From: Anabaena sp. UHCC 0204
GTDB taxonomy: Bacteria > Cyanobacteriota > Cyanobacteriia > Cyanobacteriales > Nostocaceae
Assembly: GCF_009711975.1 (NCBI RefSeq)
Contig: NZ_VIKW01000007.1
Location: 1 to 64,000 of the forward strand
DNA: 64,000 nucleotides
Direction of reading: 5' to 3'
Part shown: positions 1 to 64,000 of the stretch, piece by piece
How positions within the stretch are numbered: the stretch's first letter is position 1
Layout of the letters: each line of letters begins with the position of its first letter
Made by a program: the position numbers and the translations under genes
The notes under the pieces: model-generated
The model's input: the letters and a program-made list of their open reading frames with translations, nothing else
Told to the model about the DNA's origin: nothing
Databases searched by the model: none

Positions 1-2
1 AC

Positions 3-539
3 TTTTTCTATTTTATAGAATTAAAAATAAAAGAAATTTTATCAGTCGCTCAATGGTGTGAACGTTTAAAATTTTCATTAAAAAATATTTCAGAATCTAG
101 CGAAATATTAGTTGATAATCAAAAATATACCTATATTGCTAATTTATTTATTAAGAATATAGTTGTCTTTGTCAAGAATCCTAAGAATAAAGGTTATGTT
201 TTGTATGATTCATCTAATGATCAGAAAAAAATCAAAGAAATGGATGAAGTTTTGTCATTTTTTGCAGGTATATTTAGACGAAATTTACCAGTCATAACAG
301 CAAATGTCTCAAACTGGTATGAAGATTATCCTGATGTGCTGGTTAAATATATTATTTGTAAATTATTAATTATGACTGACTTAGAGACAGGTAGAGAGTT
401 GATAGAGTCTAAAATTTTTTCAGGGTCAGCAAGGTGTAGAAAATCTGAATTTATTAATTGCAGCATTGTCTATAACTATTGTACCTTTGACTGTAGAACA
501 GGCACAATTAGCAAGTGCAGCATTTTTGAAATTTGGTAA
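3..539 (+). CDS. Unrecognised protein, 5' end outside window
   Basis: The frame is open from the left edge and runs to a stop at 537-539; no start codon is needed inside the window, so the gene probably begins upstream. The predicted protein is rich in Ile, Lys, Phe and Asn and contains a stretch around YEDYPDVLVKYIICKLLI that looks like folded protein. I do not recognise a family. From about position 421 the reading frame overlaps, out of frame, a clear PIN-domain remnant, so the last 40 residues are probably meaningless and the original C-terminus seems to have been lost when the two sequences were joined. No function can be assigned. Confidence 0.35.
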   Translation, partial: FFYFIELKIKEILSVAQWCERLKFSLKNISESSEILVDNQKYTYIANLFIKNIVVFVKNPKNKGYVLYDSSNDQKKIKEMDEVLSFFAGIFRRNLPVITANVSNWYEDYPDVLVKYIICKLLIMTDLETGRELIESKIFSGSARCRKSEFINCSIVYNYCTFDCRTGTISKCSIFEIW

Positions 540-669
540 AGGCCGTCATCCAGCAAAACTGAATATGGGAGATTGCTTTTCTTATGCTTTAGCAAAATCT
601 ACAAATCAACCTTTATTATTCAAAGGTAATGATTTTATTCACACCGATATTGATCAAGTGAATTATTAA
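421..669 (+). pseudogene. vapC-like PIN toxin, 3' fragment
   Basis: In frame with the codon at 430 the translation reads like the C-terminal half of a VapC ribonuclease: a leucine-rich helix, then IVPLTVEQAQLA, then KGRHPAKLNMGDCFSYALAK and PLLFKGNDF. The GDC-F-YALAK and LLFKGNDF motifs carry the second half of the acidic PIN active site. The N-terminal DTS/D motif is absent and the upstream sequence belongs to an unrelated frame, so this is a truncated toxin gene. No antitoxin gene precedes it. Identification of the fragment is firm; whether it is expressed is doubtful. Confidence 0.7.
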
Positions 670-805
670 TTGATGCTATATTTGATGTAGAGAATAAAAT
701 CTTGTAAATCCTCTAATCCTGGTTATCCTGATTCAGACAGTTTAGGGTTTATAATTGAAATACAGTAAAATATTGCTTATAACCTAGTAAATGACATAGA
801 TAATT

Positions 806-1051
806 ATGAATGTACAACTTGTTGACTCCCTTGTAGAAATTGTTTCCAAATTAACTCCCGAAGATCAGAAACTTTTTTTATCTAAACTTTCTCATAGAAA
901 TATAATTCCGTCAGCAGAACCGCAAAATTTAACATCAGCAGAAAAAGCCTCAAAATTTCAAGAATGGTTATCTCAATTTCCTCAAAGTAGTATTACCCTA
1001 TCAGATGAAGCACTGCGTCGAGAAAATATTTATGATGATAGAGGGATATGA
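806..1051 (+). CDS. Antitoxin-like protein of a PIN toxin pair
   Basis: A small acidic protein of 81 residues that overlaps the next gene by four bases (ATGA), the usual layout of toxin-antitoxin operons. Its N-terminal half (SLVEIVSKLTPEDQKLFLSKL) is helical and its C-terminal half (FQEWLSQFPQ...LSDEALRRENIYDDRG) resembles toxin-wrapping tails of cyanobacterial antitoxins encoded beside PIN proteins. Known pairs of this kind use the antitoxin to block the ribonuclease and repress their own promoter; that role here is inferred from position and size. No clear DNA-binding motif is seen. Confidence 0.65.
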   Translation: MNVQLVDSLVEIVSKLTPEDQKLFLSKLSHRNIIPSAEPQNLTSAEKASKFQEWLSQFPQSSITLSDEALRRENIYDDRGI

Positions 1052-1488
1052 AAAGCTATTTACTTGATACCAATATTATTCTTAGATTTGCAAATTCTCA
1101 ATCTCTGGAATATAACCTGATACGGAATACTATTTCTGAAATTTTATTACGAGGTGGTCAATGTTTTATTACCTCTCAAGTAATTATTGAATTTTGGGTT
1201 GTTGCTACTCATCCTGTCAATGGATTAGGATGGAATATAGAACAAACAACTCAAGCAGTACAAATGCTAATAAATCGATTTGATTTACTAGAAGAAACAC
1301 CAGATATATTTTCTATTTGGCTGAACTTGGTAACAACATATAATATTTCTGGTAAACGCACTCACGATATACACATATTAGCAGTGATGCTTGCTCATAA
1401 TATCAGCCATATTTTAACTTTAAATCCCAAAGATTTTATCGCTGTTCCCGAAATTACAATTATTCATCCTGAGAATATTAATAGTTAA
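1048..1488 (+). CDS. PIN-domain ribonuclease toxin (VapC-like)
   Basis: A 146-residue PIN-domain protein. The acidic active-site residues are visible: LLDTNIILR near the N-terminus, an IIEFW motif in the middle and KRTHDIHILAVMLAHNISHILTLNPKDF near the end, which supplies the later Asp and the typical LTLN-KDF strand. Such proteins cleave specific RNAs (often tRNA anticodon loops) when freed from the antitoxin. The start overlaps the upstream antitoxin gene, so the two are translated together. This is the only intact toxin of three PIN relics in the first 2 kb. Confidence 0.85.
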   Translation: MKSYLLDTNIILRFANSQSLEYNLIRNTISEILLRGGQCFITSQVIIEFWVVATHPVNGLGWNIEQTTQAVQMLINRFDLLEETPDIFSIWLNLVTTYNISGKRTHDIHILAVMLAHNISHILTLNPKDFIAVPEITIIHPENINS

Positions 1489-1666
1489 GAATATAGCATA
1501 TTATTGTCAGAATCAGGATGTCCAGGATTTAAGGATTTACAGGATGTGATTGGATGATTTTTTGTTGTGTGGTGAAAGTTGTGGTTGTCTGATTCAGACA
1601 ATTTTATAATGTGTAATATCGTCATTATGTTACAATCTGAATTGAGAGAAACAGGAGCATAAAACT

Positions 1667-1864
1667 ATGCCATTAATCAAAATACCAAGACATTATCTTG
1701 TATCTCAAGATGAAGATTCAATTACGGTAGATGTACCAGAATCAATGCTATTAAATTGGAAAAAGGACTATGAAAAAATTATTCAAGCTAAAGGAATTTT
1801 AAAGCATAAAAAAGCAGCAATGTTAGCTCATTTAGATACTCTGCGTCAGGAATGGGAAGAATGA
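1667..1864 (+). CDS. Small antitoxin-like protein
   Basis: A 65-residue protein with an AbrB/MazE-like beginning (PRHYLVSQDEDSITVDVPESMLLNWKKDYE) and a lysine-rich helical tail ending LRQEWEE. The stop codon overlaps (ATGA) the start of a truncated PIN gene, which marks it as the antitoxin of a former toxin pair. A plausible ribosome-binding site (ACAGGAG) lies 10 bases upstream. It may still be expressed as an orphan antitoxin. I do not recognise the exact family. Confidence 0.6.
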   Translation: MPLIKIPRHYLVSQDEDSITVDVPESMLLNWKKDYEKIIQAKGILKHKKAAMLAHLDTLRQEWEE

Positions 1865-1932
1865 GATATCTTTATGATACCAATATTTTTATTTACTATC
1901 TTGTACTCCTTTTTTCCTGCTTTTTTGTTTAA
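1861..1932 (+). pseudogene. Truncated PIN toxin (N-terminal stub)
   Basis: Beginning at the ATG that overlaps the previous gene, the translation is MRYLYDTNIFIYYL, the first strand of a PIN domain with its catalytic Asp, followed by an unrelated hydrophobic tail and a stop after 23 residues. The rest of the toxin is missing and the following sequence leads directly into the cheB-like gene. This is the 5' remnant of a deleted toxin gene. Confidence 0.7.
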
Positions 1933-2025
1933 CTTTCACTATTTTCTTATAAACTTGGATCTTAAAACTTCAATGAGGGAAGGGAGAAATGGGAGAAAAT
2001 GTTTTCCTATCACCCGTTACTAATT

Positions 2026-3051
2026 ATGAGAATTGCCATTGTTAATGATTTACTTATCGCTGTGGAAGCACTGCGGCGGTTGCTGGACAACATTCCCGAA
2101 TATGATTTAGCATGGGTCGCTTATGACGGTATAGAAGCTGTAGCTAAGTGTGCAGAGGATACCCCCGACTTGATTTTGATGGATGTATTGATGCCAAAAA
2201 TGGATGGGGTAGAAGCTACAAAGCAGATTATGAGCCAATCTCCTTGCGCTATTCTGATGGTAACGGCCAGTGTTAATCGCTATGCAGCTAAGGTATTTGA
2301 AGCAATGGGTTATGGAGCTTTAGATGCAGTCAATACTCCAGCTATTAGTTTTGATCAACAGACAGAGGGTAGCACAAGATTACTCAATAAAATCGCTACT
2401 ATTGCCAGATTAATTGGTAAATCTTCTCGTGGGCGATCGCTCTTGAATATCCCCCCATTACCTAAAAGTCCATCACAACTACATCCACCCCTCATAGTTA
2501 TCGGCTCTTCTACTGGTGGTCCCCAGGCATTAGTTTCTATTCTTTCTCAGTTTCCTCAGAATTTCCATGCCTCTGTGGTCATTGTGCAACATCTTGATGT
2601 GCAGTTTTCTCAAGGCTTTGCAACTTGGTTAAATGGACAAATTTCTCTACCAGTAAAGTTAGCAATTCCCGGTGATCTCCCACAGCCAGGAAAGGTTTTA
2701 ATAGCCGGGACAAATCATCATTTGGTGATGCGTTGTGATCAAACTCTCGATTATCAAGAAGAACCTCTTCAGAGTTTTTACCATCCCTCAGTTGATGTCT
2801 TTTTTGAAAGTGTGGCTAAATATTGGCATCAACCAGGTGTGGGAGTTTTGCTGACGGGTATGGGACGAGATGGCGCTCAGGGTTTAAAACTCCTGCGGGA
2901 CAATGCTTGGCACACTATCGCCCAAGATCAAAAGACTTGCGTCGTCTATGGTATGCCAAAAGTAGCCGTGGAATTAGGTGCAGCGGTTCAAGTTCTAGCT
3001 ATAGATGCGATCGCCTTTGCTTGTAAACAGCACATAGGACAAAAAGTTTGA
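2026..3051 (+). CDS. cheB: CheB-type protein-glutamate methylesterase
   Basis: A two-domain response regulator. Residues 1-120 form a receiver domain with the phospho-acceptor Asp in [13 protein letters not shown]. Residues 155-340 form the CheB esterase with the catalytic Ser in [10 protein letters not shown], His in VQHLD and Asp in [11 protein letters not shown]. CheB removes methyl groups from chemoreceptors and so tunes adaptation of phototaxis or chemotaxis pathways. No other che genes are nearby, so its partner receptor is not evident. The ATG at 2026 gives MRIAIVND, the usual receiver start; an in-frame ATG at 1999 would add nine residues unlike the family. Confidence 0.88.
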
Positions 3052-3146
3052 AATCACTTTTCCGTACTGAAGTATAATATCCACATTAGTCTTCCTCCGG
3101 CTAAATACCGTAGACTGCATAACTTGTGGATTACTCAGGGAATTTT

Positions 3147-4178
3147 ATGTCTTTTAAATACAAAGTTTTATCAATTGATGGTGGTGGTATTCGCGGAATG
3201 ATCCCAGCGAAAATTCTCGCTGAAATTGAAAAGCGCACCGGAAAACCAATATGTCAATTATTTGATTTAATAGCTGGTACTTCCACTGGAGGTATTCTTG
3301 GTTTAGCTTTAAGTAAACCACATCCCAAAAACAAAACTCAACCTCATTATACAGCCAATGATATCGTAGATTTATATGTAAATAATGGCTCTGAAATCTT
3401 TTATGAGTCAATTATCAACAGATACGTAAAATCCGATGATTTTTTATATCCTAAGTTCCCATCGAAAGGTAGAGACAGGGTTTTAGAAGAATATTTACAA
3501 GACACTCTGCTTAAAAATGCACTCACCAATATCTTTGTTACTAGCTACGATATTGAATTACGAAGACCAGTTTTTTTCATCAATAATCCGCACCGTCAAA
3601 AGTTAGGTGAAAACTTTCGACAACTATGTGATGGTTATACAATGAAACAAGCAGGAATGGCCACTTCTGCTGCACCGACTTATTTTGAACCTTACAAAAT
3701 TGACACCATAGATAAAACTGATAACGGCTACTATGCACTAATTGATGGTGGAGTTTTCGCCAATAATCCCACTAATTTAGCAATAATGGAAGCTCTAATT
3801 GCTTCTAAACAATCAGGAGAAGTACCACTTCAACTTAACGAAATTCTTGTAGTTTCTTTGGGGACAGGTTCACTGATTCGTAAGTATTTATATGAAGACG
3901 CAAAAAATTGGGGATTAATTAAATGGGTTGCACCACTAATTAATGTTGTCTTAGATAGTGGTAGTGAATCAGTAGCTTGTCAGCTTGAGCAGTTACTACC
4001 AGTAGTTGATGGTTATCCTCAACAGTATTATCGGTTTCAAGCACCATTGAGTGAAGCTAATGATGATATGGATGATGCTACTCCTAGAAACATTCAAGAG
4101 CTAAAAAATCTAGGAGATTTAATTATTAGACACGAAGATACAGCATTAGATAAACTCTGCCATTTGCTCACAAATTAA
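3147..4178 (+). CDS. Patatin-like phospholipase
   Basis: A lipid acyl hydrolase of about 343 residues. The patatin hallmarks are in order: the oxyanion loop GGGIRGMIP, the nucleophile motif GTSTGG (GxSxG) and the catalytic Asp in DGGVFANNP. Patatins use a Ser-Asp dyad to release fatty acids from membrane lipids. The ATG at 3147 follows CAGGG by six bases and gives MSFKYKVLSIDGGG, the family's normal start; a GTG 21 bases upstream is less likely. The gene stands alone between the regulator and a short repeat, and its physiological substrate cannot be told from sequence. Confidence 0.88.
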   Translation: MSFKYKVLSIDGGGIRGMIPAKILAEIEKRTGKPICQLFDLIAGTSTGGILGLALSKPHPKNKTQPHYTANDIVDLYVNNGSEIFYESIINRYVKSDDFLYPKFPSKGRDRVLEEYLQDTLLKNALTNIFVTSYDIELRRPVFFINNPHRQKLGENFRQLCDGYTMKQAGMATSAAPTYFEPYKIDTIDKTDNGYYALIDGGVFANNPTNLAIMEALIASKQSGEVPLQLNEILVVSLGTGSLIRKYLYEDAKNWGLIKWVAPLINVVLDSGSESVACQLEQLLPVVDGYPQQYYRFQAPLSEANDDMDDATPRNIQELKNLGDLIIRHEDTALDKLCHLLTN

Positions 4179-4211
4179 ACTCCGATCCAAAAATTACAAA
4201 AAAAGGGAACA

Positions 4212-4327
4212 GGCGATTACAAATCGCGTCTACACAGACAAAACCTGCCTACGCAGGTTATAAATCCTTGTTTTTTATTAGTCCACGCAGGTGGACTTTC
4301 CTTGTGTAGCAGTGATTTCTAATCGCC
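4212..4327. repeat. MITE-like repeat, copy 1
   Basis: About 116 bp bounded by GGCGATT and its inverted copy AATCGCC, with inner inverted arms (ACACAGACAAAACC... and ...TTGTGTAG; a CCTGCCTACGCAGG palindrome). A related copy lies at 52174-52313. It encodes nothing. Its right end runs into the 3' end of pth and provides that gene's last two codons and stop (GGC GAT TAG on the minus strand). Confidence 0.7.
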
Positions 4328-4981
4328 CAATACTTTCTGATTTTCAATGTCTGCAAAATTCTGGGTATTGCAACGATTCATGGCCTTTTCTACTCCTTGT
4401 TTAAAACTGAATTCCACACAATCAACTACAAAGTCTAAAACTTGAGACATGACTTTATTTTCAGTAGTGGAAAATCGTCCTAAAACATGAGAGACAGTAT
4501 GAGAATTATCTCCATCTATTGCACCTTTTGGTTTCCCTATCCCAATTCTTAACCGAGGAAAATTTTGGCTATTCAAATGGGAAATAATACTTTTCATCCC
4601 GTTATGTCCACCCGCAGAACCAGACAAACGTAAACGAGTTTTTCCCAAGGGTAAATCCAAATCATCGTAAATTACTAATACTGATTCTGGCTGTATTTTA
4701 TACCAACTGGTGACAGCTTGTATCGCTTGTCCTGAGCGATTCATATAAGTTAAGGGTTTAATTAAGCGGATTTTACCGTTACCTGGTGCAATACCCTCCC
4801 CAAACTCTCCTTGAAATTTGCGATTTTCAGCTAGAGAAATTTGCCAAACACGGGCGAGGGTATCTATCGCTGCAAAGCCAATATTGTGGCGAGTTTGGTC
4901 ATATTTAGGCTCTGGGTTTCCCAATCCGACGATTAGCTGGGGAATTACCAAAGCCTTCTGTTTTACTTCTTCATCCTTCAT
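4319..4981 (-). CDS. pth: Peptidyl-tRNA hydrolase
   Basis: A 220-residue Pth enzyme that recycles peptidyl-tRNAs dropped from ribosomes by cutting the ester between peptide and tRNA. Seen motifs: LIVGLGNPEPKYDQTRHNIGF containing the catalytic His, the YMNRSGQA loop that binds the tRNA end, DDLDLPLGKTRLRLSGSAGGHNGMKSI with the active-site Asp and basic patch, and the RLRIGIGKP strand. Its start codon overlaps the tatA stop (ATGA), so the two are co-transcribed. The last residues LGD and the stop come from a short repeat element, showing that the natural C-terminus has been replaced. Confidence 0.95.
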   Translation of the reverse strand: MKDEEVKQKALVIPQLIVGLGNPEPKYDQTRHNIGFAAIDTLARVWQISLAENRKFQGEFGEGIAPGNGKIRLIKPLTYMNRSGQAIQAVTSWYKIQPESVLVIYDDLDLPLGKTRLRLSGSAGGHNGMKSIISHLNSQNFPRLRIGIGKPKGAIDGDNSHTVSHVLGRFSTTENKVMSQVLDFVVDCVEFSFKQGVEKAMNRCNTQNFADIENQKVLGD

Positions 4982-5238
4982 CCTGCTCTATGTTCCTGCT
5001 GAGGATTTCCAGCTTCAATATGTTTAGGTTCTAGTTCAGCGGTTGTTTGTACAGTTTCTTTCAATTGTTCAGTTTCTCGTTTGAACTCATTTTGAAATTC
5101 ATTAGAAGCTTCTTGAAAACTGCGAATGGTTTTCCCTAGACTGCGCCCAATTTCTGGTAACTTCTTTGGTCCAAATATCAACAATGCTACTACCATAATT
5201 ACACCCATTTCTGGTAAGCCGATACCAAATATATTCAT
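4978..5238 (-). CDS. tatA: Twin-arginine translocase subunit TatA
   Basis: An 86-residue protein with one N-terminal membrane helix (PEMGVIMVVALLIFGPKKLPEIGRSLGK) followed by an amphipathic helix and an acidic tail, exactly the TatA/TatE layout; the FGPKKLPE hinge is diagnostic. TatA oligomers form the passage for folded proteins carrying twin-arginine signals across thylakoid and plasma membranes. A strong ribosome-binding site (AGGAG) precedes the ATG. It is the first gene of a tatA-pth pair; tatC is not in the window. Confidence 0.93.
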   Translation of the reverse strand: MNIFGIGLPEMGVIMVVALLIFGPKKLPEIGRSLGKTIRSFQEASNEFQNEFKRETEQLKETVQTTAELEPKHIEAGNPQQEHRAG

Positions 5239-5361
5239 GCTTTTTCTCCTGTAGATTTATAAACCACCACAATAACTCGATGTTTAACAATTATTTTTGA
5301 TTGGGATTGTGAACCCTATTACTTTCTCAATACCTTATCCAAATTAAAAAAAGTCTGGATT

Positions 5362-5453
5362 TGTAGGTTGGGTTGTTCGCGTTAGCGTTGCGGAGCAATC
5401 GGTACAAAACCCAACAAATGCGTCGGGTTTCACTTCGTTCTACCCAACCTACA
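5362..5453. repeat. Inverted-repeat element (TGTAGGTTGGGTT family), copy 1
   Basis: About 92 bp with ends TGTAGGTTGGGTT and (inverted) ACCCAACCTACA. A related, shorter copy lies at 20413-20487. This is a non-coding mobile-repeat relic of a type common in filamentous cyanobacteria; no transposase is present. Confidence 0.7.
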
Positions 5454-5512
5454 AAAAATGGACAAGGTATTGTTTCTCTAGGCTAATTTTATCGCTCTTT
5501 TCAGATTTCTAC

Positions 5513-5535
5513 AAAAAAACCCGGTCAAGCCGGGT
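5513..5535 (-). terminator. Intrinsic terminator of psbH
   Basis: Read on the minus strand, ACCCGG-CTTGA-CCGGGT forms a six-base-pair GC-rich stem followed by seven T residues. It lies 40 bases beyond the psbH stop codon, the right place and orientation to end the psbH transcript. Confidence 0.85.
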
Positions 5536-5574
5536 ATATGTAATTTTAATGCCAACTTGATGGCTGGATAGCTA

Positions 5575-5778
5575 TTAGCCTCCTAAACTGCGCCAATCAA
5601 CAAGCACATCTTGAATTAACAGAGACTTGTTGTAAACTTGGAGGATAATTAACAGAAATACGAAAAATAAACCCATAAACACACCCATTAAAGGTGTTGT
5701 TCCCCAACCTGGAGATACTTTACCATACTCAGCATTTAAGGGTCTGAGAATATCTCCTAACTTAGTCCGTTGTGCCAT
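5575..5778 (-). CDS. psbH: Photosystem II 10 kDa protein PsbH
   Basis: A 67-residue thylakoid protein with one membrane helix ([23 protein letters not shown]). The beginning [28 protein letters not shown] is typical of cyanobacterial PsbH, which lacks the extended phosphorylated N-terminus of plant PsbH. The subunit stabilises the CP47 side of photosystem II and the quinone sites. psbN is transcribed away from it on the other strand but 580 bases off, much further than the usual near-adjacent arrangement. Confidence 0.95.
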
Positions 5779-6359
5779 AGTTCACCTAAGATCAGTTGCC
5801 AAAGCTTTTTTAAATTTTTTTAGACATTCCTAAGCCTGTGGAGACTGAGGATTATTGGATTGAACCTACCTATTTTAGATTACTCTAATTACAGGTTTAA
5901 TAGTTCGTACTTAATCGTGTTATTTTCACGAATAATTAACCCAGCTTGTACCCTACCCGGTGGCGGATATTTTCGGAGTTTGTCTCACAGTACGCGGATT
6001 ACTCCAAAAGCTTTTCTTAAATTATCGCAGTTTGTGATATTTATTTAGCTATGTTGATATAGGTTTTTGCTACATTTACAAAACTACATCATTTTTGGTG
6101 ATATTGTCCGACAATATTACCCTATGGTTGAGAGCCGGATCTTCACCATAATACCACTAGTACCGCAGAGCAGAATTAAAAATTAAAAATTAAAAAGGCA
6201 GATGGCACAAGCTTTCTGGGAATTCTTAATGGTTGGTTGATTTACGCCATGTTGTACTACGCGGGTATTTTATCTGAGTTTTGTAGATGTTCGGATGTTA
6301 ATTAAGTTAAATTTTGTAATATTCTATAACTATGGCTCTCATAATATGTGTCTAAATTT
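5779..6359. other. Intergenic region between psbH and psbN
   Basis: No convincing gene is seen in these 580 bases. They hold the two divergent promoter regions, a run of repeated AATTAAAA units near 6175-6196, and at 6196-6260 a sequence that recurs at 32481-32543. The usual psbN-psbH spacing in cyanobacteria is far shorter, so part of this spacer looks like inserted repeat sequence. Confidence 0.6.
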
Positions 6360-6497
6360 ATGGACTTAGAACCCGCTACGGTGCTTGGAATTTCCTTTTG
6401 TGCGGCGCTAGTTGCTATTACTGGTATGGCAATTTACACATCATTTGGACCTCCAAGTCAGGAATTAGATGATCCGTTTGATGATCACGACGATTAA
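6360..6497 (+). CDS. psbN: PsbN
   Basis: A 45-residue protein beginning MDLEPATVLGISFCAALV, with a single membrane helix (about residues 6-28) and the conserved tail YTSFGPPS-ELDDPFDDHDD. PsbN is needed for assembly or repair of photosystem II although it is not a permanent subunit. It lies on the strand opposite to psbH, as in other cyanobacteria and chloroplasts. The ATG overlaps the end of TTTA at 6360. Confidence 0.95.
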   Translation: MDLEPATVLGISFCAALVAITGMAIYTSFGPPSQELDDPFDDHDD

Positions 6498-6545
6498 TCA
6501 GGTTATTAATTTAACATAATGGTGGGCAATGCCCACCAGGTATTC

Positions 6546-8954
6546 TCAGGTTACGTCTTTTAACAAAGGTTCAGTTAAATCAATAATCTGCTCAAATTCA
6601 AATTGACGAGCAAGTTTAGATAAAGCTTGTAATAGACGAGTTTCTGTTTCGGGAAGTTCTTTCACCAGTTGTAAAACTAAATTAGTATTAGCCTCAAGTG
6701 CAGCTTCGTATAATTGAGTCATCCATTGTTGAGACATACAGGTTAAATTTACTGATGTCAATGGGCTTTCTAGGTGGTTATCTAAATCCAGTACCGGGAT
6801 TTCTGCAAATATATATTTTACACCCAGATGTTTAGCTAGTGCATCAAAAATCGTATGTTCTGCAAAGGGTTTACGGATAAAATCATCACAACCAGCAGAG
6901 AGAACGATCGCTTTTTCTTCTTCTAAAACACTTGCAGTTAGAGCAATCACAGCCGTAGCATTACCTTTAGTAGTAGATTTAATATACTTAGTGGCTTCGT
7001 AACCATCCATCACAGGCATCCGCATATCCATCCAAATTAAATGGGGTTCCCATTCATCCCAAATAGCGATCGCTTCTTGACCATTACCAGCTTCTTTGAT
7101 CTCAAATCCTAAAGGACTCAGCAGCTTAAACAACAGTTGTCTATTAATAGGTTTATCATCTACAGTCAAAATTTTGTAAGTAGGCTGTCCAGGTGCAAGT
7201 CCTAATACTCGCTGTCTATCTTCTACACTATTGCTGATAGTTTCTTGTCCTAATTTTGCTTGAATAGAGAATTGGAAAGTTGTCCCTTTTCCTAATTCAC
7301 TTTCAACGGTAATATCCCCATCCATTAATTGGACAAATTTACGACAAATTGCTAAACCTAAACCTGTTCCTTCTTGCATTTCTCTCCCTGCTTTTGCTTG
7401 GATAAAGGCATCAAAAAGTTTTGGCAATTCAGCTTCGGCAATTCCCACACCTGTATCACGAAGTATGAAATGTAGGTTCAAAACATCTTCTGTTGTTTCA
7501 TTTTCTTGATCCACACTCAAAACAATTGAGCCATGAGGAGTGAATTTGATCGCATTACTGAGTAAATTAATTAAAACCTGACGGAGTTTTACTTCATCAG
7601 TGCAGATATAATTAGAGACATTTTGACTTCTCTCAAATATTAGTTCTAAGCCAGCATCACTTGCCCGCAGATGTAACATATCTTCTAAATCATCCAGTAA
7701 CCGATAGAAATTAAAGTTATTGATATTCAGAGTTGCTTTACCAGCTTCGATTTTTGATAAATCAAGAATATGATTAATTAGAGTTAGTAAATAGTCACCG
7801 CTACGATAAATAATCCCAGCATTTTCATATTGTTCAGGGGGAAGGTTGTTAGCGCGTAACATCAACTGCGAAAACCCAATCACTGCATTGAGAGGCGATC
7901 GCAATTCATGACTCATATTCGCAATAAATGCGCTTTTGGCTTGGTTAGCAGCTTCGGCTTTAGTCGCTAGTTTCTGCGCTTTAGATTCACTATCTTGTAA
8001 ATCCCTAGTCCGTTCATCAACCCGTTGCTCTAATTCAGTATTAGCTTTTTGTAAATTCAGATTTACTTGCCGATTTTCTGCAACAATAGCTAACATCACT
8101 ATGACAGTTACAGCAATCACACCAATAAACAATTGTAATAATAAAAGAGAATGAGTCTTCAAAGTAACTTCATGGAAAACTCCTATTTTATAACTAGTCG
8201 CAATAGCCGATACCATCGCCACAATTGCCACTAATAAAGTAGTTATTTTTCCCCCAAAGCGAAAAGCAGACCAAAGCAAAGGCAGTAAAAGTAAATATTC
8301 TACAGGTTGAGATTTGATAAAAGTAAAATAGCCAACAATAATTAAACTAACAACTGTAAATAATAGTTCCCAATCTAGGTGATATCTAACTTGAAAATCT
8401 CTGTTTTTCCTAGACCAAATTAAGATCAAAGGAGCAAACACTAAAATTCCGATAGCATCACCAATCCACCAACCCCAAAAAACTTCTAAATACTTACTCC
8501 AGGGTTCATAACCACCCAAACAAACTGTCATTACACCTATCAAAGATTGGAAAATAGTTCCAGTAAACAAACTACAAAATGCGAAAATAACAACATGATT
8601 AACTTGGGTAAGAAAATAATTTGTCCTAGTTAATCTGAGAATCAGCGTTACTGATAGGAGCGAGCCAAAAGTAGTCCCAATCCCTCCAATAATAGCCAAA
8701 AACAAAGGTTTGATCCCGATATAATTGGTCAATGTTGCTCCTAAAAATACACCGAACCAGCGCGATCGCCCCCACAATAGCAACAACCCAATCACAAACC
8801 CCGTACCAGGCCAAACAGGTGTACCATAGGGAGAAACAGGCATTCTTTTTAACACCAGCCAAGAAACAATATAGTAACTTAACGCAATAATTAATACATC
8901 AAACCACCAGCGGGGATTTTGGTAGTCAACACCGAGACGATCTGTAATTTTCAT
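6546..8954 (-). CDS. MASE1-domain hybrid sensor histidine kinase
   Basis: An 802-residue membrane sensor kinase. Residues about 20-305 are a MASE1 sensor with several membrane helices; a coiled coil follows; the HisKA phospho-acceptor His (about residue 349) lies in NMSHELRSPLNAVIGF; the ATPase domain shows NLLSNAIKFTP, DTGVGI and GTGLGL; a receiver domain (Asp near 641 in WMDMRMPVMDGYEATK) follows, and the last 100 residues are helical and may be a phosphotransfer-like or output segment. The signal is unknown. It is divergently arranged from purA, and no partner regulator lies beside it, so phosphate may pass to a distant protein. Confidence 0.88.
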   Translation of the reverse strand: MKITDRLGVDYQNPRWWFDVLIIALSYYIVSWLVLKRMPVSPYGTPVWPGTGFVIGLLLLWGRSRWFGVFLGATLTNYIGIKPLFLAIIGGIGTTFGSLLSVTLILRLTRTNYFLTQVNHVVIFAFCSLFTGTIFQSLIGVMTVCLGGYEPWSKYLEVFWGWWIGDAIGILVFAPLILIWSRKNRDFQVRYHLDWELLFTVVSLIIVGYFTFIKSQPVEYLLLLPLLWSAFRFGGKITTLLVAIVAMVSAIATSYKIGVFHEVTLKTHSLLLLQLFIGVIAVTVIVMLAIVAENRQVNLNLQKANTELEQRVDERTRDLQDSESKAQKLATKAEAANQAKSAFIANMSHELRSPLNAVIGFSQLMLRANNLPPEQYENAGIIYRSGDYLLTLINHILDLSKIEAGKATLNINNFNFYRLLDDLEDMLHLRASDAGLELIFERSQNVSNYICTDEVKLRQVLINLLSNAIKFTPHGSIVLSVDQENETTEDVLNLHFILRDTGVGIAEAELPKLFDAFIQAKAGREMQEGTGLGLAICRKFVQLMDGDITVESELGKGTTFQFSIQAKLGQETISNSVEDRQRVLGLAPGQPTYKILTVDDKPINRQLLFKLLSPLGFEIKEAGNGQEAIAIWDEWEPHLIWMDMRMPVMDGYEATKYIKSTTKGNATAVIALTASVLEEEKAIVLSAGCDDFIRKPFAEHTIFDALAKHLGVKYIFAEIPVLDLDNHLESPLTSVNLTCMSQQWMTQLYEAALEANTNLVLQLVKELPETETRLLQALSKLARQFEFEQIIDLTEPLLKDVT

Positions 8955-9074
8955 AGATAGGGAATAGGTGATAGGGAATTAGAAAATAATTTTATAAGCA
9001 ATCAAGCCCCAATTTCTTGACAAAATATCAAAAATCGGTTAACAATTATAGTTTGTGGAAACTCTACCCTTTAA

Positions 9075-10412
<1,338 letters not shown>

Positions 10413-10470
10413 TAATTGACAATTGACAATTGACAATTGACAACTAACAACCAACAACTCACAACTAAAC
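10413..10470 (+). repeat. Short tandem repeats (TTGACAA / ACAACTA)
   Basis: Heptamer repeats of the TTGACAA and AACAACT type fill almost the whole purA-rplY gap. They belong to the short tandemly repeated sequences common in Anabaena-type genomes. No regulatory site is evident. Confidence 0.7.
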
Positions 10471-10477
10471 AAATTAT

Positions 10478-10777
10478 ATGGCGATCGCAGTCGAATCTCA
10501 AAAACGTCCAGAAGGCGTTAAACCCAAAGCTTTACGTCGTTCTGGATTAATTCCCGCTAATTTGTATGGCCACAACGGGATTGAATCAATTTCTCTCGCA
10601 GTTGATGCTAAAGTCGTTGAACGTTTACTCAAACAAGCTGCACCTAATAAAACAGAAGTAGAACTCAGTATCCCTGAATTACAATGGACTGGTAAAACCG
10701 TACTTCGTGAAGTTCAAATTCACCCAGCCAAAGGTACACCCTACCACATCAGTTTTTTTGCTGGTAATAAAGACTAA
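10478..10777 (+). CDS. rplY: Ribosomal protein L25
   Basis: A 99-residue L25-family protein that binds 5S rRNA at the central protuberance of the large subunit. The family pattern is seen in [36 protein letters not shown] and in the C-terminal [20 protein letters not shown]. It is the short form without the extra CTC domain. It lies 65 bases after purA and is followed by a good terminator. Confidence 0.92.
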
Positions 10778-10801
10778 AATTCAGGCGATAATAACTAAGA
10801 G

Positions 10802-10827
10802 AACCAGGGTTAAACCTGGTTTTTTTA
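10802..10827 (+). terminator. Intrinsic terminator after rplY
   Basis: AACCAGG-GTTAA-ACCTGGTT forms a strong hairpin directly followed by a T run, 24 bases after the rplY stop codon. Confidence 0.88.
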
Positions 10828-10876
10828 TTGACAAGAGACAACAGGTAAGAGTAAGAGTATCAACATCTCTCTTACC

Positions 10877-10935
10877 AATGACAATTGACAATTGACAATT
10901 GACAACGAATAACTGACAACTAACAACTGACAACC
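10877..10935 (+). repeat. Short tandem repeats (TTGACAA type)
   Basis: Another patch of ATTGACA and AACTGAC heptamers directly upstream of the next gene, related to the patch at 10413-10470. Confidence 0.65.
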
Positions 10936-10940
10936 AACCA

Positions 10941-12479
10941 ATGACAGAAACAAATTTTCCCGCCTTTATTGAACAAATGTTACAACCAGGATTTTATCCT
11001 CATTCCGTAACAGAACCAATTCAACTGATTCAAACTCATGTTTCTTATGTTCTCCTGACAGGTGATTATGCTTACAAGCTCAAAAAACCAGTCAACTTTG
11101 GTTTTTTAGACTTTTCCACCTTAGAAAAACGACAACATTTTTGTCAGGAAGAATTGCGGTTAAATCAAAGAGGTGCAGGTGAATTATATTTAGAAGTTGT
11201 CCCTTTAACTTTAGTAGATGAACAATACCATTTAGGTGGAACAGGCCAAGCTGTAGAATATGCCGTAAAAATGCGTCAATTTCCCCAAGAATCCCTGTTT
11301 AGTGAACTCTTTGCTAGTGGAAATTTACAGGAAAGTTACTTAGAAGAATTGGGAAAAGTTGTAGCCCAATACCATGCAAACGCCCAGACTAATGATTACA
11401 TTCGCAGCTTTGGGGAAGTCTCACAAGTACGTTTAGCAATTGATGAGAATTATCAGCAAGCTCAAAACTATATTGGTGGACCCCAGACAAAAGAACAGTT
11501 TGAGGAAACAAAACAATATACAGATAACTTCTTTATCCAACATCCAGAATTATTTAAAAGTAGAATTGACAATAACTATATTTGTGAATGTCACGGCGAT
11601 TTACATCTGCGAAATATTGCTCTATGGCATGACAAAATTATGCTATTTGACTGCATAGAATTCAATGAGCCATTTCGTTTCGTTGATGTCATGTATGATG
11701 TAGCTTTTACAGTCATGGATATTGAAGCCAGAGGACGTAAAGATTTAGGAAATGCCTTCTTAAATGCCTATGTGGAACAAACTGGAGATTGGGAAGGTTT
11801 GCAAGTATTACCTTTATATTTAAGTCGTCAAGCTTATGTACGGGCTAAGGTAAATTCCTTTTTATTAGATGATCCTAATATCCCGGCGGCGGTAAAAGAA
11901 GAGGCAGCAAAAACAGCATCGGCATATTATCATCAAGCTTGGGAATATACTAAACCTCAACAGGGAAAACTGATTTTGATGTCAGGGTTGTCTGGTACGG
12001 GGAAAAGTACCACAGCTAAATATTTGGCGCGGAAACTCAACGCCATTCATCTGCGTTCTGATGCTGTACGTAAGCATTTAGCAGGAATTCCCCTCTTAGA
12101 AAGAGGTGGGAATGAAATCTACACACCGGAAATGACACAAAAAACCTATAGCCGTTTATTGGATTTGGGAATTATACTGGCTAATCAAGGTTGGTCTGTG
12201 ATTTTAGATGCTAAATATGATCGTCAGGATTTACGGAAAGATGCGATATCTCAAGCGACACAGCATCAATTACCTGTACATATTATCAATTGCACTGCAC
12301 CCTTAGAAGTTGTCAAAGAACGACTGCTGAACCGGACTGGTGATATTGCTGATGCTACTGCTGATTTATTAGCATCCCAAATCAAGCAATCTGAACCATT
12401 TACAGATCAAGAACAACCTTATATAACAGTTGTAGATACAACTCAACCACTAGAGGCACAATTACCAGGATTAATTTAA
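10941..12479 (+). CDS. Aminoglycoside phosphotransferase-like / P-loop kinase fusion
   Basis: A 512-residue two-domain protein. Residues 1-330 resemble aminoglycoside phosphotransferase (protein-kinase-like) folds, with the catalytic loop CECHGDLHLRNIALW and metal-binding Asp in LFDCIEFNEPFRF. Residues 340-510 form a P-loop kinase with GLSGTGKSTTAK (Walker A), a RSDAVRK motif and LLNRTGD. This two-domain architecture is found widely in bacteria but its substrate is not established; resistance to antibiotics should not be assumed from the domain name. The gene appears to be transcribed alone. Confidence 0.85.
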   Translation: MTETNFPAFIEQMLQPGFYPHSVTEPIQLIQTHVSYVLLTGDYAYKLKKPVNFGFLDFSTLEKRQHFCQEELRLNQRGAGELYLEVVPLTLVDEQYHLGGTGQAVEYAVKMRQFPQESLFSELFASGNLQESYLEELGKVVAQYHANAQTNDYIRSFGEVSQVRLAIDENYQQAQNYIGGPQTKEQFEETKQYTDNFFIQHPELFKSRIDNNYICECHGDLHLRNIALWHDKIMLFDCIEFNEPFRFVDVMYDVAFTVMDIEARGRKDLGNAFLNAYVEQTGDWEGLQVLPLYLSRQAYVRAKVNSFLLDDPNIPAAVKEEAAKTASAYYHQAWEYTKPQQGKLILMSGLSGTGKSTTAKYLARKLNAIHLRSDAVRKHLAGIPLLERGGNEIYTPEMTQKTYSRLLDLGIILANQGWSVILDAKYDRQDLRKDAISQATQHQLPVHIINCTAPLEVVKERLLNRTGDIADATADLLASQIKQSEPFTDQEQPYITVVDTTQPLEAQLPGLI

Positions 12480-12580
12480 ATATCTGGTAAGAAGTAGAGA
12501 CGTTCCATGGAATGTCTCTACAAGGATTCTAGGAGACGCATATTTAATTTGTGTAATTTGATTTTTTAATTCCTAATGTT

Positions 12581-13084
12581 ATGGCACCAAAAAATAATCT
12601 TCTAGGCGATATTTTCTCTTCTTCACCTAACTTTTTGTCTCAATTGCTATTTGGGTTATTTCTATTCATTATTGCCAGAAGTGCTGGGGCTTCATTCCCT
12701 GTCAGTCTCTTTGTAGGTGTTATGGGTGGTGTTTCCTTGGGGTTATTTACAGCCGCAAATGAAAACAATCCCGAATCTACTACAGTAGCCTCTAATGATG
12801 GTATTGACGCTGGACTAAAATATTGGTTGGTGTTTATGCTGGGTTGTCTTTTCTTGGGCTATTCAGCACCCATAAGTATTTTGTTTGGTGGTATTGCTGG
12901 TGTGGGTGGTGGCTGGATAATTGCTTGGTGGCGGTGTCAGGAAACGTTACAAACACAATTACCAGAGGAAATCTTAGAAGAAGAGATACCTAGCGATAGA
13001 AGTGCTAAAAGACGCAAAAGAAAACCTACCAAACGTTTCCGTCGAGAGTCTTCAACTTTCAATTTTCGATTTTGGAATAAGTAA
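12581..13084 (+). CDS. Membrane protein with basic tail, unknown function
   Basis: A 167-residue protein with three or four membrane helices (for example FLSQLLFGLFLFIIARSA, FVGVMGGVSLGLF, YWLVFMLGCLFLGY, ILFGGIAGVGGGWIIAWW) and a strongly basic C-terminus (SAKRRKRKPTKRFRR) likely to be cytoplasmic. I do not recognise the family. Glycine-rich helices resemble small integral membrane proteins of thylakoid or plasma membrane. The gene follows the kinase fusion by about 100 bases in the same direction. Confidence 0.7.
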   Translation: MAPKNNLLGDIFSSSPNFLSQLLFGLFLFIIARSAGASFPVSLFVGVMGGVSLGLFTAANENNPESTTVASNDGIDAGLKYWLVFMLGCLFLGYSAPISILFGGIAGVGGGWIIAWWRCQETLQTQLPEEILEEEIPSDRSAKRRKRKPTKRFRRESSTFNFRFWNK

Positions 13085-13150
13085 GTGAAATACCCACACT
13101 GACTGTTGTCTGATAGCGTAGCGTGGTGCAAGCCATATCAGGATTTCTGG

Positions 13151-13378
13151 TTACTGAGCGATCGCCTGCGTGGCGTAGCCATAGTCGAAGTACAGGATTA
13201 GAGGATTTACAGGATTGTGATAGTTTTCTGGCTTCTTATAGGGCTTAATTGGAGCATGAGGAATAATCGCACCCTGTTGATCAACAGGATTGAAAATCAT
13301 CCATAAGCCGTCTCTTGTTAAGGATGTTGCTTTACAGACGTTAATGATTTCGCCTATTCGTGCATTGTTATGAATCAT
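13151..13378 (-). CDS. Possible small protein, unknown
   Basis: A 75-residue frame whose middle (GLWMIFNPVDQQGAIIPHAPIKPYKKPE) reads like genuine protein, but whose last 25 residues are encoded by a repeat sequence (GGATTTACAGGATT and the GCGATCGCCTGCGTGGCGTAGCC palindrome type). It may be a real small gene with a repeat-altered end, or a remnant. No family is recognised. Confidence 0.35.
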   Translation of the reverse strand: MIHNNARIGEIINVCKATSLTRDGLWMIFNPVDQQGAIIPHAPIKPYKKPENYHNPVNPLILYFDYGYATQAIAQ

Positions 13379-13638
13379 GCAGTATGGAAAAAGTGCGGCG
13401 TTGCTGAATCAGAGTATGAAATTTAAAAATTAGATATCTTTAACTCTTAATTCTTTGCGTCTTTGCGCCTTTGCGTGAGGCTAATTCGTATCCCAAGCCT
13501 TAGTACCTTCTAAAGGTAGAGTAGCATTATTTGATTTTTCAGATGTTGCTTATTTGGTAACTTGGTTAAATCAAAAAGTTAGCAATTAGCAAGATAATAT
13601 TTTTAAAAGAGACGTTATTTACAACGTCTCTAAAGTCA

Positions 13639-15030
13639 TTAAAACTCCGCATTTTCTGGTGTACGTGGGAATGGAATTACATCCCGAATATTTCCCATAC
13701 CCGTCATAAATTGCACCAATCTTTCAAACCCCAAACCGAAACCAGCATGGGGAACAGTACCATAACGACGCAAATCTAAATACCACCACAAATCTTCCGG
13801 GTTCATACCTTGTGCTAATACCCGTTTTTCTAAAACATCTAGCCTTTCTTCCCGTTGTGAACCACCAATAATTTCCCCTATTTTTGGAGCGAGAATATCC
13901 ATAGCGCGGACGGTTTTTTCATCGTCACTCAACCGCATATAAAAAGCTTTGATTTGGGCGGGATAATCTGTAACAATGACAGGCTTTTTAAACAGGTTTT
14001 CGGCTAAATAGCGTTCATGTTCTGATTGTAAATCTGCACCCCAACTTACAGGATAATCAAATTTAACATCAGCTTTTTCTAAAAGTTTGACTGCTTCAGT
14101 ATAAGTCAATCTTGCAAATTGATTGTTAATAATATTATTGGCTGTTACTAAAACAGTATTATCAATGCGTGCATTGAAAAATTCCATGTCTTCGGGACAG
14201 GTTTCCATCACATATTTAAAAATGTGTTTGAGAAACTCCTCAGCCAAATCCATATCACCTTCTAAATCACAAAAGGCCATTTCTGGTTCAACCATCCAAA
14301 ATTCTGCTAAGTGACGCGAAGTATTAGAATTTTCTGCGCGGAATGTAGGACCGAAAGTATAGACATTAGTAAAAGCCATTGCCATAATTTCGGCTTCTAA
14401 TTGGCCACTAACTGTTAAATATGCAGGTTTATTAAAGAAGTCTTGACTATAATCAATTTCTTGATTTTCGGTTCTGGGAACATCCTTTAAATTGAAATTA
14501 GTCACACTAAATAATTCCCCAGCCCCTTCACAATCACTTGCGGTAATAATGGGAGTATGCACCCATAAAAAGCCCCGTTCGTGAAAAAATTGGTGAATAG
14601 CTGTCGCGCAAGCATTTCTCACTCGAAATACTGCACCAAAGGAGTTAGTTCTGCCGCGCAAATGAGCAATGGTTCGCAGAAATTCAAAGGAATGACGTTT
14701 TTTTTGCAGAGGATAGGTATCAGGATCAGCATCTCCGTATACTTTGACTGTATCAGCTTTTAATTCTATCCTTTGTCCTTTTCCTTGAGAAGCTACTAAT
14801 ACTCCTGTTACTTCTACAGAAGCACCTGTATTGATTTGTTTTAATATTCCTTGATAGTCTGGTAAATCTTGATTAATAACTATTTGCAAATTACCTAAAG
14901 ATGAACCATCATTAACTTCTAAAAATGCAAATCCTTTTAATTCGCGTTTGGTTCTTACCCAACCTTGAACTACCAAACTTTCTTCGGGTTTACCACTTCT
15001 TAATATTTCTGCAATTCGGTGTTTAATCAT
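13639..15030 (-). CDS. asnS: Asparaginyl-tRNA synthetase
   Basis: A class IIb aminoacyl-tRNA synthetase that charges tRNA-Asn. The N-terminal OB fold ([23 protein letters not shown]) binds the anticodon; class II motifs follow, including [44 protein letters not shown] (motif 2) and [15 protein letters not shown] (motif 3, with the ATP-binding Arg). At 463 residues it has normal length. The ATG giving [10 protein letters not shown] is preferred over a TTG nine bases upstream. It is transcribed towards the 12581-13084 gene; the gap at its 3' side holds only repeats. Confidence 0.95.
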
Positions 15031-15109
15031 TTTAGGCAATTTGTATTTTTTTTCATGATCAAGATCCCCAAAGATCCCCGACTTCTTTAAGAAGTCAGAT
15101 ATCTAAAAA

Positions 15110-15454
15110 TCACCCAACCCAAGATTTTAATAACCAACCTATAATAACGCCCAAACCACCAAAACGGATAGCTTGCCAAAAAGGTCTTTTCAGGCTACTC
15201 CAAGAAAATAACTGGCTTTCTAGGTTTATTTCTAAAGTTTCTAACTGTTTTTGAAGGCGGGTTAACTCTGCTCTAATTTCTGGAGTCTGCTTTCTATTTT
15301 GCTTTAAATTATTTAATTCTTGTTGCCATTGTGCCTTTTGTTGTTGATCTTGTTGCACTTGGGCATATCTATCTTTCAAGAATCGCAGTGAAGTTTCTAC
15401 TTCCTCTAGTTCTTGTTCAAAATCTGGTTGGGGGTTTTCCTCTAAATTAGTCAT
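15110..15454 (-). CDS. Coiled-coil protein with C-terminal membrane anchor
   Basis: A 114-residue protein: residues 10-85 are a Glu/Gln/Leu-rich coiled coil (EELEEVETSLRFLKDRYAQVQ...), and the end (FWQAIRFGGLGVIIGWLLKSWVG) is a single membrane helix, giving a tail-anchored layout with the coil in the cytoplasm. Related small proteins exist in other cyanobacteria but no function is known to me. It lies 80 bases upstream of asnS on the same strand and might share its transcript. Confidence 0.65.
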   Translation of the reverse strand: MTNLEENPQPDFEQELEEVETSLRFLKDRYAQVQQDQQQKAQWQQELNNLKQNRKQTPEIRAELTRLQKQLETLEINLESQLFSWSSLKRPFWQAIRFGGLGVIIGWLLKSWVG

Positions 15455-15521
15455 TAGTCATTGGTCATTGGCTATGATAATTAAATAATAACTTTTGTCT
15501 ATTAACTCAGCAGTTAGTCTT

Positions 15522-15809
15522 ATGTCTCCAACTACTCAACTTAATCTAAATGAAGTTAGCACTCTAGAATTAGCCCAAGCCCTCATGGAAAGGCTAAAAA
15601 TCTCTCCTGATGATTGGCATCGTCTCAAATCTAACCGCAATTCCCGCGCTAGTGAACAAGCCGCCGCCGCCATGGTATTTTTGGTAAAAAATGAACCCCA
15701 AGAGGCACAAGCTAGGCTGGAACAGGCTGTGGGCTGGCTAGATAAGTCAATCTCTGCCCCTCCCTGCCCCACTCACGGACATAATCGTGATCGAGTGCAG
15801 AAGGAATAG
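15522..15809 (+). CDS. Small conserved cyanobacterial protein (DUF6439-like)
   Basis: A 95-residue protein beginning MSPTTQLNLNEVSTLELAQALMERLKISPDDWHRLK, followed by an alanine-rich helix (ASEQAAAAMVFLVKNEPQEAQARLEQAVGWLDKSI) and a short tail. It resembles a conserved hypothetical family of cyanobacteria with a helical repeat-like fold; the domain number is a tentative recollection. An ATG 27 bases upstream (15495) is possible but adds an unlikely extension. No function is known. Confidence 0.6.
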   Translation: MSPTTQLNLNEVSTLELAQALMERLKISPDDWHRLKSNRNSRASEQAAAAMVFLVKNEPQEAQARLEQAVGWLDKSISAPPCPTHGHNRDRVQKE

Positions 15810-15884
15810 GGAAAAAGAGTTTTCTCCTATTACTTTCTTTCTTCCCTGTCACCTGTCACCTGTAAACTGTCACCTTCTTGCCTA

Positions 15885-16334
15885 TCACCTTCGCAAAGAT
15901 AATAAACGACGGCTTTCTAATTGCTTACAAAGCCTGAGTTCTGTGCCTTTGCGATTCCATTCTACTTGATCAAAAATTTGATGGAGTAAGGACATACCCC
16001 GTCCACTTTCGGCTTCGTCTGGTGGTAAATAGTCATCGGGATCACTATCGCTACTGTGGGAAGGAGTGAAACCGCTACCCTGATCTGAGATAATCCACCA
16101 ATACTGATTATCTATTAATGAAAAACGGACTACTACTAATTTGCCAGGATCAAGATTATTGCCATGTTTAGCGGCATTTACTAGGGCTTCTTGAAGTCCT
16201 AATCGTAGTTCTGATTGTAATTTTGCCGGAATATCTTTCAAGAGTAAATCTAATATTGGACACAGATAAAGGGTGGAGGCAAAACTAATTGTCCCCCAAT
16301 AACGTCCAACTGGACGAAGAGAAATGGTAATCAC
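15885..16334 (-). CDS. Anti-sigma factor type ATP-binding protein (RsbW-like)
   Basis: A 149-residue single-domain GHKL ATPase. The ATP-binding boxes are present: GLQEALVNAAKHGN (N box), SDQGSGF (G1) and SGRGMSLLHQIFDQVEW (G2). Proteins of this type are serine kinases that sequester sigma factors or phosphorylate STAS-domain antagonists in partner-switching pathways. No sigma factor, STAS protein or phosphatase gene is adjacent, so its partners are unknown. It is transcribed away from a 420-base gene-free stretch that should hold its promoter. Confidence 0.82.
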   Translation of the reverse strand: MITISLRPVGRYWGTISFASTLYLCPILDLLLKDIPAKLQSELRLGLQEALVNAAKHGNNLDPGKLVVVRFSLIDNQYWWIISDQGSGFTPSHSSDSDPDDYLPPDEAESGRGMSLLHQIFDQVEWNRKGTELRLCKQLESRRLLSLRR

Positions 16335-16755
16335 AAGAGAAACCCCGTAGCTTTTAGTTAGCTAGACATTTGTTTGCTTTAACAGATATCCTGATCAAAA
16401 TTTAGGTAGTCGTACTGCCTGCAAACTTGCGTCTGTAAAACTAAATTTATAAAAATGCTAGGACATAGCAACTCTAAAGGTAAATTATATTGATTAGTTA
16501 CAATTTGCAAAAGTTAACCTGTTGATTTAGCGATTTTATGAAAAATTGCTATTTTCGGACAGGAGTAGAAAGTTACTCTTTTTAACTGCTGATTTGTAAT
16601 TAACACAATTGTATTGACCTTTTTAAGAATCTATGCAACTCTGATTTCTTTAAAAGAAAATGAATTTCTATTTTTATCGTAATTTCATTCTAGCATTATG
16701 GGTATGGACTAGACTACAAATTTCTAATTTTGATTTTTGTAAAGAATTAGCTGCT
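16335..16755. other. Gene-free AT-rich spacer
   Basis: 420 bases between the anti-sigma factor and rlmD. I see no gene, repeat family or strong hairpin. It presumably contains the promoter of the anti-sigma factor gene on the minus strand. Confidence 0.5.
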
Positions 16756-18129
16756 CTAATCATTGGCTGATAAGGCTAGAAAAGCGGCTGCTTCGACATG
16801 AGCGGTTTGAGGAAAGAAGTCAGCAGGCTGCACCCTTGTGAGTTGGTATAATCCATCTTCACAAAGTAATTTGAGGTCACGGGCGAGGGTAGATACTTTA
16901 CAACTGACGTAAACTATTCGGGATGGTTTCAGTTTCCTTAATGTTTTGATAACATTATCTTCACATCCTTTTCGAGGCGGATCAAGTAATACAACATCTG
17001 GTATAATTTCCAAATTCTGAAGGATTTTTTCTACTGCGCCTACCTGAAATGTCACGTTGTTAATTCCATTTTCTTGGGCATTGATAATCGCCTGTTCTAC
17101 TGCTGTAGATTGCAATTCTAAACCTGTAATGTGTCGTACTTGTTTAGCTAGGGGCAACGTTAACGTCCCTATACCACAATAGGCATCAACTAGGATTTCA
17201 TGGCCTTGTAAATTCAGTTCTGCCTGAATCACCTCTAAAAGTGCCTCGGCTGTTTCTGTGTACACTTGGAAAAAGGTATCTGGGCGGATTTGAAAGTTAA
17301 GTCCGGCAAATTTTTCTCGCAGGTAAGGAACTCCAGCTAGACAACGGGTTTCTGATCCAAATATAGCATTTGTGCGATCGCTATTGCGGTTAAGAGACAC
17401 ACCCACTAACTGAGGATATCGCTTTAACCATTGCTGTGCTTGAGTTTCAACTCCTGGTAAATTCCAATCATTGACTACCAAAGTCAACAGCATTTCCCCT
17501 GTATAGCGACCAATGCGTAAACCCAAATGGCGAATTAATCCTTTGTGGAGATTTTCGTCATAAATTGGCCACCCCTGCTTTTGAATATCTAATTTCACCT
17601 CCGCTAACAAAGGATTTAAGCGAGGATCTTGAACGGGGCATTGGTTCAAGTTAATTAATTTATGGCTACCTTCATGGTAGTAACCTGCTTGGACTTGACC
17701 TGTCGCCGATACACCAACAGGATAAGTAGCTTTGTTGCGATAACCAAAAGATGAATCAGCTACTAAGATGGGATCTATAGGTGGATTAGTAAAACCACCA
17801 ATCCGTTCTAAAGCTTGAAGCACTTGATTTTGTTTGGCTTTTAATTGGTAATCATAATTAATATGTTGCCACTGACAACCACCACATTTATCAGCGACAA
17901 TGCAATGAGGTCTAATTCGATCATCCGAAATTTCCAATAAATCAGTGAGTTTACCATGAGCATATTTTGGCTTAACGTGGATGAGTCTGACAAGAGCGCG
18001 ATCGCCCACCACCGTATCAGGAACAAACACCACACGCTGATCAAAGCGTCCTACACCATCACCAGTGTCGCTTAAATCAGTAATCTCCAGTTCTATGACT
18101 TCACCTTGTCGCCACATTGTATTAGTCAT
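16756..18129 (-). CDS. rlmD: 23S rRNA (uracil-C5)-methyltransferase, RlmD/RumA type
   Basis: A 457-residue SAM-dependent methyltransferase that makes 5-methyluridine in rRNA (position 1939 or 747 in E. coli numbering; which is not certain here). An N-terminal TRAM RNA-binding domain (EVIELEITDLSDTGDGVGR) is followed by the iron-sulfur cysteines (CIVADKCGGCQWQHI), the SAM site (LVDAYCGIGTLTLPLA), LLDPPRKGCE and the catalytic Cys in IVYVSCKVSTLARD. All key residues are present. Start ATG gives MTNTMWRQGEVIEL. Confidence 0.92.
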   Translation of the reverse strand: MTNTMWRQGEVIELEITDLSDTGDGVGRFDQRVVFVPDTVVGDRALVRLIHVKPKYAHGKLTDLLEISDDRIRPHCIVADKCGGCQWQHINYDYQLKAKQNQVLQALERIGGFTNPPIDPILVADSSFGYRNKATYPVGVSATGQVQAGYYHEGSHKLINLNQCPVQDPRLNPLLAEVKLDIQKQGWPIYDENLHKGLIRHLGLRIGRYTGEMLLTLVVNDWNLPGVETQAQQWLKRYPQLVGVSLNRNSDRTNAIFGSETRCLAGVPYLREKFAGLNFQIRPDTFFQVYTETAEALLEVIQAELNLQGHEILVDAYCGIGTLTLPLAKQVRHITGLELQSTAVEQAIINAQENGINNVTFQVGAVEKILQNLEIIPDVVLLDPPRKGCEDNVIKTLRKLKPSRIVYVSCKVSTLARDLKLLCEDGLYQLTRVQPADFFPQTAHVEAAAFLALSAND

Positions 18130-18282
18130 TGGTCAATTTTTAGGGAATGGGAACAGGGAAGCGGAAGTTCCCTAATGTTGAATTGTGAATTCATTTATAT
18201 CTATCTTCCCACACACTTCACTTCTGTACCTCTAAGTCGCTAAACTAGCAAATAATAAATATTTCAGGTCATTTAGATAATC

Positions 18283-18768
18283 ATGACTGTAATTAGCCAA
18301 GTTATTCTCCAAGCTGACGACGAACTGCGTTACCCTAGCAGTGGCGAACTCAAAAACATCAAAGCCTTTTTAGAAACAGGAGTACAGCGCACTAGAATCG
18401 CTGCTACCCTCTCCGAAAACGAGAAAAAGATTGTTCAAGAAGCCACCAAAAAACTTTGGCAAAAACGCCCTGACTTTATCGCCCCTGGTGGTAATGCTTA
18501 CGGTGAAAAACAGCGGGCTTTGTGTATTCGGGACTTTGGCTGGTATTTACGCCTAATTACCTACGGTGTACTTGCAGGTGACAAAGAACCCATTGAAAAA
18601 ATTGGTTTGATTGGTGTAAGGGAAATGTATAACTCTCTAGGTGTTCCTGTTCCAGGAATGGTAGAAGCTATTGCTTCTCTCAAACAAGCATCCTTGGATT
18701 TATTGAATTCAGAAGACGCTATGGAAGCCGCACCTTACTTTGATTACATCATTCAAGCGATGTCCTAA
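18283..18768 (+). CDS. apcD: Allophycocyanin alpha-B subunit
   Basis: A 161-residue phycobiliprotein. The chromophore-attachment Cys lies in [20 protein letters not shown], and the sequence [21 protein letters not shown] and [19 protein letters not shown] match ApcD, the core alpha variant that passes energy from phycobilisomes mainly to photosystem I. It is a stand-alone gene, as usual for apcD, away from the apcABC operon. A hairpin that may end its transcript follows at once. Confidence 0.94.
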
Positions 18769-18778
18769 GCAAACGCCT

Positions 18779-18807
18779 GTGCTAAGTCTAATTCAACATC
18801 TTAGCAC
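18779..18807 (+). terminator. Hairpin after apcD, probable terminator
   Basis: GTGCTAAG and CTTAGCAC form a perfect eight-base-pair stem around a 13-base loop, 10 bases after the apcD stop. The following T run is weak (CTTGTTAG), so it could instead protect the 3' end. Confidence 0.55.
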
Positions 18808-19021
18808 TTGTTAGCAATCACTTCCCCACAGTTGGTAGTGACTATGGCAAAATATTTGTCAGGTTATTAACCAGTTGTGGGGATATTTTGATCTTGGTTA
18901 AGACTTTATTAATCAATAGTTAATTGATAAGTTAGTGTTATACTTAGTACAAATGAAGAAATATTTAAGGCGGTTAAAACCGTGGTCAGTGAGCTTGTCG
19001 AACTGCTCGTGTCGTTTTCCT

Positions 19022-19252
19022 CTCAGCACTAAAGTGACTGAGTTTCCCACTTACCGCAAGGTCTTATGACAAAAAACCGACAAACTTATGGTAAGCTGTC
19101 GGCAATTAGTGTGTTCCCTATTAATGACTCGGCTAGAGTTCAGTTGCTTTTAATTATGCCAACATGGCAATATTTATGAGAGGATCTAAGTCATACATAA
19201 ATGTGATTTACGTCACTCCAGAATCGCAACTGAACTCAAAGTTGGGTTTTTA
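19022..19252 (+). ncRNA. Hairpin-rich segment, possible structured RNA
   Basis: Three nested or serial inverted repeats lie in a gene-free stretch. At 19022-19042 CTCAG/CTGAG encloses CACT/AGTG. At 19077-19102 CCGACA/TGTCGG encloses CTTA/TAAG. At 19136-19237 a perfect 12-base-pair stem (GAGTTCAGTTGC with GCAACTGAACTC) encloses two smaller hairpins, TGCCA-ACA-TGGCA and GTGA/TCAC, giving a three-way-junction shape; GTTGGGTTTTT follows. I do not recognise the RNA. It may be a small RNA or a decayed mobile repeat. The strand is assigned only from the trailing T run. Confidence 0.4.
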
Positions 19253-19441
19253 ATCTAGGAGAGATAAATAATGTGTATAATATTATATTCATACGTATTG
19301 TCAACAACTTGACAAAACCCTGCTAATTTTAAAACTAGAGAGGAATTGGGTTATACGTATTTTTACATTTAATGGTTCATCAATAATATAGAAAATACTA
19401 ATATGAATATCTTTTAATCAATGTAAAAGAAGATCAATCTT

Positions 19442-20305
19442 GTGAAAACTGATACTATATTTTATCAACTGTTTCAGACATTACCTAGTATACTTTTTGA
19501 GTTACTTGGCAAACCAGCCACAGAAGCAGAAGGATATCAATTTACTTCTGTAGAAATCAAAGAACTAGCATTTCGCTTTGATGGTTTATTTGTACCTGAT
19601 TCGGAGATACCTGAACAGCCAATTTACTTTGTAGAAGTTCAATTTCAGCCGAAAGCGGATTTTTATTGGCGGTTTTTTACCGAAATCTTTGTTTATCTCA
19701 ATCAATATCAACCCAAGAATGATTTTCACGCAGTAGCGATTTTCGCTAAACGTAGTTTAGATCCTGGTGTACCAATGCAGTATCGGGGTTTGCTAATGAG
19801 TCAGCAAGTCACATTTATTTATTTGGATGAGTTAGAGGTTACAACCGATAATTCAATAGGACTAGGAATGGTACAGCTAGTTGTGGAAAAACAGGAAACT
19901 GCGATCGATCATACCAAACAGTTAATCCAAAAATCTCGACAACAATTAACTGATGCTAGTAAAAGGCAAAAAGTTCTAGAATTGTTAGAGACGATCTTAG
20001 TTTATAAATTAAGTAATTTAACTCGTCAGGAGATTGAAGCAATGTTTACTCTAGATGAATTAAAGCAAACACGATATTTTCGAGAAGTTGCGGAGGAAGC
20101 AAAAGTAGAAGGTAAATTAGAAGGTAAGTTAGAAGGTAAGTTAGAAGGTAAGTTAGAAGGTAAGTTAGAAGGTAAGTTGGAAACAGTACCGCTGTTATTA
20201 CAGTTAGGTTTGACTGTGGAACAAATAGCCGCAAATTTAGCTGTTGATATTGAAGCAGTGAGGAAGGTTGCGGAAAAATCTGTTGATCAAAATCCTTCAG
20301 AGTAA
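19442..20305 (+). CDS. Rpn/DUF2887-family PD-(D/E)XK nuclease-like protein
   Basis: A 287-residue member of the Rpn-like transposase/nuclease family common in cyanobacteria. The N-terminal domain shows IKELAFRFDGLFVP...IYFVEVQFQPKADFYWRFF, where FDG and EVQ supply the Asp and Glu-X-Gln of the nuclease core. Near residues 222-245 lies a run of GKLE tetrapeptides encoded by tandem 12-base units (GGTAAGTTAGAA), which makes a charged helix or linker and can change length by slippage without a frameshift. The start is GTG at 19442. Such genes occur as many scattered copies; a cellular role is not established. Confidence 0.75.
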   Translation: MKTDTIFYQLFQTLPSILFELLGKPATEAEGYQFTSVEIKELAFRFDGLFVPDSEIPEQPIYFVEVQFQPKADFYWRFFTEIFVYLNQYQPKNDFHAVAIFAKRSLDPGVPMQYRGLLMSQQVTFIYLDELEVTTDNSIGLGMVQLVVEKQETAIDHTKQLIQKSRQQLTDASKRQKVLELLETILVYKLSNLTRQEIEAMFTLDELKQTRYFREVAEEAKVEGKLEGKLEGKLEGKLEGKLEGKLETVPLLLQLGLTVEQIAANLAVDIEAVRKVAEKSVDQNPSE

Positions 20306-20412
20306 TTAGAATAAATGGAAAGTGATTAGTTTGACTGATCACTTTTTTCAACATTTTCAAAAGTTGATTATTGATCCAATACTTGTCGGTTAAGCTAAAA
20401 ACATTAAATTAG

Positions 20413-20487
20413 GTAGGTTGGTTTGACGCTAGGAAACCCAACATTTACTAACTTTTGTTGGGTTGCGCTTTGCTTAACCCAATCTAC
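20413..20487. repeat. Inverted-repeat element (TGTAGGTTGGGTT family), copy 2
   Basis: About 75 bp starting GTAGGTTGG and ending AACCCAATCTAC, with an inner AAACCCAACA/TGTTGGGTT pairing. It is a divergent relative of the element at 5362-5453. Confidence 0.65.
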
Positions 20488-20599
20488 AAAAACTCTAGAG
20501 AGTTAATTAAGGCATTATAACCTTGTTTGATAATTTCATTTTGGGTTTTCATCATTGCTTTCCTCTGTTACATTCTACCTTAGTTAGTGTGAAAAATCA

Positions 20600-22171
20600 T
20601 TAAAAAGTAGCTTTTTCAATGATATAATTTAGAGCCTGTTTAACTGTCGTAATTCTTTCAGCAACTTGATCAGGTATTTCAATATCAAACTCTTCTTCTA
20701 TAGCCATAACTAATTCAACAGCATCAAGAGAATCCGCCCCTAAATCTTGAATAAAGTTTGTATTCAAGTTAATTTTGTTGTCATTAACATCTAATTGTTC
20801 GGCAATAATTATTTTCAACTTTCTAAATATTTTTTCAGTGGTATTACTATTATTAGCAGTAATCATTGGTTGAGGTGCTAAGTTTTCAACCTTTGATTGT
20901 TCTTCTACTTCTTCCTGTGATTCATCTCTAATATTAAAATAGTGAAAAAGATTAGCAACAGTTAAATCTGATGCTTGTTGTAAATTAGATGTAACTAATG
21001 TTCTATATCCAGAAATTGCAGCTTGTTGACTGACATAATTTTCATATTCCCGGCGTAATTCTGGCGCAAACATAAATAATAATTGATCACGTAATGAATA
21101 AAAATGAGATTTTTCGGCTATGTTTTCGTAGCTGATTTGTTCTGGTGGTATTTCTGAATTAGTTATAGTTTGGGTAGTTTCTGAATTATTAAAATCAGCA
21201 CTATTTAAAAGTTTTAATTCTGCTGGAGGAAGGGATTTTACCCAATTTACATGATTTTGCCATGATTCGATGATTACTAAATCATGATTATGAATACGGG
21301 TAAGTTCAGGAAAGAGAAAATCAAGTTCATCGTGGGATTCACATTGATTAATTACAGTATGGGCATCTTCACATATTTTAGTTTGTAATTGGTTCAGGCG
21401 ATCGCTCACTGCGGAAACTTCATTTTGTACTTGATAAGTTGTAATAATTGCTTGTTCAATAGCCCAAGAACATTCTAAACGGCGCAGTTGTCCAGGCGCA
21501 CAAGTATCTTCTAATAAATACGGATTAGTATAATCTGCTAACGCTTCAAATAACATTCCTTTAACAGCGTCAATTTCTGCATTTCTGCGGCTAATATCTT
21601 GTAATTGCATGGCTGAACGTAAACGGTTTATAGCTTGCACAAATAAACCATAAGCCCTAATTAAAACCGTGCGATGTTGTTCAAATTTGATATCTTGGGC
21701 TACCTGTTCAATTAGTTGTCTAATTTCTGCTCCTTGGTCTTTTAAGGCTTGTTTCAAGTCAATAAAGCCATTTTTGACCTCTAACCGCATTTGCTCAACT
21801 TCTTTCCTCAATTTCAGGGTTTGGTGTAAGTTCACTGCTGTTAATGCTACACCTGCAATTGTTCCTACACCGATGAGGGCGGTTGTTGCTTGTAATACTC
21901 CTAAGCTGTTTTGGATTGTTTGTAAGCTACCCATGACTGCTGTAAAGTTTTGCTGATTTTGATACATCTGCAACCCAGTCATGAGAAAATTAGGAGCAGC
22001 TACCAGTGGTGATAAGGGAATATTGCTGACTGTAGCACCAATAGCATGAGACACAAACTGACCTGTAATAGCATCTCTAGCAATGCTTAAGGGTACTCCA
22101 TTACTAAAGACGGGGATATATTTACCAGCTTCAATACCAGCTTGAATGAGAGATGGAAATTGATACATCAT
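20600..22171 (-). CDS. Helical membrane-associated protein fused to acyl carrier protein
   Basis: A 523-residue protein. The last 80 residues are a complete acyl carrier protein domain with the phosphopantetheine Ser (about residue 480) in [29 protein letters not shown]. The first 440 residues are not a known enzyme: a hydrophobic hairpin ([26 protein letters not shown], about 90-118) is followed by long helices ([36 protein letters not shown]). This resembles helical stalks of dynamin-like or pore-forming proteins. A stand-alone ACP fused to such a stalk is unusual. The gene faces away from a dynamin-like GTPase gene, with a shared 150-base control region, suggesting a joint membrane-linked job. 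Confidence 0.75.
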
Positions 22172-22321
22172 ATCTTTGTAGAGTTTATTGAATCAATATG
22201 TACTTTTATAGCTTAACTGATAAATTTCAATACTAAGAACCGTGATTGTGCGGTAAATGGGTTAAATTTGATTAAATTAGGGAATAATAATTTTTACACA
22301 CTCTATCCACTGGGGATTTTT

Positions 22322-24889
22322 ATGGATACTTCACGAGTTACTTCTGAGACTGTTGATTTATTATCACGCATCACAGGACAAAAACTGAGCCAACGGGATA
22401 TCACACCACAGGTATTATTTTTAGCTAGTTTAGTGACGCTACTACTAGGAGTAATGCTTGTAGATGGGACAGTTTCAGAAGAAGAAAAACAACGTTTACA
22501 GAAAATTTTATCTCGATTTAGTCAATCAAATAGTGATATACAGAAATTAACAAACTTGATGATTAAAGGAGTTAAAGAAAATCAAACTTATAAAAAAATT
22601 CAGGATTTGTTAAAGTTAACATCTCCACTTTCAGAATCAGAAAAAATATTATTAATTGGTTTTGGTTATGAAATGTCAGCGGCAGATGGTGAAATTGATT
22701 TACGGGAAAAGCAATATTTAGAAATAGTTGCTAAAAATCTGGGTGTTAAATCACAACATTTATCAATTTTTGAAATTGCATTTACTCAAGAAGGAAATAT
22801 TGAAGCAAATGCTTTAAATGAACTACATTTTTTACTAGATTCTTCTCGGTTTCAAGAACTTGATACAGTCTTTGTAAAAGCTGCAAGTGATATGTTGGCA
22901 ATTTTACCTGCTAAACCAGAAATTAAAACTACTCAAAAGCATACAACTTTATCTTATGATGAGTTGAAAAAGTTCCAAGTCTATCGTCAGGAATTAGATA
23001 ATTATTGTAACTTAGTCTCCCAAATAATTCACGAATGTAAAGATCATAGTTTCTTACCTTCTACTTTGATAGATGATATTACAGAAGTATATAATAAAAT
23101 TAAAAATCAGCGATTTAGGTTAGCTGTTATTGGTGAATTTAGTCAAGGTAAATCAACGTTATTAAATGCTTTATTAGGTGAAGAAATTCAACCAGCAAGA
23201 GAAATTCCTTGTAGTGGTACAATTACTATTCTCAAACATGGTAGTAATAAGCGAGTAATCTGTCGTTATAAAAATGGTCAAGAAGAAGAAATTTCTTTAG
23301 AAGATTATCACCTGAAAGCAACTATTTCTGAAGAAGCAGCAATTGAATGTCTTGGTGATGAACTAGCGCATTCTGAAATTGAAGAAATTATTTTTGAACA
23401 TCCTGATTTAAATTTATGTAGTAGTGGTGTAGAAATTATAGATTCACCAGGATTAAATGAACATCCTGACAGAACTTTAATTACTCATAAAATTCTTCAA
23501 AATACTGATGCTGCTATTTTCTTAACTAATGTATCTCGTTCTTTAACTCAGGGAGAACGTGAACTACTTCAAGACTTGAGAACCAAACTAAATTATGGTA
23601 AAGAAAATGAACCTGCTAATAATCTTTTTGTAGTAGGTAATTTTATGGATTTAGTGCGAACAGAAAAAGGTCGTGAACAAGTAAAACAGAGAATTGAAAG
23701 GTTTGTAAGTGGTCAAAATCCTATAGTTATAGGTGAAAATCGTGTTCATTTTATTTCTGCTCAAGCTGCATTAGATGCAATGTTACAGGGAATTGAAGAT
23801 GAGTATTTACAATCTTTTCAAAATTTTACTCAGTCTCTTGAGAGATTTCTAACTCTTGAAAGTGGAAAAGTAAAAATTCACCAATCTGTTGAACAAATAA
23901 ATAGAGTAATTAACAAATCCTTAAATAGTCTATCTCAATCTGAACAAACTTTAGAAGGTAAAATTGAAATTTCCGAAGCTCAAAAACTAGAAATATTAGA
24001 AAAAATAGGAGAAGCAAGTGCGAGAGATGTCAGAATCCGTGTATTAGTATCTAGCGTAATAGATGAAGTTTATGAAAAAGCTAGTGAATCTTATGACGAA
24101 TGGCGTGCAGAATTAGGTGATAGAATTGCAGAAAAAAGTGCATATTGGGTTTCTGAACATAACCCAGTTCTTAGCCAAGATAAACTAATTAGAGATTATA
24201 CGAATCAATTTATTGCAGACTTATCACAAGAAATAGATGAATGGGGTACTAAAATACTAAGAGATATTATTATCAAAGAAGGTATAGAATATTTAGATTC
24301 TAATATCGCTTATGAATTAGACGCGATTCAAGCTGATTTTCAACGTTTAGACCAACAAATTCAAACTAATTTTAGTCAGCAAATGAAGTTATCTATTGGA
24401 GGGATAAGTGATGATTTTATGGGTTTAGGTGGAATTGGAGGTGGAGTTGGAGTAGGTGGTGCGTTAGCTGTGGGATTAATAGCATTTACAGGACTAGGAT
24501 TTATTGCAATTGTTGTAGCAGCAATAGCAGCTACAATTGCTAGTTCTTTTGGTTTTGGATTACTAGATTTTGATGGACTCAGTACCCAAATAAAGCAGAA
24601 AGTTTATGACATAGGCTTTGAAAAGTTTGAAGAATCAGTAGAGAAAATTTCAGAGAAGCTAGACGAAATTATTAATACAGTTTTTAATAGCAGAATTGAA
24701 GGTTCTAGTCGAGTAATTGCAGAAGCAATTTCATTATATGAAAACTTGATAGAACAACAAGAAAAAGCTCATCAAGAAAACCTAGAACAACGGGAAATTG
24801 AAAAAGCATTTATTAAGCAAAAACGCCAAGAACTTGAACAAGTGCAGAAAGAATTACAAACTATAATCAATAAATCTACAACCCTGTAA
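22322..24889 (+). CDS. TerB-dynamin-like GTPase
   Basis: An 855-residue protein. Residues about 30-175 form a TerB-like domain (SLVTLLLGVMLVDGTVSEEEKQRL; GFGYEMSAADGEIDLREKQYL, with the acidic loops of TerB). A dynamin-type GTPase follows: P loop GEFSQGKSTLLNALLG near 270, switch region with PCSGT, DSPGLNEHPDRT near 372 and a variant G4, NFMD. Around 700-745 a glycine-rich hydrophobic patch (GVGVGGALAVGLIAFTGLGFIAIVVAA) is the likely membrane-inserting paddle, flanked by coiled coils. The family remodels membranes. The ATG at 22322 gives MDTSRVTSETV; an upstream TTG is less likely. A lipase gene follows after 35 bases, probably in the same transcript. Confidence 0.85.
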   Translation: MDTSRVTSETVDLLSRITGQKLSQRDITPQVLFLASLVTLLLGVMLVDGTVSEEEKQRLQKILSRFSQSNSDIQKLTNLMIKGVKENQTYKKIQDLLKLTSPLSESEKILLIGFGYEMSAADGEIDLREKQYLEIVAKNLGVKSQHLSIFEIAFTQEGNIEANALNELHFLLDSSRFQELDTVFVKAASDMLAILPAKPEIKTTQKHTTLSYDELKKFQVYRQELDNYCNLVSQIIHECKDHSFLPSTLIDDITEVYNKIKNQRFRLAVIGEFSQGKSTLLNALLGEEIQPAREIPCSGTITILKHGSNKRVICRYKNGQEEEISLEDYHLKATISEEAAIECLGDELAHSEIEEIIFEHPDLNLCSSGVEIIDSPGLNEHPDRTLITHKILQNTDAAIFLTNVSRSLTQGERELLQDLRTKLNYGKENEPANNLFVVGNFMDLVRTEKGREQVKQRIERFVSGQNPIVIGENRVHFISAQAALDAMLQGIEDEYLQSFQNFTQSLERFLTLESGKVKIHQSVEQINRVINKSLNSLSQSEQTLEGKIEISEAQKLEILEKIGEASARDVRIRVLVSSVIDEVYEKASESYDEWRAELGDRIAEKSAYWVSEHNPVLSQDKLIRDYTNQFIADLSQEIDEWGTKILRDIIIKEGIEYLDSNIAYELDAIQADFQRLDQQIQTNFSQQMKLSIGGISDDFMGLGGIGGGVGVGGALAVGLIAFTGLGFIAIVVAAIAATIASSFGFGLLDFDGLSTQIKQKVYDIGFEKFEESVEKISEKLDEIINTVFNSRIEGSSRVIAEAISLYENLIEQQEKAHQENLEQREIEKAFIKQKRQELEQVQKELQTIINKSTTL

Positions 24890-24924
24890 TTACACAATCA
24901 AACCCACCCCAAAAATTAACCAAC

Positions 24925-25893
24925 ATGAAAACATCAACCGACAGACAACGCACCCTAGAAATGGCTTGTATTTCTCAACTCGCTTACGTCGCCTATAAAC
25001 AAGGAAATGATATAGTTAGCGATATCCTAAAAACAGGTACTTCATCATTTTTCCCACCATATCAAACCATAGAATTTATCTCAGCACCACGTCCTTTAAG
25101 TGATACCGATGAATTAGTTTGTTGTGGTTTACTCCTATCCACAGAAAATGATATTGTCATTGCTATTAGAGGTACAGAAAGATTAGATGATTACTTCTTT
25201 AACTTACTAGCATTCCCCAATTCAGAAGCAATTCACTCCGGTTTTAATCTTTATGTTAAGAGTTTTTGGCAACAATTACAAGACTTTATCCAAAGAGAAG
25301 AAAACGCCAACAAAAATATTTTTGTAACCGGACATAGTTTAGGCGGTGCTGCGGCTACATTAATTACTAAACGAATTAGTGAAAGCGAATTAAAACCTGT
25401 TGCACCTTATACATTAGAAACTTATACATTTGGCGCACCACCAGTTAGCACAATAGAATTAATTCTGGATACTCCCATATATAGATTTAGAAATATCGGT
25501 GATTTCATTCCTAACTTACCAAAAATCATTGCTGTTTTATTAAATAAAATTCCAGGAATAAAACAAGTAATTATCAATTGGAAACCAGAATTATTAAAAA
25601 CACTGGCTGATTATTCTCATGTAGGTAATGAATATTGTGTTAATAAAAAATATGAAATCATTGAACAAACGGACACTAATTTACCTAATATTAAATTAAT
25701 TTTGCAAATTTCCAGTTTATTAGCTGCACAATTAAAATCACCATCTCAAGCAGATGTTAATAAATTTCGGTTGTTAATAAATACCCTGATTCAAACATCA
25801 TTGGAAGAACATCGCGCCATTAAATATGTAGAAAGAATTAGTTTTGGGAAACTTCCACCTTATATTTCTAATTTGCATGATGATGAGGAGTAA
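24925..25893 (+). CDS. Class 3 (alpha/beta hydrolase) lipase
   Basis: A 322-residue lipase-3-type protein. The nucleophile elbow FVTGHSLGGAAATLI (GHSLGG), the preceding IAIRGTERLDDYFFNL oxyanion region, the strand YTFGAPPVS and the late His in DYSHVGNEYCV are all visible. No signal peptide is seen, so it probably acts in the cytoplasm on membrane lipids. It follows the TerB-dynamin gene closely in the same direction. The pairing of a lipase with a dynamin and an ACP fusion suggests membrane lipid turnover or a membrane-attacking response; this is inference. Confidence 0.85.
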   Translation: MKTSTDRQRTLEMACISQLAYVAYKQGNDIVSDILKTGTSSFFPPYQTIEFISAPRPLSDTDELVCCGLLLSTENDIVIAIRGTERLDDYFFNLLAFPNSEAIHSGFNLYVKSFWQQLQDFIQREENANKNIFVTGHSLGGAAATLITKRISESELKPVAPYTLETYTFGAPPVSTIELILDTPIYRFRNIGDFIPNLPKIIAVLLNKIPGIKQVIINWKPELLKTLADYSHVGNEYCVNKKYEIIEQTDTNLPNIKLILQISSLLAAQLKSPSQADVNKFRLLINTLIQTSLEEHRAIKYVERISFGKLPPYISNLHDDEE

Positions 25894-25921
25894 AATAGAG
25901 ATGAAGATTTTAATACAGTTA

Positions 25922-26251
25922 TTATCCCACCGCAAAACCTGTAAATTGCCGCTTATAAGGAGCATGAAATCCTAAAACAATATCTTCTTTAGGTACACCA
26001 GCAGCGATTAATTCATTAGCAATACCAATTTCTGTACCATCTCTTTGTATCCAGATTTTATCATCTTTAATATCAACATGAATAATCACTCCATAGGTTC
26101 TGATTTGTTGCTTCCAACCAATATTTAATACTTGATAATGATGACGTTGCGTATCAAAAAGTAGTTGAATTTCTGTACCATTGGCGATATCATTGGTAGA
26201 ATGATTGCTTAAAATATCTTGAATAATTTGCGAGTAATTTATTCTTTCCAT
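25922..26251 (-). CDS. xisI: XisI-like protein
   Basis: A 109-residue XisI homologue (YHQVLNIGWKQQIRTYGVIIHVDIKDDKIWIQRDGTEIGIANELIAAGVPKEDIVLGFHAPYKRQFTGFAVG). XisI and XisH were named as factors controlling excision of the fdxN element in Anabaena, but most copies in cyanobacteria are not near any excision element. The start overlaps the end of xisH by 13 bases, so both are translated from one message. No recombinase is in the window. Confidence 0.92.
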   Translation of the reverse strand: MERINYSQIIQDILSNHSTNDIANGTEIQLLFDTQRHHYQVLNIGWKQQIRTYGVIIHVDIKDDKIWIQRDGTEIGIANELIAAGVPKEDIVLGFHAPYKRQFTGFAVG

Positions 26252-26655
26252 AAAACAATCTCCTGGGTTAAAGAATCAAAAATTAAAACCTTAATTTGAT
26301 ATTCTTTTAAAGAGTCTTGGATAAATTGACGAGAGAAAAAATCTCGATATGTGTCTTCGCTAATGGCTAAATATAAAATCCGTTCAGGTTGTTCTTTTTT
26401 TAATGCTAACCGATAATTGAGAGTTTGACCTAAAGCAAGATGAAATTCAGTTACTTCAGATGCACCTACAAAAGATTTTACTTCTACAGCTATTTGTTGA
26501 CCTTGTTTTTGCGCTGCTAATAGTCTTTCTGCTCCTAAGTCTACAAAAAATTCGATATCATCAACTTTAATATACAGTGGATCATGGGTAATGTTCCAAC
26601 CATCTTTTTCTAAAGCATTACGTACAGATTCATGAAATATATCTTTAGATGGCAT
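26239..26655 (-). CDS. xisH: XisH-like protein
   Basis: A 138-residue XisH homologue with a PD-(D/E)XK-like core: PLYIKVDDIEFFVDLGAERLLAAQKQGQQIAVEVKSFVGASEVTEFHLALGQ, where D, E and K (EVKSF) mark the putative nuclease site. The ATG giving MPSKDIFHESVRNALEKDGWNIT is the normal family start; an ATG 24 bases upstream adds an unusual extension. It is the first gene of the xisH-xisI pair. The native function of these accessory pairs is unknown. Confidence 0.92.
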   Translation of the reverse strand: MPSKDIFHESVRNALEKDGWNITHDPLYIKVDDIEFFVDLGAERLLAAQKQGQQIAVEVKSFVGASEVTEFHLALGQTLNYRLALKKEQPERILYLAISEDTYRDFFSRQFIQDSLKEYQIKVLIFDSLTQEIVLWKE

Positions 26656-26735
26656 AAGCAAACAATTAATTAACATCAATAATTATATCTAAAATCTCTT
26701 TCAATCTCATAAAACAGCAGTATCTATAACTAGCT

Positions 26736-26948
26736 TTATGAAATTATCTCAGAAATTTCCTCATCTGTGTAAACTGTTTCATTCTTTTGCATCAAATAAG
26801 AACGCAATGCACGGAATTTGTGGGTAAAGATGTAGTCCTCAATAGCTTTACCGACTAAACTATCAGCAGATATACCTTCAGTTTGGGTAATTTCTAAAAG
26901 TGCTGCTTTCAGTTCTGGGGTAATAGTAATGGTTAGGGTATCTTGCAT
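26736..26948 (-). CDS. Ribbon-helix-helix antitoxin-like protein
   Basis: A 70-residue protein starting with a beta strand and two helices (DTLTITITPELKAALLEITQTEGISADSLVGKAIEDYIF), the shape of CopG/MetJ-type DNA-binding antitoxins, and ending with a tail (LMQKNETVYTDEEISEIIS) like those that wrap a toxin. No toxin gene follows: the next gene downstream is xisH. It is thus an orphan antitoxin or a small repressor. Confidence 0.7.
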   Translation of the reverse strand: MQDTLTITITPELKAALLEITQTEGISADSLVGKAIEDYIFTHKFRALRSYLMQKNETVYTDEEISEIIS

Positions 26949-27016
26949 ATTTTATCAGCAAGTAACATAATTAATTATACAATAAATCAAACTATTGATT
27001 ACAGATAGATGTTAAT

Positions 27017-27208
27017 ATGAAAGTAAGAATAGTGATTCAGCGACTAGAAGCTGATGGTTAGTATTTAGCCAGAACTAGAGGAAGTCACCGACAGTTTAAA
27101 TATCCTGATAAACTTGGTACAGTTACAGTTTCCGGTAAACCTAATATTAATGTACCCATTGGTACAATAAAAAGTATTTGGAGGCAAGCACAATTGGAGA
27201 AAGAATAA
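27017..27208 (+). pseudogene. hicA: hicA toxin gene with in-frame amber codon
   Basis: The frame reads MKVRIVIQRLEADG, then TAG at 27059-27061, then YLARTRGSHRQFKYPDKLGTVTVSGKPN...GTIKSIWRQAQ. This is a HicA mRNA interferase (double-stranded RNA-binding fold) with the catalytic His in GSHRQFK. HicA proteins usually have Trp (TGG) after EADG, so a single G-to-A change created the stop. The rest of the gene is intact and its stop overlaps the hicB start (TAATG). The toxin is therefore probably inactive unless the stop is read through. Confidence 0.85.
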
Positions 27209-27420
27209 TGCGTTATACAGTAGTAATTGAAAAAGGAAATACCAGTTATGGTGCTTATGTTCCCGATTTACCCGGTTGTATAGCTGTAGCTGAAACATTA
27301 GCAGAAGTTCAACAACTAATTGTAGAGTCCATAGAATTTCATATAGAAGGTTTAATAGAGTCAGGTTTACCAATTCCCCAACCTACAAGTATCGCTCAGG
27401 AAGTTGAAGTTTTAATTTAA
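27208..27420 (+). CDS. hicB: HicB antitoxin
   Basis: A 70-residue HicB protein with the degraded RNase H fold pattern MRYTVVIEKGNTSYGAYVPDLPGCIAVAETLAEVQQLIVESIEFHIEGLIESG. It normally binds HicA and represses the operon. It remains intact although its toxin gene carries a nonsense codon. The start overlaps the hicA stop. Confidence 0.88.
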   Translation: MRYTVVIEKGNTSYGAYVPDLPGCIAVAETLAEVQQLIVESIEFHIEGLIESGLPIPQPTSIAQEVEVLI

Positions 27421-27498
27421 GTAGTAAATCTATAAAATATTGGAGAGATTATGACAGAAGTTAAAACAGCAACCACTAAAATCTTGAGGATATGAAAT

Positions 27499-28101
27499 AT
27501 GATTGCTTCTCCTAATATTTACATCACACCAGAAGAATATTTAGCAATGGAAGAGAAAAGCACAGTTAAACATGAATATATTGATGGATATATTTATGCA
27601 ATGGCTGGCGCACTTGATTCTCATGTTACTATAGCTGGTAATATATTCTCGTTACTTCGTAATCACGTCCGGGGTTCTGGTTGTCGGGTGTACATTGCTG
27701 ACATGAAAGCGAGAATAGAATCTTTAAATAGATTTTACTATCCTGATGTGATGGTAACTTGTGATGAAAGAGATCAAGAAACTCCAGGTTATAAAAGATT
27801 TCCTTGTTTAATAATTGAAGTTTTATCTAATTCTACCGAAGGATTTGATAGAGGTGATAAATTTGCTGATTATCAAATGTTGGAAACTTTGCAAGAATAT
27901 GTTTTAATTAATACGAAAAAACCAAGAGTTGAATGTTTTAGGCGCAATGATGATGGACTTTGGATTTTACAGTCTTATGTGGGAGAAAAAGCATCATTTC
28001 AATTGAAAAATATTAATTTTGCAGGGACAATGACAGAACTTTATGAAGATGTGAATTTTCAGTCTCTTGAATCAGAAAAACCTGAGAACAACATGGCATA
28101 A
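27499..28101 (+). CDS. Uma2-family PD-(D/E)XK protein
   Basis: A 200-residue Uma2 (DUF820) protein. The pattern YITPEEYLAMEE...KHEYIDGYIYAMAG at the start and FYYPDVMVTC...PCLIIEVLSNSTEGFDRGDKFADYQMLETLQEYVLIN in the middle holds the Asp and Glu-X of a nuclease-like core. These proteins are present in dozens of copies in many filamentous cyanobacteria and have no proven function. It stands alone upstream of purL. Confidence 0.85.
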   Translation: MIASPNIYITPEEYLAMEEKSTVKHEYIDGYIYAMAGALDSHVTIAGNIFSLLRNHVRGSGCRVYIADMKARIESLNRFYYPDVMVTCDERDQETPGYKRFPCLIIEVLSNSTEGFDRGDKFADYQMLETLQEYVLINTKKPRVECFRRNDDGLWILQSYVGEKASFQLKNINFAGTMTELYEDVNFQSLESEKPENNMA

Positions 28102-28279
28102 ATAACAATCTAGCCAAAAAATGTGACAAAATTTAAAAAAAGTCGGGAGTCTTAATCTCTTTGATATCTCTAAGATCCCCGACTTCTGACATCAATTCAT
28201 AATTTATTGACAAGATTAAAAAAAAGAAGTCGGGAATCTCAGATAGAATATTTCTCTGTCCTCTTGGTGCATAACTTCC

Positions 28280-30643
28280 ATGACCACATTTGGTGAAAAT
28301 CCCTTTTCTCCCCAAGAAATAGCCTCAGAAGGCATAAAACCAGAAGAATATACCGAAATCGTCCGCCGCTTAGGCCGTCATCCCAACAAAGCCGAACTAG
28401 GTATGTTTGGGGTGATGTGGTCAGAACATTGCTGTTATAAAAATTCCCGCCCTTTACTCAAACAGTTTCCCACCACGGGACCCCGCATACTTGTTGGACC
28501 CGGTGAAAATGCCGGAGTTGTGGATATCGGCGACGGACTACAATTAGCGTTTAAAATAGAATCCCATAACCACCCTTCCGCCGTTGAACCCTTCCAAGGT
28601 GCTGCAACCGGAGTAGGTGGGATATTAAGAGATATCTTCACAATGGGGGCGCGTCCCATAGCCTTATTAAACTCCTTGCGGTTTGGAGATTTGAATGATC
28701 CGAAAACTCAAAGATTGTTTGCTGGTGTAGTATCTGGTATTTCCCATTATGGTAACTGCGTTGGGGTCCCCACAGTTGGGGGTGAAGTGTATTTTGACCC
28801 CGCCTACTCTGGAAATCCCCTTGTCAACGTCATGGCATTGGGATTGATGGAAACGTCGGAAATTGTCAAATCAGGGGCTTCCGGCTTAGGAAATCCCGTG
28901 CTGTATGTAGGTTCAACCACCGGACGGGATGGCATGGGCGGCGCAAGTTTTGCCAGTGCGGAATTAACTGAGGAATCAATGGATAACCGTCCTGCGGTGC
29001 AAGTAGGAGATCCATTTTTAGAAAAGTCCTTAATTGAAGCTTGTTTGGAGGCATTCAAAACCGGGGCTGTAGTTGCGGCACAGGATATGGGCGCTGCGGG
29101 TATCACCTGTTCAACTTCGGAAATGGCTGCTAAAGGTGGTGTGGGGATTGATTTCGATTTAGATAAAATTCCGGTGCGGGAATCGGGAATGATTCCTTAT
29201 GAATACCTGCTTTCGGAATCTCAAGAACGAATGTTGTTTGTGTCCGAAAAAGGACGGGAACAGGAATTAATTGATATTTTCCACCGTTGGGGACTGCAAG
29301 CTGTGGTTGCGGGTACGGTAATTGAAGAACCTATTGTTAGAATTTGGTTTGAGGGGAAAATTGCCGCTGAAATTCCCGCTGATGCTTTGGCGGAAAATAC
29401 GCCTTTGTATGAAAGAGAATTATTGACAGAAGCCCCCGAATATGCACAAAAAGCTTGGCAATGGACAAGTGATAATTTACCTGTTTGCAATGTTGAGGGA
29501 ATTGAAATTGAGGGAAGTCTGCAAAGTTGGAATGATATTTTATTGACTTTGCTAGATACTCCTAGCATTGCTTCTAAAAGCTGGGTTTATCGTCAATATG
29601 ACCATCAAGTTCAGAATAATACGGTATTGTTACCGGGTGGTGCTGATGCTGCTGTGGTGCGGTTACGTCCTTTGGAAGCAACCCCCAATCTGACATCCAA
29701 AATCGAAAATCTCAAATCGGGCGTTGCGGCTACAGTAGATTGTAATTCTCGTTATGTCTATCTTGATCCCTATGAAGGGGCTAAGGCAGTGGTGGCGGAA
29801 GCTGCCCGGAATCTTAGCTGTGTGGGCGCTGAACCCATCGCTGTGACAGATAACCTCAATTTTGGTAGTCCAGAAAAACCCATTGGTTATTGGCAATTAT
29901 CGTGGGCTTGTCGGGGTTTGAGTGAAGGTTGTCGTGAGTTGGGTACGCCGGTAACTGGGGGGAATGTCTCTCTTTACAATGAAACTTTCGACGCGGAAGG
30001 TAATCCTCAACCAATTTACCCGACTCCGGTTGTGGGTATGGTGGGGTTGATTCCTGATTTAACGAAAATTTGCGGACAAGGTTGGCAAAATGCAGGTGAT
30101 ATAATTTATCTTCTGGGTTTATCAATTCAATCAAAAATCGAATTGGGTGCTTCTGAATATTTGGCAGCTATTCATAATACGATCGCAGGTAAACCCCCTA
30201 GAATTGATTTTGATTTAGAACGTCTGGTACAAAAAGCTTGTCGTCATGGTATTCGCGCTGGTTGGGTAAATTCTGCCCATGATTCGGCTGAGGGTGGTGT
30301 GGCTGTAGCTATAGCGGAATCTTGTCTTTCTGGAAATTTAGGGGCGGAAATTAATTTCCCAATAAGTGCAAATCATGATTCACGATTTGATGAAGTGCTA
30401 TTTGGTGAAGGTGGGGCGAGAATTTTAGTTTCTGTAAGTGGAGAAAACCAAGAAAAATGGGAATCCTATTTAAAGGAACATCTCACAGAGAATTGGCAAA
30501 AACTGGGAACAGTTGCTAATTCAGGGAATTTGGAGATTTTAACCGCAGATAAACATCAGTTACTCCAGGTTAGTCTCGAAGATATGAGCGATCGCTATTC
30601 TCAAGCCATCTCTAAACGTCTTGCTATCTACACCAATACCTAA
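28280..30643 (+). CDS. purL: Phosphoribosylformylglycinamidine synthase subunit PurL
   Basis: The 787-residue synthetase subunit of the fourth step of purine synthesis, turning FGAR into FGAM with ATP and ammonia. It is the short form that needs separate PurQ and PurS. Conserved blocks seen: [79 protein letters not shown] and, in the second half, [14 protein letters not shown] and [17 protein letters not shown]. purF follows after a repeat-filled 370-base gap, the common cyanobacterial order. Confidence 0.96.
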
Positions 30644-30750
30644 TCAACATCAAAAATCAAGGTTTGAACATGAAAATTTACAATTCATACTTCATCCTTG
30701 ACCAATTTACGGTACTGTTTTAATGGATGGTTAAAGATTTGTTAAGAAGA

Positions 30751-30840
30751 AGGTGACAGGTGACAGGTGACAGGTGACAGGTAACAGGTAACAGGTAACA
30801 GGTAACAGGTAACAGGTAACAGGTAACAGGTAACAGGTAA
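30751..30840 (+). repeat. Heptamer tandem repeats (GGTGACA / GGTAACA)
   Basis: About four GGTGACA units followed by eight or nine GGTAACA units. The switch from G to A in one base shows two phases of expansion. It lies in the purL-purF gap. Confidence 0.85.
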
Positions 30841-30855
30841 GATTAAGTGTTTTTC

Positions 30856-30957
30856 TCCCCTGCTCCCCTACTCCCCTGCTCCCTTGCTCCCCTGCTCCCC
30901 TACTCCCCTGCTCCCCTGCTCCCCTGCTCCCCTGCTCCCCTGCTCCCCTGCTCCCCT
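30856..30957 (+). repeat. Octamer tandem repeats (CTCCCCTG)
   Basis: About thirteen copies of CTCCCCTG with scattered A or T changes (CTCCCCTA, CTCCCTTG). The transcript of this stretch would be very C-rich and free of structure. It ends about 60 bases before the purF start. Confidence 0.85.
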
Positions 30958-31016
30958 TCCCAGTTTTCAGTTCCCAGTTCCCACTGACTCGACACCCCAC
31001 CAGGAGCAAAACCAGC

Positions 31017-32474
31017 ATGATTCCCCTTAATTCCGTTACCTTGGATGAACACCATCCTGACAAGCCAGAAGAAGCTTGTGGTGTTTTTGGCATTTACGCC
31101 CCAGAACAAGACGTTGCTAAATTGACTTACTTTGGATTGTATGCTCTTCAGCATCGAGGTCAAGAATCTGCTGGTATTGCTACCTTTGAGGGTTCGCACG
31201 TTCACCAGCACAAAGATATGGGCTTGGTATCGCAAGTATTCAATGAAACCATTTTAGATGAGTTACCTGGAAATCTGGCAGTTGGACATACTCGCTATTC
31301 CACTACCGGTTCTAGTCGTAGAGTTAACGCCCAACCAGCGGTTGTGGAAACTCGCTTAGGTTTATTAGCCCTAGCACATAATGGTAATTTAGTCAATACA
31401 GTAAAATTGCGAGAAGAGTTAAAAGATCAGTTTAACCTAGTAACGACAACCGACTCAGAAATGATTGCTTATGCGATCGCTCAGGAAGTCAACACTGGTG
31501 CAGATTGGTTAACAGGGGCAATTAATGCCTTTCACCGTTGCGAAGGCGCATTTAGCCTAGTTATTGGCACACCAGAAGGTATCATGGGAGTTCGTGATCC
31601 TAACGGTATCCGTCCCTTAGTAATTGGCACATTAGATAGTGATCCTGTCCGTTACGTTCTCGCTTCTGAAACTTGCGGTTTAGATATTATCGGTGCTGAA
31701 TATCTGCGTGATGTTCAACCAGGAGAATTAGTTTGGATCACTGAAAGCGGCTTAGAATCATTTCAATGGCATCAACAGCCAGAACGCAAACTTTGTATCT
31801 TTGAAATGATCTATTTTGCCCGTCCGGATAGCCTCATGCACGACGAAACTTTATACAGTTATCGAATGCGGTTAGGACGGAGAATAGCGGCTGAATCCCC
31901 CGTAGAAGCTGATTTAGTCTTTGGTGTTCCTGATTCTGGTATCCCTGCGGCTATTGGCTTTTCCCAAGCTTCTGGGATAGCTTATGGTGAGGGATTGATT
32001 AAAAATCGCTATGTTGGCCGCACTTTTATTCAGCCTACTCAAGCCATGCGTGAGTCAGGTATCCGCATGAAACTTAACCCCCTCAAAGATGTATTATACG
32101 GTAAGCGGGTAGTAATTATTGATGATTCGATTGTTCGGGGAACTACTAGCCGTAAACTAGTTCAAGCTTTGCGTGATGCTGGTGTAGCCGAAGTCCACAT
32201 GAGAATTTCTTCTCCTCCTGTCACTCATCCTTGTTTCTATGGTATTGATACTGATACCCAAGATCAATTAATTGCTGCTACGAAGTCAGTCGAAGAAATA
32301 GCCAAACAATTACAAGTTGATAGTTTAGCTTATTTGAGTTGGGAAGGAATGTTAGAAACAACCAGAGAAGATACTAATAGTTTCTGTTCGGCTTGTTTTA
32401 CTGGTGATTATCCCGTCGCTATTCCTGAACAAATGAAGCGTTCTAAATTGATTTTAGAAAAGGTTGTAGTCTAG
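31017..32474 (+). CDS. purF: Amidophosphoribosyltransferase
   Basis: The 485-residue committed enzyme of purine synthesis, making phosphoribosylamine from PRPP and glutamine. The N-terminal nucleophile Cys (residue 21) sits in EEACGVFGIYAPE after a short propeptide, as in the iron-sulfur type; later cysteines (KLCIFEMIYFARPDS, SFCSACFTGDYP) fit a 4Fe-4S cluster. The PRPP site is VVIIDDSIVRGTTSRK. The long tandem repeats lie between its start and purL, so it probably has its own promoter region or depends on read-through. Confidence 0.96.
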   Translation: MIPLNSVTLDEHHPDKPEEACGVFGIYAPEQDVAKLTYFGLYALQHRGQESAGIATFEGSHVHQHKDMGLVSQVFNETILDELPGNLAVGHTRYSTTGSSRRVNAQPAVVETRLGLLALAHNGNLVNTVKLREELKDQFNLVTTTDSEMIAYAIAQEVNTGADWLTGAINAFHRCEGAFSLVIGTPEGIMGVRDPNGIRPLVIGTLDSDPVRYVLASETCGLDIIGAEYLRDVQPGELVWITESGLESFQWHQQPERKLCIFEMIYFARPDSLMHDETLYSYRMRLGRRIAAESPVEADLVFGVPDSGIPAAIGFSQASGIAYGEGLIKNRYVGRTFIQPTQAMRESGIRMKLNPLKDVLYGKRVVIIDDSIVRGTTSRKLVQALRDAGVAEVHMRISSPPVTHPCFYGIDTDTQDQLIAATKSVEEIAKQLQVDSLAYLSWEGMLETTREDTNSFCSACFTGDYPVAIPEQMKRSKLILEKVVV

Positions 32475-32480
32475 AAAATA

Positions 32481-32543
32481 AAGCAGATCACACAAGCTTT
32501 TGTCCAATTTTTAATGGTTGGTTGATTTATGTCATGCTTTACT
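32481..32543 (+). repeat. Dispersed repeat, copy shared with 6196-6260
   Basis: The segment AATGGTTGGTTGATTTA with its flanks (CACAAGCTTT before, CATG-TTTACTA after) occurs here and at 6196-6260 in the same orientation, similar over about 64 bases with scattered differences. No gene is in it. It may be a small mobile repeat. Confidence 0.6.
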
Positions 32544-32719
32544 AGTTAAGTTGGTTTGAACAATACGCCAAATTGAAAAAAGCCTTGATTTGTAGCGACA
32601 AAAGTATTGTTTAGGGAAAGTTTTTTTCTTTCCCTTTCCATTAACTAATCAGGATGGTGATGCCCCTTTTTATGATATTTTAATTAATTGTTGCTAAATC
32701 ATCCGAGTTATGAGAATTT

Positions 32720-34204
32720 ATGCTAATTGATAAGATTCAAAAACAAATTCAAAAGTCACCTATATTATTTTTAATAACCTTATCTATATCTGTCCGATTG
32801 TACAATATTAATTCACCAATTATAGGCATTCATTCCTGGCGACAAGCAGATACAGCAGCAATGGCTAGGAATTTTTATGAAAATGGATTTAATTTATTTT
32901 ATCCACAAATTGATTGGGGTGGTAATTCCCTTGGTTATTGTGAAACAGAATTTCCAATTTATTCATTTATTGTAGCTATATTCTATAAATTTTTTGGTGT
33001 ACATGAATTATTTGGTAGATTGACATCTATTCTTTTTTCATTATTAACAATATTTTTCTTATATAAACTTATTAGCAAATATCTTGATCATAAAACCGCT
33101 TTTTGGTCATGCTTATTATTTGCTATTTTACCATTAACTGTATATTATAGTCGAACTTTTCAACCAGAATCCATGCTTTTAACGTGTTCGATTATAGGAG
33201 TATATTATTTTACTAATTGGTTAGAATCAGAAAAATTATATTTTTTATTCATATCAGCAATTTTTGTCTCTCTAGCTTGTCTTATTAAAGTTTTACCAAT
33301 AATATATATTGGCATACCGTTGGTTTATTTAGCTGTAAACAAATTTCATCTGAAGATTTTCAGCCAAATATCTCTTTGGTTTTATAGCTTATTTATTATT
33401 TTCACATTAGCTCTATGGTATTATCATGCTCATCAAATATATTTAGAATATGGTAATACTTTTGGATTTTGGGGCGGTTCAACAAACAGATATCAATATA
33501 ATATCATATTCACTTTTAATTTTTGGTTAGAAATAATATCGAGAACGGCTATCAGACACTTTGCTATTTTCATGTTTCCCATCTTTATAGCAGGGTTATT
33601 TATACCAAGAAAAAGCCAAGAAGAGTATTTATTTGATGTTTGGTTATTGTCAGTAATATTAACTTGGGTTTTAGTTCCTACTACTAGCTTAGTGCATGAA
33701 TATTATCAACTACCAATGATGCTTCCTGGTGTTGTCTTTATCGGGAAGGTTTTTAGCAAATACCTAAATAGTGATCATCAGCGTCTTAATATATCAAAAA
33801 TTTTGGTAACTTCTCTATGTTTATGTATAACAACAGGTTCTATCATATATTCTGTAGATTATATGTTTAAAGAAAGCACAGATAAATCAGAAGTTATCAA
33901 ATTAGCTCAGTTAGTTAAACAAAATACAGAACCACGTTCATTAATAATTTCTACTACAGGTGGTGATCCAACTTTACTTTACTTATCTCATCAAAAAGGA
34001 TGGCTGATTAATCATAGTGATATAACAGAGGAATACATTATTTCTAGAATAAAATTAGGTGCTAATTATTTAGTAGGAAGTTTTAAATTTGTTGAAAGCT
34101 ATAACTTATTTGTAAATGATGATCAGAAACAAAAAATTACTTCCATTCTCAAAAAATATCCCAATACTGTAGAGAATGAAAATTCATTTATTTCTAAACT
34201 ATGA
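32720..34204 (+). CDS. GT39-like membrane glycosyltransferase
   Basis: A 494-residue protein with about ten membrane helices and the ArnT/PMT-type signature in its first loop: HSWRQADTAAMARNFYENG (catalytic Asp). Later loops include ETEFPIYSFIVA, the usual second acidic motif, and YSRTFQPESMLL. Such enzymes transfer a sugar from a polyprenyl-phosphate carrier to lipid or protein on the outer face of the membrane. The acceptor is unknown. The gene's strong AT bias and isolation hint at acquisition, though this is weak evidence. Confidence 0.82.
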   Translation: MLIDKIQKQIQKSPILFLITLSISVRLYNINSPIIGIHSWRQADTAAMARNFYENGFNLFYPQIDWGGNSLGYCETEFPIYSFIVAIFYKFFGVHELFGRLTSILFSLLTIFFLYKLISKYLDHKTAFWSCLLFAILPLTVYYSRTFQPESMLLTCSIIGVYYFTNWLESEKLYFLFISAIFVSLACLIKVLPIIYIGIPLVYLAVNKFHLKIFSQISLWFYSLFIIFTLALWYYHAHQIYLEYGNTFGFWGGSTNRYQYNIIFTFNFWLEIISRTAIRHFAIFMFPIFIAGLFIPRKSQEEYLFDVWLLSVILTWVLVPTTSLVHEYYQLPMMLPGVVFIGKVFSKYLNSDHQRLNISKILVTSLCLCITTGSIIYSVDYMFKESTDKSEVIKLAQLVKQNTEPRSLIISTTGGDPTLLYLSHQKGWLINHSDITEEYIISRIKLGANYLVGSFKFVESYNLFVNDDQKQKITSILKKYPNTVENENSFISKL

Positions 34205-34740
34205 TTAACTATTTATTTATATTCAGAGGGAACAGGAAAAACTTATGTTTTTAAACATGAGATTGAAATAATGACACTGTTTTTTTGACTGAGCTTTAAA
34301 CTCACCAACTAAAGTTTCTTATCTGTTCCCTGTTCCCTTTTTTGTAAATATGCTTGTATCAAATTTAAATAAAGTTGTATAGAAGTAAGATTTTAAGAAT
34401 AATTGACCGCAGATAAACGCAGATAAACGCAGATAAATACGGAGGATTATTTTTTTGTGCAGTTTCCTATAAAGTTGGAGGATAGGTATAAATTGTTGTC
34501 TGTTTGCGGAGGGTGGTGAATGACTTCTAGATTCTTGGATTTTTCAAACATTCTCTTAGTCATACAACAAAATATTTGACTCTTGTAAAAGATACACAAA
34601 TCAAATAGAATTGCTATAATAGCCCAGCATAACAAGTAAGTGAAAAATAGGTTAAAATTATTTTTCCAAAATTTGCCCTGACACTATATTATTATTGAAC
34701 AGATTTTAGATGTTGAATAGTTACCAAAATTGACATATTT
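34205..34740. other. Intergenic spacer with small repeats
   Basis: No gene is seen. There is an inverted pair, GGGAACAG near 34230 and CTGTTCCC near 34325-34340, and three copies of AACGCAGATA at about 34405-34436, related to TCTGCGTTTA copies near 52757-52790. Confidence 0.55.
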
Positions 34741-36078
34741 ATGAATAACAAACCCAAAATAATTGTCCTCGATGATGATCCTACTGGTTCACAAACCGTT
34801 CATAGTTGTTTACTATTGATGCGCTGGGATGTGGAAACATTACGTTTAGGATTAAAAGATGATGCTCCTATTTTCTTTATTTTAACTAATACTCGTTCCC
34901 TAACTCCAGAAGCAGCCGCATCTGTGACTAGAGAAGTTTGTCACAATCTTAAACTAGCATTAGCAGCCGAAAAAATTGACGATTTTCTCGTAGTTAGTCG
35001 TTCTGACTCCACCTTACGTGGACATTATCCCATCGAAACTGATGTCATTGCCGAAGAACTCGGTCCATTTGATGCTCATTTTCTTGTACCTGCATTTTTT
35101 GAGGGGGGAAGAATTACCTGCGATAGTATTCATTATCTAATTATTGATGGTGTTCCTACTCCAGTCCATGAAACAGAATTTGCCCGTGATTCTGTCTTCA
35201 GCTACAATTACAGCTATCTTCCCAAATATGTAGAAGAAAAAACCCAAAAACGAATTAAAGAAGATAGTGTTACCAGATTTTTGCTTGCAGATATCCGTGC
35301 TGGTAGTTTAGAACGCTTATTGCAACTTCATGACAATCAGTGTGGTGTTGTAGATGGAGAAAATCAAGATGATCTTAATACCTTCGCTGTTGATATTTTA
35401 ACAGCCGCAAGCCAAGGAAAACGCTTTTTATTCCGTTCTGCTGCTAGTATTTTAACAGCTTTGGCTGCCTTACCACCTCAACCCATTGCTGCTGAAAATA
35501 TGGCAAAATACGTGCGCGGTGGTAAACCTGGTGCGGTAATTGTGGGTTCTCATGTCAAAAAGACAACTCAACAGTTAGAATCATTATTACAAGTTGAGGG
35601 AACAGTAGGGATAGAAGTTAATGTTGGCAGATTACTTGATCATGGTATAAATGAATCTGCTAAACTGCTGGCTGAGATCCTTGAAAAGATCCAAGTAGTA
35701 CATAACTCTGGAAAAACACCAGTAGTTTATACTAGCCGTCAGGAATTGTCTTTTAAAGATGTCAAAACCAGGTTAGATTTTGGAGCAAAAGTTTCGGCTT
35801 TACTCATGGATATTGTGCAAGGTTTACCATCTGATATAGGCTTTCTCATTAGTAAGGGGGGTATTACTTCTAATGATGTCTTGAGTACGGGACTGAGTTT
35901 AACTTCCGCTCGGTTACTTGGCCAAATTTTAGCCGGTTGTTCAATGGTAATTACACCATCTGATCATCCTCTTTTTCCTAACTTACCTGTAGTGTTGTTT
36001 CCCGGTAATGTCGGTAATGCTGATGCTTTGGGGACAATTTATCAAAGATTGATATGTGAATTAACAACTGATAATTGA
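34741..36078 (+). CDS. Four-carbon acid sugar kinase-like protein (DUF1537)
   Basis: A 445-residue DUF1537-family protein. It starts KIIVLDDDPTGSQTVHSC, the family's nucleotide-site signature, and has RSDSTLRGHYPIETD and, near the end, LISKGGITSNDVLSTGL and FPGNVGNADALGTIY. Characterised relatives phosphorylate erythronate, threonate or similar acids. The cyanobacterial substrate is not known; no acid-sugar dehydrogenase is adjacent. It lies just before the min cluster, in the same direction. Confidence 0.85.
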   Translation: MNNKPKIIVLDDDPTGSQTVHSCLLLMRWDVETLRLGLKDDAPIFFILTNTRSLTPEAAASVTREVCHNLKLALAAEKIDDFLVVSRSDSTLRGHYPIETDVIAEELGPFDAHFLVPAFFEGGRITCDSIHYLIIDGVPTPVHETEFARDSVFSYNYSYLPKYVEEKTQKRIKEDSVTRFLLADIRAGSLERLLQLHDNQCGVVDGENQDDLNTFAVDILTAASQGKRFLFRSAASILTALAALPPQPIAAENMAKYVRGGKPGAVIVGSHVKKTTQQLESLLQVEGTVGIEVNVGRLLDHGINESAKLLAEILEKIQVVHNSGKTPVVYTSRQELSFKDVKTRLDFGAKVSALLMDIVQGLPSDIGFLISKGGITSNDVLSTGLSLTSARLLGQILAGCSMVITPSDHPLFPNLPVVLFPGNVGNADALGTIYQRLICELTTDN

Positions 36079-36127
36079 TAATTATCAATTTAAAATCTCA
36101 ATGTTAGTATATTTTGGCTAGTGTTGC

Positions 36128-37249
36128 ATGAATTCTGATGCTGCTAAACCTGATGAGAATCAGGTTGATCAAGAGGTAAATAATTCTAATTCTGGCGAGA
36201 TAAATACAGATTCTGCTGATTCGGGGAAACCTGATCAGATCAACTCAGAATTTTCTCCGTCAGAGTCAATTTCTCATCAGTTTGATCAAGAGGTAAATAA
36301 TTCTAACTCTAGCGAGATAAATGCGGATCTTACTGATCATAAAGTAGAATCTAGTTCTGTTATCCCGAATGCAGAGTTAAAATCTGTGCTTGCCTATTTA
36401 AAAGATAATTCTAATGCTGAAAATGCAGAATCTAATGTTTCTCAGGATGGGGAATCTAGTTCTGTTTTATCTGATTTACCAAATGCTGATTTAGAATTAC
36501 AACAGCAGACGGGAGATCATAATATTCAAGTTCAGTTAAAAACTGAGGAGGGACGACTTTTATTAATTCTACCTACAGAATCTCAAATACCGCCATCAGA
36601 ATTCAGTTGGTGGGATATTTGGCAACAAATGAAACAGCGTCTCAATGCAGGCGATCGCTTACGTAAACCAAATACAGCCCTGCATCTAGTAGCTAAAGAT
36701 CGGTTGTTAGATAACAGACAACTGCAAGATTTAGCAGAAACCTTAAATACATACCAGCTACAACTAAAATCAGTAGCTACCAGTCGTAGACAAACGGCGA
36801 TCGCTGCTTGTACTCTGGGTTATTCTGTAGAACAAATCCAACTCCAAACATCCCTCTCTACTGATATCCAATCTGCCCCCACCGCACTAGCAGATGCCCT
36901 CTATCTACAAATGACAGTCAGATCAGGTGTAGAAATTCGTCATCCCGGTACGGTAATTATTTTGGGAGATATCAATCCTAGTGGTATTGTAATTGCAGAC
37001 GGAGATATTCTCGTGTGGGGGCGATTGCGAGGAGTTGCCCATGCTGGTGCGGGGGGTAATCGTGAATCTTTAATTATGGCCTTGCAAATGGAACCAACCC
37101 AATTGCGAATCGCTGATGCTGTCGCTAGAGCGCCAGAAAAGTCCCTGACAAACTTCTTTCCGGAAGTTGCACATATTACACCCGAAGGAATTCGCATTGC
37201 TAAAGCCGCTGATTTTTCTCGTAACCAATTAATTAGAATTAATCAATAG
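36128..37249 (+). CDS. minC: Septum site-determining protein MinC
   Basis: A 373-residue MinC, the inhibitor of FtsZ ring formation near cell poles. Residues 1-130 are an unusually long, acidic Ser/Asn-rich extension with a duplicated DQEVNNSNS-EIN segment. The N domain (about 135-260) is followed by the C-terminal beta helix (VRSGVEIRHPGTVIILGDINPSGIVIADGDILVWGRLRGVAHAGAGG), which binds MinD. minD follows after 46 bases and minE after a further 37, so the three form an operon. Confidence 0.93.
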   Translation: MNSDAAKPDENQVDQEVNNSNSGEINTDSADSGKPDQINSEFSPSESISHQFDQEVNNSNSSEINADLTDHKVESSSVIPNAELKSVLAYLKDNSNAENAESNVSQDGESSSVLSDLPNADLELQQQTGDHNIQVQLKTEEGRLLLILPTESQIPPSEFSWWDIWQQMKQRLNAGDRLRKPNTALHLVAKDRLLDNRQLQDLAETLNTYQLQLKSVATSRRQTAIAACTLGYSVEQIQLQTSLSTDIQSAPTALADALYLQMTVRSGVEIRHPGTVIILGDINPSGIVIADGDILVWGRLRGVAHAGAGGNRESLIMALQMEPTQLRIADAVARAPEKSLTNFFPEVAHITPEGIRIAKAADFSRNQLIRINQ

Positions 37250-37295
37250 CTTTAAATATTTTATATTGTTCCCTGAACTCTCATACAGCATTATC

Positions 37296-38102
37296 ATGGC
37301 TCGCATTATTGTCATTACCTCCGGTAAAGGGGGAGTGGGTAAAACCACAGTTTCAGCTAATTTGGGTATGGCCTTAGCAAAAATCGGCAAGCAAGTTGCC
37401 TTAATTGATGCAGATTTTGGCTTGAGAAATTTAGATTTACTACTAGGGCTAGAAAATCGCATCGTTTATACAGCGGTGGAAGTCTTGGCTAGAGAGTGTC
37501 GTTTAGAACAAGCCCTTGTCAAAGACAAGCGACAACCTAATTTGGTACTGCTTCCAGCCGCTCAAAATCGTAATAAAGAAGCGGTGACACCAGATCAAAT
37601 GAAATTACTGGTAAATGCACTGGCGCAAAAGTATCAGTATGTGATGATTGACTGTCCAGCCGGGATCGAAATGGGGTTTAAAAATGCTACAGCCCCAGCC
37701 AAAGAAGCCCTGATTGTCACTACCCCCGAAATTTCCGCAGTCCGCGATGCTGATCGTGTAGTAGGATTGCTGGAAGCACAAGGTGTAAAAAAGATTAACT
37801 TAATAGTTAACAGAATTAGACCGGCAATGGTACAGGCAAATGATATGATGTCTGTGCAAGATGTTCAGGAACTTCTCGCCATCCCCATAATTGGAGTGAT
37901 CCCCGACGATGAGCGGGTGATTGTCTCTACTAATCGTGGTGAACCTTTAGTATTATCAGAAACTCCATCTTTAGCTGCTACAGCTTTTGAAAACATTGCT
38001 CGGAGATTGGAAGGCGAAACTGTCGAATTTCTTGAGCTTGACTCATCTAATAAAAGCATCTTCTCCCGCTTAAGAAAGATGTTGTGGTCAAAGATTGTTT
38101 AA
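37296..38102 (+). CDS. minD: Septum site-determining ATPase MinD
   Basis: A 268-residue MinD. The deviant Walker A motif [16 protein letters not shown], the switch [30 protein letters not shown] and the amphipathic C-terminal membrane helix ([15 protein letters not shown]) are all present. ATP-bound MinD sits on the membrane, recruits MinC and is released by MinE. The ATG giving [13 protein letters not shown] is used; an upstream TTG is not needed. Confidence 0.96.
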
Positions 38103-38139
38103 TTCACTTGCCAGTGTTTCTGCCTTACACATACCCGCA

Positions 38140-38445
38140 ATGATTCTTGAAATTTTAGAAAAACTTTTTGTTCGTAGTCCCGATAACAGCCGCAATGACG
38201 TTAAACGTCGCCTGCAATTGGTAATCTCCCATGATCGGGCTGACTTAGATCCCCAAACCTTAGAAAAAATGCGTCAGGAAATCCTGGACATTGTTTGTCG
38301 CTATGTGGAAATAGAAACCGAGGGTTTGGAGTTTTCCCTAGAAAGCAACCAACGCACAACGGCTTTAATCGCTAATTTACCTATCCGCAGGGTTAAGGAA
38401 AATTCAGATGAAACTGAATTAGAAAGTAGTGATACTTTACTTTAG
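38140..38445 (+). CDS. minE: Cell division topological specificity factor MinE
   Basis: A 101-residue MinE. The N-terminal membrane-targeting and MinD-binding helix ([12 protein letters not shown]...[50 protein letters not shown]) is clear. MinE stimulates MinD ATPase and drives its release from the membrane. The ATG at 38140 is chosen because it starts the known N-terminal helix. Confidence 0.95.
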
Positions 38446-38532
38446 TTTTTTATATTAGGAGTCATACTTTATTTTTTCAGCAAGTCCTAATTATGTTTCG
38501 CGCCAAGGAGCAAAGTTTAAATTATAAAATGA

Positions 38533-39984
38533 TTAATGGCGACAATTATCACAATGTCCACAACGCCAATTTACAGTTGGTGTTGCAAACCCAAAGGCAT
38601 TTAATAAAAACTGCCAACGACATTTTTTAGTAGTTAAATATTCTCTCATTTGTTTAGCCGCTGGCAATTGCGTGGCTGGTGCATTTTTCGGCTGCGAAGA
38701 AATAGAATAATGAAAAGGATCAAGCCATTCTAATTGTCCATTACTATGGAGGAGAGAAAGCGCCACAGCAGCATTTGGAAATTCTTTAACTACAGCATTT
38801 ATTTCACCACGAGGAGGCAAATTTTTGACTAATTGTTGGGCTTTTTGTTGTTGCGATCGCCATTGTTCCTGAAAAAATTGCTGTCTTTGCTTATCCTCCG
38901 TATCTAATAACCCCGTTGGTTCACTTACTAAAGTAAGGACATCAGCAGGTTTTCCATCTCTTCCCGCTCGTCCTATTTCTTGCACATATTCAGATAATAA
39001 ATAAGGCGCATGAAAATGAATTACCCAACGGACATCTGACTTATTTATTCCCATACCAAAAGCGCAAGTACAAACCACAAATGGGATTTTTCCACCTAAC
39101 CAACTAGCTTCCACATTTCGCCGTTCTCCGGCACTTAATCCGGCATGATAACTAGCTGTATTATAACCCTTTTCTGTTAACCATTGGGTTAAATTTTCAC
39201 TATCTCGCCGTGTGCGGACATAAATTAATCCAGCTTGATTTGGTCGTGTTTGAATAAAGTTTAATAATTGTTGTTTTCTGCCTTGAGGAGTCCAGGCAAT
39301 TCGTACTGTAGGATTTAAATTTTCCCGATAGGGATTAATCCGAAAAGTCTCAGGTTGCTGTAATTTTAAAACGGTAGAAATAGTTTGTTGGGCTAAAGGA
39401 TCGGCAGTTGCCGTAAAAGCCGCTATACTAATCTTTGTTCCCGGTGATTTGGATTTTAGCAACGCCTCACGCACAGTCCCTAATCGCCGATAAGCTGGAC
39501 GAAAAGTATCACCCCACTGCACTAAACAATGGGCTTCATCCAAAATTAAACCATTAATTTGTAGTTGAGGATCACATAACCTTTTCCAAACTGCTGGACT
39601 TAGTAAAGTTTCTGGTGATAAATACAATAATCTCAATTGCTGTTTTTCTAAAGCTTGCAAAGTTGCATTGCGTTGAAATGTCGTTAACTCACTATGTAAA
39701 AGTGCTGCTTTTTGCTTTCTTTGAAGTAATTCCTCAACTTGGTTTTCCATTAGTGCTACTAAAGGAGAAACTATTAAAGTCAATCCTGTTTGGAGTAGGG
39801 CGGGAAGTTGAAAACAAATTGACTTTCCCCCACCTGTAGGCATAATAATTAGCGCATCTTTTTGTGATATCAAACAGTTAACAATTTCTTTTTGGGGTGG
39901 ACGAAAATCGTCATATCCCCAAATTGCTTTTAATGCTGTGCGAATATCATGCCAAGATTGTGCTGTTGGAAGATTCATTATCAA
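38533..39984 (-). CDS. recQ: RecQ-family ATP-dependent DNA helicase
   Basis: A 483-residue RecQ-type helicase. Motifs: FRPPQKEIVNCL, IMPTGGGKSICFQLPALL (Walker A), DEAHCLVQWG (box II), YVRTRRDSENL, CTCAFGMGINKSDVRWVIHFHAPYLLSEYVQEIGRAGRDG (motifs V-VI). A zinc-binding end (RCGHCDNCRH) is present but there is no HRDC domain and the winged helix is reduced, so it is a short form. It unwinds DNA during recombination repair. Two possible starts differ by two codons. Confidence 0.9.
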   Translation of the reverse strand: MIMNLPTAQSWHDIRTALKAIWGYDDFRPPQKEIVNCLISQKDALIIMPTGGGKSICFQLPALLQTGLTLIVSPLVALMENQVEELLQRKQKAALLHSELTTFQRNATLQALEKQQLRLLYLSPETLLSPAVWKRLCDPQLQINGLILDEAHCLVQWGDTFRPAYRRLGTVREALLKSKSPGTKISIAAFTATADPLAQQTISTVLKLQQPETFRINPYRENLNPTVRIAWTPQGRKQQLLNFIQTRPNQAGLIYVRTRRDSENLTQWLTEKGYNTASYHAGLSAGERRNVEASWLGGKIPFVVCTCAFGMGINKSDVRWVIHFHAPYLLSEYVQEIGRAGRDGKPADVLTLVSEPTGLLDTEDKQRQQFFQEQWRSQQQKAQQLVKNLPPRGEINAVVKEFPNAAVALSLLHSNGQLEWLDPFHYSISSQPKNAPATQLPAAKQMREYLTTKKCRWQFLLNAFGFATPTVNWRCGHCDNCRH

Positions 39985-40033
39985 ATTAACAATTGCTAAT
40001 TTTAATTGTCAATTGTCAATTGTTAATTGTCAA

Positions 40034-40981
40034 TTACCCCTTCCCAATCAGTTCTTGATCATTCCATTCCAAAGTGTCGCCAATGTTGTCTCCGTTATGG
40101 TAAGCAGCTAGTAAAACTTCGCAGGTTTTACCATAGGATATTGCACCAGTAGCATCAAGAGCGATCGCTCCAAAATCTCTTTGATTCTTGCTGGCTTCTG
40201 TAAATGATCGCTGCATCGCTTCTGACAAAGACATTCCATCAGTGACACGCACTACTACTTTAGCAGCTAAACACTCATCAATAATATCTTCTCCAATGCC
40301 CGTACAACTAACTGCTGCATGACTAGTCGCATAATTACCTGCTGGCATCGCTGAATCACTAACTCGGCCAATTCGCTCAAAACCTTTACCACCAGTGGAA
40401 GTACCCGCCGCTAATTTACCATAGCCATCTAAAGCGACGACACCAATAGTTCCCCTCCCAGCATTTTCCGCCATTTCCGGTTCTGCTACTACCCCAGCCA
40501 TGGTTCTTTTAAAGTTATCCTGGCGTTCTAGTGTCCACTCTTTCAAGCGCAAATCAGTTAAACCATTGTAACTAGGAATTTGCAACTCCCGCGCCAACTC
40601 AGCCGCACCATAATCAGACAAAACCCGATCATCCGAATTTTGCAAAAATAGCGCCATTTCAATAGGGTTTTTCACCCGTGACACATTAATTACACCACTG
40701 AAGCGCCCAGTTGTCCCATCCATAATGGAAGCACTCATCCGAATTTGTCCATCAGATTGGAGTACAGAACCAGTACCAGCATTAAAGCGGGGTTCATCTT
40801 CCAACATTTGACAACCCCGAACTACTGCTTCAGCCGCAGTCGCACCAGTAAGCAAAAGAGCATAAACTTCTTCAACAATTTTAGAAAGAGAGTTGCGTAC
40901 TGCTATCAATCCGCCTTTACCTTGAAGAGAACTACCAGCCCCCCCATGAATAATTAACTTCGGTTGTATTTGTAATGTCAT
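40034..40981 (-). CDS. iaaA: Isoaspartyl peptidase / L-asparaginase (plant type)
   Basis: A 315-residue N-terminal nucleophile hydrolase. The precursor is cut before the catalytic Thr in GRGTIGVVALDGYGKLAAGTSTGG to give two subunits; the substrate-binding RIGRVSDSAMPAGNYA and SCTGIGEDII follow. It degrades beta-aspartyl dipeptides. In nitrogen-fixing cyanobacteria this enzyme handles the dipeptide released from cyanophycin, a nitrogen store; the cyanophycinase gene is not in this window. Heptamer repeats fill the space before its start. Confidence 0.94.
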   Translation of the reverse strand: MTLQIQPKLIIHGGAGSSLQGKGGLIAVRNSLSKIVEEVYALLLTGATAAEAVVRGCQMLEDEPRFNAGTGSVLQSDGQIRMSASIMDGTTGRFSGVINVSRVKNPIEMALFLQNSDDRVLSDYGAAELARELQIPSYNGLTDLRLKEWTLERQDNFKRTMAGVVAEPEMAENAGRGTIGVVALDGYGKLAAGTSTGGKGFERIGRVSDSAMPAGNYATSHAAVSCTGIGEDIIDECLAAKVVVRVTDGMSLSEAMQRSFTEASKNQRDFGAIALDATGAISYGKTCEVLLAAYHNGDNIGDTLEWNDQELIGKG

Positions 40982-40986
40982 TTATT

Positions 40987-41100
40987 TTGTCAGTTGTCAG
41001 TTGTCAGTTGTCAGTTGTCAGTTGTCAGTTGTCAGTTGTCAGTTGTCAATTTTCAGTTGTCAATTGTCAGTTGTCAATTATCAATTGTCAATTGTCAATT
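40987..41100. repeat. Heptamer tandem repeats (GTCAGTT / GTCAATT)
   Basis: About fifteen copies of GTCAGTT drifting to GTCAATT. The array overlaps the last codons of the small zinc-finger gene at its right edge. Confidence 0.85.
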
Positions 41101-41256
41101 GTTATTTTTAGCGTTAGAACGGCGACGACGGCAACGTTCTGAGCAATATTTTACTTCATCCCAACAATCTTGCCATTTTTTCCGCCAAGTAAACGGACGT
41201 TGACAAACTACACAGATTTTTTCAGGTAAATTAGATTTAGAAAGAGAACGCCCCAT
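41095..41256 (-). CDS. DUF2256 zinc-ribbon-like small protein
   Basis: A 53-residue basic protein, [20 protein letters not shown] then [26 protein letters not shown] and a tail of Ser, Ala, Lys and Asn. Four cysteines in two CxxC-type pairs (CVVC and CSERC) fit a zinc site. This is the conserved DUF2256 family of unknown function. Its stop codon lies inside the heptamer repeat array, so the last residues (NNN) are repeat-derived. Confidence 0.85.
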
Positions 41257-41390
41257 AATTAAGGTGCTGTGATTATAGTTTGCAGATTGAGAAAACAGGA
41301 GAAATAATTCTTACCAATTACCAATTACCAATTACCAACCCTTCGGCTACGCTCAGGGCAAGTCACCAATCACCAATTACCAATCACCAA

Positions 41391-44309
41391 TTACCCATTT
41401 CCCAAAAATGATGAAGTGCTTCCCAATGTACTACCTTCATGATTTTGAGATGCTAAAGGCAACAATAAACGACTAACGACCCTTTTATCTGGTAATTGAT
41501 ATAGCTGTAATTCTCCACCCAATTGTTGCATCATTTTTTTGCAAATCACTAGATGTAAACCAGGTGGTTTACTAACGTGAGAAGTAGAAAATGTATTTGA
41601 GAATTGAGCTTGATTAAACTCTGCTAATAACTGTGGTTCAATACTGCCATTATCTGTAATTGAAATTTCTAGCGATTTTTCATCTAAAGGACGACACCAA
41701 ATATCAACTCTGTCACCAATAGGAGAACGTTGACAAGCTGCAACTAACAATTCATGTAAAACTAATTCTATTTTTACAATGTCGCCAGTTGTAGCTAATG
41801 TAGAACCTGTCATAGTTTGTTCTCCAGCTAAGGACGATGTTGGGGATAACTCCCGATTATCATTAGACTGTCCTAAGCCATGTATACCTATCCAAAGTTG
41901 TTGCTGTTTAGACAAATTATCAACTCTTTCCACGGCTCGCTTCAATAGGCTAGAAATGGACATAGTTTCCACACTAGTATGCAAATCCCACTGCTCTTGT
42001 TTAATCATGCTAGTCATGGAACTAGTTATGTAGTCTAGTTGACGTAACAGCAATTTGTAACGCATTTGCGTTAATTCATTAGCAGGTATTCCTAAATCAC
42101 GGATTTGTCCAAGTACGAGTGTAGACATTCTATGAATTTCTTCTAGACGACTATGTTTGTACCAATTGAGTTTATGTAAGTTTTCATTATGAGATTCTAG
42201 ATTTTGAATAATTTGCTGTTGATTTTGCCACCATGCTAATTGATGAATCAGAGTTACTGTGGCATTGATGCTAATTTCTCTCCAGTTTTGTTCTTCATAA
42301 TCTGCTAAAACTACAATGCTTGTCGGTTGATTTTCAGCACTTGTGCGTAATGCCATCACAAAAACTTTACTATTGTTGGGAATCGTCAACCATTGCCTCG
42401 TTTCTGCTGGTAAATCCTCAGCTTTGAGGATTAAATAACTATTATGTGCTATTGCTAACTCTGCTATTACATCCTTCTCTAAAGAAACATGAAAATCTAG
42501 AACTACGCCAAATTGATGATTAGAAATTACCCCCGGTAAAATTTTTGCCCAATTCTGACTAGGATTAGAGGAGAGAATAATTGCTAGGGGAACTTCTAAA
42601 ACAGATGCTATTTGTTTAAGGGCAGCTAATTCCGTTTCGTTTGTGCTGCTTTGAGTGTGAGTGAGAATATTTAAGTATTCTTTAAACCCTTGGGATATTT
42701 TTTGTTGATCTTTGGTGTTGTCACGTAGTCGCCAATGGTGAACGACAACACCTATATTTTGACTAAATACCCATAGTAATTCTTTTTCTAGAGTTTTCCA
42801 AGATCGGTTGGTTTCGTGGGTAATCAGCAAAAGTAGTTCAGGTGTTTGACCTTGAGCGCAGTTACATATTAACAGCGATCGCACACCATTATCTAATAGC
42901 TGCCGTCGCCAATTCAAAAACCGCAAATCTGCCTCAAAGTTTTCAATTTCTAAGGCTTGTTTGGCATTTTGTAAAAGTTGAATATCAATTTCTGTTAGTT
43001 CCTTCAGATCAAATGCCCAAAGTCGGCGATGATGTCTTATGCTCTGGAAAATAACTTGATAAATATTTTTAGTGGGATTGTACTGTAACAATACAAATCG
43101 CGTCGCAGTCAGCCGTTCTAAAATCCTACCTGCACAAATATGTAAAGCTGAATCTAAACCTTGTTCTTTATAAATTGCTTGAGCGACTTGATTAGTTAAT
43201 TGAGTATCTTGTTGAATTTGTCTGATTGTTCCTTCAATAATTTCACTAGGAGCAACTAAAGATACTAATCCTGCTGCACCTTGGACAAAATGTTTTTCTT
43301 CTTCTAACCAATTTCGCAATTCATGACTTTCTACCGATAAAAAACCTAATAAGTCTTTTTGCCAAATGATAGGCGCTGCTAATATAGATTTAACTCCCAA
43401 TCGTTGTAATAGTTTACCTTTGACATTGGTTTTTAAAGAACTAGCAGTTTCATTAATCCATACTACTTGGTTAACAGATAAAGCATAATAAACATCGCTC
43501 AATTCTTGGACTGTTATGCCGATTGCTCCTGGTTTATGACTGTCTACACTACTAATATTGACAAGATTATTGCTCATCCGACACCAAAAATAATTTCCCT
43601 CTCTTTCCAACCAATAAATATTTGTACGACTTGGGGAAATAAATTTATGAGTAGCATCTACTACTGCTTCTAGTCTTTTATTTAGATTATTAGCAGAGCG
43701 GACATTTTCTAATAGTTGTAATAATGCTTGAGTTGGCGGATTCTCTGGTTTATTATGTGTATTATTATGGCTATTCTTATACAGTAATATTCCCAACTCA
43801 CCGATGACTATTAACAGCTTGGCTCTGGCTTCTCCACTCAGCAAATAGCCCCAACGTTGTGAACCTAATAATACTAGTCCTAAACAGTTTTCTTTATAGC
43901 GAATTGGTAAAAGAATAGTTCCTTGAATGTTATATCTATTGGCAACTTCCTGCCATTCAGAAGCGCGAGATTCTCCCCGTAAATTAGCTATACCCAAAGG
44001 GCATAATTGAGTTACGACTCTCTCTAAGAAATTTCCAGGTTTGATGACAATCGATCTTCTTAAATAACTTGTTTCTCCATCGGGAGTCAATCCCCCTTTT
44101 CCATATAAAGTTTTATTGCTCTCATCATAAAGAGCAATCCACAGAAATGGGTAGTCAAACCCTTCTTGAAGATAAGCAATAGTAGTTTTAATCAGAGCAT
44201 CAACACTATCATCTTCTCTCATGTTCTGGAGAAGTTGCCCCAAGGATAGTATTTGTTGTTCGGCGGCTCTAGGTTTCTTTTGCTGCCCATTCTGATTATC
44301 GTTTGACAT
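41391..44309 (-). CDS. Multi-GAF sensor with degenerate histidine-kinase end
   Basis: A 972-residue cytoplasmic sensor. Three or four GAF-like domains occupy residues 20-560 (for example FLWIALYDESNKTLYGKGGLTP; IYWLEREGNYFWCRM; LLQYNPTKNIYQVIF). A coiled segment YKHSRLEEIHRMSTLVLGQI may hold a phospho-acceptor His. The C-terminal ATPase-like domain (LHELLVAACQRSPIGDRV; ITDNGSIEP; GLHLVICKKMMQQLGGEL) has lost the typical N-box Asn and glycine of G1, so catalytic activity is doubtful. No bilin-binding Cys stands out in my reading. It is divergent from pyrD, with a 93-base shared spacer. Confidence 0.75.
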   Translation of the reverse strand: MSNDNQNGQQKKPRAAEQQILSLGQLLQNMREDDSVDALIKTTIAYLQEGFDYPFLWIALYDESNKTLYGKGGLTPDGETSYLRRSIVIKPGNFLERVVTQLCPLGIANLRGESRASEWQEVANRYNIQGTILLPIRYKENCLGLVLLGSQRWGYLLSGEARAKLLIVIGELGILLYKNSHNNTHNKPENPPTQALLQLLENVRSANNLNKRLEAVVDATHKFISPSRTNIYWLEREGNYFWCRMSNNLVNISSVDSHKPGAIGITVQELSDVYYALSVNQVVWINETASSLKTNVKGKLLQRLGVKSILAAPIIWQKDLLGFLSVESHELRNWLEEEKHFVQGAAGLVSLVAPSEIIEGTIRQIQQDTQLTNQVAQAIYKEQGLDSALHICAGRILERLTATRFVLLQYNPTKNIYQVIFQSIRHHRRLWAFDLKELTEIDIQLLQNAKQALEIENFEADLRFLNWRRQLLDNGVRSLLICNCAQGQTPELLLLITHETNRSWKTLEKELLWVFSQNIGVVVHHWRLRDNTKDQQKISQGFKEYLNILTHTQSSTNETELAALKQIASVLEVPLAIILSSNPSQNWAKILPGVISNHQFGVVLDFHVSLEKDVIAELAIAHNSYLILKAEDLPAETRQWLTIPNNSKVFVMALRTSAENQPTSIVVLADYEEQNWREISINATVTLIHQLAWWQNQQQIIQNLESHNENLHKLNWYKHSRLEEIHRMSTLVLGQIRDLGIPANELTQMRYKLLLRQLDYITSSMTSMIKQEQWDLHTSVETMSISSLLKRAVERVDNLSKQQQLWIGIHGLGQSNDNRELSPTSSLAGEQTMTGSTLATTGDIVKIELVLHELLVAACQRSPIGDRVDIWCRPLDEKSLEISITDNGSIEPQLLAEFNQAQFSNTFSTSHVSKPPGLHLVICKKMMQQLGGELQLYQLPDKRVVSRLLLPLASQNHEGSTLGSTSSFLGNG

Positions 44310-44402
44310 AAGTTGTAGTAATATGTTTTAAGATGCCTCGCAAACCTTCCTAATGGATTTTGTTCCTGGTATCTGTTAATAATTGGTAGATGTTACCTTA
44401 AA

Positions 44403-45542
44403 TTGGATATTTATAAAGCAGTAGTTAGTCATTTTTTATTTACTCTGGTGAAAACCGAACCGGAGTGGGTACACAAACAAACCATTGGTAGTTTAAACTG
44501 GCTTGTAAAAAGCAGTTATTATCCTTCTACTAACTGGTTAAACAATCTCCTTCAGCAATATTTGTGTCTCAATGATCCACGATTAGAACAGGTGATATTA
44601 GGGCTAAAATTTCCCAATCCCCTGGGCTTGGCTGCCGGATTCGACAAAGATGGAATTGCTGCGAGTATCTGGCATAATTTTGGCTTTGGGTTTGCCGAAT
44701 TGGGTACTGTCACTTATCATCCCCAACCGGGAAATCCCCCACCCCGTTTATTTCGTTTGCCTTTAGATCAAGCTGCACTTAACAGGATGGGTTTTAATAA
44801 TTCTGGTGCGATCGCTATGGCGGCAAAATTAACAGACGGCAAAAAACACTTAACTAACCCATTACCGATACCTATAGGAATAAATTTAGGTAAATCCAAG
44901 ATAACACCCTTGGAACTAGCAGCGCAGGATTATTTAGAGAGTTTTCGATTACTGAAAGATTTGGGTAATTATTTTGTAGTAAATGTTTCTTCGCCCAATA
45001 CACCAGGATTGCGATCGCTCCAAGATGCAGCCATGCTCAGTCAGATATTAGCTGGATTACAACAAGAAAACACAGCGCAAAAACCCATATTTGTGAAAAT
45101 AGCCCCCGATTTAGAATGGGAGGCCATATCTGACATTATAGCGATCGCTCAAACCTACCAAATCGCCGGTTTAATCGCCACCAACACCACCATCAGCCGG
45201 GAAGGACTTCAAACCCAAATCATTGAACAAACGGGTAAATCCCCCCAAGAAGAAGCCGGAGGAATTAGTGGCAAACCAGTGCGCGATCGCTCCACCGAAG
45301 TAATTCGCTTTATATACCAACAAACCCAAGGACAAATGCCCATCATTGGCGTAGGAGGCATCTTTACTGCTGATGATGCTTGGGAAAAAATCACAGCCGG
45401 CGCTTGCCTCATTCAAACATACACAGGCTGGATTTACGAAGGACCAATGATGGTACGCCGCATCCTCTCCGGTTTATTAACCAAACTAGAAGAAAACGGA
45501 CTAACATCCATCAATCAAGCGATCGGCATTGGTAATAGGTAA
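44403..45542 (+). CDS. pyrD: Quinone-dependent dihydroorotate dehydrogenase
   Basis: A 379-residue class 2 DHODH, the fourth step of pyrimidine synthesis, oxidising dihydroorotate at the membrane with quinone. An N-terminal helix ([25 protein letters not shown]) marks class 2. Further motifs: [39 protein letters not shown] (catalytic Ser), [20 protein letters not shown] and [15 protein letters not shown]. The start is TTG, with no ATG nearby; it shares this trait with purA. Confidence 0.95.
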
Positions 45543-45595
45543 TTGATAACTGACAATTAATAGTTAGTTGTCAATTGTCAATTGTCAATTGTTCC

Positions 45596-46342
45596 CTATT
45601 TCTCAACGGGGAAAAACTCCTTAGACCTCCGAGAATAAGACCAAGCAATACCATCAGGATCACGGCTACGACTCCACTCAGCAAAATCTGGGTCATTGCG
45701 TCGTTTATAAACCGTACTCGAATAGACATTGAGCCGTTTAGCTAACTCAGATTGAATCAATGAACCAAAAACTAACTGTTCTTCTAGAGGTTTTTTAACT
45801 TCCTCATGGGTAGGTTCAGGTAGAGATTCAGATTCAAGCTCAGATTTAGATTCAGGTTCTGTTTTCTCCTCCTGGGGAATTGAAGGAGGAGGAGCTAAAA
45901 ATGAACGGGCAACTTTCGTAACTGGTTGAGCCGGAAGTTTTTCTACTGATTCACTACTATCAAGAATATCGCCGAGAATACTGGCAGTAATAAAGTAGTA
46001 CGATTGATCCTCTGTTTCCGAGTCCAGTACACTAGCACCAAATTCCTTAGCCTTACCATCTAAATAGCGTTTTGCCACCTGTCCCGAAAAATTACCCTTG
46101 ATTGCCAAATCCATCGGAGTAATTTTTCCCTGGTTTTCCTGAATCAACTGATAAAAAAGCGGGTTAACTTGGTTACACCACTTTTCCCATCTGTATTGTT
46201 GCCAAAGATTGAAAACCATTAACAGCAATAAGATTACCAGTAAAATTTTCCAGGTATTCACCAGGAAAACAATCAAAAACGATATCGGCAAAATTAGAAC
46301 GAGAAAAGCTTTCCCGTAATTTTCTATGGTTTTTTCACTCAT
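45596..46342 (-). CDS. Membrane protein with acidic linker, unknown
   Basis: A 248-residue protein. Two membrane helices (AFLVLILPISFLIVFLVNTWKILLVILLLLMVFNLW, residues 11-46) are followed by a small domain with a helix-turn-helix-like stretch (ITPMDLAIKGNFSGQVAKRYLDGKAKEFGA), an acidic Pro/Ser/Glu linker (145-190) and a second possible DNA-binding-like domain (SLIQSELAKRLNVYSSTVYKRRNDPDFAEWSRSRDPDG). It stands convergent to pyrD and upstream (divergent) of the Y RNA array. I do not recognise the family; a link to Ro60 is not shown. Confidence 0.65.
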   Translation of the reverse strand: MSEKTIENYGKAFLVLILPISFLIVFLVNTWKILLVILLLLMVFNLWQQYRWEKWCNQVNPLFYQLIQENQGKITPMDLAIKGNFSGQVAKRYLDGKAKEFGASVLDSETEDQSYYFITASILGDILDSSESVEKLPAQPVTKVARSFLAPPPSIPQEEKTEPESKSELESESLPEPTHEEVKKPLEEQLVFGSLIQSELAKRLNVYSSTVYKRRNDPDFAEWSRSRDPDGIAWSYSRRSKEFFPVEK

Positions 46343-46584
46343 GCTGATTTTTTGCTAAGTGAATTTTTACAAAATAATATTTATATCTTGGCAAAAATTT
46401 GGACATTTGTTTGTATTTTTTTGGCAAAAATGTCGCCAATTATTTGGCAAAAGCTACTGACATAAGTAAAAAGTGACAGCTTACACCAAAATAAAGAAAA
46501 ATTTTCCTTACCCTCTTGACAACCAGAAATATACATACTACATTAATACTACAAGCGACATTCCCAAAGGAGTTAGCTTTTACC

Positions 46585-46706
46585 GTAGCGGATAGCTCAA
46601 ATACCAGAGCGCCCACCTTGCCTTTTCGAGGGTTATCGTAATCTTCCAAATTAAAATACCCTTGCTTAAAATCCCGGAGATGCAGACCAAATTTCTGCTC
46701 CGCTAC
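46585..46706 (+). ncRNA. tRNA-bodied Y RNA-like gene 1 (Y1)
   Basis: The ends GTAGCGGA and TCCGCTAC form a perfect eight-base-pair acceptor stem. A D arm (GCTC/GAGC) and a T stem (GCAGA/TCTGC at 46682-46698) are present, but the T loop is CCAAATT, not the usual TTCRANN. The insert in the anticodon position is reduced: GCCTT-TTCG-AGGGT forms a UUCG-capped helix followed by TATCG, and the inner GCCT/AGGC hairpin seen in the other copies is missing. This is the most diverged copy of the array and may be a decaying or specialised member. Confidence 0.65.
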
Positions 46707-46750
46707 ACCCAAAACGATTTGATATTTTGGATTTGAAATTATTTGTTTAT

Positions 46751-46874
46751 GTGGTGGGTAGCCAAGTGGTAAGGCGCTTAACATCCTTATTCATACCTTG
46801 CCTGCAAAGGCCGACGAATTGAGGGTTATCGTTTAAAGAACGAGCATTCGCAGGTTCGACTCCTGCTCCACCAC
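46751..46874 (+). ncRNA. tRNA-bodied Y RNA-like gene 2 (Y2)
   Basis: GTGGTGGG and TCCACCAC pair as an eight-base-pair acceptor stem; D stem GCC/GGC (46761-46775); T arm GCAGG-TTCGACT-CCTGC (46850-46866). The anticodon loop is replaced by a module: ATCCTT (46783) pairs with GAGGGT (46821); inside it GCCT-GCAA-AGGC (46800-46811) is a GNRA-capped hairpin followed by CGA; TATCG closes. A short stem (GCTT with GAGC) is what remains of the anticodon stem. There is no encoded CCA. With no usable anticodon this is unlikely to be a translating tRNA. Confidence 0.78.
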
Positions 46875-46907
46875 CCAAAATAATTTTAGATTTTTGACTT
46901 TTTACGT

Positions 46908-47047
46908 GCGGGAATAGCTCAGTTGGTAGAGCAGTGAAAGGGGTAAAACCCATATTCCTTGGTTAACAAACTTGCCTGTAAAGGCCGACTTACTGAGGAT
47001 TATCGTTAATTCATCGGTCGCAGGTTCAACTCCTGCTTCCCGCGCCA
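46908..47047 (+). ncRNA. tRNA-bodied Y RNA-like gene 3 (Y3)
   Basis: The best tRNA mimic of the array. Acceptor GCGGGAA/TTCCCGC, then discriminator G and an encoded CCA (47045-47047); TA linker; D stem GCTC/GAGC with an AGTTGGTA loop; T arm GCAGG-TTCAACT-CCTGC; a normal five-base variable region (CGGTC). An intact five-base-pair anticodon stem (GTGAA 46934 with TTCAT 47010) carries the module: a GGG/CCC hairpin, CCTT paired to GAGG, the GCCT-GTAA-AGGC hairpin (46974-46985), CGA and GAGGAT-TATCG. The body resembles tRNA-Gly or tRNA-Ala. It should be a substrate for tRNA end-processing enzymes. Confidence 0.8.
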
Positions 47048-47071
47048 AAACTCTAACTTTTGACTTTCCAT

Positions 47072-47191
47072 GTGGTGGGTAGCCAAGCGGTAAGGCATTT
47101 CATTTTATATCCTTATTCACAACCTTGCCTGCAAAGGCCGATGAATTGAGGGTTATCGAGACATTCGCAGGTTCAAATCCTGCTCCACCAC
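47072..47191 (+). ncRNA. tRNA-bodied Y RNA-like gene 4 (Y4)
   Basis: Close relative of Y2: acceptor GTGGTGGG/TCCACCAC, D stem GCC/GGC, T arm GCAGG-TTCAAAT-CCTGC (47067 is the spacer; T arm 47167-47183). The residual anticodon stem is TTTC/GAGA, different in sequence from Y2 (CTT/GAG) yet still paired, which supports the fold. The module has ATCCTT (47109) with GAGGGT (47148), the GCCT-GCAA-AGGC hairpin (47127-47138) and CGA. The 3' flank CCCAAAACAATTTTAGATTTT also repeats that of Y2, so the two arose by duplication. Confidence 0.78.
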
Positions 47192-47221
47192 CCAAAACAA
47201 TTTTAGATTTTGAATTTTTCT

Positions 47222-47378
47222 GTAGTGGGTGGCGAAATTGGTAAACGCACCAGAGTAAATCCTTAATTTACTTTCCTTGCCTAAACAGGCCGAAAAGTTG
47301 AGGGTTATCGGGTTCTGGTGATGAAAATTTTGCAGGTATGCCTTCGGCACGCTACGCGAACAACTCCTGTCTCACTAC
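47222..47378 (+). ncRNA. tRNA-bodied Y RNA-like gene 5 (Y5), Leu-type body with broken T loop
   Basis: Acceptor GTAGTGGG/CTCACTAC. The D arm GGCGAAATTGGTAAACGC and the seven-base-pair anticodon stem CACCAGA (47248)/TCTGGTG (47314) are like tRNA-Leu. The module has ATCCTT (47259), GCCT-AAAC-AGGC (47279-47290), CGA and GAGGGT (47300). The T stem GCAGG/CCTGT is present, but its loop is interrupted by a 23-base palindromic repeat (about 47338-47360, with GCCTTCGGC and CGTAGCG-type arms), which should spoil the T loop. This copy may be inactive or altered. Confidence 0.68.
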
Positions 47379-47417
47379 ACCAAACCTCTATTCAATCTAA
47401 AATCCAAAATCCATTAT

Positions 47418-47544
47418 GTGGCAGGTAGTTCAGCGGCCTAGAACACCTAAAACATCCTTTTTCATACCTTGCCTGAAAAGGCCGACGAAAGAGGGTTATC
47501 GCCTTCTAAGCGGGAGATCGCAGGTTCAAATCCTGCCCTGCCAC
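47418..47544 (+). ncRNA. tRNA-bodied Y RNA-like gene 6 (Y6), Arg/Asp-type body
   Basis: Acceptor GTGGCAGG/CCTGCCAC, D stem GTTC/GAAC, T arm GCAGG-TTCAAAT-CCTGC (47520-47536). The module (ATCCTT 47454; GCCT-GAAA-AGGC 47471-47482; CGA; GAGGGT 47491; TATCG) is followed by CGC-CTTCTAA-GCG (47500-47512), a seven-base loop identical in form to an arginine anticodon arm with UCU. So here the module sits beside, not inside, the remnant anticodon loop, showing how a tRNA was invaded. It ends 52 bases before the rsr start codon. Confidence 0.76.
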
Positions 47545-47570
47545 CTTCCACTTTGTGGAATCTCAAAATT

Positions 47571-47588
47571 GCCTGAAAAGGCCGGGAG
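47571..47588 (+). promoter_or_regulatory. Y-type hairpin and ribosome-binding site in the rsr leader
   Basis: GCCT-GAAA-AGGC (47571-47582) is the same GNRA hairpin, with the same TTG before it and C after it, as in Y6. It is followed at once by GGGAG (47584-47588), the ribosome-binding site of rsr, and nine bases on by ATG. A second hairpin, TTCCAC-TTT-GTGGAA (47546-47560), lies just upstream. If Ro60 recognises this hairpin it would cover its own ribosome-binding site. Confidence 0.6.
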
Positions 47589-47596
47589 AAGCAGCC

Positions 47597-49198
47597 ATGA
47601 ATTATAACTTCTTTACTAAAAACAAAAATACTACACCCCAAAATCAGCCTATTCCTGGAAGGGAAAAAGAGATGATCAAAGGGCGTAGTGGCGGCTATAT
47701 GTTCGATGCTGGTATTTGGAAAATGCTGCGTCGGTGTCTGTTGATAGGAACAGCAAAAAGCACGTACTACGCTGGTAAACAGGAATTAACAGAAGATTTT
47801 GCTAATATTCTCAACCAAGCCGTGGCGGAAAATCCTGGACGGGTAGCCGAAGAAATTCTCTATGCTAGTGATGGCCGCGCCATAAATAACAGTGCGCCAA
47901 TTCTCGCTTTGGTATTGCTGTCTATGGGTGAAACACCAGAAGCTAAAAAAGCATTTGGTGAAATTTTCCCCCAAGTTGTCCGCACAGGTAGCCATTTTTA
48001 TGAATGGTTGAATTACACCAAATCTTTGCGGGGTTTCGGTAAAGTTATCCGCGAAGCTGGTAAAACGTGGCTATCACGGGAAGATGTCAAAGGTTTGGCT
48101 TATCAACTTTTGAAATATCAACAACGTCAAGGTTTTACTCACCGTGATGCTTTGCGGTTGTTTCACGTCAACCCACCTACAGAAAATCACCGTCAATTAT
48201 TTGAGTGGGTTGTGAAAGGTTGGGAAGAGTTACCCGCAGATATACCCTCAGATGCTTTAGCGCAGATTTGGTGGTATGAATGGCTCAAGCGTAACCCTAG
48301 CGAAACTCATACCGCTATTTCTCAAGGACGCTTAACCCATGAAATGGCTGCACCTGTGGGTAACATGGATAAGCAAGCTTGGAATTTGCTCTTTCAAGAA
48401 ATGCCTATAGGGGCAATGTTACGGAATTTAGGTTCTTTGACTCAATTAGAGGTTTTGCGGGCTGATGAAGGCGCAAATTTGCAGCGTGTGGAAGCAGTTC
48501 TTAATAACCGTGAACATTTGAGAAAAGGTCGAATTCATCCCATTGATGTTTTAAAAGCTCTCAAAACCTATCAATCTGGAGGAAGTTTAGGACGCAGTAA
48601 GAAGACTTGGAAACCAGTTTCCCGCATTGTGGATATTTTGGAAAAAGCGGTCGAACTGTCTTTTGAGGTGGTAGAACCGACTGGTAAAGTCTTTATGCAC
48701 GCTGTAGATATTTCTGGTTCTATGGGTAGCTTGGTTGCAGATATGGGTTTAAGTTGCTGTGAAATCGCCACAACAATGGCGTTAGTAACAGCAAAAGCTG
48801 AAAAAAACTATGCAATTCGCGGTTTTTCAACTCAGTTTAAAGATTTGGATATTACTGCGAAGGATAGTTTTAGTTCTGCGGTTCGCAAAGCTAGTAACCA
48901 AAACTTTGGCGGAACTGATGCGAGTGTAGCTTATGACTGGATGATCAAGAATAAGTTTAAGGCTGATGTTGTCTGCTTTTGGACTGACTCGGAAAGCTGG
49001 GCGGGTAATAAACATCCTAGTCAAGCTTTGCAGGAATACCGGAAAAAGATCAATCCTCATGTTAAGGCTGTTTATGTGACTTTAACTCCTTACCGTATTT
49101 CTTTGGTAGATCCAAAAGATCCTTTATCTTGGGATTTGGCGGGGTTTGATCCGAGTATTCCGCGCATTATCCAAATGTTAGCTAATGACGATTTGTAA
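47597..49198 (+). CDS. rsr: Ro60/TROVE-domain RNA-binding protein (Rsr)
   Basis: A 533-residue orthologue of the Ro60 autoantigen. The N-terminal TROVE domain is a ring of helical repeats (MLRRCLLIGTAKSTYYAGKQELT; EEILYASDGRAINNSAPILALVLLSMG; WEELPADIPSDALAQIWWYEWLKRNP) whose outer face binds Y RNA and whose hole takes in misfolded RNA ends. The C-terminal von Willebrand A domain has the metal site HAVDISGSMGS and NFGGTDAS. In Deinococcus the protein works with Y RNA and PNPase in RNA decay and stress survival. Start at 47597 has GGGAG nine bases upstream; a GTG at 47555 would read through the leader hairpin. It is embedded in seven Y-like RNA genes. Confidence 0.93.
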   Translation: MNYNFFTKNKNTTPQNQPIPGREKEMIKGRSGGYMFDAGIWKMLRRCLLIGTAKSTYYAGKQELTEDFANILNQAVAENPGRVAEEILYASDGRAINNSAPILALVLLSMGETPEAKKAFGEIFPQVVRTGSHFYEWLNYTKSLRGFGKVIREAGKTWLSREDVKGLAYQLLKYQQRQGFTHRDALRLFHVNPPTENHRQLFEWVVKGWEELPADIPSDALAQIWWYEWLKRNPSETHTAISQGRLTHEMAAPVGNMDKQAWNLLFQEMPIGAMLRNLGSLTQLEVLRADEGANLQRVEAVLNNREHLRKGRIHPIDVLKALKTYQSGGSLGRSKKTWKPVSRIVDILEKAVELSFEVVEPTGKVFMHAVDISGSMGSLVADMGLSCCEIATTMALVTAKAEKNYAIRGFSTQFKDLDITAKDSFSSAVRKASNQNFGGTDASVAYDWMIKNKFKADVVCFWTDSESWAGNKHPSQALQEYRKKINPHVKAVYVTLTPYRISLVDPKDPLSWDLAGFDPSIPRIIQMLANDDL

Positions 49199-49223
49199 AG
49201 TTGTGCTGTATATTGTTTGATAA

Positions 49224-49245
49224 GGGATAAATACAACTTTATCCC
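49224..49245 (+). terminator. Hairpin after rsr
   Basis: GGGATAAA-TACAAC-TTTATCCC is a perfect eight-base-pair hairpin 26 bases after the rsr stop. No T run follows, so it is either a weak terminator or a separator from the downstream Y-like RNA. Confidence 0.55.
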
Positions 49246-49255
49246 TGATCTTTCC

Positions 49256-49370
49256 TGGCGGGTTTCCCTTGTTCGTAACTTGCCTTTTTAGGCCGATGAA
49301 TTTAGGGTTATCATTGGTTAAAGTCTCCACCATTTTCGGGGATGAGTGGGTTCGATCCCCACACCCGCCA
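49256..49370 (+). ncRNA. Y RNA-like gene 7 (Y7), lacks D arm
   Basis: The ends TGGCGGGT and ACCCGCCA form a perfect eight-base-pair stem; the T arm GTGGG-TTCGATC-CCCAC (49346-49362) is perfectly tRNA-like. The D arm is absent: the Y module begins at once, with CCCT (49266) paired to AGGG (49304), GCCT-TTTT-AGGC (49282-49293), CGA and TTATC. The changed pair CCCT/AGGG against CCTT/GAGG elsewhere supports the helix. A further stem TCTCC/GGGGA (49324-49342) fills the anticodon-arm position. It lies 58 bases after rsr, on the same strand. Confidence 0.7.
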
Positions 49371-49549
49371 TTTAGTCTTAATCCTGTACATCCTTAAATC
49401 CTGGAAATTATCTCGACTCCGCTCAACTACCGCGGAGTCGAAACTCGATAACCACCTGATTCTGACAATTTCTCTAACTAATACTAAAAGAAAAATCAAG
49501 ATAGTAGTAGCTGACACTGAATCTAACAGATTTCTTATTTGATATGAAT

Positions 49550-50563
49550 TTATTGTCCCTCTTCAGTGATGACCACCTTACCTCGAAAGACAAAGTAATT
49601 GTAGATGTTGTAAAACAACATAATTGGAATCAAAAACCCAATGAACGTAATCATAAAAACCATTGAAGTAGCAGAAGAAGCTGCTTGATAAATGGTAATA
49701 GTGGGGGGAATAATGTAGGGAAAAGCAATAAATCCTAAACCAATAAATGTCAGCAAAAAGATTAAAGCTGTATAGACAAATGAGGCAACTTCCTGTTTAT
49801 GGTTTAGGCTTTGTAGCAGCAACCAAACCAACAACACACCCAACAAAGGAATCAGGGCAAAAATATAAACTTCTGGTTGATGAAACAACCTGGCTCTAGC
49901 ATTTTCATAGACAATTGGTGTCGTTATGGTAATTAAACTTGCCCCGATGAAAGTTGTCCAAGCGGCTAATTTGGCAGTGCTAAAATGAGTTTCCTGTAAT
50001 TTACCTTCGGTTTTCAGAATTAGGTAAGTTGAACCAATCAATACATAACCTTGTACAAGTGTCAATGCTGTTAATAATGATTGCCAACTTAACCAATCCC
50101 ATATCCCACCAATAAAATGCCCAGCCGCATCAACTTTGATTCCTGCTAATACACCACCCAAAGCAAATCCTTGAAATAAAGCAGCAATAAAACTGCCGAT
50201 TCCAAAGGCAAAATTCCAGAAACTTTTATTATCAGAATGTTCTCGAAATTCAAAAGCAACAGCCCGCAAAATTAACCCTACAACCATCACCATCAGAGGC
50301 AGATAAAGCGCACTTAAAATTGTTCCATAAGCTAAAGGAAAAGCTCCAAATAATGCCCCTGCCATCAAAACTAACCAGGTTTCGTTAGCATCCCAAACGT
50401 TGCCTAAACTGGTCATTAATAAACTACGGCGTTTCTCATCAGAAGAAGTCAAAGAGAGGATACCAACGCCTAAATCAAAGCCATCTAAAAGCACGTAAAG
50501 AAACAGAAATAACCCCAGAATTACAAACCAAACTTGTGGTAAAAAGTGCAGTAAAGCTTCCAT
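49550..50563 (-). CDS. cydB: Cytochrome bd-type quinol oxidase subunit II
   Basis: A 337-residue CydB with eight or nine membrane helices. FLYVLLDGFDLGVGIL and SLGNVWDANETWLVLMAGALFGAFPLAYGTILSALYLPL are typical. It supports the heme-bearing subunit I in a quinol oxidase that reduces O2 to water without pumping protons. It follows cydA by ten bases on the same strand. Compared with the second copy at 57387-58400 the two are similar throughout, so this operon pair arose by duplication or transfer. Confidence 0.94.
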   Translation of the reverse strand: MEALLHFLPQVWFVILGLFLFLYVLLDGFDLGVGILSLTSSDEKRRSLLMTSLGNVWDANETWLVLMAGALFGAFPLAYGTILSALYLPLMVMVVGLILRAVAFEFREHSDNKSFWNFAFGIGSFIAALFQGFALGGVLAGIKVDAAGHFIGGIWDWLSWQSLLTALTLVQGYVLIGSTYLILKTEGKLQETHFSTAKLAAWTTFIGASLITITTPIVYENARARLFHQPEVYIFALIPLLGVLLVWLLLQSLNHKQEVASFVYTALIFLLTFIGLGFIAFPYIIPPTITIYQAASSATSMVFMITFIGFLIPIMLFYNIYNYFVFRGKVVITEEGQ

Positions 50564-50573
50564 GTAATTGTTC

Positions 50574-52016
50574 CTATTGCGGTGTTTCCAAAGGACGACT
50601 ATCGGGAATATGACTCACAGATTCAGTAGCAATTACTGTTTTGATCTCACTTCCTGGTATTGGTAAAGTTAAATCTGGTCCCTTGCGAATAATGCGGCTA
50701 CCAAAAAACATGGCTGAGACAAATAAAACACTGTAAAGAAGGGCAATAACTGTGAGTGAAAATAATACTTCACCGGGTGGTAAATGAGAAGCTGCATCAG
50801 TAGTACGAATTTGTCCATATACTGTCCAAGGTTGTCTTCCTACACAGCGCACAATCCAGCCTGATTCAATCGCCAGATAGCCTAAAGGTGCAGCTAAAAT
50901 CCAAGCTCGTAATAACCATTTTTGTTGAGTTATGTTGTTATTGCTCAATTTACCTCTGAGCCATTGAATAATACTCCACAGCATTAATCCAACTAAGAAA
51001 AAGCCAATTCCTACCATTAAACGGAAAGAATAAAATATCAAAGGAATCATTGGGGGACGATCTTCTGGTTTCCATTCTTTGAGTCCCAATACAGGTTGAG
51101 ACAGTTGAGGTTTGAGTTCTAAAATGTAACTTAAACCATTAGGAACAGAAATTTCCCAATCATTTTTTTCGGCTTTTCTATTAGGAATTGCTAATATATT
51201 CCATTTGGCAGATTCACCAGCAGGTACAGTTTCCCATTGGGCTTCAATTGCTGCTAGTTTGGTGGGTTGATATTGATAAACTTGATCGCCACTAGCGTGA
51301 CCAATTAACACTTGTAAAGGAGCGACAAAAATGGCGATCGCTAAAACTATTTTAAATGATTTGCTGAAAAATTCTTGCTGGCGATTATTGAGAATATACC
51401 AAGCACTAATGCCGCCAATCACAAATAAAGAAGTCTCCAAAGTTGCTAAGAACATATGGAGAACACTATTCACCATGAAGGGATTTAAAATTGCCTGAAA
51501 ATAGTCATTGACAATAAACTTCCCATTCACCATTTCTCCACCACTAGGAGTCTGAAACCATGAATTAGCAACCAAAATCCAGAATGTGGAAAGATTCGCC
51601 CCAAAAGCCACGAGAATAGTTGCTAAGTAATGAATTACGGGAGGAACTCGCTCCCAACCAAACATCATAATTCCCAGAAAAGAAGCCTCTAACATAAATG
51701 CCATTGAGCCTTCAAATCCCAGAATACTACCTAAGAAATCTCCTACCGCTTCTGATAATGGGGCCCAGTTAGTTCCAAACTGAAAACCCATTGGTAAACC
51801 TGATGCAACACCAATTCCAAAGTTGAGTAAATACAGTTTTGACCAAAAACGAGCATGATGATAATAAGTAGGGTTTTTGGTTTTTAACCATAGTCCTTCA
51901 ACAACAATTAGGTAGATAGACATACCTGTAGTTAGCACAGGCCAGATCATGTGGAAAATCGCTGTAAATGCAAATTGCATCCGCGATAACGCCACGGTAT
52001 TAGATAAAATTTCCAT
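50574..52016 (-). CDS. cydA: Cytochrome bd-type quinol oxidase subunit I, copy 1
   Basis: A 480-residue CydA of the short Q-loop (cyanide-insensitive oxidase) type. Heme ligands and helix III acids are present: FHMIWP (His), VLHMFLATLETSLF (His), FEGSMAFMLEASF (the two conserved Glu). The GRQPW motif is intact but the residue three before it is odd: GWIVRCVGRQPW has Cys391 where the family has Glu (Glu445 in E. coli), codon at 50844-50846. That Glu is important for the di-heme oxygen site, so catalysis or heme content may differ. A weak copy of a 21-bp operator element lies about 100 bases upstream. Confidence 0.93.
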   Translation of the reverse strand: MEILSNTVALSRMQFAFTAIFHMIWPVLTTGMSIYLIVVEGLWLKTKNPTYYHHARFWSKLYLLNFGIGVASGLPMGFQFGTNWAPLSEAVGDFLGSILGFEGSMAFMLEASFLGIMMFGWERVPPVIHYLATILVAFGANLSTFWILVANSWFQTPSGGEMVNGKFIVNDYFQAILNPFMVNSVLHMFLATLETSLFVIGGISAWYILNNRQQEFFSKSFKIVLAIAIFVAPLQVLIGHASGDQVYQYQPTKLAAIEAQWETVPAGESAKWNILAIPNRKAEKNDWEISVPNGLSYILELKPQLSQPVLGLKEWKPEDRPPMIPLIFYSFRLMVGIGFFLVGLMLWSIIQWLRGKLSNNNITQQKWLLRAWILAAPLGYLAIESGWIVRCVGRQPWTVYGQIRTTDAASHLPPGEVLFSLTVIALLYSVLFVSAMFFGSRIIRKGPDLTLPIPGSEIKTVIATESVSHIPDSRPLETPQ

Positions 52017-52118
52017 ACTCTTGGAGGGAGTTATACAAAGAGGATAAATACGTAATCAGAATATACAGTAATATTTGTTTACATGGTATTACTTCCAAAA
52101 GTTTTAATCTTTGTAAGG

Positions 52119-52139
52119 TTTGACAATAGGTCGTTTGAT
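52119..52139 (+). promoter_or_regulatory. Weak copy of the shared operator upstream of cydAB-1
   Basis: TTTGAC-AAT followed by a degraded second half (AGGTCGTTTGAT) matches the operator at 58908 in about 15 of 21 positions and keeps the GAC..GTC..GA core. It lies about 103 bases upstream of the first cydA start, in the opposite orientation relative to the gene. It may be a chance match. Confidence 0.35.
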
Positions 52140-52173
52140 ACTTTTTTCATTTTTTCGTAATTACGTTCGCCCT

Positions 52174-52313
52174 GGCGACTAGAAGTCGCGCCTACACAGG
52201 CAAAACCCACCTCCGTGGGTTTCAAACCCTTGATTTTTTGTTAGTCCACGCAGGTGGTCACTGAGCTTGTCGAAGTGTGGAGTTGGCTTGTGTAGTAGTG
52301 AATTATATTCGCC
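52174..52313. repeat. MITE-like repeat, copy 2, with nested insertion
   Basis: Related to the element at 4212-4327: GGCGACTAGAAGTCGCG start, ACACAGGCAAAACC arm, AGTCCACGCAGGTGG, TTGTGTAGTAGTG and an ATTCGCC end. Copy 2 carries an extra palindromic segment around TCACTGAGCTTGTCGAAGTG (52258-52277), itself a dispersed short repeat also seen near 18989-19012. One repeat has thus jumped into another. Confidence 0.7.
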
Positions 52314-52373
52314 CAAAACTTTTCAAACATCCTCTTAAACTAACCTAAAGCCCAGTCACTTTTGTGTTGATAA

Positions 52374-52622
52374 TTAAGAAGCAAAGGAATTTAATATCCC
52401 CGTCACTGCATCAATAAATTTTTCTCCCCAAATACTTGATAGCAAACCAGATAATAGAATCAGGAATAATGCAATAACTAGATGAAATAAATTCAAATCA
52501 TCTATAGACGATAATGAAATAGGAATAGTTACCACCAAGACACCAAATGCAGTACCTCCAAGAAATCTGTAAATAACTTTAGCAGTGGAACATTGCTTAA
52601 TATCAGTATTTTCTGAAGTCAT
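52374..52622 (-). CDS. Small two-helix membrane protein, unknown
   Basis: An 82-residue protein from the ATG at 52622 (MTSENTDIKQ), preceded by a TTTCCTG-complement (CAGGAAA) ribosome-binding site. Two membrane helices (TAFGVLVVTIPISLSSI and FHLVIALFLILLSGLLSSIWG) are followed by a short amphipathic end. I do not recognise the family. It lies upstream of cydAB-1 on the same strand but is separated from it by a repeat element. Confidence 0.55.
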   Translation of the reverse strand: MTSENTDIKQCSTAKVIYRFLGGTAFGVLVVTIPISLSSIDDLNLFHLVIALFLILLSGLLSSIWGEKFIDAVTGILNSFAS

Positions 52623-52649
52623 AAAAGTTTCCTGAGAAATCGTAAACAA

Positions 52650-53024
52650 CAGAATATTTAGCGACTACCAATAATTATTACATAAAGTTGACTTCCCCCT
52701 TACGTCCAATGGCTGCACCCCATTATTAGCGTTTTCCAGTCTAATGAAGTACAAAATTATCTGCGTTTATCTGCGTCCATCTGCGTTTAATTATTACTGC
52801 TTGTACCTCACTTGAATGGGAATTGCTATAGAATTGATTGGATAACTATAGCACTATAGTAATACAACCTAAATTATTGCGGTGCGATCGCTGCGGGATT
52901 TTGATTTTTACAGCAATTTTCGGCATTGCATAATGGTGGTATAAGTTTTGTTTCGGTGTTAGCGATCGCGTAACGCACCAAATTCTTGATCATAGTGCAT
53001 TACCGATTTTATACTATTTATAAA
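52650..53024. other. Gene-free spacer between small membrane protein and TonB receptor
   Basis: No gene is seen. TCTGCGTTTATCTGCG repeats (52757-52790) and two HIP1-type GCGATCG sites (52884, 52962) are present. There is no clear terminator for the receptor gene that ends at 53025. Confidence 0.5.
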
Positions 53025-55565
53025 TCAAAAACTCGCCTTTATTTGCACACCGTACATTGCCGGATCACCAAATCCTGCGGTTACATTAGGCGGTGGGAAA
53101 AAGAAACCAGAGTTAATATAACGAGTGTCAAACAAATTGTTAGCAAATAAATAAATACCGTACTTTTTCCACTCATAACCAATCCTAGCATTCACTAATA
53201 CAAAAGGATCTTGTTTAATCTCATTCGCATCATCAAAATAATTTGTGCCATAACCGCGCAATTCTCCACGGGCAAAAATACCCCCTGCACTGCGATATTG
53301 AATCGCTAAATTGTAAGTCAATTCTGGTGCAAGAGGAACACGATTATTACTATAATTTATGCCTGTAAATGGATTGGTGTAGTTTTGAAATTTGCTATCT
53401 ACATAACCCACACCAGCAATTAAATCTAGCCCCTTGACAGGTTGGGCTTTTAGTTCAAACTCTAATCCAGTGATATCCACATCAGCGTTGGCAATATCGC
53501 GGAAAAATCCATCATTATCGGTTAGCAAAACTTGATAGTCATTCACATTAGTCCGAAACACCGATAAATTTGCAGTCAAGCGGTTATCCAGCCATGAAGA
53601 CTTTAAACCCGCTTCATAAGTCCAAGATTTTTCTTCTCGATATTGACGGGTTGCGTCGTCGTCAGCGCGGTAATTGAGTCCGCTGGGGCGATAGCCTTGG
53701 GCAATTGTCCCGTAAGCCATTAAATTTGGCGTAATTTGATACTGCAACCCAAAACGAGGAATTAAGGCACTACTACTTATTTCTGCACCTTTTAATTCAG
53801 CACTCAATGGGATAACTCCACCACCAGGCGTTTCCAAGACACGACGACGGCTAAGGGTGCTATCCGCAGTTTCATAACGCAAACCAGCAAATAAAGTTAA
53901 GGGTTCAATAGGTTTGTAGTCTAATTGACCGAATACTGCATAAGTTTGGCGAGATTGTTCTGCTGAAACACGATTACGTCCCTCTGGTAAACCAAATATG
54001 GCGGCGGCTGTTGCTGTTCGTTCTATAGTATCATTAACAACATTAAAATCACGCCCTTCATAATATCCACCAAGTAACCAGCGCAAACGGTCTGCACTTT
54101 CAGGGGACTGAAAACGTAACTCCTGTGACCAAACGGTGGAATTAATATCTATAATCTGCCTGAGTAGATCAAGTTCAGCAAAGTTATCTCCCAGGAAATT
54201 GGATTGATTGGTAAAACGCCGGGCTGTAATTGACGTAGCCCGAAATTTAGCACCATCATAGCCGATTTTCAAGGCTTGGGTATTACTGCTTAACCGCGCA
54301 AAACCATCCACACTTTGATCGATCTGAAATGGATCAGGGGCATTACGGAGATTATAGGTAGGGTTGCCACCATCGCTATCACTAGCATAGGTATTGAAAG
54401 ACACGCTCCATTCTGGTGTGGGTGTCCAAAGAATTTGCGCCCGTCCTGCTACTTTTGATACTTCGCCAACGGTGCGATTCAGTGTCGTATTATCAATAAA
54501 TCCATCCCGTGCGTTGTATGCACCAGCTAGTCGAAATGATAGCTGATCAGGAATTACCGCATCGCTGAGGGAAAGTTGCAATTCACGGCTGTTGTAGCTG
54601 CCATAACTAGCTGAAACTCCAAATTCCGGCTTTTGAGTCGGTTGACGAGAAATCACGTTCACTACCCCAGCCGGACTGCTTCTCCCGTAGAGGGTACTTT
54701 GGGGACCGCGTAGGACTTCGACTCGTTCCAAATCAATCAAGCCCAGGTCTAAAAAGCCACCGTAATCAAAAGGGACATCATCAATATAGAAAGCTACAGT
54801 ATCTTGGTTGGTAAAAGCATTGAAATTACTTAAACCCCGCATACTATAGTAATTGTATTCAGCACTACCGGATGAAGAGGAAGAAAAGGTAAAGTTGGGT
54901 GTGTTGTTGGCGATACCAGAGAAAGAACTAACTTGACCGTCTTCGAGTTGCTGACGTGGAATTACTGTCAGACTAAGTGGTATATCCTGAGCGTCTTCTG
55001 TCCGCTTTTGGGCTGTGACGGTTATTTCTATATCTGGTTCTGATGTAGCGGCAGATATATTTAAAGTTAAACCGCCGTTATTTGCACCTATCTGTAGTGT
55101 TGGTGCGTCTTCAATTCCAGTTACTAAAACTCGGACTTGGTTATTTTCTTGTTGTGTAACCGTAATTGCCGCAATTCCCGCTGCTGGATTTTTTGTTGTA
55201 AACTCTTTTTGATCTGGTAAAGCTAGTACCGCATTTGGTATATCTGCAATTAAAACATTACCATCAATTAAACTTTCTGGTGCGGATAATTCTCCAATTG
55301 GGGTTTCTAAAACAACTTCCAAACCGGCTTCTGTTTCTTGCAGTCGTACACCAGTTATTTGCAAAACTTGAGATGTTTGAGATTCCTGTGCTAACCAATC
55401 TTTAATACTTGTTTTCGGACGTTCAACATCATTTAGTCGCGGAATATCTGTAATAACTCCACTGGGAACAGTTTCTGCATTTGCTTTTTGAGTTATCAAC
55501 AAACAAATCGTACTTGCCACACTTATAAACACACACTGTTTTAATTTCAAAGCTACCCCCCACAT
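53025..55565 (-). CDS. TonB-dependent outer-membrane receptor with AMIN domain
   Basis: An 846-residue receptor. A signal peptide (LKLKQCVFISVASTICLLITQKANAE) is followed by an AMIN domain (about 40-150), as in cyanobacterial siderophore receptors, then the plug (ITVTAQKRTEDAQDIPLSLTVIPRQQLEDG, with the TonB box region ahead; GPQSTLYGRSSPAGVVNVISRQP) and a 22-strand barrel ending GVQIKASF with the terminal Phe. It imports a metal complex or similar compound at the cost of TonB energy. An operator-like element lies 74 bases upstream and is shared with cydAB-2 and mbnPH, which suggests a metal-linked role, perhaps copper rather than iron; the ligand is unknown. Confidence 0.9.
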   Translation of the reverse strand: MWGVALKLKQCVFISVASTICLLITQKANAETVPSGVITDIPRLNDVERPKTSIKDWLAQESQTSQVLQITGVRLQETEAGLEVVLETPIGELSAPESLIDGNVLIADIPNAVLALPDQKEFTTKNPAAGIAAITVTQQENNQVRVLVTGIEDAPTLQIGANNGGLTLNISAATSEPDIEITVTAQKRTEDAQDIPLSLTVIPRQQLEDGQVSSFSGIANNTPNFTFSSSSSGSAEYNYYSMRGLSNFNAFTNQDTVAFYIDDVPFDYGGFLDLGLIDLERVEVLRGPQSTLYGRSSPAGVVNVISRQPTQKPEFGVSASYGSYNSRELQLSLSDAVIPDQLSFRLAGAYNARDGFIDNTTLNRTVGEVSKVAGRAQILWTPTPEWSVSFNTYASDSDGGNPTYNLRNAPDPFQIDQSVDGFARLSSNTQALKIGYDGAKFRATSITARRFTNQSNFLGDNFAELDLLRQIIDINSTVWSQELRFQSPESADRLRWLLGGYYEGRDFNVVNDTIERTATAAAIFGLPEGRNRVSAEQSRQTYAVFGQLDYKPIEPLTLFAGLRYETADSTLSRRRVLETPGGGVIPLSAELKGAEISSSALIPRFGLQYQITPNLMAYGTIAQGYRPSGLNYRADDDATRQYREEKSWTYEAGLKSSWLDNRLTANLSVFRTNVNDYQVLLTDNDGFFRDIANADVDITGLEFELKAQPVKGLDLIAGVGYVDSKFQNYTNPFTGINYSNNRVPLAPELTYNLAIQYRSAGGIFARGELRGYGTNYFDDANEIKQDPFVLVNARIGYEWKKYGIYLFANNLFDTRYINSGFFFPPPNVTAGFGDPAMYGVQIKASF

Positions 55566-55638
55566 TCCACGAAAAAATAACTAGAGATATTACGTCCCAA
55601 GTCTCCAGGTAGGATTATTTACTTTACCGAGTCAGTTT

Positions 55639-55659
55639 GTCAAAAGACAAGCCGTCAAA
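55639..55659 (-). promoter_or_regulatory. Shared operator-like element, TonB receptor copy
   Basis: On the minus strand: TTTGAC-GGC-TTGTCTTTTGAC, extended on the far side so that TTGTC-TTTT-GACAA (55637-55650) is a perfect inverted repeat. It is 74 bases upstream of the receptor start, in the same orientation relative to its gene as the mbnP copy. Confidence 0.7.
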
Positions 55660-55848
55660 TAAGATGTTTACCTAGCATGGACTATAGTTAAAGCCGAACT
55701 TACCCCAGAGTTAGACAGAAAAACCAACTACTAACAACAATACAATTCAACATTTATGGAACAGAGTAAAAGTATTATTGCTAACAAAATAACTGACAAT
55801 TAAGATATTTGATATACCAAAAATTATAATTAATCTATTTATTTTTAC

Positions 55849-55869
55849 TCTGACAAATTGTCTTTTGAC
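55849..55869 (+). promoter_or_regulatory. Shared operator-like element, cydAB-2 copy
   Basis: TCTGAC-AAA-TTGTCTTTTGAC on the plus strand, 87 bases upstream of the cydA-2 start. It shares the 12-base block TTGTCTTTTGAC exactly with the other two strong copies. Confidence 0.7.
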
Positions 55870-55956
55870 GAAATCATAAAAAAAGTCATAAATAGAAATA
55901 TGGGCTATATCTACAACTCATCGCCCTAAATTTTGTTTATTCACGAGAAGGTAGTT

Positions 55957-57387
55957 ATGGGATTTTTGTCAGACCCCATTATATTGTCACGCATACAATT
56001 TGCCGTGACTAGCATATTTCATATGTTATGGCCTGTCTTAACCATCGGCATGGCGGGTTATTTGGTAGTAGTAGAAATTCTCTGGTTGCTCACAAAAAAC
56101 CCTGATTACTACCGTCATGCGCGTTTCTGGTCAAAAATCTACATTCTTAATTTTGGGTGTGGAGTCGCATCAGGAGTTGCTTTAGAATTTGAATTTGGTG
56201 CTAATTGGTCTCCATTTTCTGTAGCTGTTGGTGACTTTTTCGGCACAATTTTAGGCTTTGAAGGCACAATGGCATTCATGCTAGAAGCTGCCTTTTTAGG
56301 CATCATGATTTCTGGTTGGAATCGTGTACCTAGTTGGTTACATTTGCTATCAACAATCATGGTTTTTGTCGGTGCAAGTCTATCTTCTTTTTGGATTATT
56401 GTCGCTAATTCTTGGATGCAAACACCTGCTGGTGGCGAAATGGTGAATGGTAAATTCATCGTCCATGATTTTATCCAAGCCATTTTTAATCCAGCAGCAT
56501 TAAGTAGTTGGTTTCACATGGTTTTGGCGATTTTAGAAACTGCACTATTTGTAATTGGTGGTATTAGTGCATGGTATATTCTCAAGAATCGCCATCATGC
56601 TTTCTTCAGTAAATCTTTCAAATTGGCTTTAGCTCTAGCTATTTTTGTCACTCCTCTACAACTATTTGTTGGTCATATCAGTGGTGAACAAGTTTATCAC
56701 AACCAACCCACAAAATTAGCTGCAATAGAAGCAATTTGGGATACTATTCCCGCCGGAGAATCTGCACCTTGGACAGCGTTAGTTGCACCTGATATAGCTG
56801 GAGATAAAAATCATTGGGAACTGAATATTCCTCACGCATTAGGTTACATCTTAGAAATGAAACCTACTCTTTCTGAACCAGTGAAAGGTTTAAAAGAATG
56901 GCAACCACAAGATAGACCTCATGCTATCAGTCTTATTTTCTATTCTTTCCGGATCATGGTAGGAATTGGCTTCTTTTTATGTGGGTTAATGTTGTTCAGT
57001 GTTATTCAATGGTTACGCGGTAAACTTGCCATAGAAAATATCACTAAACAACGTTGGTTGATGCGAGGTTGGGTATTTGCCGCGCCTTTAGGATATCTGG
57101 CTGTGGAGTTTGGTTGGATAGTGCGAGAAGTGGGAAGACAACCTTGGACTGTCTACGGAAAAATTAGAACAGCAGATGCAGTTTCTCATCTCCCAGCAAA
57201 TACGGTTCTCACTTCATTGATAGCTTATATAGTTATCTATTTGCTGTTATTTAGTTCTGCTTTGTACTTTGGTAGTCGCATTGTTCGCCAAGGTCCAAAT
57301 TTGGAATTACCACTACCAACAGGTAGTAATAAAAGAGAATTTGTGGGTGAAATTGTAGGAACTAAAATTCAGGAAGGAGAGGTTTAA
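55957..57387 (+). CDS. cydA: Cytochrome bd-type quinol oxidase subunit I, copy 2
   Basis: A 476-residue CydA of the short Q-loop type. FHMLWP and WFHMVLAILETALF hold the heme His ligands, FEGTMAFMLEAAF the helix III acids, and GWIVREVGRQPW the complete motif with Glu391, unlike copy 1. The ATG at 55957 follows GAGAAGG by seven bases and is preferred over a TTG 24 bases upstream. Its stop overlaps the cydB start (TAATG). Upstream sits a shared operator and the divergent TonB receptor. Confidence 0.94.
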   Translation: MGFLSDPIILSRIQFAVTSIFHMLWPVLTIGMAGYLVVVEILWLLTKNPDYYRHARFWSKIYILNFGCGVASGVALEFEFGANWSPFSVAVGDFFGTILGFEGTMAFMLEAAFLGIMISGWNRVPSWLHLLSTIMVFVGASLSSFWIIVANSWMQTPAGGEMVNGKFIVHDFIQAIFNPAALSSWFHMVLAILETALFVIGGISAWYILKNRHHAFFSKSFKLALALAIFVTPLQLFVGHISGEQVYHNQPTKLAAIEAIWDTIPAGESAPWTALVAPDIAGDKNHWELNIPHALGYILEMKPTLSEPVKGLKEWQPQDRPHAISLIFYSFRIMVGIGFFLCGLMLFSVIQWLRGKLAIENITKQRWLMRGWVFAAPLGYLAVEFGWIVREVGRQPWTVYGKIRTADAVSHLPANTVLTSLIAYIVIYLLLFSSALYFGSRIVRQGPNLELPLPTGSNKREFVGEIVGTKIQEGEV

Positions 57388-58400
57388 TGGACACATTGGA
57401 ACGAATATTACCGATAGTTTGGTTTGGTATTATTGCTTTATTTCTCTCCATTTATTTGATTACTGATGGTTTTGATTTAGGAGTGGGAATTTTAACTTTA
57501 AGACGCAAGAATGAGGAAGAAAAAGGCATCTTGATTAACACTTTAAGCAGTGTTTGGGATGCTAATGAAACTTGGTTAGTGTGTACTGGAGGGGCTTTAT
57601 TTGGGGCTTTCCCTCTGGCTTATGCCACAATTGTTAATGCTCTGTATATTCCAATCACCTGCATGGTAATTGGATTTATTTTGCGGGCGGTTGCATTTGA
57701 ATTTCGAGAACATTCCCACAATAAAACTTTTTGGAGTTTTGCCTTTGGCGGTGGTAGTTTACTAGCTACTTTATCCCAAGGATTAATTTTGGGCGGGGTT
57801 TTAGCTGGAATCAAAGTTGATAGTACAGGTGCGTTTATTGGTGGGATTTGGGATTGGTTAAATTTACCATCAATTCTCGTAGCTTTAACTGTCATGCAAG
57901 GCTATGTGATGATTGGTGCAACCTATCTAATTATCAAAACAGAAGGTGAACTACAAAAAACCTACTATCGCACAGCTTTATTATCAACTTGGGCGACAGT
58001 TATTGGGGCAATTGTGATTACTGCTGCTGTTCCCGTGTACTATGAAAATATACGCGATCGCTTGTTTCATCAACCAGAAGTATTTATCTTTGCGTTAATT
58101 CCTATACTGGCTCTTTTAGCAGTTAGCCGATTAATTTACAGCATCAATGCTCGTCTGGAGATGACACCTTTTATTTGGGCAGTTGTGGTATTCTTAATTA
58201 CAACTGTGGGTTTAGCTTTTGTCATCTTTCCTTACATTATTCCCACCCAAATCACCATTTTTGAGGCAGCTTCTTCCTTTAGTTCTCAAGTTTTAATGAT
58301 TACCTTCATTGGCTTTTTTGTACCGATTATGCTGTTCTATAATGCCTATCTATATAGGGTATTTCGAGGCAAAGTAGTTAGTAGTCATTACGGCGAATAA
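57387..58400 (+). CDS. cydB: Cytochrome bd-type quinol oxidase subunit II, copy 2
   Basis: A 337-residue CydB, same length as copy 1, with LITDGFDLGVGIL, SVWDANETWLVCTGGALFGAFPLAYATI and REHSHNKTFWSFAFGGGSLLA. It forms the oxidase with the preceding CydA. A terminator-like hairpin follows 50 bases after the stop. Confidence 0.94.
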   Translation: MDTLERILPIVWFGIIALFLSIYLITDGFDLGVGILTLRRKNEEEKGILINTLSSVWDANETWLVCTGGALFGAFPLAYATIVNALYIPITCMVIGFILRAVAFEFREHSHNKTFWSFAFGGGSLLATLSQGLILGGVLAGIKVDSTGAFIGGIWDWLNLPSILVALTVMQGYVMIGATYLIIKTEGELQKTYYRTALLSTWATVIGAIVITAAVPVYYENIRDRLFHQPEVFIFALIPILALLAVSRLIYSINARLEMTPFIWAVVVFLITTVGLAFVIFPYIIPTQITIFEAASSFSSQVLMITFIGFFVPIMLFYNAYLYRVFRGKVVSSHYGE

Positions 58401-58426
58401 TATCGCATTCTAACCGAACTTGATTA

Positions 58427-58440
58427 TACGGTATACCGAA
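58427..58440. promoter_or_regulatory. TACGG-N4-CCGAA palindrome upstream of hli gene
   Basis: TACGG-TATA-CCGAA contains the perfect palindrome CGGTATACCG. A second, similar inverted repeat (TACGG-CTTA-CCGTA) starts 24 bases later. The pair lies about 90-120 bases before the high-light-inducible gene and looks like a tandem operator. Confidence 0.45.
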
Positions 58441-58450
58441 CGATATTTAG

Positions 58451-58472
58451 TACGGCTTACCGTATTTTTTTT
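58451..58472 (+). terminator. Terminator of cydAB-2
   Basis: TACGG-CTTA-CCGTA forms a five-base-pair stem followed by eight T residues, 50 bases after the cydB stop. Its resemblance to the palindrome at 58427 means it may also be a protein-binding site. Confidence 0.65.
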
Positions 58473-58548
58473 ATCATGTCAAGCCCTTGCAAAAAATATT
58501 TACGAAATGTTATATTTATTTACATAAGAAAACAAAAAGGAAAAAAAC

Positions 58549-58761
58549 ATGACAGTTAAAGGCTTTACTACCAACGAACTCGGTCAACTCAACAGCTTTG
58601 CAATTGAACCCAAAGTATATGTAGACCAAACCCCAAGAACAGGTTTCACAGAATACGCAGAAAAGCTGAATGGACGTTTAGCAATGATTGGCTTCGTTTC
58701 ACTCATAGCTGTAGAAGCGATTACTGGAAATGGCTTGATTGCATGGTTAACAAACCTGTAA
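58549..58761 (+). CDS. hli: High-light-inducible protein (Hlip/SCP)
   Basis: A 70-residue single-helix chlorophyll-binding protein. The CAB motif [12 protein letters not shown] carries the chlorophyll ligands Glu and Asn-Arg, and the following [18 protein letters not shown] completes the membrane helix. Hlips bind chlorophyll and carotenoid and protect pigment proteins during stress. A good ribosome-binding site (AAAGGAAAAA) precedes it. Its place between an oxidase operon and a copper pair suggests a stress-response cluster. Confidence 0.92.
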
Positions 58762-58907
58762 ATCAGATTTTGAATCAATAAAAAAAGCATTAATTAAATT
58801 AGGAAAATATTAAATAATCTCACATGAAGTCTTAGTTTTTTAAACTAGGGCTTTTTTTGATTTAAATATGTAGCGATTTCTCCAAACCCACAAAATCGAA
58901 AATCAAG

Positions 58908-58928
58908 TTTGACAGCTTGTCTTTTGAC
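58908..58928 (+). promoter_or_regulatory. Shared operator-like element, mbnPH copy
   Basis: TTTGAC-AGC-TTGTCTTTTGAC on the plus strand, 83 bases upstream of the mbnP start. It matches the receptor copy in 20 of 21 positions. Confidence 0.7.
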
Positions 58929-59011
58929 TTAGTGATTTATTTAACTGAAAATTGAATACATTAGAGATACACCTACTTTCAGACTAAATTCATGTATTCA
59001 TACAAATAACC

Positions 59012-59911
59012 ATGAAACGGCAATTATTATTAACATCTACCACAATGGTAGGAATTATTCTGGCGGGAAATTTTTGGGGCGTTACCAAAACTGTAGCTCA
59101 AACTACTAACACCCAAGAAGTAACAATTAATTTTCAAGCAAGAGTGGGTAAACAACCTTTTGAATGCGGTAAAACCTATACTTTAGGTAAACCAGCCACA
59201 AAAGTTACTCCTGATGACTTCCGTTTTTATGTATCTGATATTGCCTTAATTGATAATAATGGTAAATCTATACCTGTGAATTTAACACAGGATGGAAAAT
59301 GGCAATATCAAAATGTCGCTCTCTTAGACTTTGAAAATAAATCTGGTGGCTGCATTAATGGTACAGTCGAAACACGCAATCAAATTATGGGGACAATACC
59401 CAAAGGTAATTATCAAGGGTTACAATTTACTTTAGGTGTTCCTGTCAATCTTAATCATGCTGATTCTGTCACCGCACCTTCACCATTAAATCTGACTTCT
59501 TTATGGTGGAATTGGCTTTTTGGTTATAAATTTGCTCGTTTGGATTGGAAAACACAAACTCATAATTCTCAGGTAAAGCATGGTGAAAAAAGTGAAAAAG
59601 CTCAGGGTTTCCCAATTCATTTGGGTAGCACTGGTTGTCAAGCAAATGAAGGAAGTCAAAAACCATCAACTTGTAGTAATTTGAATACCTCAAAAGTCAT
59701 TTTTACCAAGTTTGATATTAATAAAAATGTCGTAATTGCTGATATTGCATCCTTAATACGAAGCACAAATTTAACAATTAATCAAAAAAATACTCCCCCC
59801 GGTTGTATGTCATCTCCAGATGATAGTGACTGCAATGTGATTATGACTAATTTCGGTCTACCTTTTAATGGTAAACCTGCTGCTAAACAGAAATTTTTTA
59901 GAGTTGAATGA
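59012..59911 (+). CDS. mbnP: MbnP-family copper-binding periplasmic protein
   Basis: A 299-residue secreted protein. A signal peptide (MKRQLLLTSTTMVGIILAGNFWGVTKTVAQ) is followed by the MbnP pattern: VTINFQARVGKQPFECGKTY, FRFYVSDIALID, LLDFENKSGGC, and later FPIHLGSTGCQ, with four or more conserved Cys. In methanotrophs MbnP, CorA and MopE bind copper through a Trp oxidised to kynurenine by the partner MbnH. Candidate Trp residues are in LWWNWLFGYKFARLDWKTQ. The stop overlaps the start of the partner gene (ATGA). Confidence 0.85.
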   Translation: MKRQLLLTSTTMVGIILAGNFWGVTKTVAQTTNTQEVTINFQARVGKQPFECGKTYTLGKPATKVTPDDFRFYVSDIALIDNNGKSIPVNLTQDGKWQYQNVALLDFENKSGGCINGTVETRNQIMGTIPKGNYQGLQFTLGVPVNLNHADSVTAPSPLNLTSLWWNWLFGYKFARLDWKTQTHNSQVKHGEKSEKAQGFPIHLGSTGCQANEGSQKPSTCSNLNTSKVIFTKFDINKNVVIADIASLIRSTNLTINQKNTPPGCMSSPDDSDCNVIMTNFGLPFNGKPAAKQKFFRVE

Positions 59912-61074
59912 AATTATCTCGCTGGTTCACCTTGCTGACAATTTGTTTGTTCTCAGTTTGTTTATCAATTGGACTGAGTACAGCCATTTCTGCATCTCCA
60001 ACTTCAGCATATAACTGGAATCTTCCAGTTTGGATGCCTAAACCAATAGTACCAGCCGATAACCCCATGAATTCCCAAAAAGTGGACTTGGGAAGACATC
60101 TTTTTTATGAGCAACGTTTATCAATTACAGGTGAATTTTCCTGTGCTGCTTGTCATCTCCAAAAATTGGCTTTTACTGATGGTAAAACAGTAGCTGTGGG
60201 AGCAACTGGGGAAAAACACCCTCGTAACTCTATGAGTCTTGCTAATATTGCCTATAACCCTGTATTAACTTGGGCTAACCCTTTAATTACAAAGCTGGAA
60301 AATCAAGCTTTAGTGCCAATATTTGGGGAACATCCAGTGGAAATGGGGATGGTAGGAAGGGAGAAACAAATATTAGCAATGTTGCGAGATGACGCGAAAT
60401 ATCGGCAGATGTTTACAGATGCTTTTAGAAATGAGAAAAATCCTCTTAATCTCAATAATATTACTAAAGCTTTAGCAGCTTTTGAACGCACTTTAATTTC
60501 CGTGAATTCTCCCTATGATAAATATCGCTTTGGTGGTGATACTAATGCCATTTCTCCAGCAGCAAAACGGGGTGAAAAACTATTTAATAGCGAAAATTTA
60601 GAATGTTTTCACTGTCATGGTGGAATTAATTTTACAGATTCAGTCATGCACGAAAAATTAGCCTTTCAAGAAATTGCTTTTCACAATACTGGGCTTTATA
60701 ACATTGATGGTAAAGGTTCTTATCCAGCAGATAACACTGGTGTTTATGAAATTACCTCTAAACCAACAGATATGGGTCGTTTTAAAGCTCCTACTTTGCG
60801 TAATATTGCCCTCACTGCTCCCTATATGCACGATGGGAGTATAGCGACTTTAGAAGAAGTAATTGACCATTATCAAGCAGGTGGAAGAACTATTAAAACA
60901 GGGGAGTTTGCCGGAATCGGCAATACAAATCCTTTCAAAAGTGAGTTTATTAGTGGTTTTAAATTAAGTGACACTGAAAAACAGGATTTACTGGCATTTT
61001 TGCGAAGTCTGACTGATGAAGAGTTTGTTAAAAACCCTGCTTTTAGTAATCCCTACCCAGAGAAAGTAAAATAA
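59908..61074 (+). CDS. mbnH: MbnH-type di-heme cytochrome c peroxidase family protein
   Basis: A 388-residue periplasmic protein with a signal peptide (LTICLFSVCLSIGLSTAISA) and two c-type heme sites: FSCAACHLQKLAF and LECFHCHGGINF. Later PTLRNIALTAPYMHDGSIATLEEVIDHY is typical of the bacterial peroxidase/MauG family. MbnH oxidises a tryptophan of MbnP to kynurenine so that MbnP binds copper. The four-base overlap with mbnP shows one operon. A copper-related role is therefore likely by homology. Confidence 0.87.
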   Translation: MKLSRWFTLLTICLFSVCLSIGLSTAISASPTSAYNWNLPVWMPKPIVPADNPMNSQKVDLGRHLFYEQRLSITGEFSCAACHLQKLAFTDGKTVAVGATGEKHPRNSMSLANIAYNPVLTWANPLITKLENQALVPIFGEHPVEMGMVGREKQILAMLRDDAKYRQMFTDAFRNEKNPLNLNNITKALAAFERTLISVNSPYDKYRFGGDTNAISPAAKRGEKLFNSENLECFHCHGGINFTDSVMHEKLAFQEIAFHNTGLYNIDGKGSYPADNTGVYEITSKPTDMGRFKAPTLRNIALTAPYMHDGSIATLEEVIDHYQAGGRTIKTGEFAGIGNTNPFKSEFISGFKLSDTEKQDLLAFLRSLTDEEFVKNPAFSNPYPEKVK

Positions 61075-61332
61075 AAATAATCGCAGGTAACTTAAATCCT
61101 ACCTTCCGCACCCTAAATTGTCACACAACGGAAATTGGTCGTTTGGAGATATGGGATTGGCGAACTGCTTGCAGCAGCGCTTCCCTATCGCCTACGAATA
61201 TTAGTTGGGTTTTGTCAAAAATCAAACATTAAATGTGGAGAAAAATCAGAAAAAACCGATTGTGACACCAGGGGGTGCGGAAGATGGGATATAATCTTTT
61301 GATGACATCAAAAGTCTGATATTAGAAATTTT

Positions 61333-64000
61333 ATGCTACCAGCCATTTCCCTTGTCATTACAGCTTATAACCGCGATCGCTATCTAGCTGCTACTATTGA
61401 GAGTATTTTAACTCAGACTAGGGGTGATTTTGAACTCCTAATTTGGGATGATGGTTCAACAGATAGTTCCGTAGAAATAGCCCGTGAGTATGCAAAACGA
61501 GATCAGCGGGTACGGGTAATAGTTGCAAAACATTTGGGACGAGGATTAGCTTTAAAATTAGCAATTTCCCAAACTACAGCCCCTTATATTGCTTGGGTAG
61601 ACAGCGACGATTTACTAGCACCAACAGCACTGAGTGAAACTGCGGCAGTTTTAGATAAAAAACCAGATATTGGTTGGGTTTACACCGATTATTTAGATAT
61701 TAACGAAAAAGACACAATTCTTAGCTATGGTTATCGTTGTCTTTTTCCCTACAATCGGGAAGAACTATTAAATAAGTTTATGACATTCCACTTTCGGCTA
61801 ATCCGTCGAGAAGTATTTGAATTAGCGGGTGGAATTGATGAATCTTTAGAAGTAGAAGATTACGATTTATGTATGCGACTTTCCGAAATAGCAAAAGTTG
61901 AGCATATATTTAAACCACTTTATTATTATCGTAGCCATCCAAATAGCCTATCTTGGCAACGGAGTTATCAGCAAATTAAAGACTCCTACAAAGCTGTAGT
62001 TAAAGCCCAAAAACGCCGCAAATCTTGGAGAAGTTCTTTAGCTGCCAGTTTTATCCCTTTATTATTGGGGCTATTTCCCAACTTTGCCCAAGCACAATCA
62101 ATTACACCAGCTAATGATAGTACAGGCACAATTATTAATAATCAGGACAATAATATTAATATTAGTGGAGGAAGTTTAAGCAGTGATAATACTAATTTAT
62201 TCCACAGTTTCTCCCAATTTGGATTAGATGCCAATCAAACTGCTAATTTTCTTGCTAACCCACAAATTCAAAATATTTTAGGACGGGTAACAGGTGGCAA
62301 TGCTTCTGTAATTAATGGCTTAATTCAGGTAACAGGTGGTAATGCCAATTTATATTTAATGAATCCAGCCGGAATTATTTTTGGTGGAAATTCTAGTTTA
62401 AATGTTCCTGCTGCCTTTACCGCAACTACAGCTAATGGCATTGAATTTGCTAACAATCAATGGTTTAATGCTATTGGTACAAATAATTATAGTAATTTAC
62501 TTGGTAATCCTACAGGTTTTGGTTTTACAACTAATCAACCAGGTAGTATTTTTAATGCCGGAAATTTAGCAGTTGGGGAAGGGCAAAGTCTCACCTTATT
62601 AGGTGGTACTGTTATGAATACAGGGACAATAACTGCTCCTGGTGGTAACATCAAAATTATGGCAGTCCCTGGAGAGAAAATTGTCAGAATTACTCCAGAA
62701 AATAGTTTATTGAGTGTAGATTTACCACTAGATACACAATCTCAAATTAATCCTCAAGTATTCTCACCTCTTTCTTTACCACAACTGCTTACGGGTGGAA
62801 ATCTTGCTGCTGCAACAGGATTTGCTGTAGAAAATGGGGAAATTAAGCTGACGAGTACAAATACAGTTATTCCTACTAATCCTGGTACAACTATTGTTAG
62901 TGGAGAAATATCAGTTGCTAACTCTAATAATACTAATAATACTAATAATACTACACCAGAAATTCAGATTTTAGGCGATCGCATAGCCCTATTCAATGCC
63001 AACATCAATGCTAATGGTGTCAACAGTGGTACGGTTCTGATAGGGGGAGATGATCAAGGACAGGGAACAGTCCCCACAGCAACCAGTACCTTTGTTAGCA
63101 GTGACTCTATTATTACTGCTAACGGCTTACAAAACGGTGGTAAAGTCATAGTTTGGGCGGATGATGCTACCCGCTTTTTTGGTACTATTAGCGCCAAAGG
63201 TGTTAATGGTGGTTTCGTAGAAACTTCTGGTAAAAACTTCTTAGATGTCAATGGTGCAACAGTTGATGCTAGTGGTAGCAATGGACAAGCAGGAACTTGG
63301 TTACTAGATCCGACTAATATCAATATTGTCACTGCTGGTACAGGAACTTTAACTGGTGGTATTTTTGATCCAGCCACTAATAGTACCATTGCTCCCACTA
63401 CCATCGAATCGGCTTTAAATAGTGGTACAAATGTCACTATCACGACTGCTGGTGGTACAGGTGGTAGTGGTGATATTACGTTGACTAATTCCATTGGTCA
63501 AACATTAGGAGGAAGTGCATCTCTAACACTGACGGGACGGCGATTTTTTCGGGGTCCCTATGGCACAATTAATATGAATAGCACGGGTGCATTGACGTTT
63601 AACATAAATCAGGTTAATCCAGAAACAATAGCACCTAATAGTTCAATTCAGAATGCCATTAATGCTATTGGTACTGTAGCAGGAGGTACAACAATTAACC
63701 TGGGTGCAGGTACTTATACAGGGAATACAGTCTTTATTAATCAACCCTTGACTATAAATGGGGCTGGTTTAACTAATACAATACTGGATGCTCAGAACAA
63801 TAACTCTGTGTTTCAGATATCTAGTTCTGATACAGTTACTCTCAATAACTTTTCTATTCTTAATGGCAATGCAAGTTCTTTCTATGGTAGTGCTATTTAT
63901 AACACAACCTCAAATACACTAAATATTAATAACCTTGCCTTCAATAATAATTCTGCTCCTTCTAACGGTGGTGCTATCTACAATTCAGGTGGTACTATAA
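61333..64000 (+). CDS. Glycosyltransferase 2 fused to haemagglutinin-type exoprotein, 3' end outside window
   Basis: One open frame runs from the ATG at 61333 to the window edge (889 residues, no stop). Residues 1-225 are a complete GT2 enzyme: VITAYNRDRYLAATIESIL, IWDDGSTDSS, the metal-binding WVDSDDLLAP and a late GGIDESLEVEDYDL. Residues about 226-253 (RRKSWRSSLAASFIPLLLGL and FPNFAQA) look like a signal peptide. From 254 on, a two-partner-secretion domain follows (ILGRVTGGNASVINGLIQ, NLYLMNPAGIIFGG), then repeat-rich beta-helix sequence with a polymorphic-type segment (LGAGTYTGNTVF). A cytoplasmic enzyme joined to a secreted adhesin is topologically odd; a frame fusion of two genes is possible. 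Confidence 0.82.
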   Translation, partial: MLPAISLVITAYNRDRYLAATIESILTQTRGDFELLIWDDGSTDSSVEIAREYAKRDQRVRVIVAKHLGRGLALKLAISQTTAPYIAWVDSDDLLAPTALSETAAVLDKKPDIGWVYTDYLDINEKDTILSYGYRCLFPYNREELLNKFMTFHFRLIRREVFELAGGIDESLEVEDYDLCMRLSEIAKVEHIFKPLYYYRSHPNSLSWQRSYQQIKDSYKAVVKAQKRRKSWRSSLAASFIPLLLGLFPNFAQAQSITPANDSTGTIINNQDNNINISGGSLSSDNTNLFHSFSQFGLDANQTANFLANPQIQNILGRVTGGNASVINGLIQVTGGNANLYLMNPAGIIFGGNSSLNVPAAFTATTANGIEFANNQWFNAIGTNNYSNLLGNPTGFGFTTNQPGSIFNAGNLAVGEGQSLTLLGGTVMNTGTITAPGGNIKIMAVPGEKIVRITPENSLLSVDLPLDTQSQINPQVFSPLSLPQLLTGGNLAAATGFAVENGEIKLTSTNTVIPTNPGTTIVSGEISVANSNNTNNTNNTTPEIQILGDRIALFNANINANGVNSGTVLIGGDDQGQGTVPTATSTFVSSDSIITANGLQNGGKVIVWADDATRFFGTISAKGVNGGFVETSGKNFLDVNGATVDASGSNGQAGTWLLDPTNINIVTAGTGTLTGGIFDPATNSTIAPTTIESALNSGTNVTITTAGGTGGSGDITLTNSIGQTLGGSASLTLTGRRFFRGPYGTINMNSTGALTFNINQVNPETIAPNSSIQNAINAIGTVAGGTTINLGAGTYTGNTVFINQPLTINGAGLTNTILDAQNNNSVFQISSSDTVTLNNFSILNGNASSFYGSAIYNTTSNTLNINNLAFNNNSAPSNGGAIYNSGGTI

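Follow-up and report, generated by a model that had tools for sequence, protein, structure and literature searches.

Seven tRNA-shaped units around a cyanobacterial Ro60 gene, probable Y RNAs in a rearranged strand order

The window, i.e., the whole stretch of 64,000 nucleotides of Anabaena sp. UHCC 0204 that was analysed, carries a Ro60 orthologue (rsr) whose product is spanned over its full length by TROVE and vWA domains (PF25045, E 8.9e-39; PF05731, E 3.4e-17) and gives full-length phmmer matches to Xenopus Ro (1yvp) and Deinococcus Rsr (2nvo). The seven tRNA-shaped units of the original prediction are real, six of them lying 5' of rsr and one 3', all on the rsr strand. The bit scores given below refer to the covariance model R1, for which the training set comprised 55 units, including Y2, Y3 and Y6 of the window but not Y4.

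46516..46544, + strand: promoter-like site TTGACA-N17-TACATT upstream of the array, 10/12 consensus letters
46585..46709, + strand: Y1, type B order, core apparently damaged; acceptor 7/7, T stem 5/5; 32.5 bits
46751..46877, + strand: Y2, type A, tRNA-Gln-like body, 8-bp acceptor then CCA; 120.7 bits, fold
46908..47047, + strand: Y3, type A, additional small hairpin, G73-CCA; 95.3 bits
47072..47194, + strand: Y4, type A, tRNA-Gln-like body, 8-bp acceptor then CCA; 104.1 bits
47222..47382, + strand: Y5, type A, tRNA-Leu-like body, 8-bp acceptor then ACCA, T-loop interrupted; 72.9 bits
47338..47360, + strand: dispersed repeat of 23 nt inside the Y5 T-loop, single copy in the window
47418..47544, + strand: Y6, type A, 8-bp acceptor, CCA not encoded; 123.8 bits, fold
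47569..47588, + strand: rsr leader hairpin carrying the Y core and continuing into GGGAG of the ribosome site, 8 nt 5' of the ATG
47597..49198, + strand: rsr, Ro60 orthologue, 533 aa (Pfam TROVE and vWA_Ro60; phmmer)
49257..49370, + strand: Y7, D arm absent, CCA not encoded; acceptor 7/7, T stem 5/5; 43.0 bits

When both strands of the 64 kb were scanned, R1 returned exactly seven matches (32.5-123.8 bits). The paired tRNA-like ends were confirmed, with an acceptor of 7/7 pairs in all seven units and a T stem of 5/5 pairs at the expected place in six of them. The spacers of 24-44 bases first described fit when the 3' tails are counted, the acceptor-to-acceptor gaps of the upstream six being 46, 34, 29, 32 and 41 nt. 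The core is common to the units except Y1, as had been proposed: TTGCCT-N4-AGGCCG occurs as seven exact copies in the window, all on the + strand from 46798 to 49295, and six of these copies lie within tRNA-like units. This count of seven compares with 0.21 expected with one mismatch allowed, and 0/100 shuffles reach it. Likewise, GAGGGTTATCG is present in six copies in the window with at most one mismatch, for 0.44 expected and 0/100 shuffles reaching six.

Two of the seven units, Y1 and Y5, look damaged. The core is absent from Y1 because this unit lacks 13 nt present in its apparent counterpart in locus L061. As for the repeat interrupting Y5, a 22-nt part of it was found at 14 places of the genome with at most two mismatches, versus none for the reversed control. 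Upstream of the array, the promoter-like site is a possible start of the whole transcript; the promoter scan of the region was not above chance (5 sites versus 6.2 in shuffles). A promoter-like site upstream of the array was also seen by eye in L061.

In the units, the anticodon arm is absent and a Y stem stands in its place. Every helix shows compensatory changes: in alignment A1, both-sided changes were observed in 23 of 29 pairs and 95.4% of the cells were paired, whereas slid versions gave 39-53% and 0/500 shuffles reached any of the five measures. The Y stem, with its conserved bulge and GUUAUC strand, is conserved in A1 in both letters and pairing. Besides this type A order there is another strand order, type B, to which Y1 belongs; the type B units meant here are clear cases picked by hand, the automatic A/B label having misplaced many A units in B. 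In a comparison with the genome's own tRNAs that had no random control, the nearest tRNA was Gln for the bodies of Y2 and Y4, and the Y5 body was Leu-like, whereas Y1 and Y6 showed no clear isotype.

Ordinary tRNA genes whose intron-like insert is removed by splicing would be an alternative, and the Rfam tRNA model does exceed its cut-off, inserts included, at Y3 (51.4 bits, 71-nt insert) and Y4 (41.3 bits), and in the whole-genome scan at Y4 (41.3 bits) and Y2 (36.9 bits). However, ARAGORN calls no tRNA in the window, intron families (group I or other) were not detected at the units, the insert recurs in conserved form from unit to unit and is tied to rsr genomes, and some bodies are without a D arm or follow the type B order. 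Spliced tRNA genes were rejected on these grounds, and the probability left to them is negligible.

The linkage to rsr extends well beyond the window. In a sample of the order, units with strong R1 matches were found in 31/31 genomes with a whole or nearly whole rsr versus 0/117 others, relics aside, so that the original prediction of Y RNA-like genes tied to Ro60 survived the refutation that had been proposed for it. Unit relics occur in one genome where rsr is absent (G084). The strong matches lie within about 2.1 kb of rsr in 30/31 genomes, and in the draft G107 the units are on a contig other than that of rsr. In a phylum sample overlapping the order sample in part, units were found in 23/23 rsr genomes versus 1/269 others, that one having them near a divergent Ro60. 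Across 80 named loci, 323 R1 matches were obtained in 79 loci, all on the rsr strand, 263 upstream of rsr (up to 1.6 kb) and 60 downstream (up to 0.4 kb); L121 gave no R1 match and L077 a weak one only, a sensitivity that is partly built in because R1 was trained on rsr loci. The main counts were redone without six rsr loci identical to named loci. The median is four matches per locus, with at least seven in 2/80 loci, and eleven is an occurring count. The array had been described as unusual: seven is indeed at the high end, but an array as such is the rule beside rsr. Three units are also carried by plasmid pAQ7 of the laboratory strain Picosynechococcus sp. PCC 7002 (locus L200), near 2491-2617, 2639-2749 and 2771-2896, with rsr at 2950-4551.

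One exact copy of the core (47569-47584) lies outside any tRNA-like unit, 12 nt 5' of the rsr ATG, in the leader hairpin. This hairpin suggests a simple Ro60 feedback, by which Rsr left free when Y RNA is short may occupy this structure at the ribosome-binding site of its own gene and so reduce translation. The chances are nearly even, however, that the structure only serves as a plain hairpin of the ribosome site or remains from a lost unit, with no control by Rsr. The leader hairpin has no GGGUUAUC strand, and its pairing test is weak, with double changes in 1/4 stem pairs and a version slid by one that pairs 118/118 cells. Against such a reading, the core letters are kept in 39/39 aligned leaders, including those of L111, L116, L119 and L136, where no unit precedes. 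The leader hairpin, the damage to Y1 and Y5 and the circular permutation relative to YrlA discussed below were all absent from the original prediction. Separately, a histidine-containing Rsr motif is kept in only 62/80 loci and was not used as evidence.

In the YrlA alignment, the T arm precedes the D arm and the Y stem is built from the ends, and this order is reversed in the units. Read from sequence, an intact unit is a circular permutation of YrlA. YrlA (6CU1) is itself described as circularly permuted relative to tRNA (PMC11472068). The units stay below the Rfam YrlA cut-off of 69 bits because their parts are permuted: the model gave 22.9 bits across two window units, and the cut-off was passed in 0/31 rsr genomes of the order sample. 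Rfam 15 holds no family fitting the units.

Sub-threshold YrlA matches could point to canonical YrlA in a shifted register, each true RNA beginning in one unit's Y stem and ending in its neighbour's, and 9 of the 15 such matches listed for the 31 rsr genomes do bridge neighbouring units. However, two ordinary tandem tRNA-Asn genes in L164 also give a bridging match, of 44.4 bits, so such matches are expected of any neighbours; they were therefore dropped as support for the permutation, and for the same reason no claim of YrlA is made for the sub-threshold matches in L190, L202, L203 and L204. The acceptor pairs 7/7 within the unit in 87/93 informative neighbour pairs and across units in 13, in a comparison whose descriptor demanded acceptor pairing inside the unit; across-unit acceptors nonetheless pair at least 6/7 in 62/93. 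The long Y stem is stronger within the unit in 55/87 and across units in 18, and units also occur singly, e.g., 3' of rsr. With acceptor and Y stem both fitting better inside units, the shifted register was rejected as very improbable.

Taken together, we consider it highly probable that the units are tRNA-first Y RNAs, which tRNA enzymes would cut out and Rsr would bind. Each intact unit would join a free-ended tRNA body, its acceptor, D arm and T arm following one another as in tRNA, to a Y stem that replaces the anticodon arm, is closed by a short loop and acts as the Ro60-binding part. The array would be transcribed, probably together with rsr, and units would be released by RNase P, 3' trimming and, where CCA is not encoded, CCA addition. 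Rsr would then grip the Y stem at two places, the GGGUUAUC strand and the bulge that the CUU preceding the core hairpin makes with the CCGA following it. The tRNA body would face outward as the effector-binding part, taking the Rsr ring to tRNA-recognising proteins of RNA turnover or tRNA quality control.

Instead, the units might act as decoys, i.e., anticodon-less tRNA look-alikes that keep tRNA-cutting nucleases or other tRNA-binding proteins occupied, or withstand them, with Rsr only storing them. Competitive inhibition of an anticodon nuclease is one possibility named for YrlA (PMC7790460). The resemblance of the bodies to several tRNA types and the position of divergent Rsr genes among tRNA genes in 4/6 loci examined are in line with decoys. 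However, a decoy role alone leaves the kept Y stem unexplained and no nuclease was linked to the array here. We regard decoys as possible but rather unlikely; they overlap with tRNA-first Y RNAs and do not exclude them.

An alanine identity signal was observed in relatives, G3.U70 being present in 53/75 A73-CCA units versus 6/148 others. Among 14 later loci the signal was 6/9 versus 1/22, which shrinks to 4/6 versus 1/18 on recounting because three of these loci duplicate named ones. G3.U70 is absent from all seven window units, Y5 having A3-U70 with ACCA. It is doubtful, yet conceivable, that an amino acid is loaded onto some cyanobacterial Y RNAs and that the Y stem is a module set into different tRNA genes; alanine charging of G3.U70-A73-CCA units is speculation. 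If true, such acceptors would be alanylated like tmRNA, giving Ro60 particles a tRNA body that can be charged, and the particles could be routed by EF-Tu or sense alanine charging or tRNA damage. With one Ro-binding helix in three strand orders (canonical, type A and type B), the Y stem would be such a module and not a single family of fixed layout.

The units are probably a rearranged form of known bacterial Y RNAs, with a Ro60-docking hairpin in exchange for the decoding arm. The literature searches, covering parts of the sources, returned no account of cyanobacterial Y RNAs, and an earlier description is possible. With a tRNA-first layout, Ro60 would gain a free-ended partner that resembles tRNA. 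If Rsr binds, the layout of Y RNAs is not fixed: the same protein-binding helix comes in several strand orders, and one of these produces a free-ended tRNA mimic. The purpose of the mimicry would then be directly testable in cyanobacteria, the candidates being charging, EF-Tu, the CCA enzyme, tRNA nucleases and PNPase. Besides, cyanobacterial arrays set natural Y RNA variants side by side.

Compared with tRNA (RF00005), the units share the acceptor, D and T arms and have Gln-like and Leu-like bodies, but they are without the anticodon arm and usually have an eighth acceptor pair. Like tmRNA, they are tRNA mimics devoid of an anticodon, some units of relatives having G3.U70, A73 and CCA; unlike tmRNA, they have no message part, and no window unit has G3.U70. 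With YrlA (RF02553; PDB 6CU1) they share tRNA-like D and T arms, a Y stem with a GCCGA-type bulge and a gene beside rsr, but in YrlA the acceptor is closed and the Y stem open, whereas in the units the acceptor ends are free, often with CCA encoded, and the Y stem is capped. In Deinococcus and animal Y RNAs, the Ro60-binding letters are GUCCGA, CUUGAC and GUUAUC. These resemble GGCCGA, CUUGCC and GGUUAUC of the units, but the Y stem of those RNAs is made by the 5' and 3' ends, unlike that of the units.

Rsr search of the Anabaena sp. UHCC 0204 genome, a cyanobacterial assembly of 5.74 Mb in 83 contigs, gave a single match. Alignment of this product matched residues 14-526 with Xenopus Ro and 13-530 with Deinococcus Rsr, and the nearest of 80 compared rsr loci was that of Anabaena catenula (Rsr identity 95%). 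As the original prediction had it, seven tRNA-shaped units surround the gene, six upstream (Y1-Y6) and one downstream (Y7). All were found on the forward strand, and the shared core is far above chance. The features located in the window are:

47597-49198, forward strand: rsr, encoding a full Ro60 protein (Pfam vWA_Ro60 and TROVE)
TTGCCTGAAAAGGCCGGGAG, forward strand: rsr leader hairpin, its end 8 nt upstream of the rsr ATG
47338-47360: 23-nt dispersed repeat inside the Y5 T-loop, the stem being left intact

Folded alone, Y2 and Y6 form an acceptor stem, a long Y stem with its tetraloop-capped end and a T arm, and Y4 and Y5 form different structures. The Rfam tRNA model was passed at Y3 and Y4 in the window scan and at Y4 and Y2 in the genome scan. 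The D arm is absent from Y7, and Y1 is missing 13 nt, AGGCCGA among them, that are present in its counterpart at the comparison locus L061. The dispersed repeat occurs at 14 places in the genome with at most two mismatches; at L061, the Y5 counterpart carries it, and the unit after that has a copy differing by one change. These L061 copies lie near 4735 and 4925, in T-loops of tRNA-like units. Y1 and Y5 look damaged. Besides, Rfam matched Plastid-psbN 5'UTR in this cyanobacterium at 5677-5737 of the window (forward strand; 52.8 bits, cut-off 50).

The genome collection yielded 171 relatives, the best 80 of which were retained. A descriptor search of 110 rsr loci, one of them that of the window, gave 282 candidates; 12 were removed (11 without a GGGTTATC-like strand, one on the wrong strand), leaving 270, and four more were excluded (three chance matches, one overlong), leaving 266 units. 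Six of the 30 additional loci were the same stretches as loci among the 80, and without them 250 units remained, 27 having no D arm. An alignment (A1) was made of 55 type A units chosen to be diverse, and a structure was hand-written from it and the folds. In A1, 95.4% of cells paired, with both-side changes in 23 of 29 pairs; none of 500 shuffles reached any of five measures, and slid versions paired at 39-53%. The descriptor required acceptor and T-stem pairing and a core pattern, which biases those helices in favour of pairing. It made no use of the long Y stem, which nevertheless paired in 91.1% of cells, with four of nine pairs doubly changed.

The original prediction had proposed a covariance model search of cyanobacterial genomes; the covariance model used here is R1, with 55 training units. 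Rsr was matched in 33 of the 148 genomes of the order sample, two of them (G042 and G094) holding fragments only. R1 matched all 31 genomes with a whole or nearly whole rsr, over at least 100 nt and with E<=4.9e-16; 30 of these genomes have them within about 2.1 kb of rsr, and in the draft genome G107 they lie on a different contig. The best match among the other 117 genomes (4.0e-11) is a relic Y array in G084, a genome without an rsr match that shares its genus with G042, where rsr fragments remain; second among these 117 comes a 72-nt tRNA of the ordinary kind (5.9e-10). In the phylum sample (292 genomes, overlapping the order sample in part), all 23 genomes with an rsr of at least 70% identity were matched, the worst at 8.6e-17. 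Among the other 269, a real unit was found in G181 alone (8.8e-12), close to a divergent Rsr (38% identity), and four further genomes passed 1e-9 by 72-nt tRNAs. The sensitivity of R1 is partly built in, since its training units come from rsr loci; its specificity is not built in by that training.

At the 80 rsr loci, 323 R1 matches were found in 79, every one on the rsr strand; 263 lie upstream of the gene, at distances of up to 1.6 kb, and 60 lie downstream, at up to 0.4 kb. Counts per locus ranged from 0 (L121) to 8, with a median of 4 and at least seven at two loci; L077 had one weak match, and a row of 11 units occurs in genome G044. Given these counts, an array is what such loci normally have, and seven units come towards the upper limit; the original prediction, which called the array unusual, is thus partly right. 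In genome G091, rsr is split, with about 760 bp between its two pieces, and the units are retained.

Unit boundaries were examined by a register test on 93 informative neighbour pairs, duplicate loci being left out. Full 7/7 acceptor pairing was found within the unit in 87 pairs and across units in 13, though across-unit pairing still reached at least 6/7 in 62. For the long Y stem, pairing within the unit was the stronger in 55 of 87 cases and pairing across units in 18. In a second order of parts, type B, the Y stem 3' strand is placed after the core hairpin instead of before it. In 11 of 11 hand-picked type B units, the own strand fitted better than the others' mean (-13.2 vs -9.0 kcal/mol). 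Type B is present in distant lineages (loci L056-L058, L109, L139 and others) and, by eye, in PCC 7002.

Unit bodies were compared with the genome's own tRNAs with no random control, Y2 and Y4 being closest to Gln (75 and 77; runner-up 61 each), Y3 to Phe (75; runner-up 69) and Y5 to Leu (55; top non-Leu 42), with no clear nearest type for Y1 and Y6. Among relatives, eight rows favour Leu by 12-28 points, two of these rows being identical in sequence. Such likenesses suggest that several tRNA genes served as partners for Y modules, or that parts of tRNAs were exchanged. Genome G041 (C1:3487689-3487852) also has a tRNA-shaped gene whose long insert is unrelated in sequence and holds two near-identical repeats.

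CCA is encoded by 103 of 250 units vs one of 39 own tRNA genes, in an incomplete set (150 of 407 candidates scored). In most units the acceptor is extended by an eighth pair, which is usually G-1:C73, and 75 of the 223 units having a D arm end in A73-CCA. G3.U70 is found in 53 of these 75 vs 6 of 148 others (Fisher p 1e-26, inflated by relatedness), and after collapsing look-alikes in 36 of 57 vs 6 of 132. Later-fetched loci gave 6/9 vs 1/22, or 4/6 vs 1/18 without three duplicate loci. In the own genome, two tRNA-Ala genes alone among 39 tRNA genes have G3.U70, and none of Y1-Y7 does. A plainer account of the excess is that the 3' end (CTACACCA) stayed conserved and the 5' side drifted. Among the 52 collapsed units of the 8-bp A73-CCA class, G.U/U.G stands at position 3 in 35 and at positions 4-7 in 2, 1, 0 and 1; position 8, with 19, also favours G.U.

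The leader hairpin was aligned across 39 leaders (the window and 38 of the 80 loci). All 39 have TTG, the second C following it and GG without variation, and the fourth stem pair is UA in 21, CG in 15, UG in two and none in one. The stem is weakly supported, because pairing slid by one scores equally. The hairpin is retained at four loci with no unit in the bases ahead of it (L111, L116, L119, L136); under looser scan settings it was picked up at 71 of 109 loci, several starts being misplaced among L032-L060. Through this hairpin, Rsr might sense its own excess.

Seven more phylum genomes carry a divergent or partial distant Rsr (27-38% identity). Six such loci were examined; four have ordinary tRNA genes around them (ARAGORN: 8 at L184, 13 at L187, 5 at L189, 1 at L190), and L185 and L186 do not. 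L187/L197, from a genome of the window's genus (G241), has an Rsr of 33% identity with at least 13 ordinary tRNA genes adjoining. By reading the sequence, canonical YrlA forms with a closed acceptor were recognised in L187 and in L194, a wider stretch of the L184 contig, where the RNAs are:

2299-2419, reverse strand: tRNA-first unit
3132-3255, reverse strand: tRNA-first unit
4420-4521, reverse strand: YrlA-type RNA

Both layouts therefore occur, once together on one contig, and the L194 tRNA array, with its divergent Rsr and both layouts, is a possible intermediate. Beside another divergent Rsr, a nematode small RNA family came near its cut-off (L195 4031-4096, reverse strand; 37.4 vs 38 bits). 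The phage contig L169 carries Rsr and canonical YrlA forms under the cut-off (41.2 and 39.7 bits); at 5600-7000, it shows YrlA-like units in a row, Rsr and a tmRNA. Rsr relatives were found in 343 of 50,697 phage records, all below 60% identity, and in 58 of 72,556 plasmid records, the closest four being from Picosynechococcus. On pAQ7 of PCC 7002, three R1 matches (96.8, 64.7 and 40.3 bits) lie upstream of the TROVE gene.

Rfam 15 holds no fitting family for the tRNA-first units, and no account of cyanobacterial Y RNAs was found in the literature searched; Chen et al. 2014, outside that search, reportedly described more than 250 species with likely Y RNAs close to Ro60. In the YrlA alignment, the Y stem contains both RNA ends and the parts between run T arm, acceptor, D arm, whereas tRNA-first units run acceptor, D arm, Y stem 3' strand, loop, Y stem 5' strand, T arm, acceptor. 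According to PMC11472068, the YrlA structure 6CU1 can be superposed on tRNA once a circular permutation is allowed for. Given this permutation and the order of parts here, the units are the tRNA-ordered counterpart of YrlA. In Deinococcus, Rsr is tethered to PNPase by Y RNA, as stated in PMC7790460 and PMC8394870, and by analogy the tRNA body of the units would be the effector side. A serious alternative is that the units act as decoys against tRNA nucleases. If the tRNA body is the effector side, its free ends would be the new feature.
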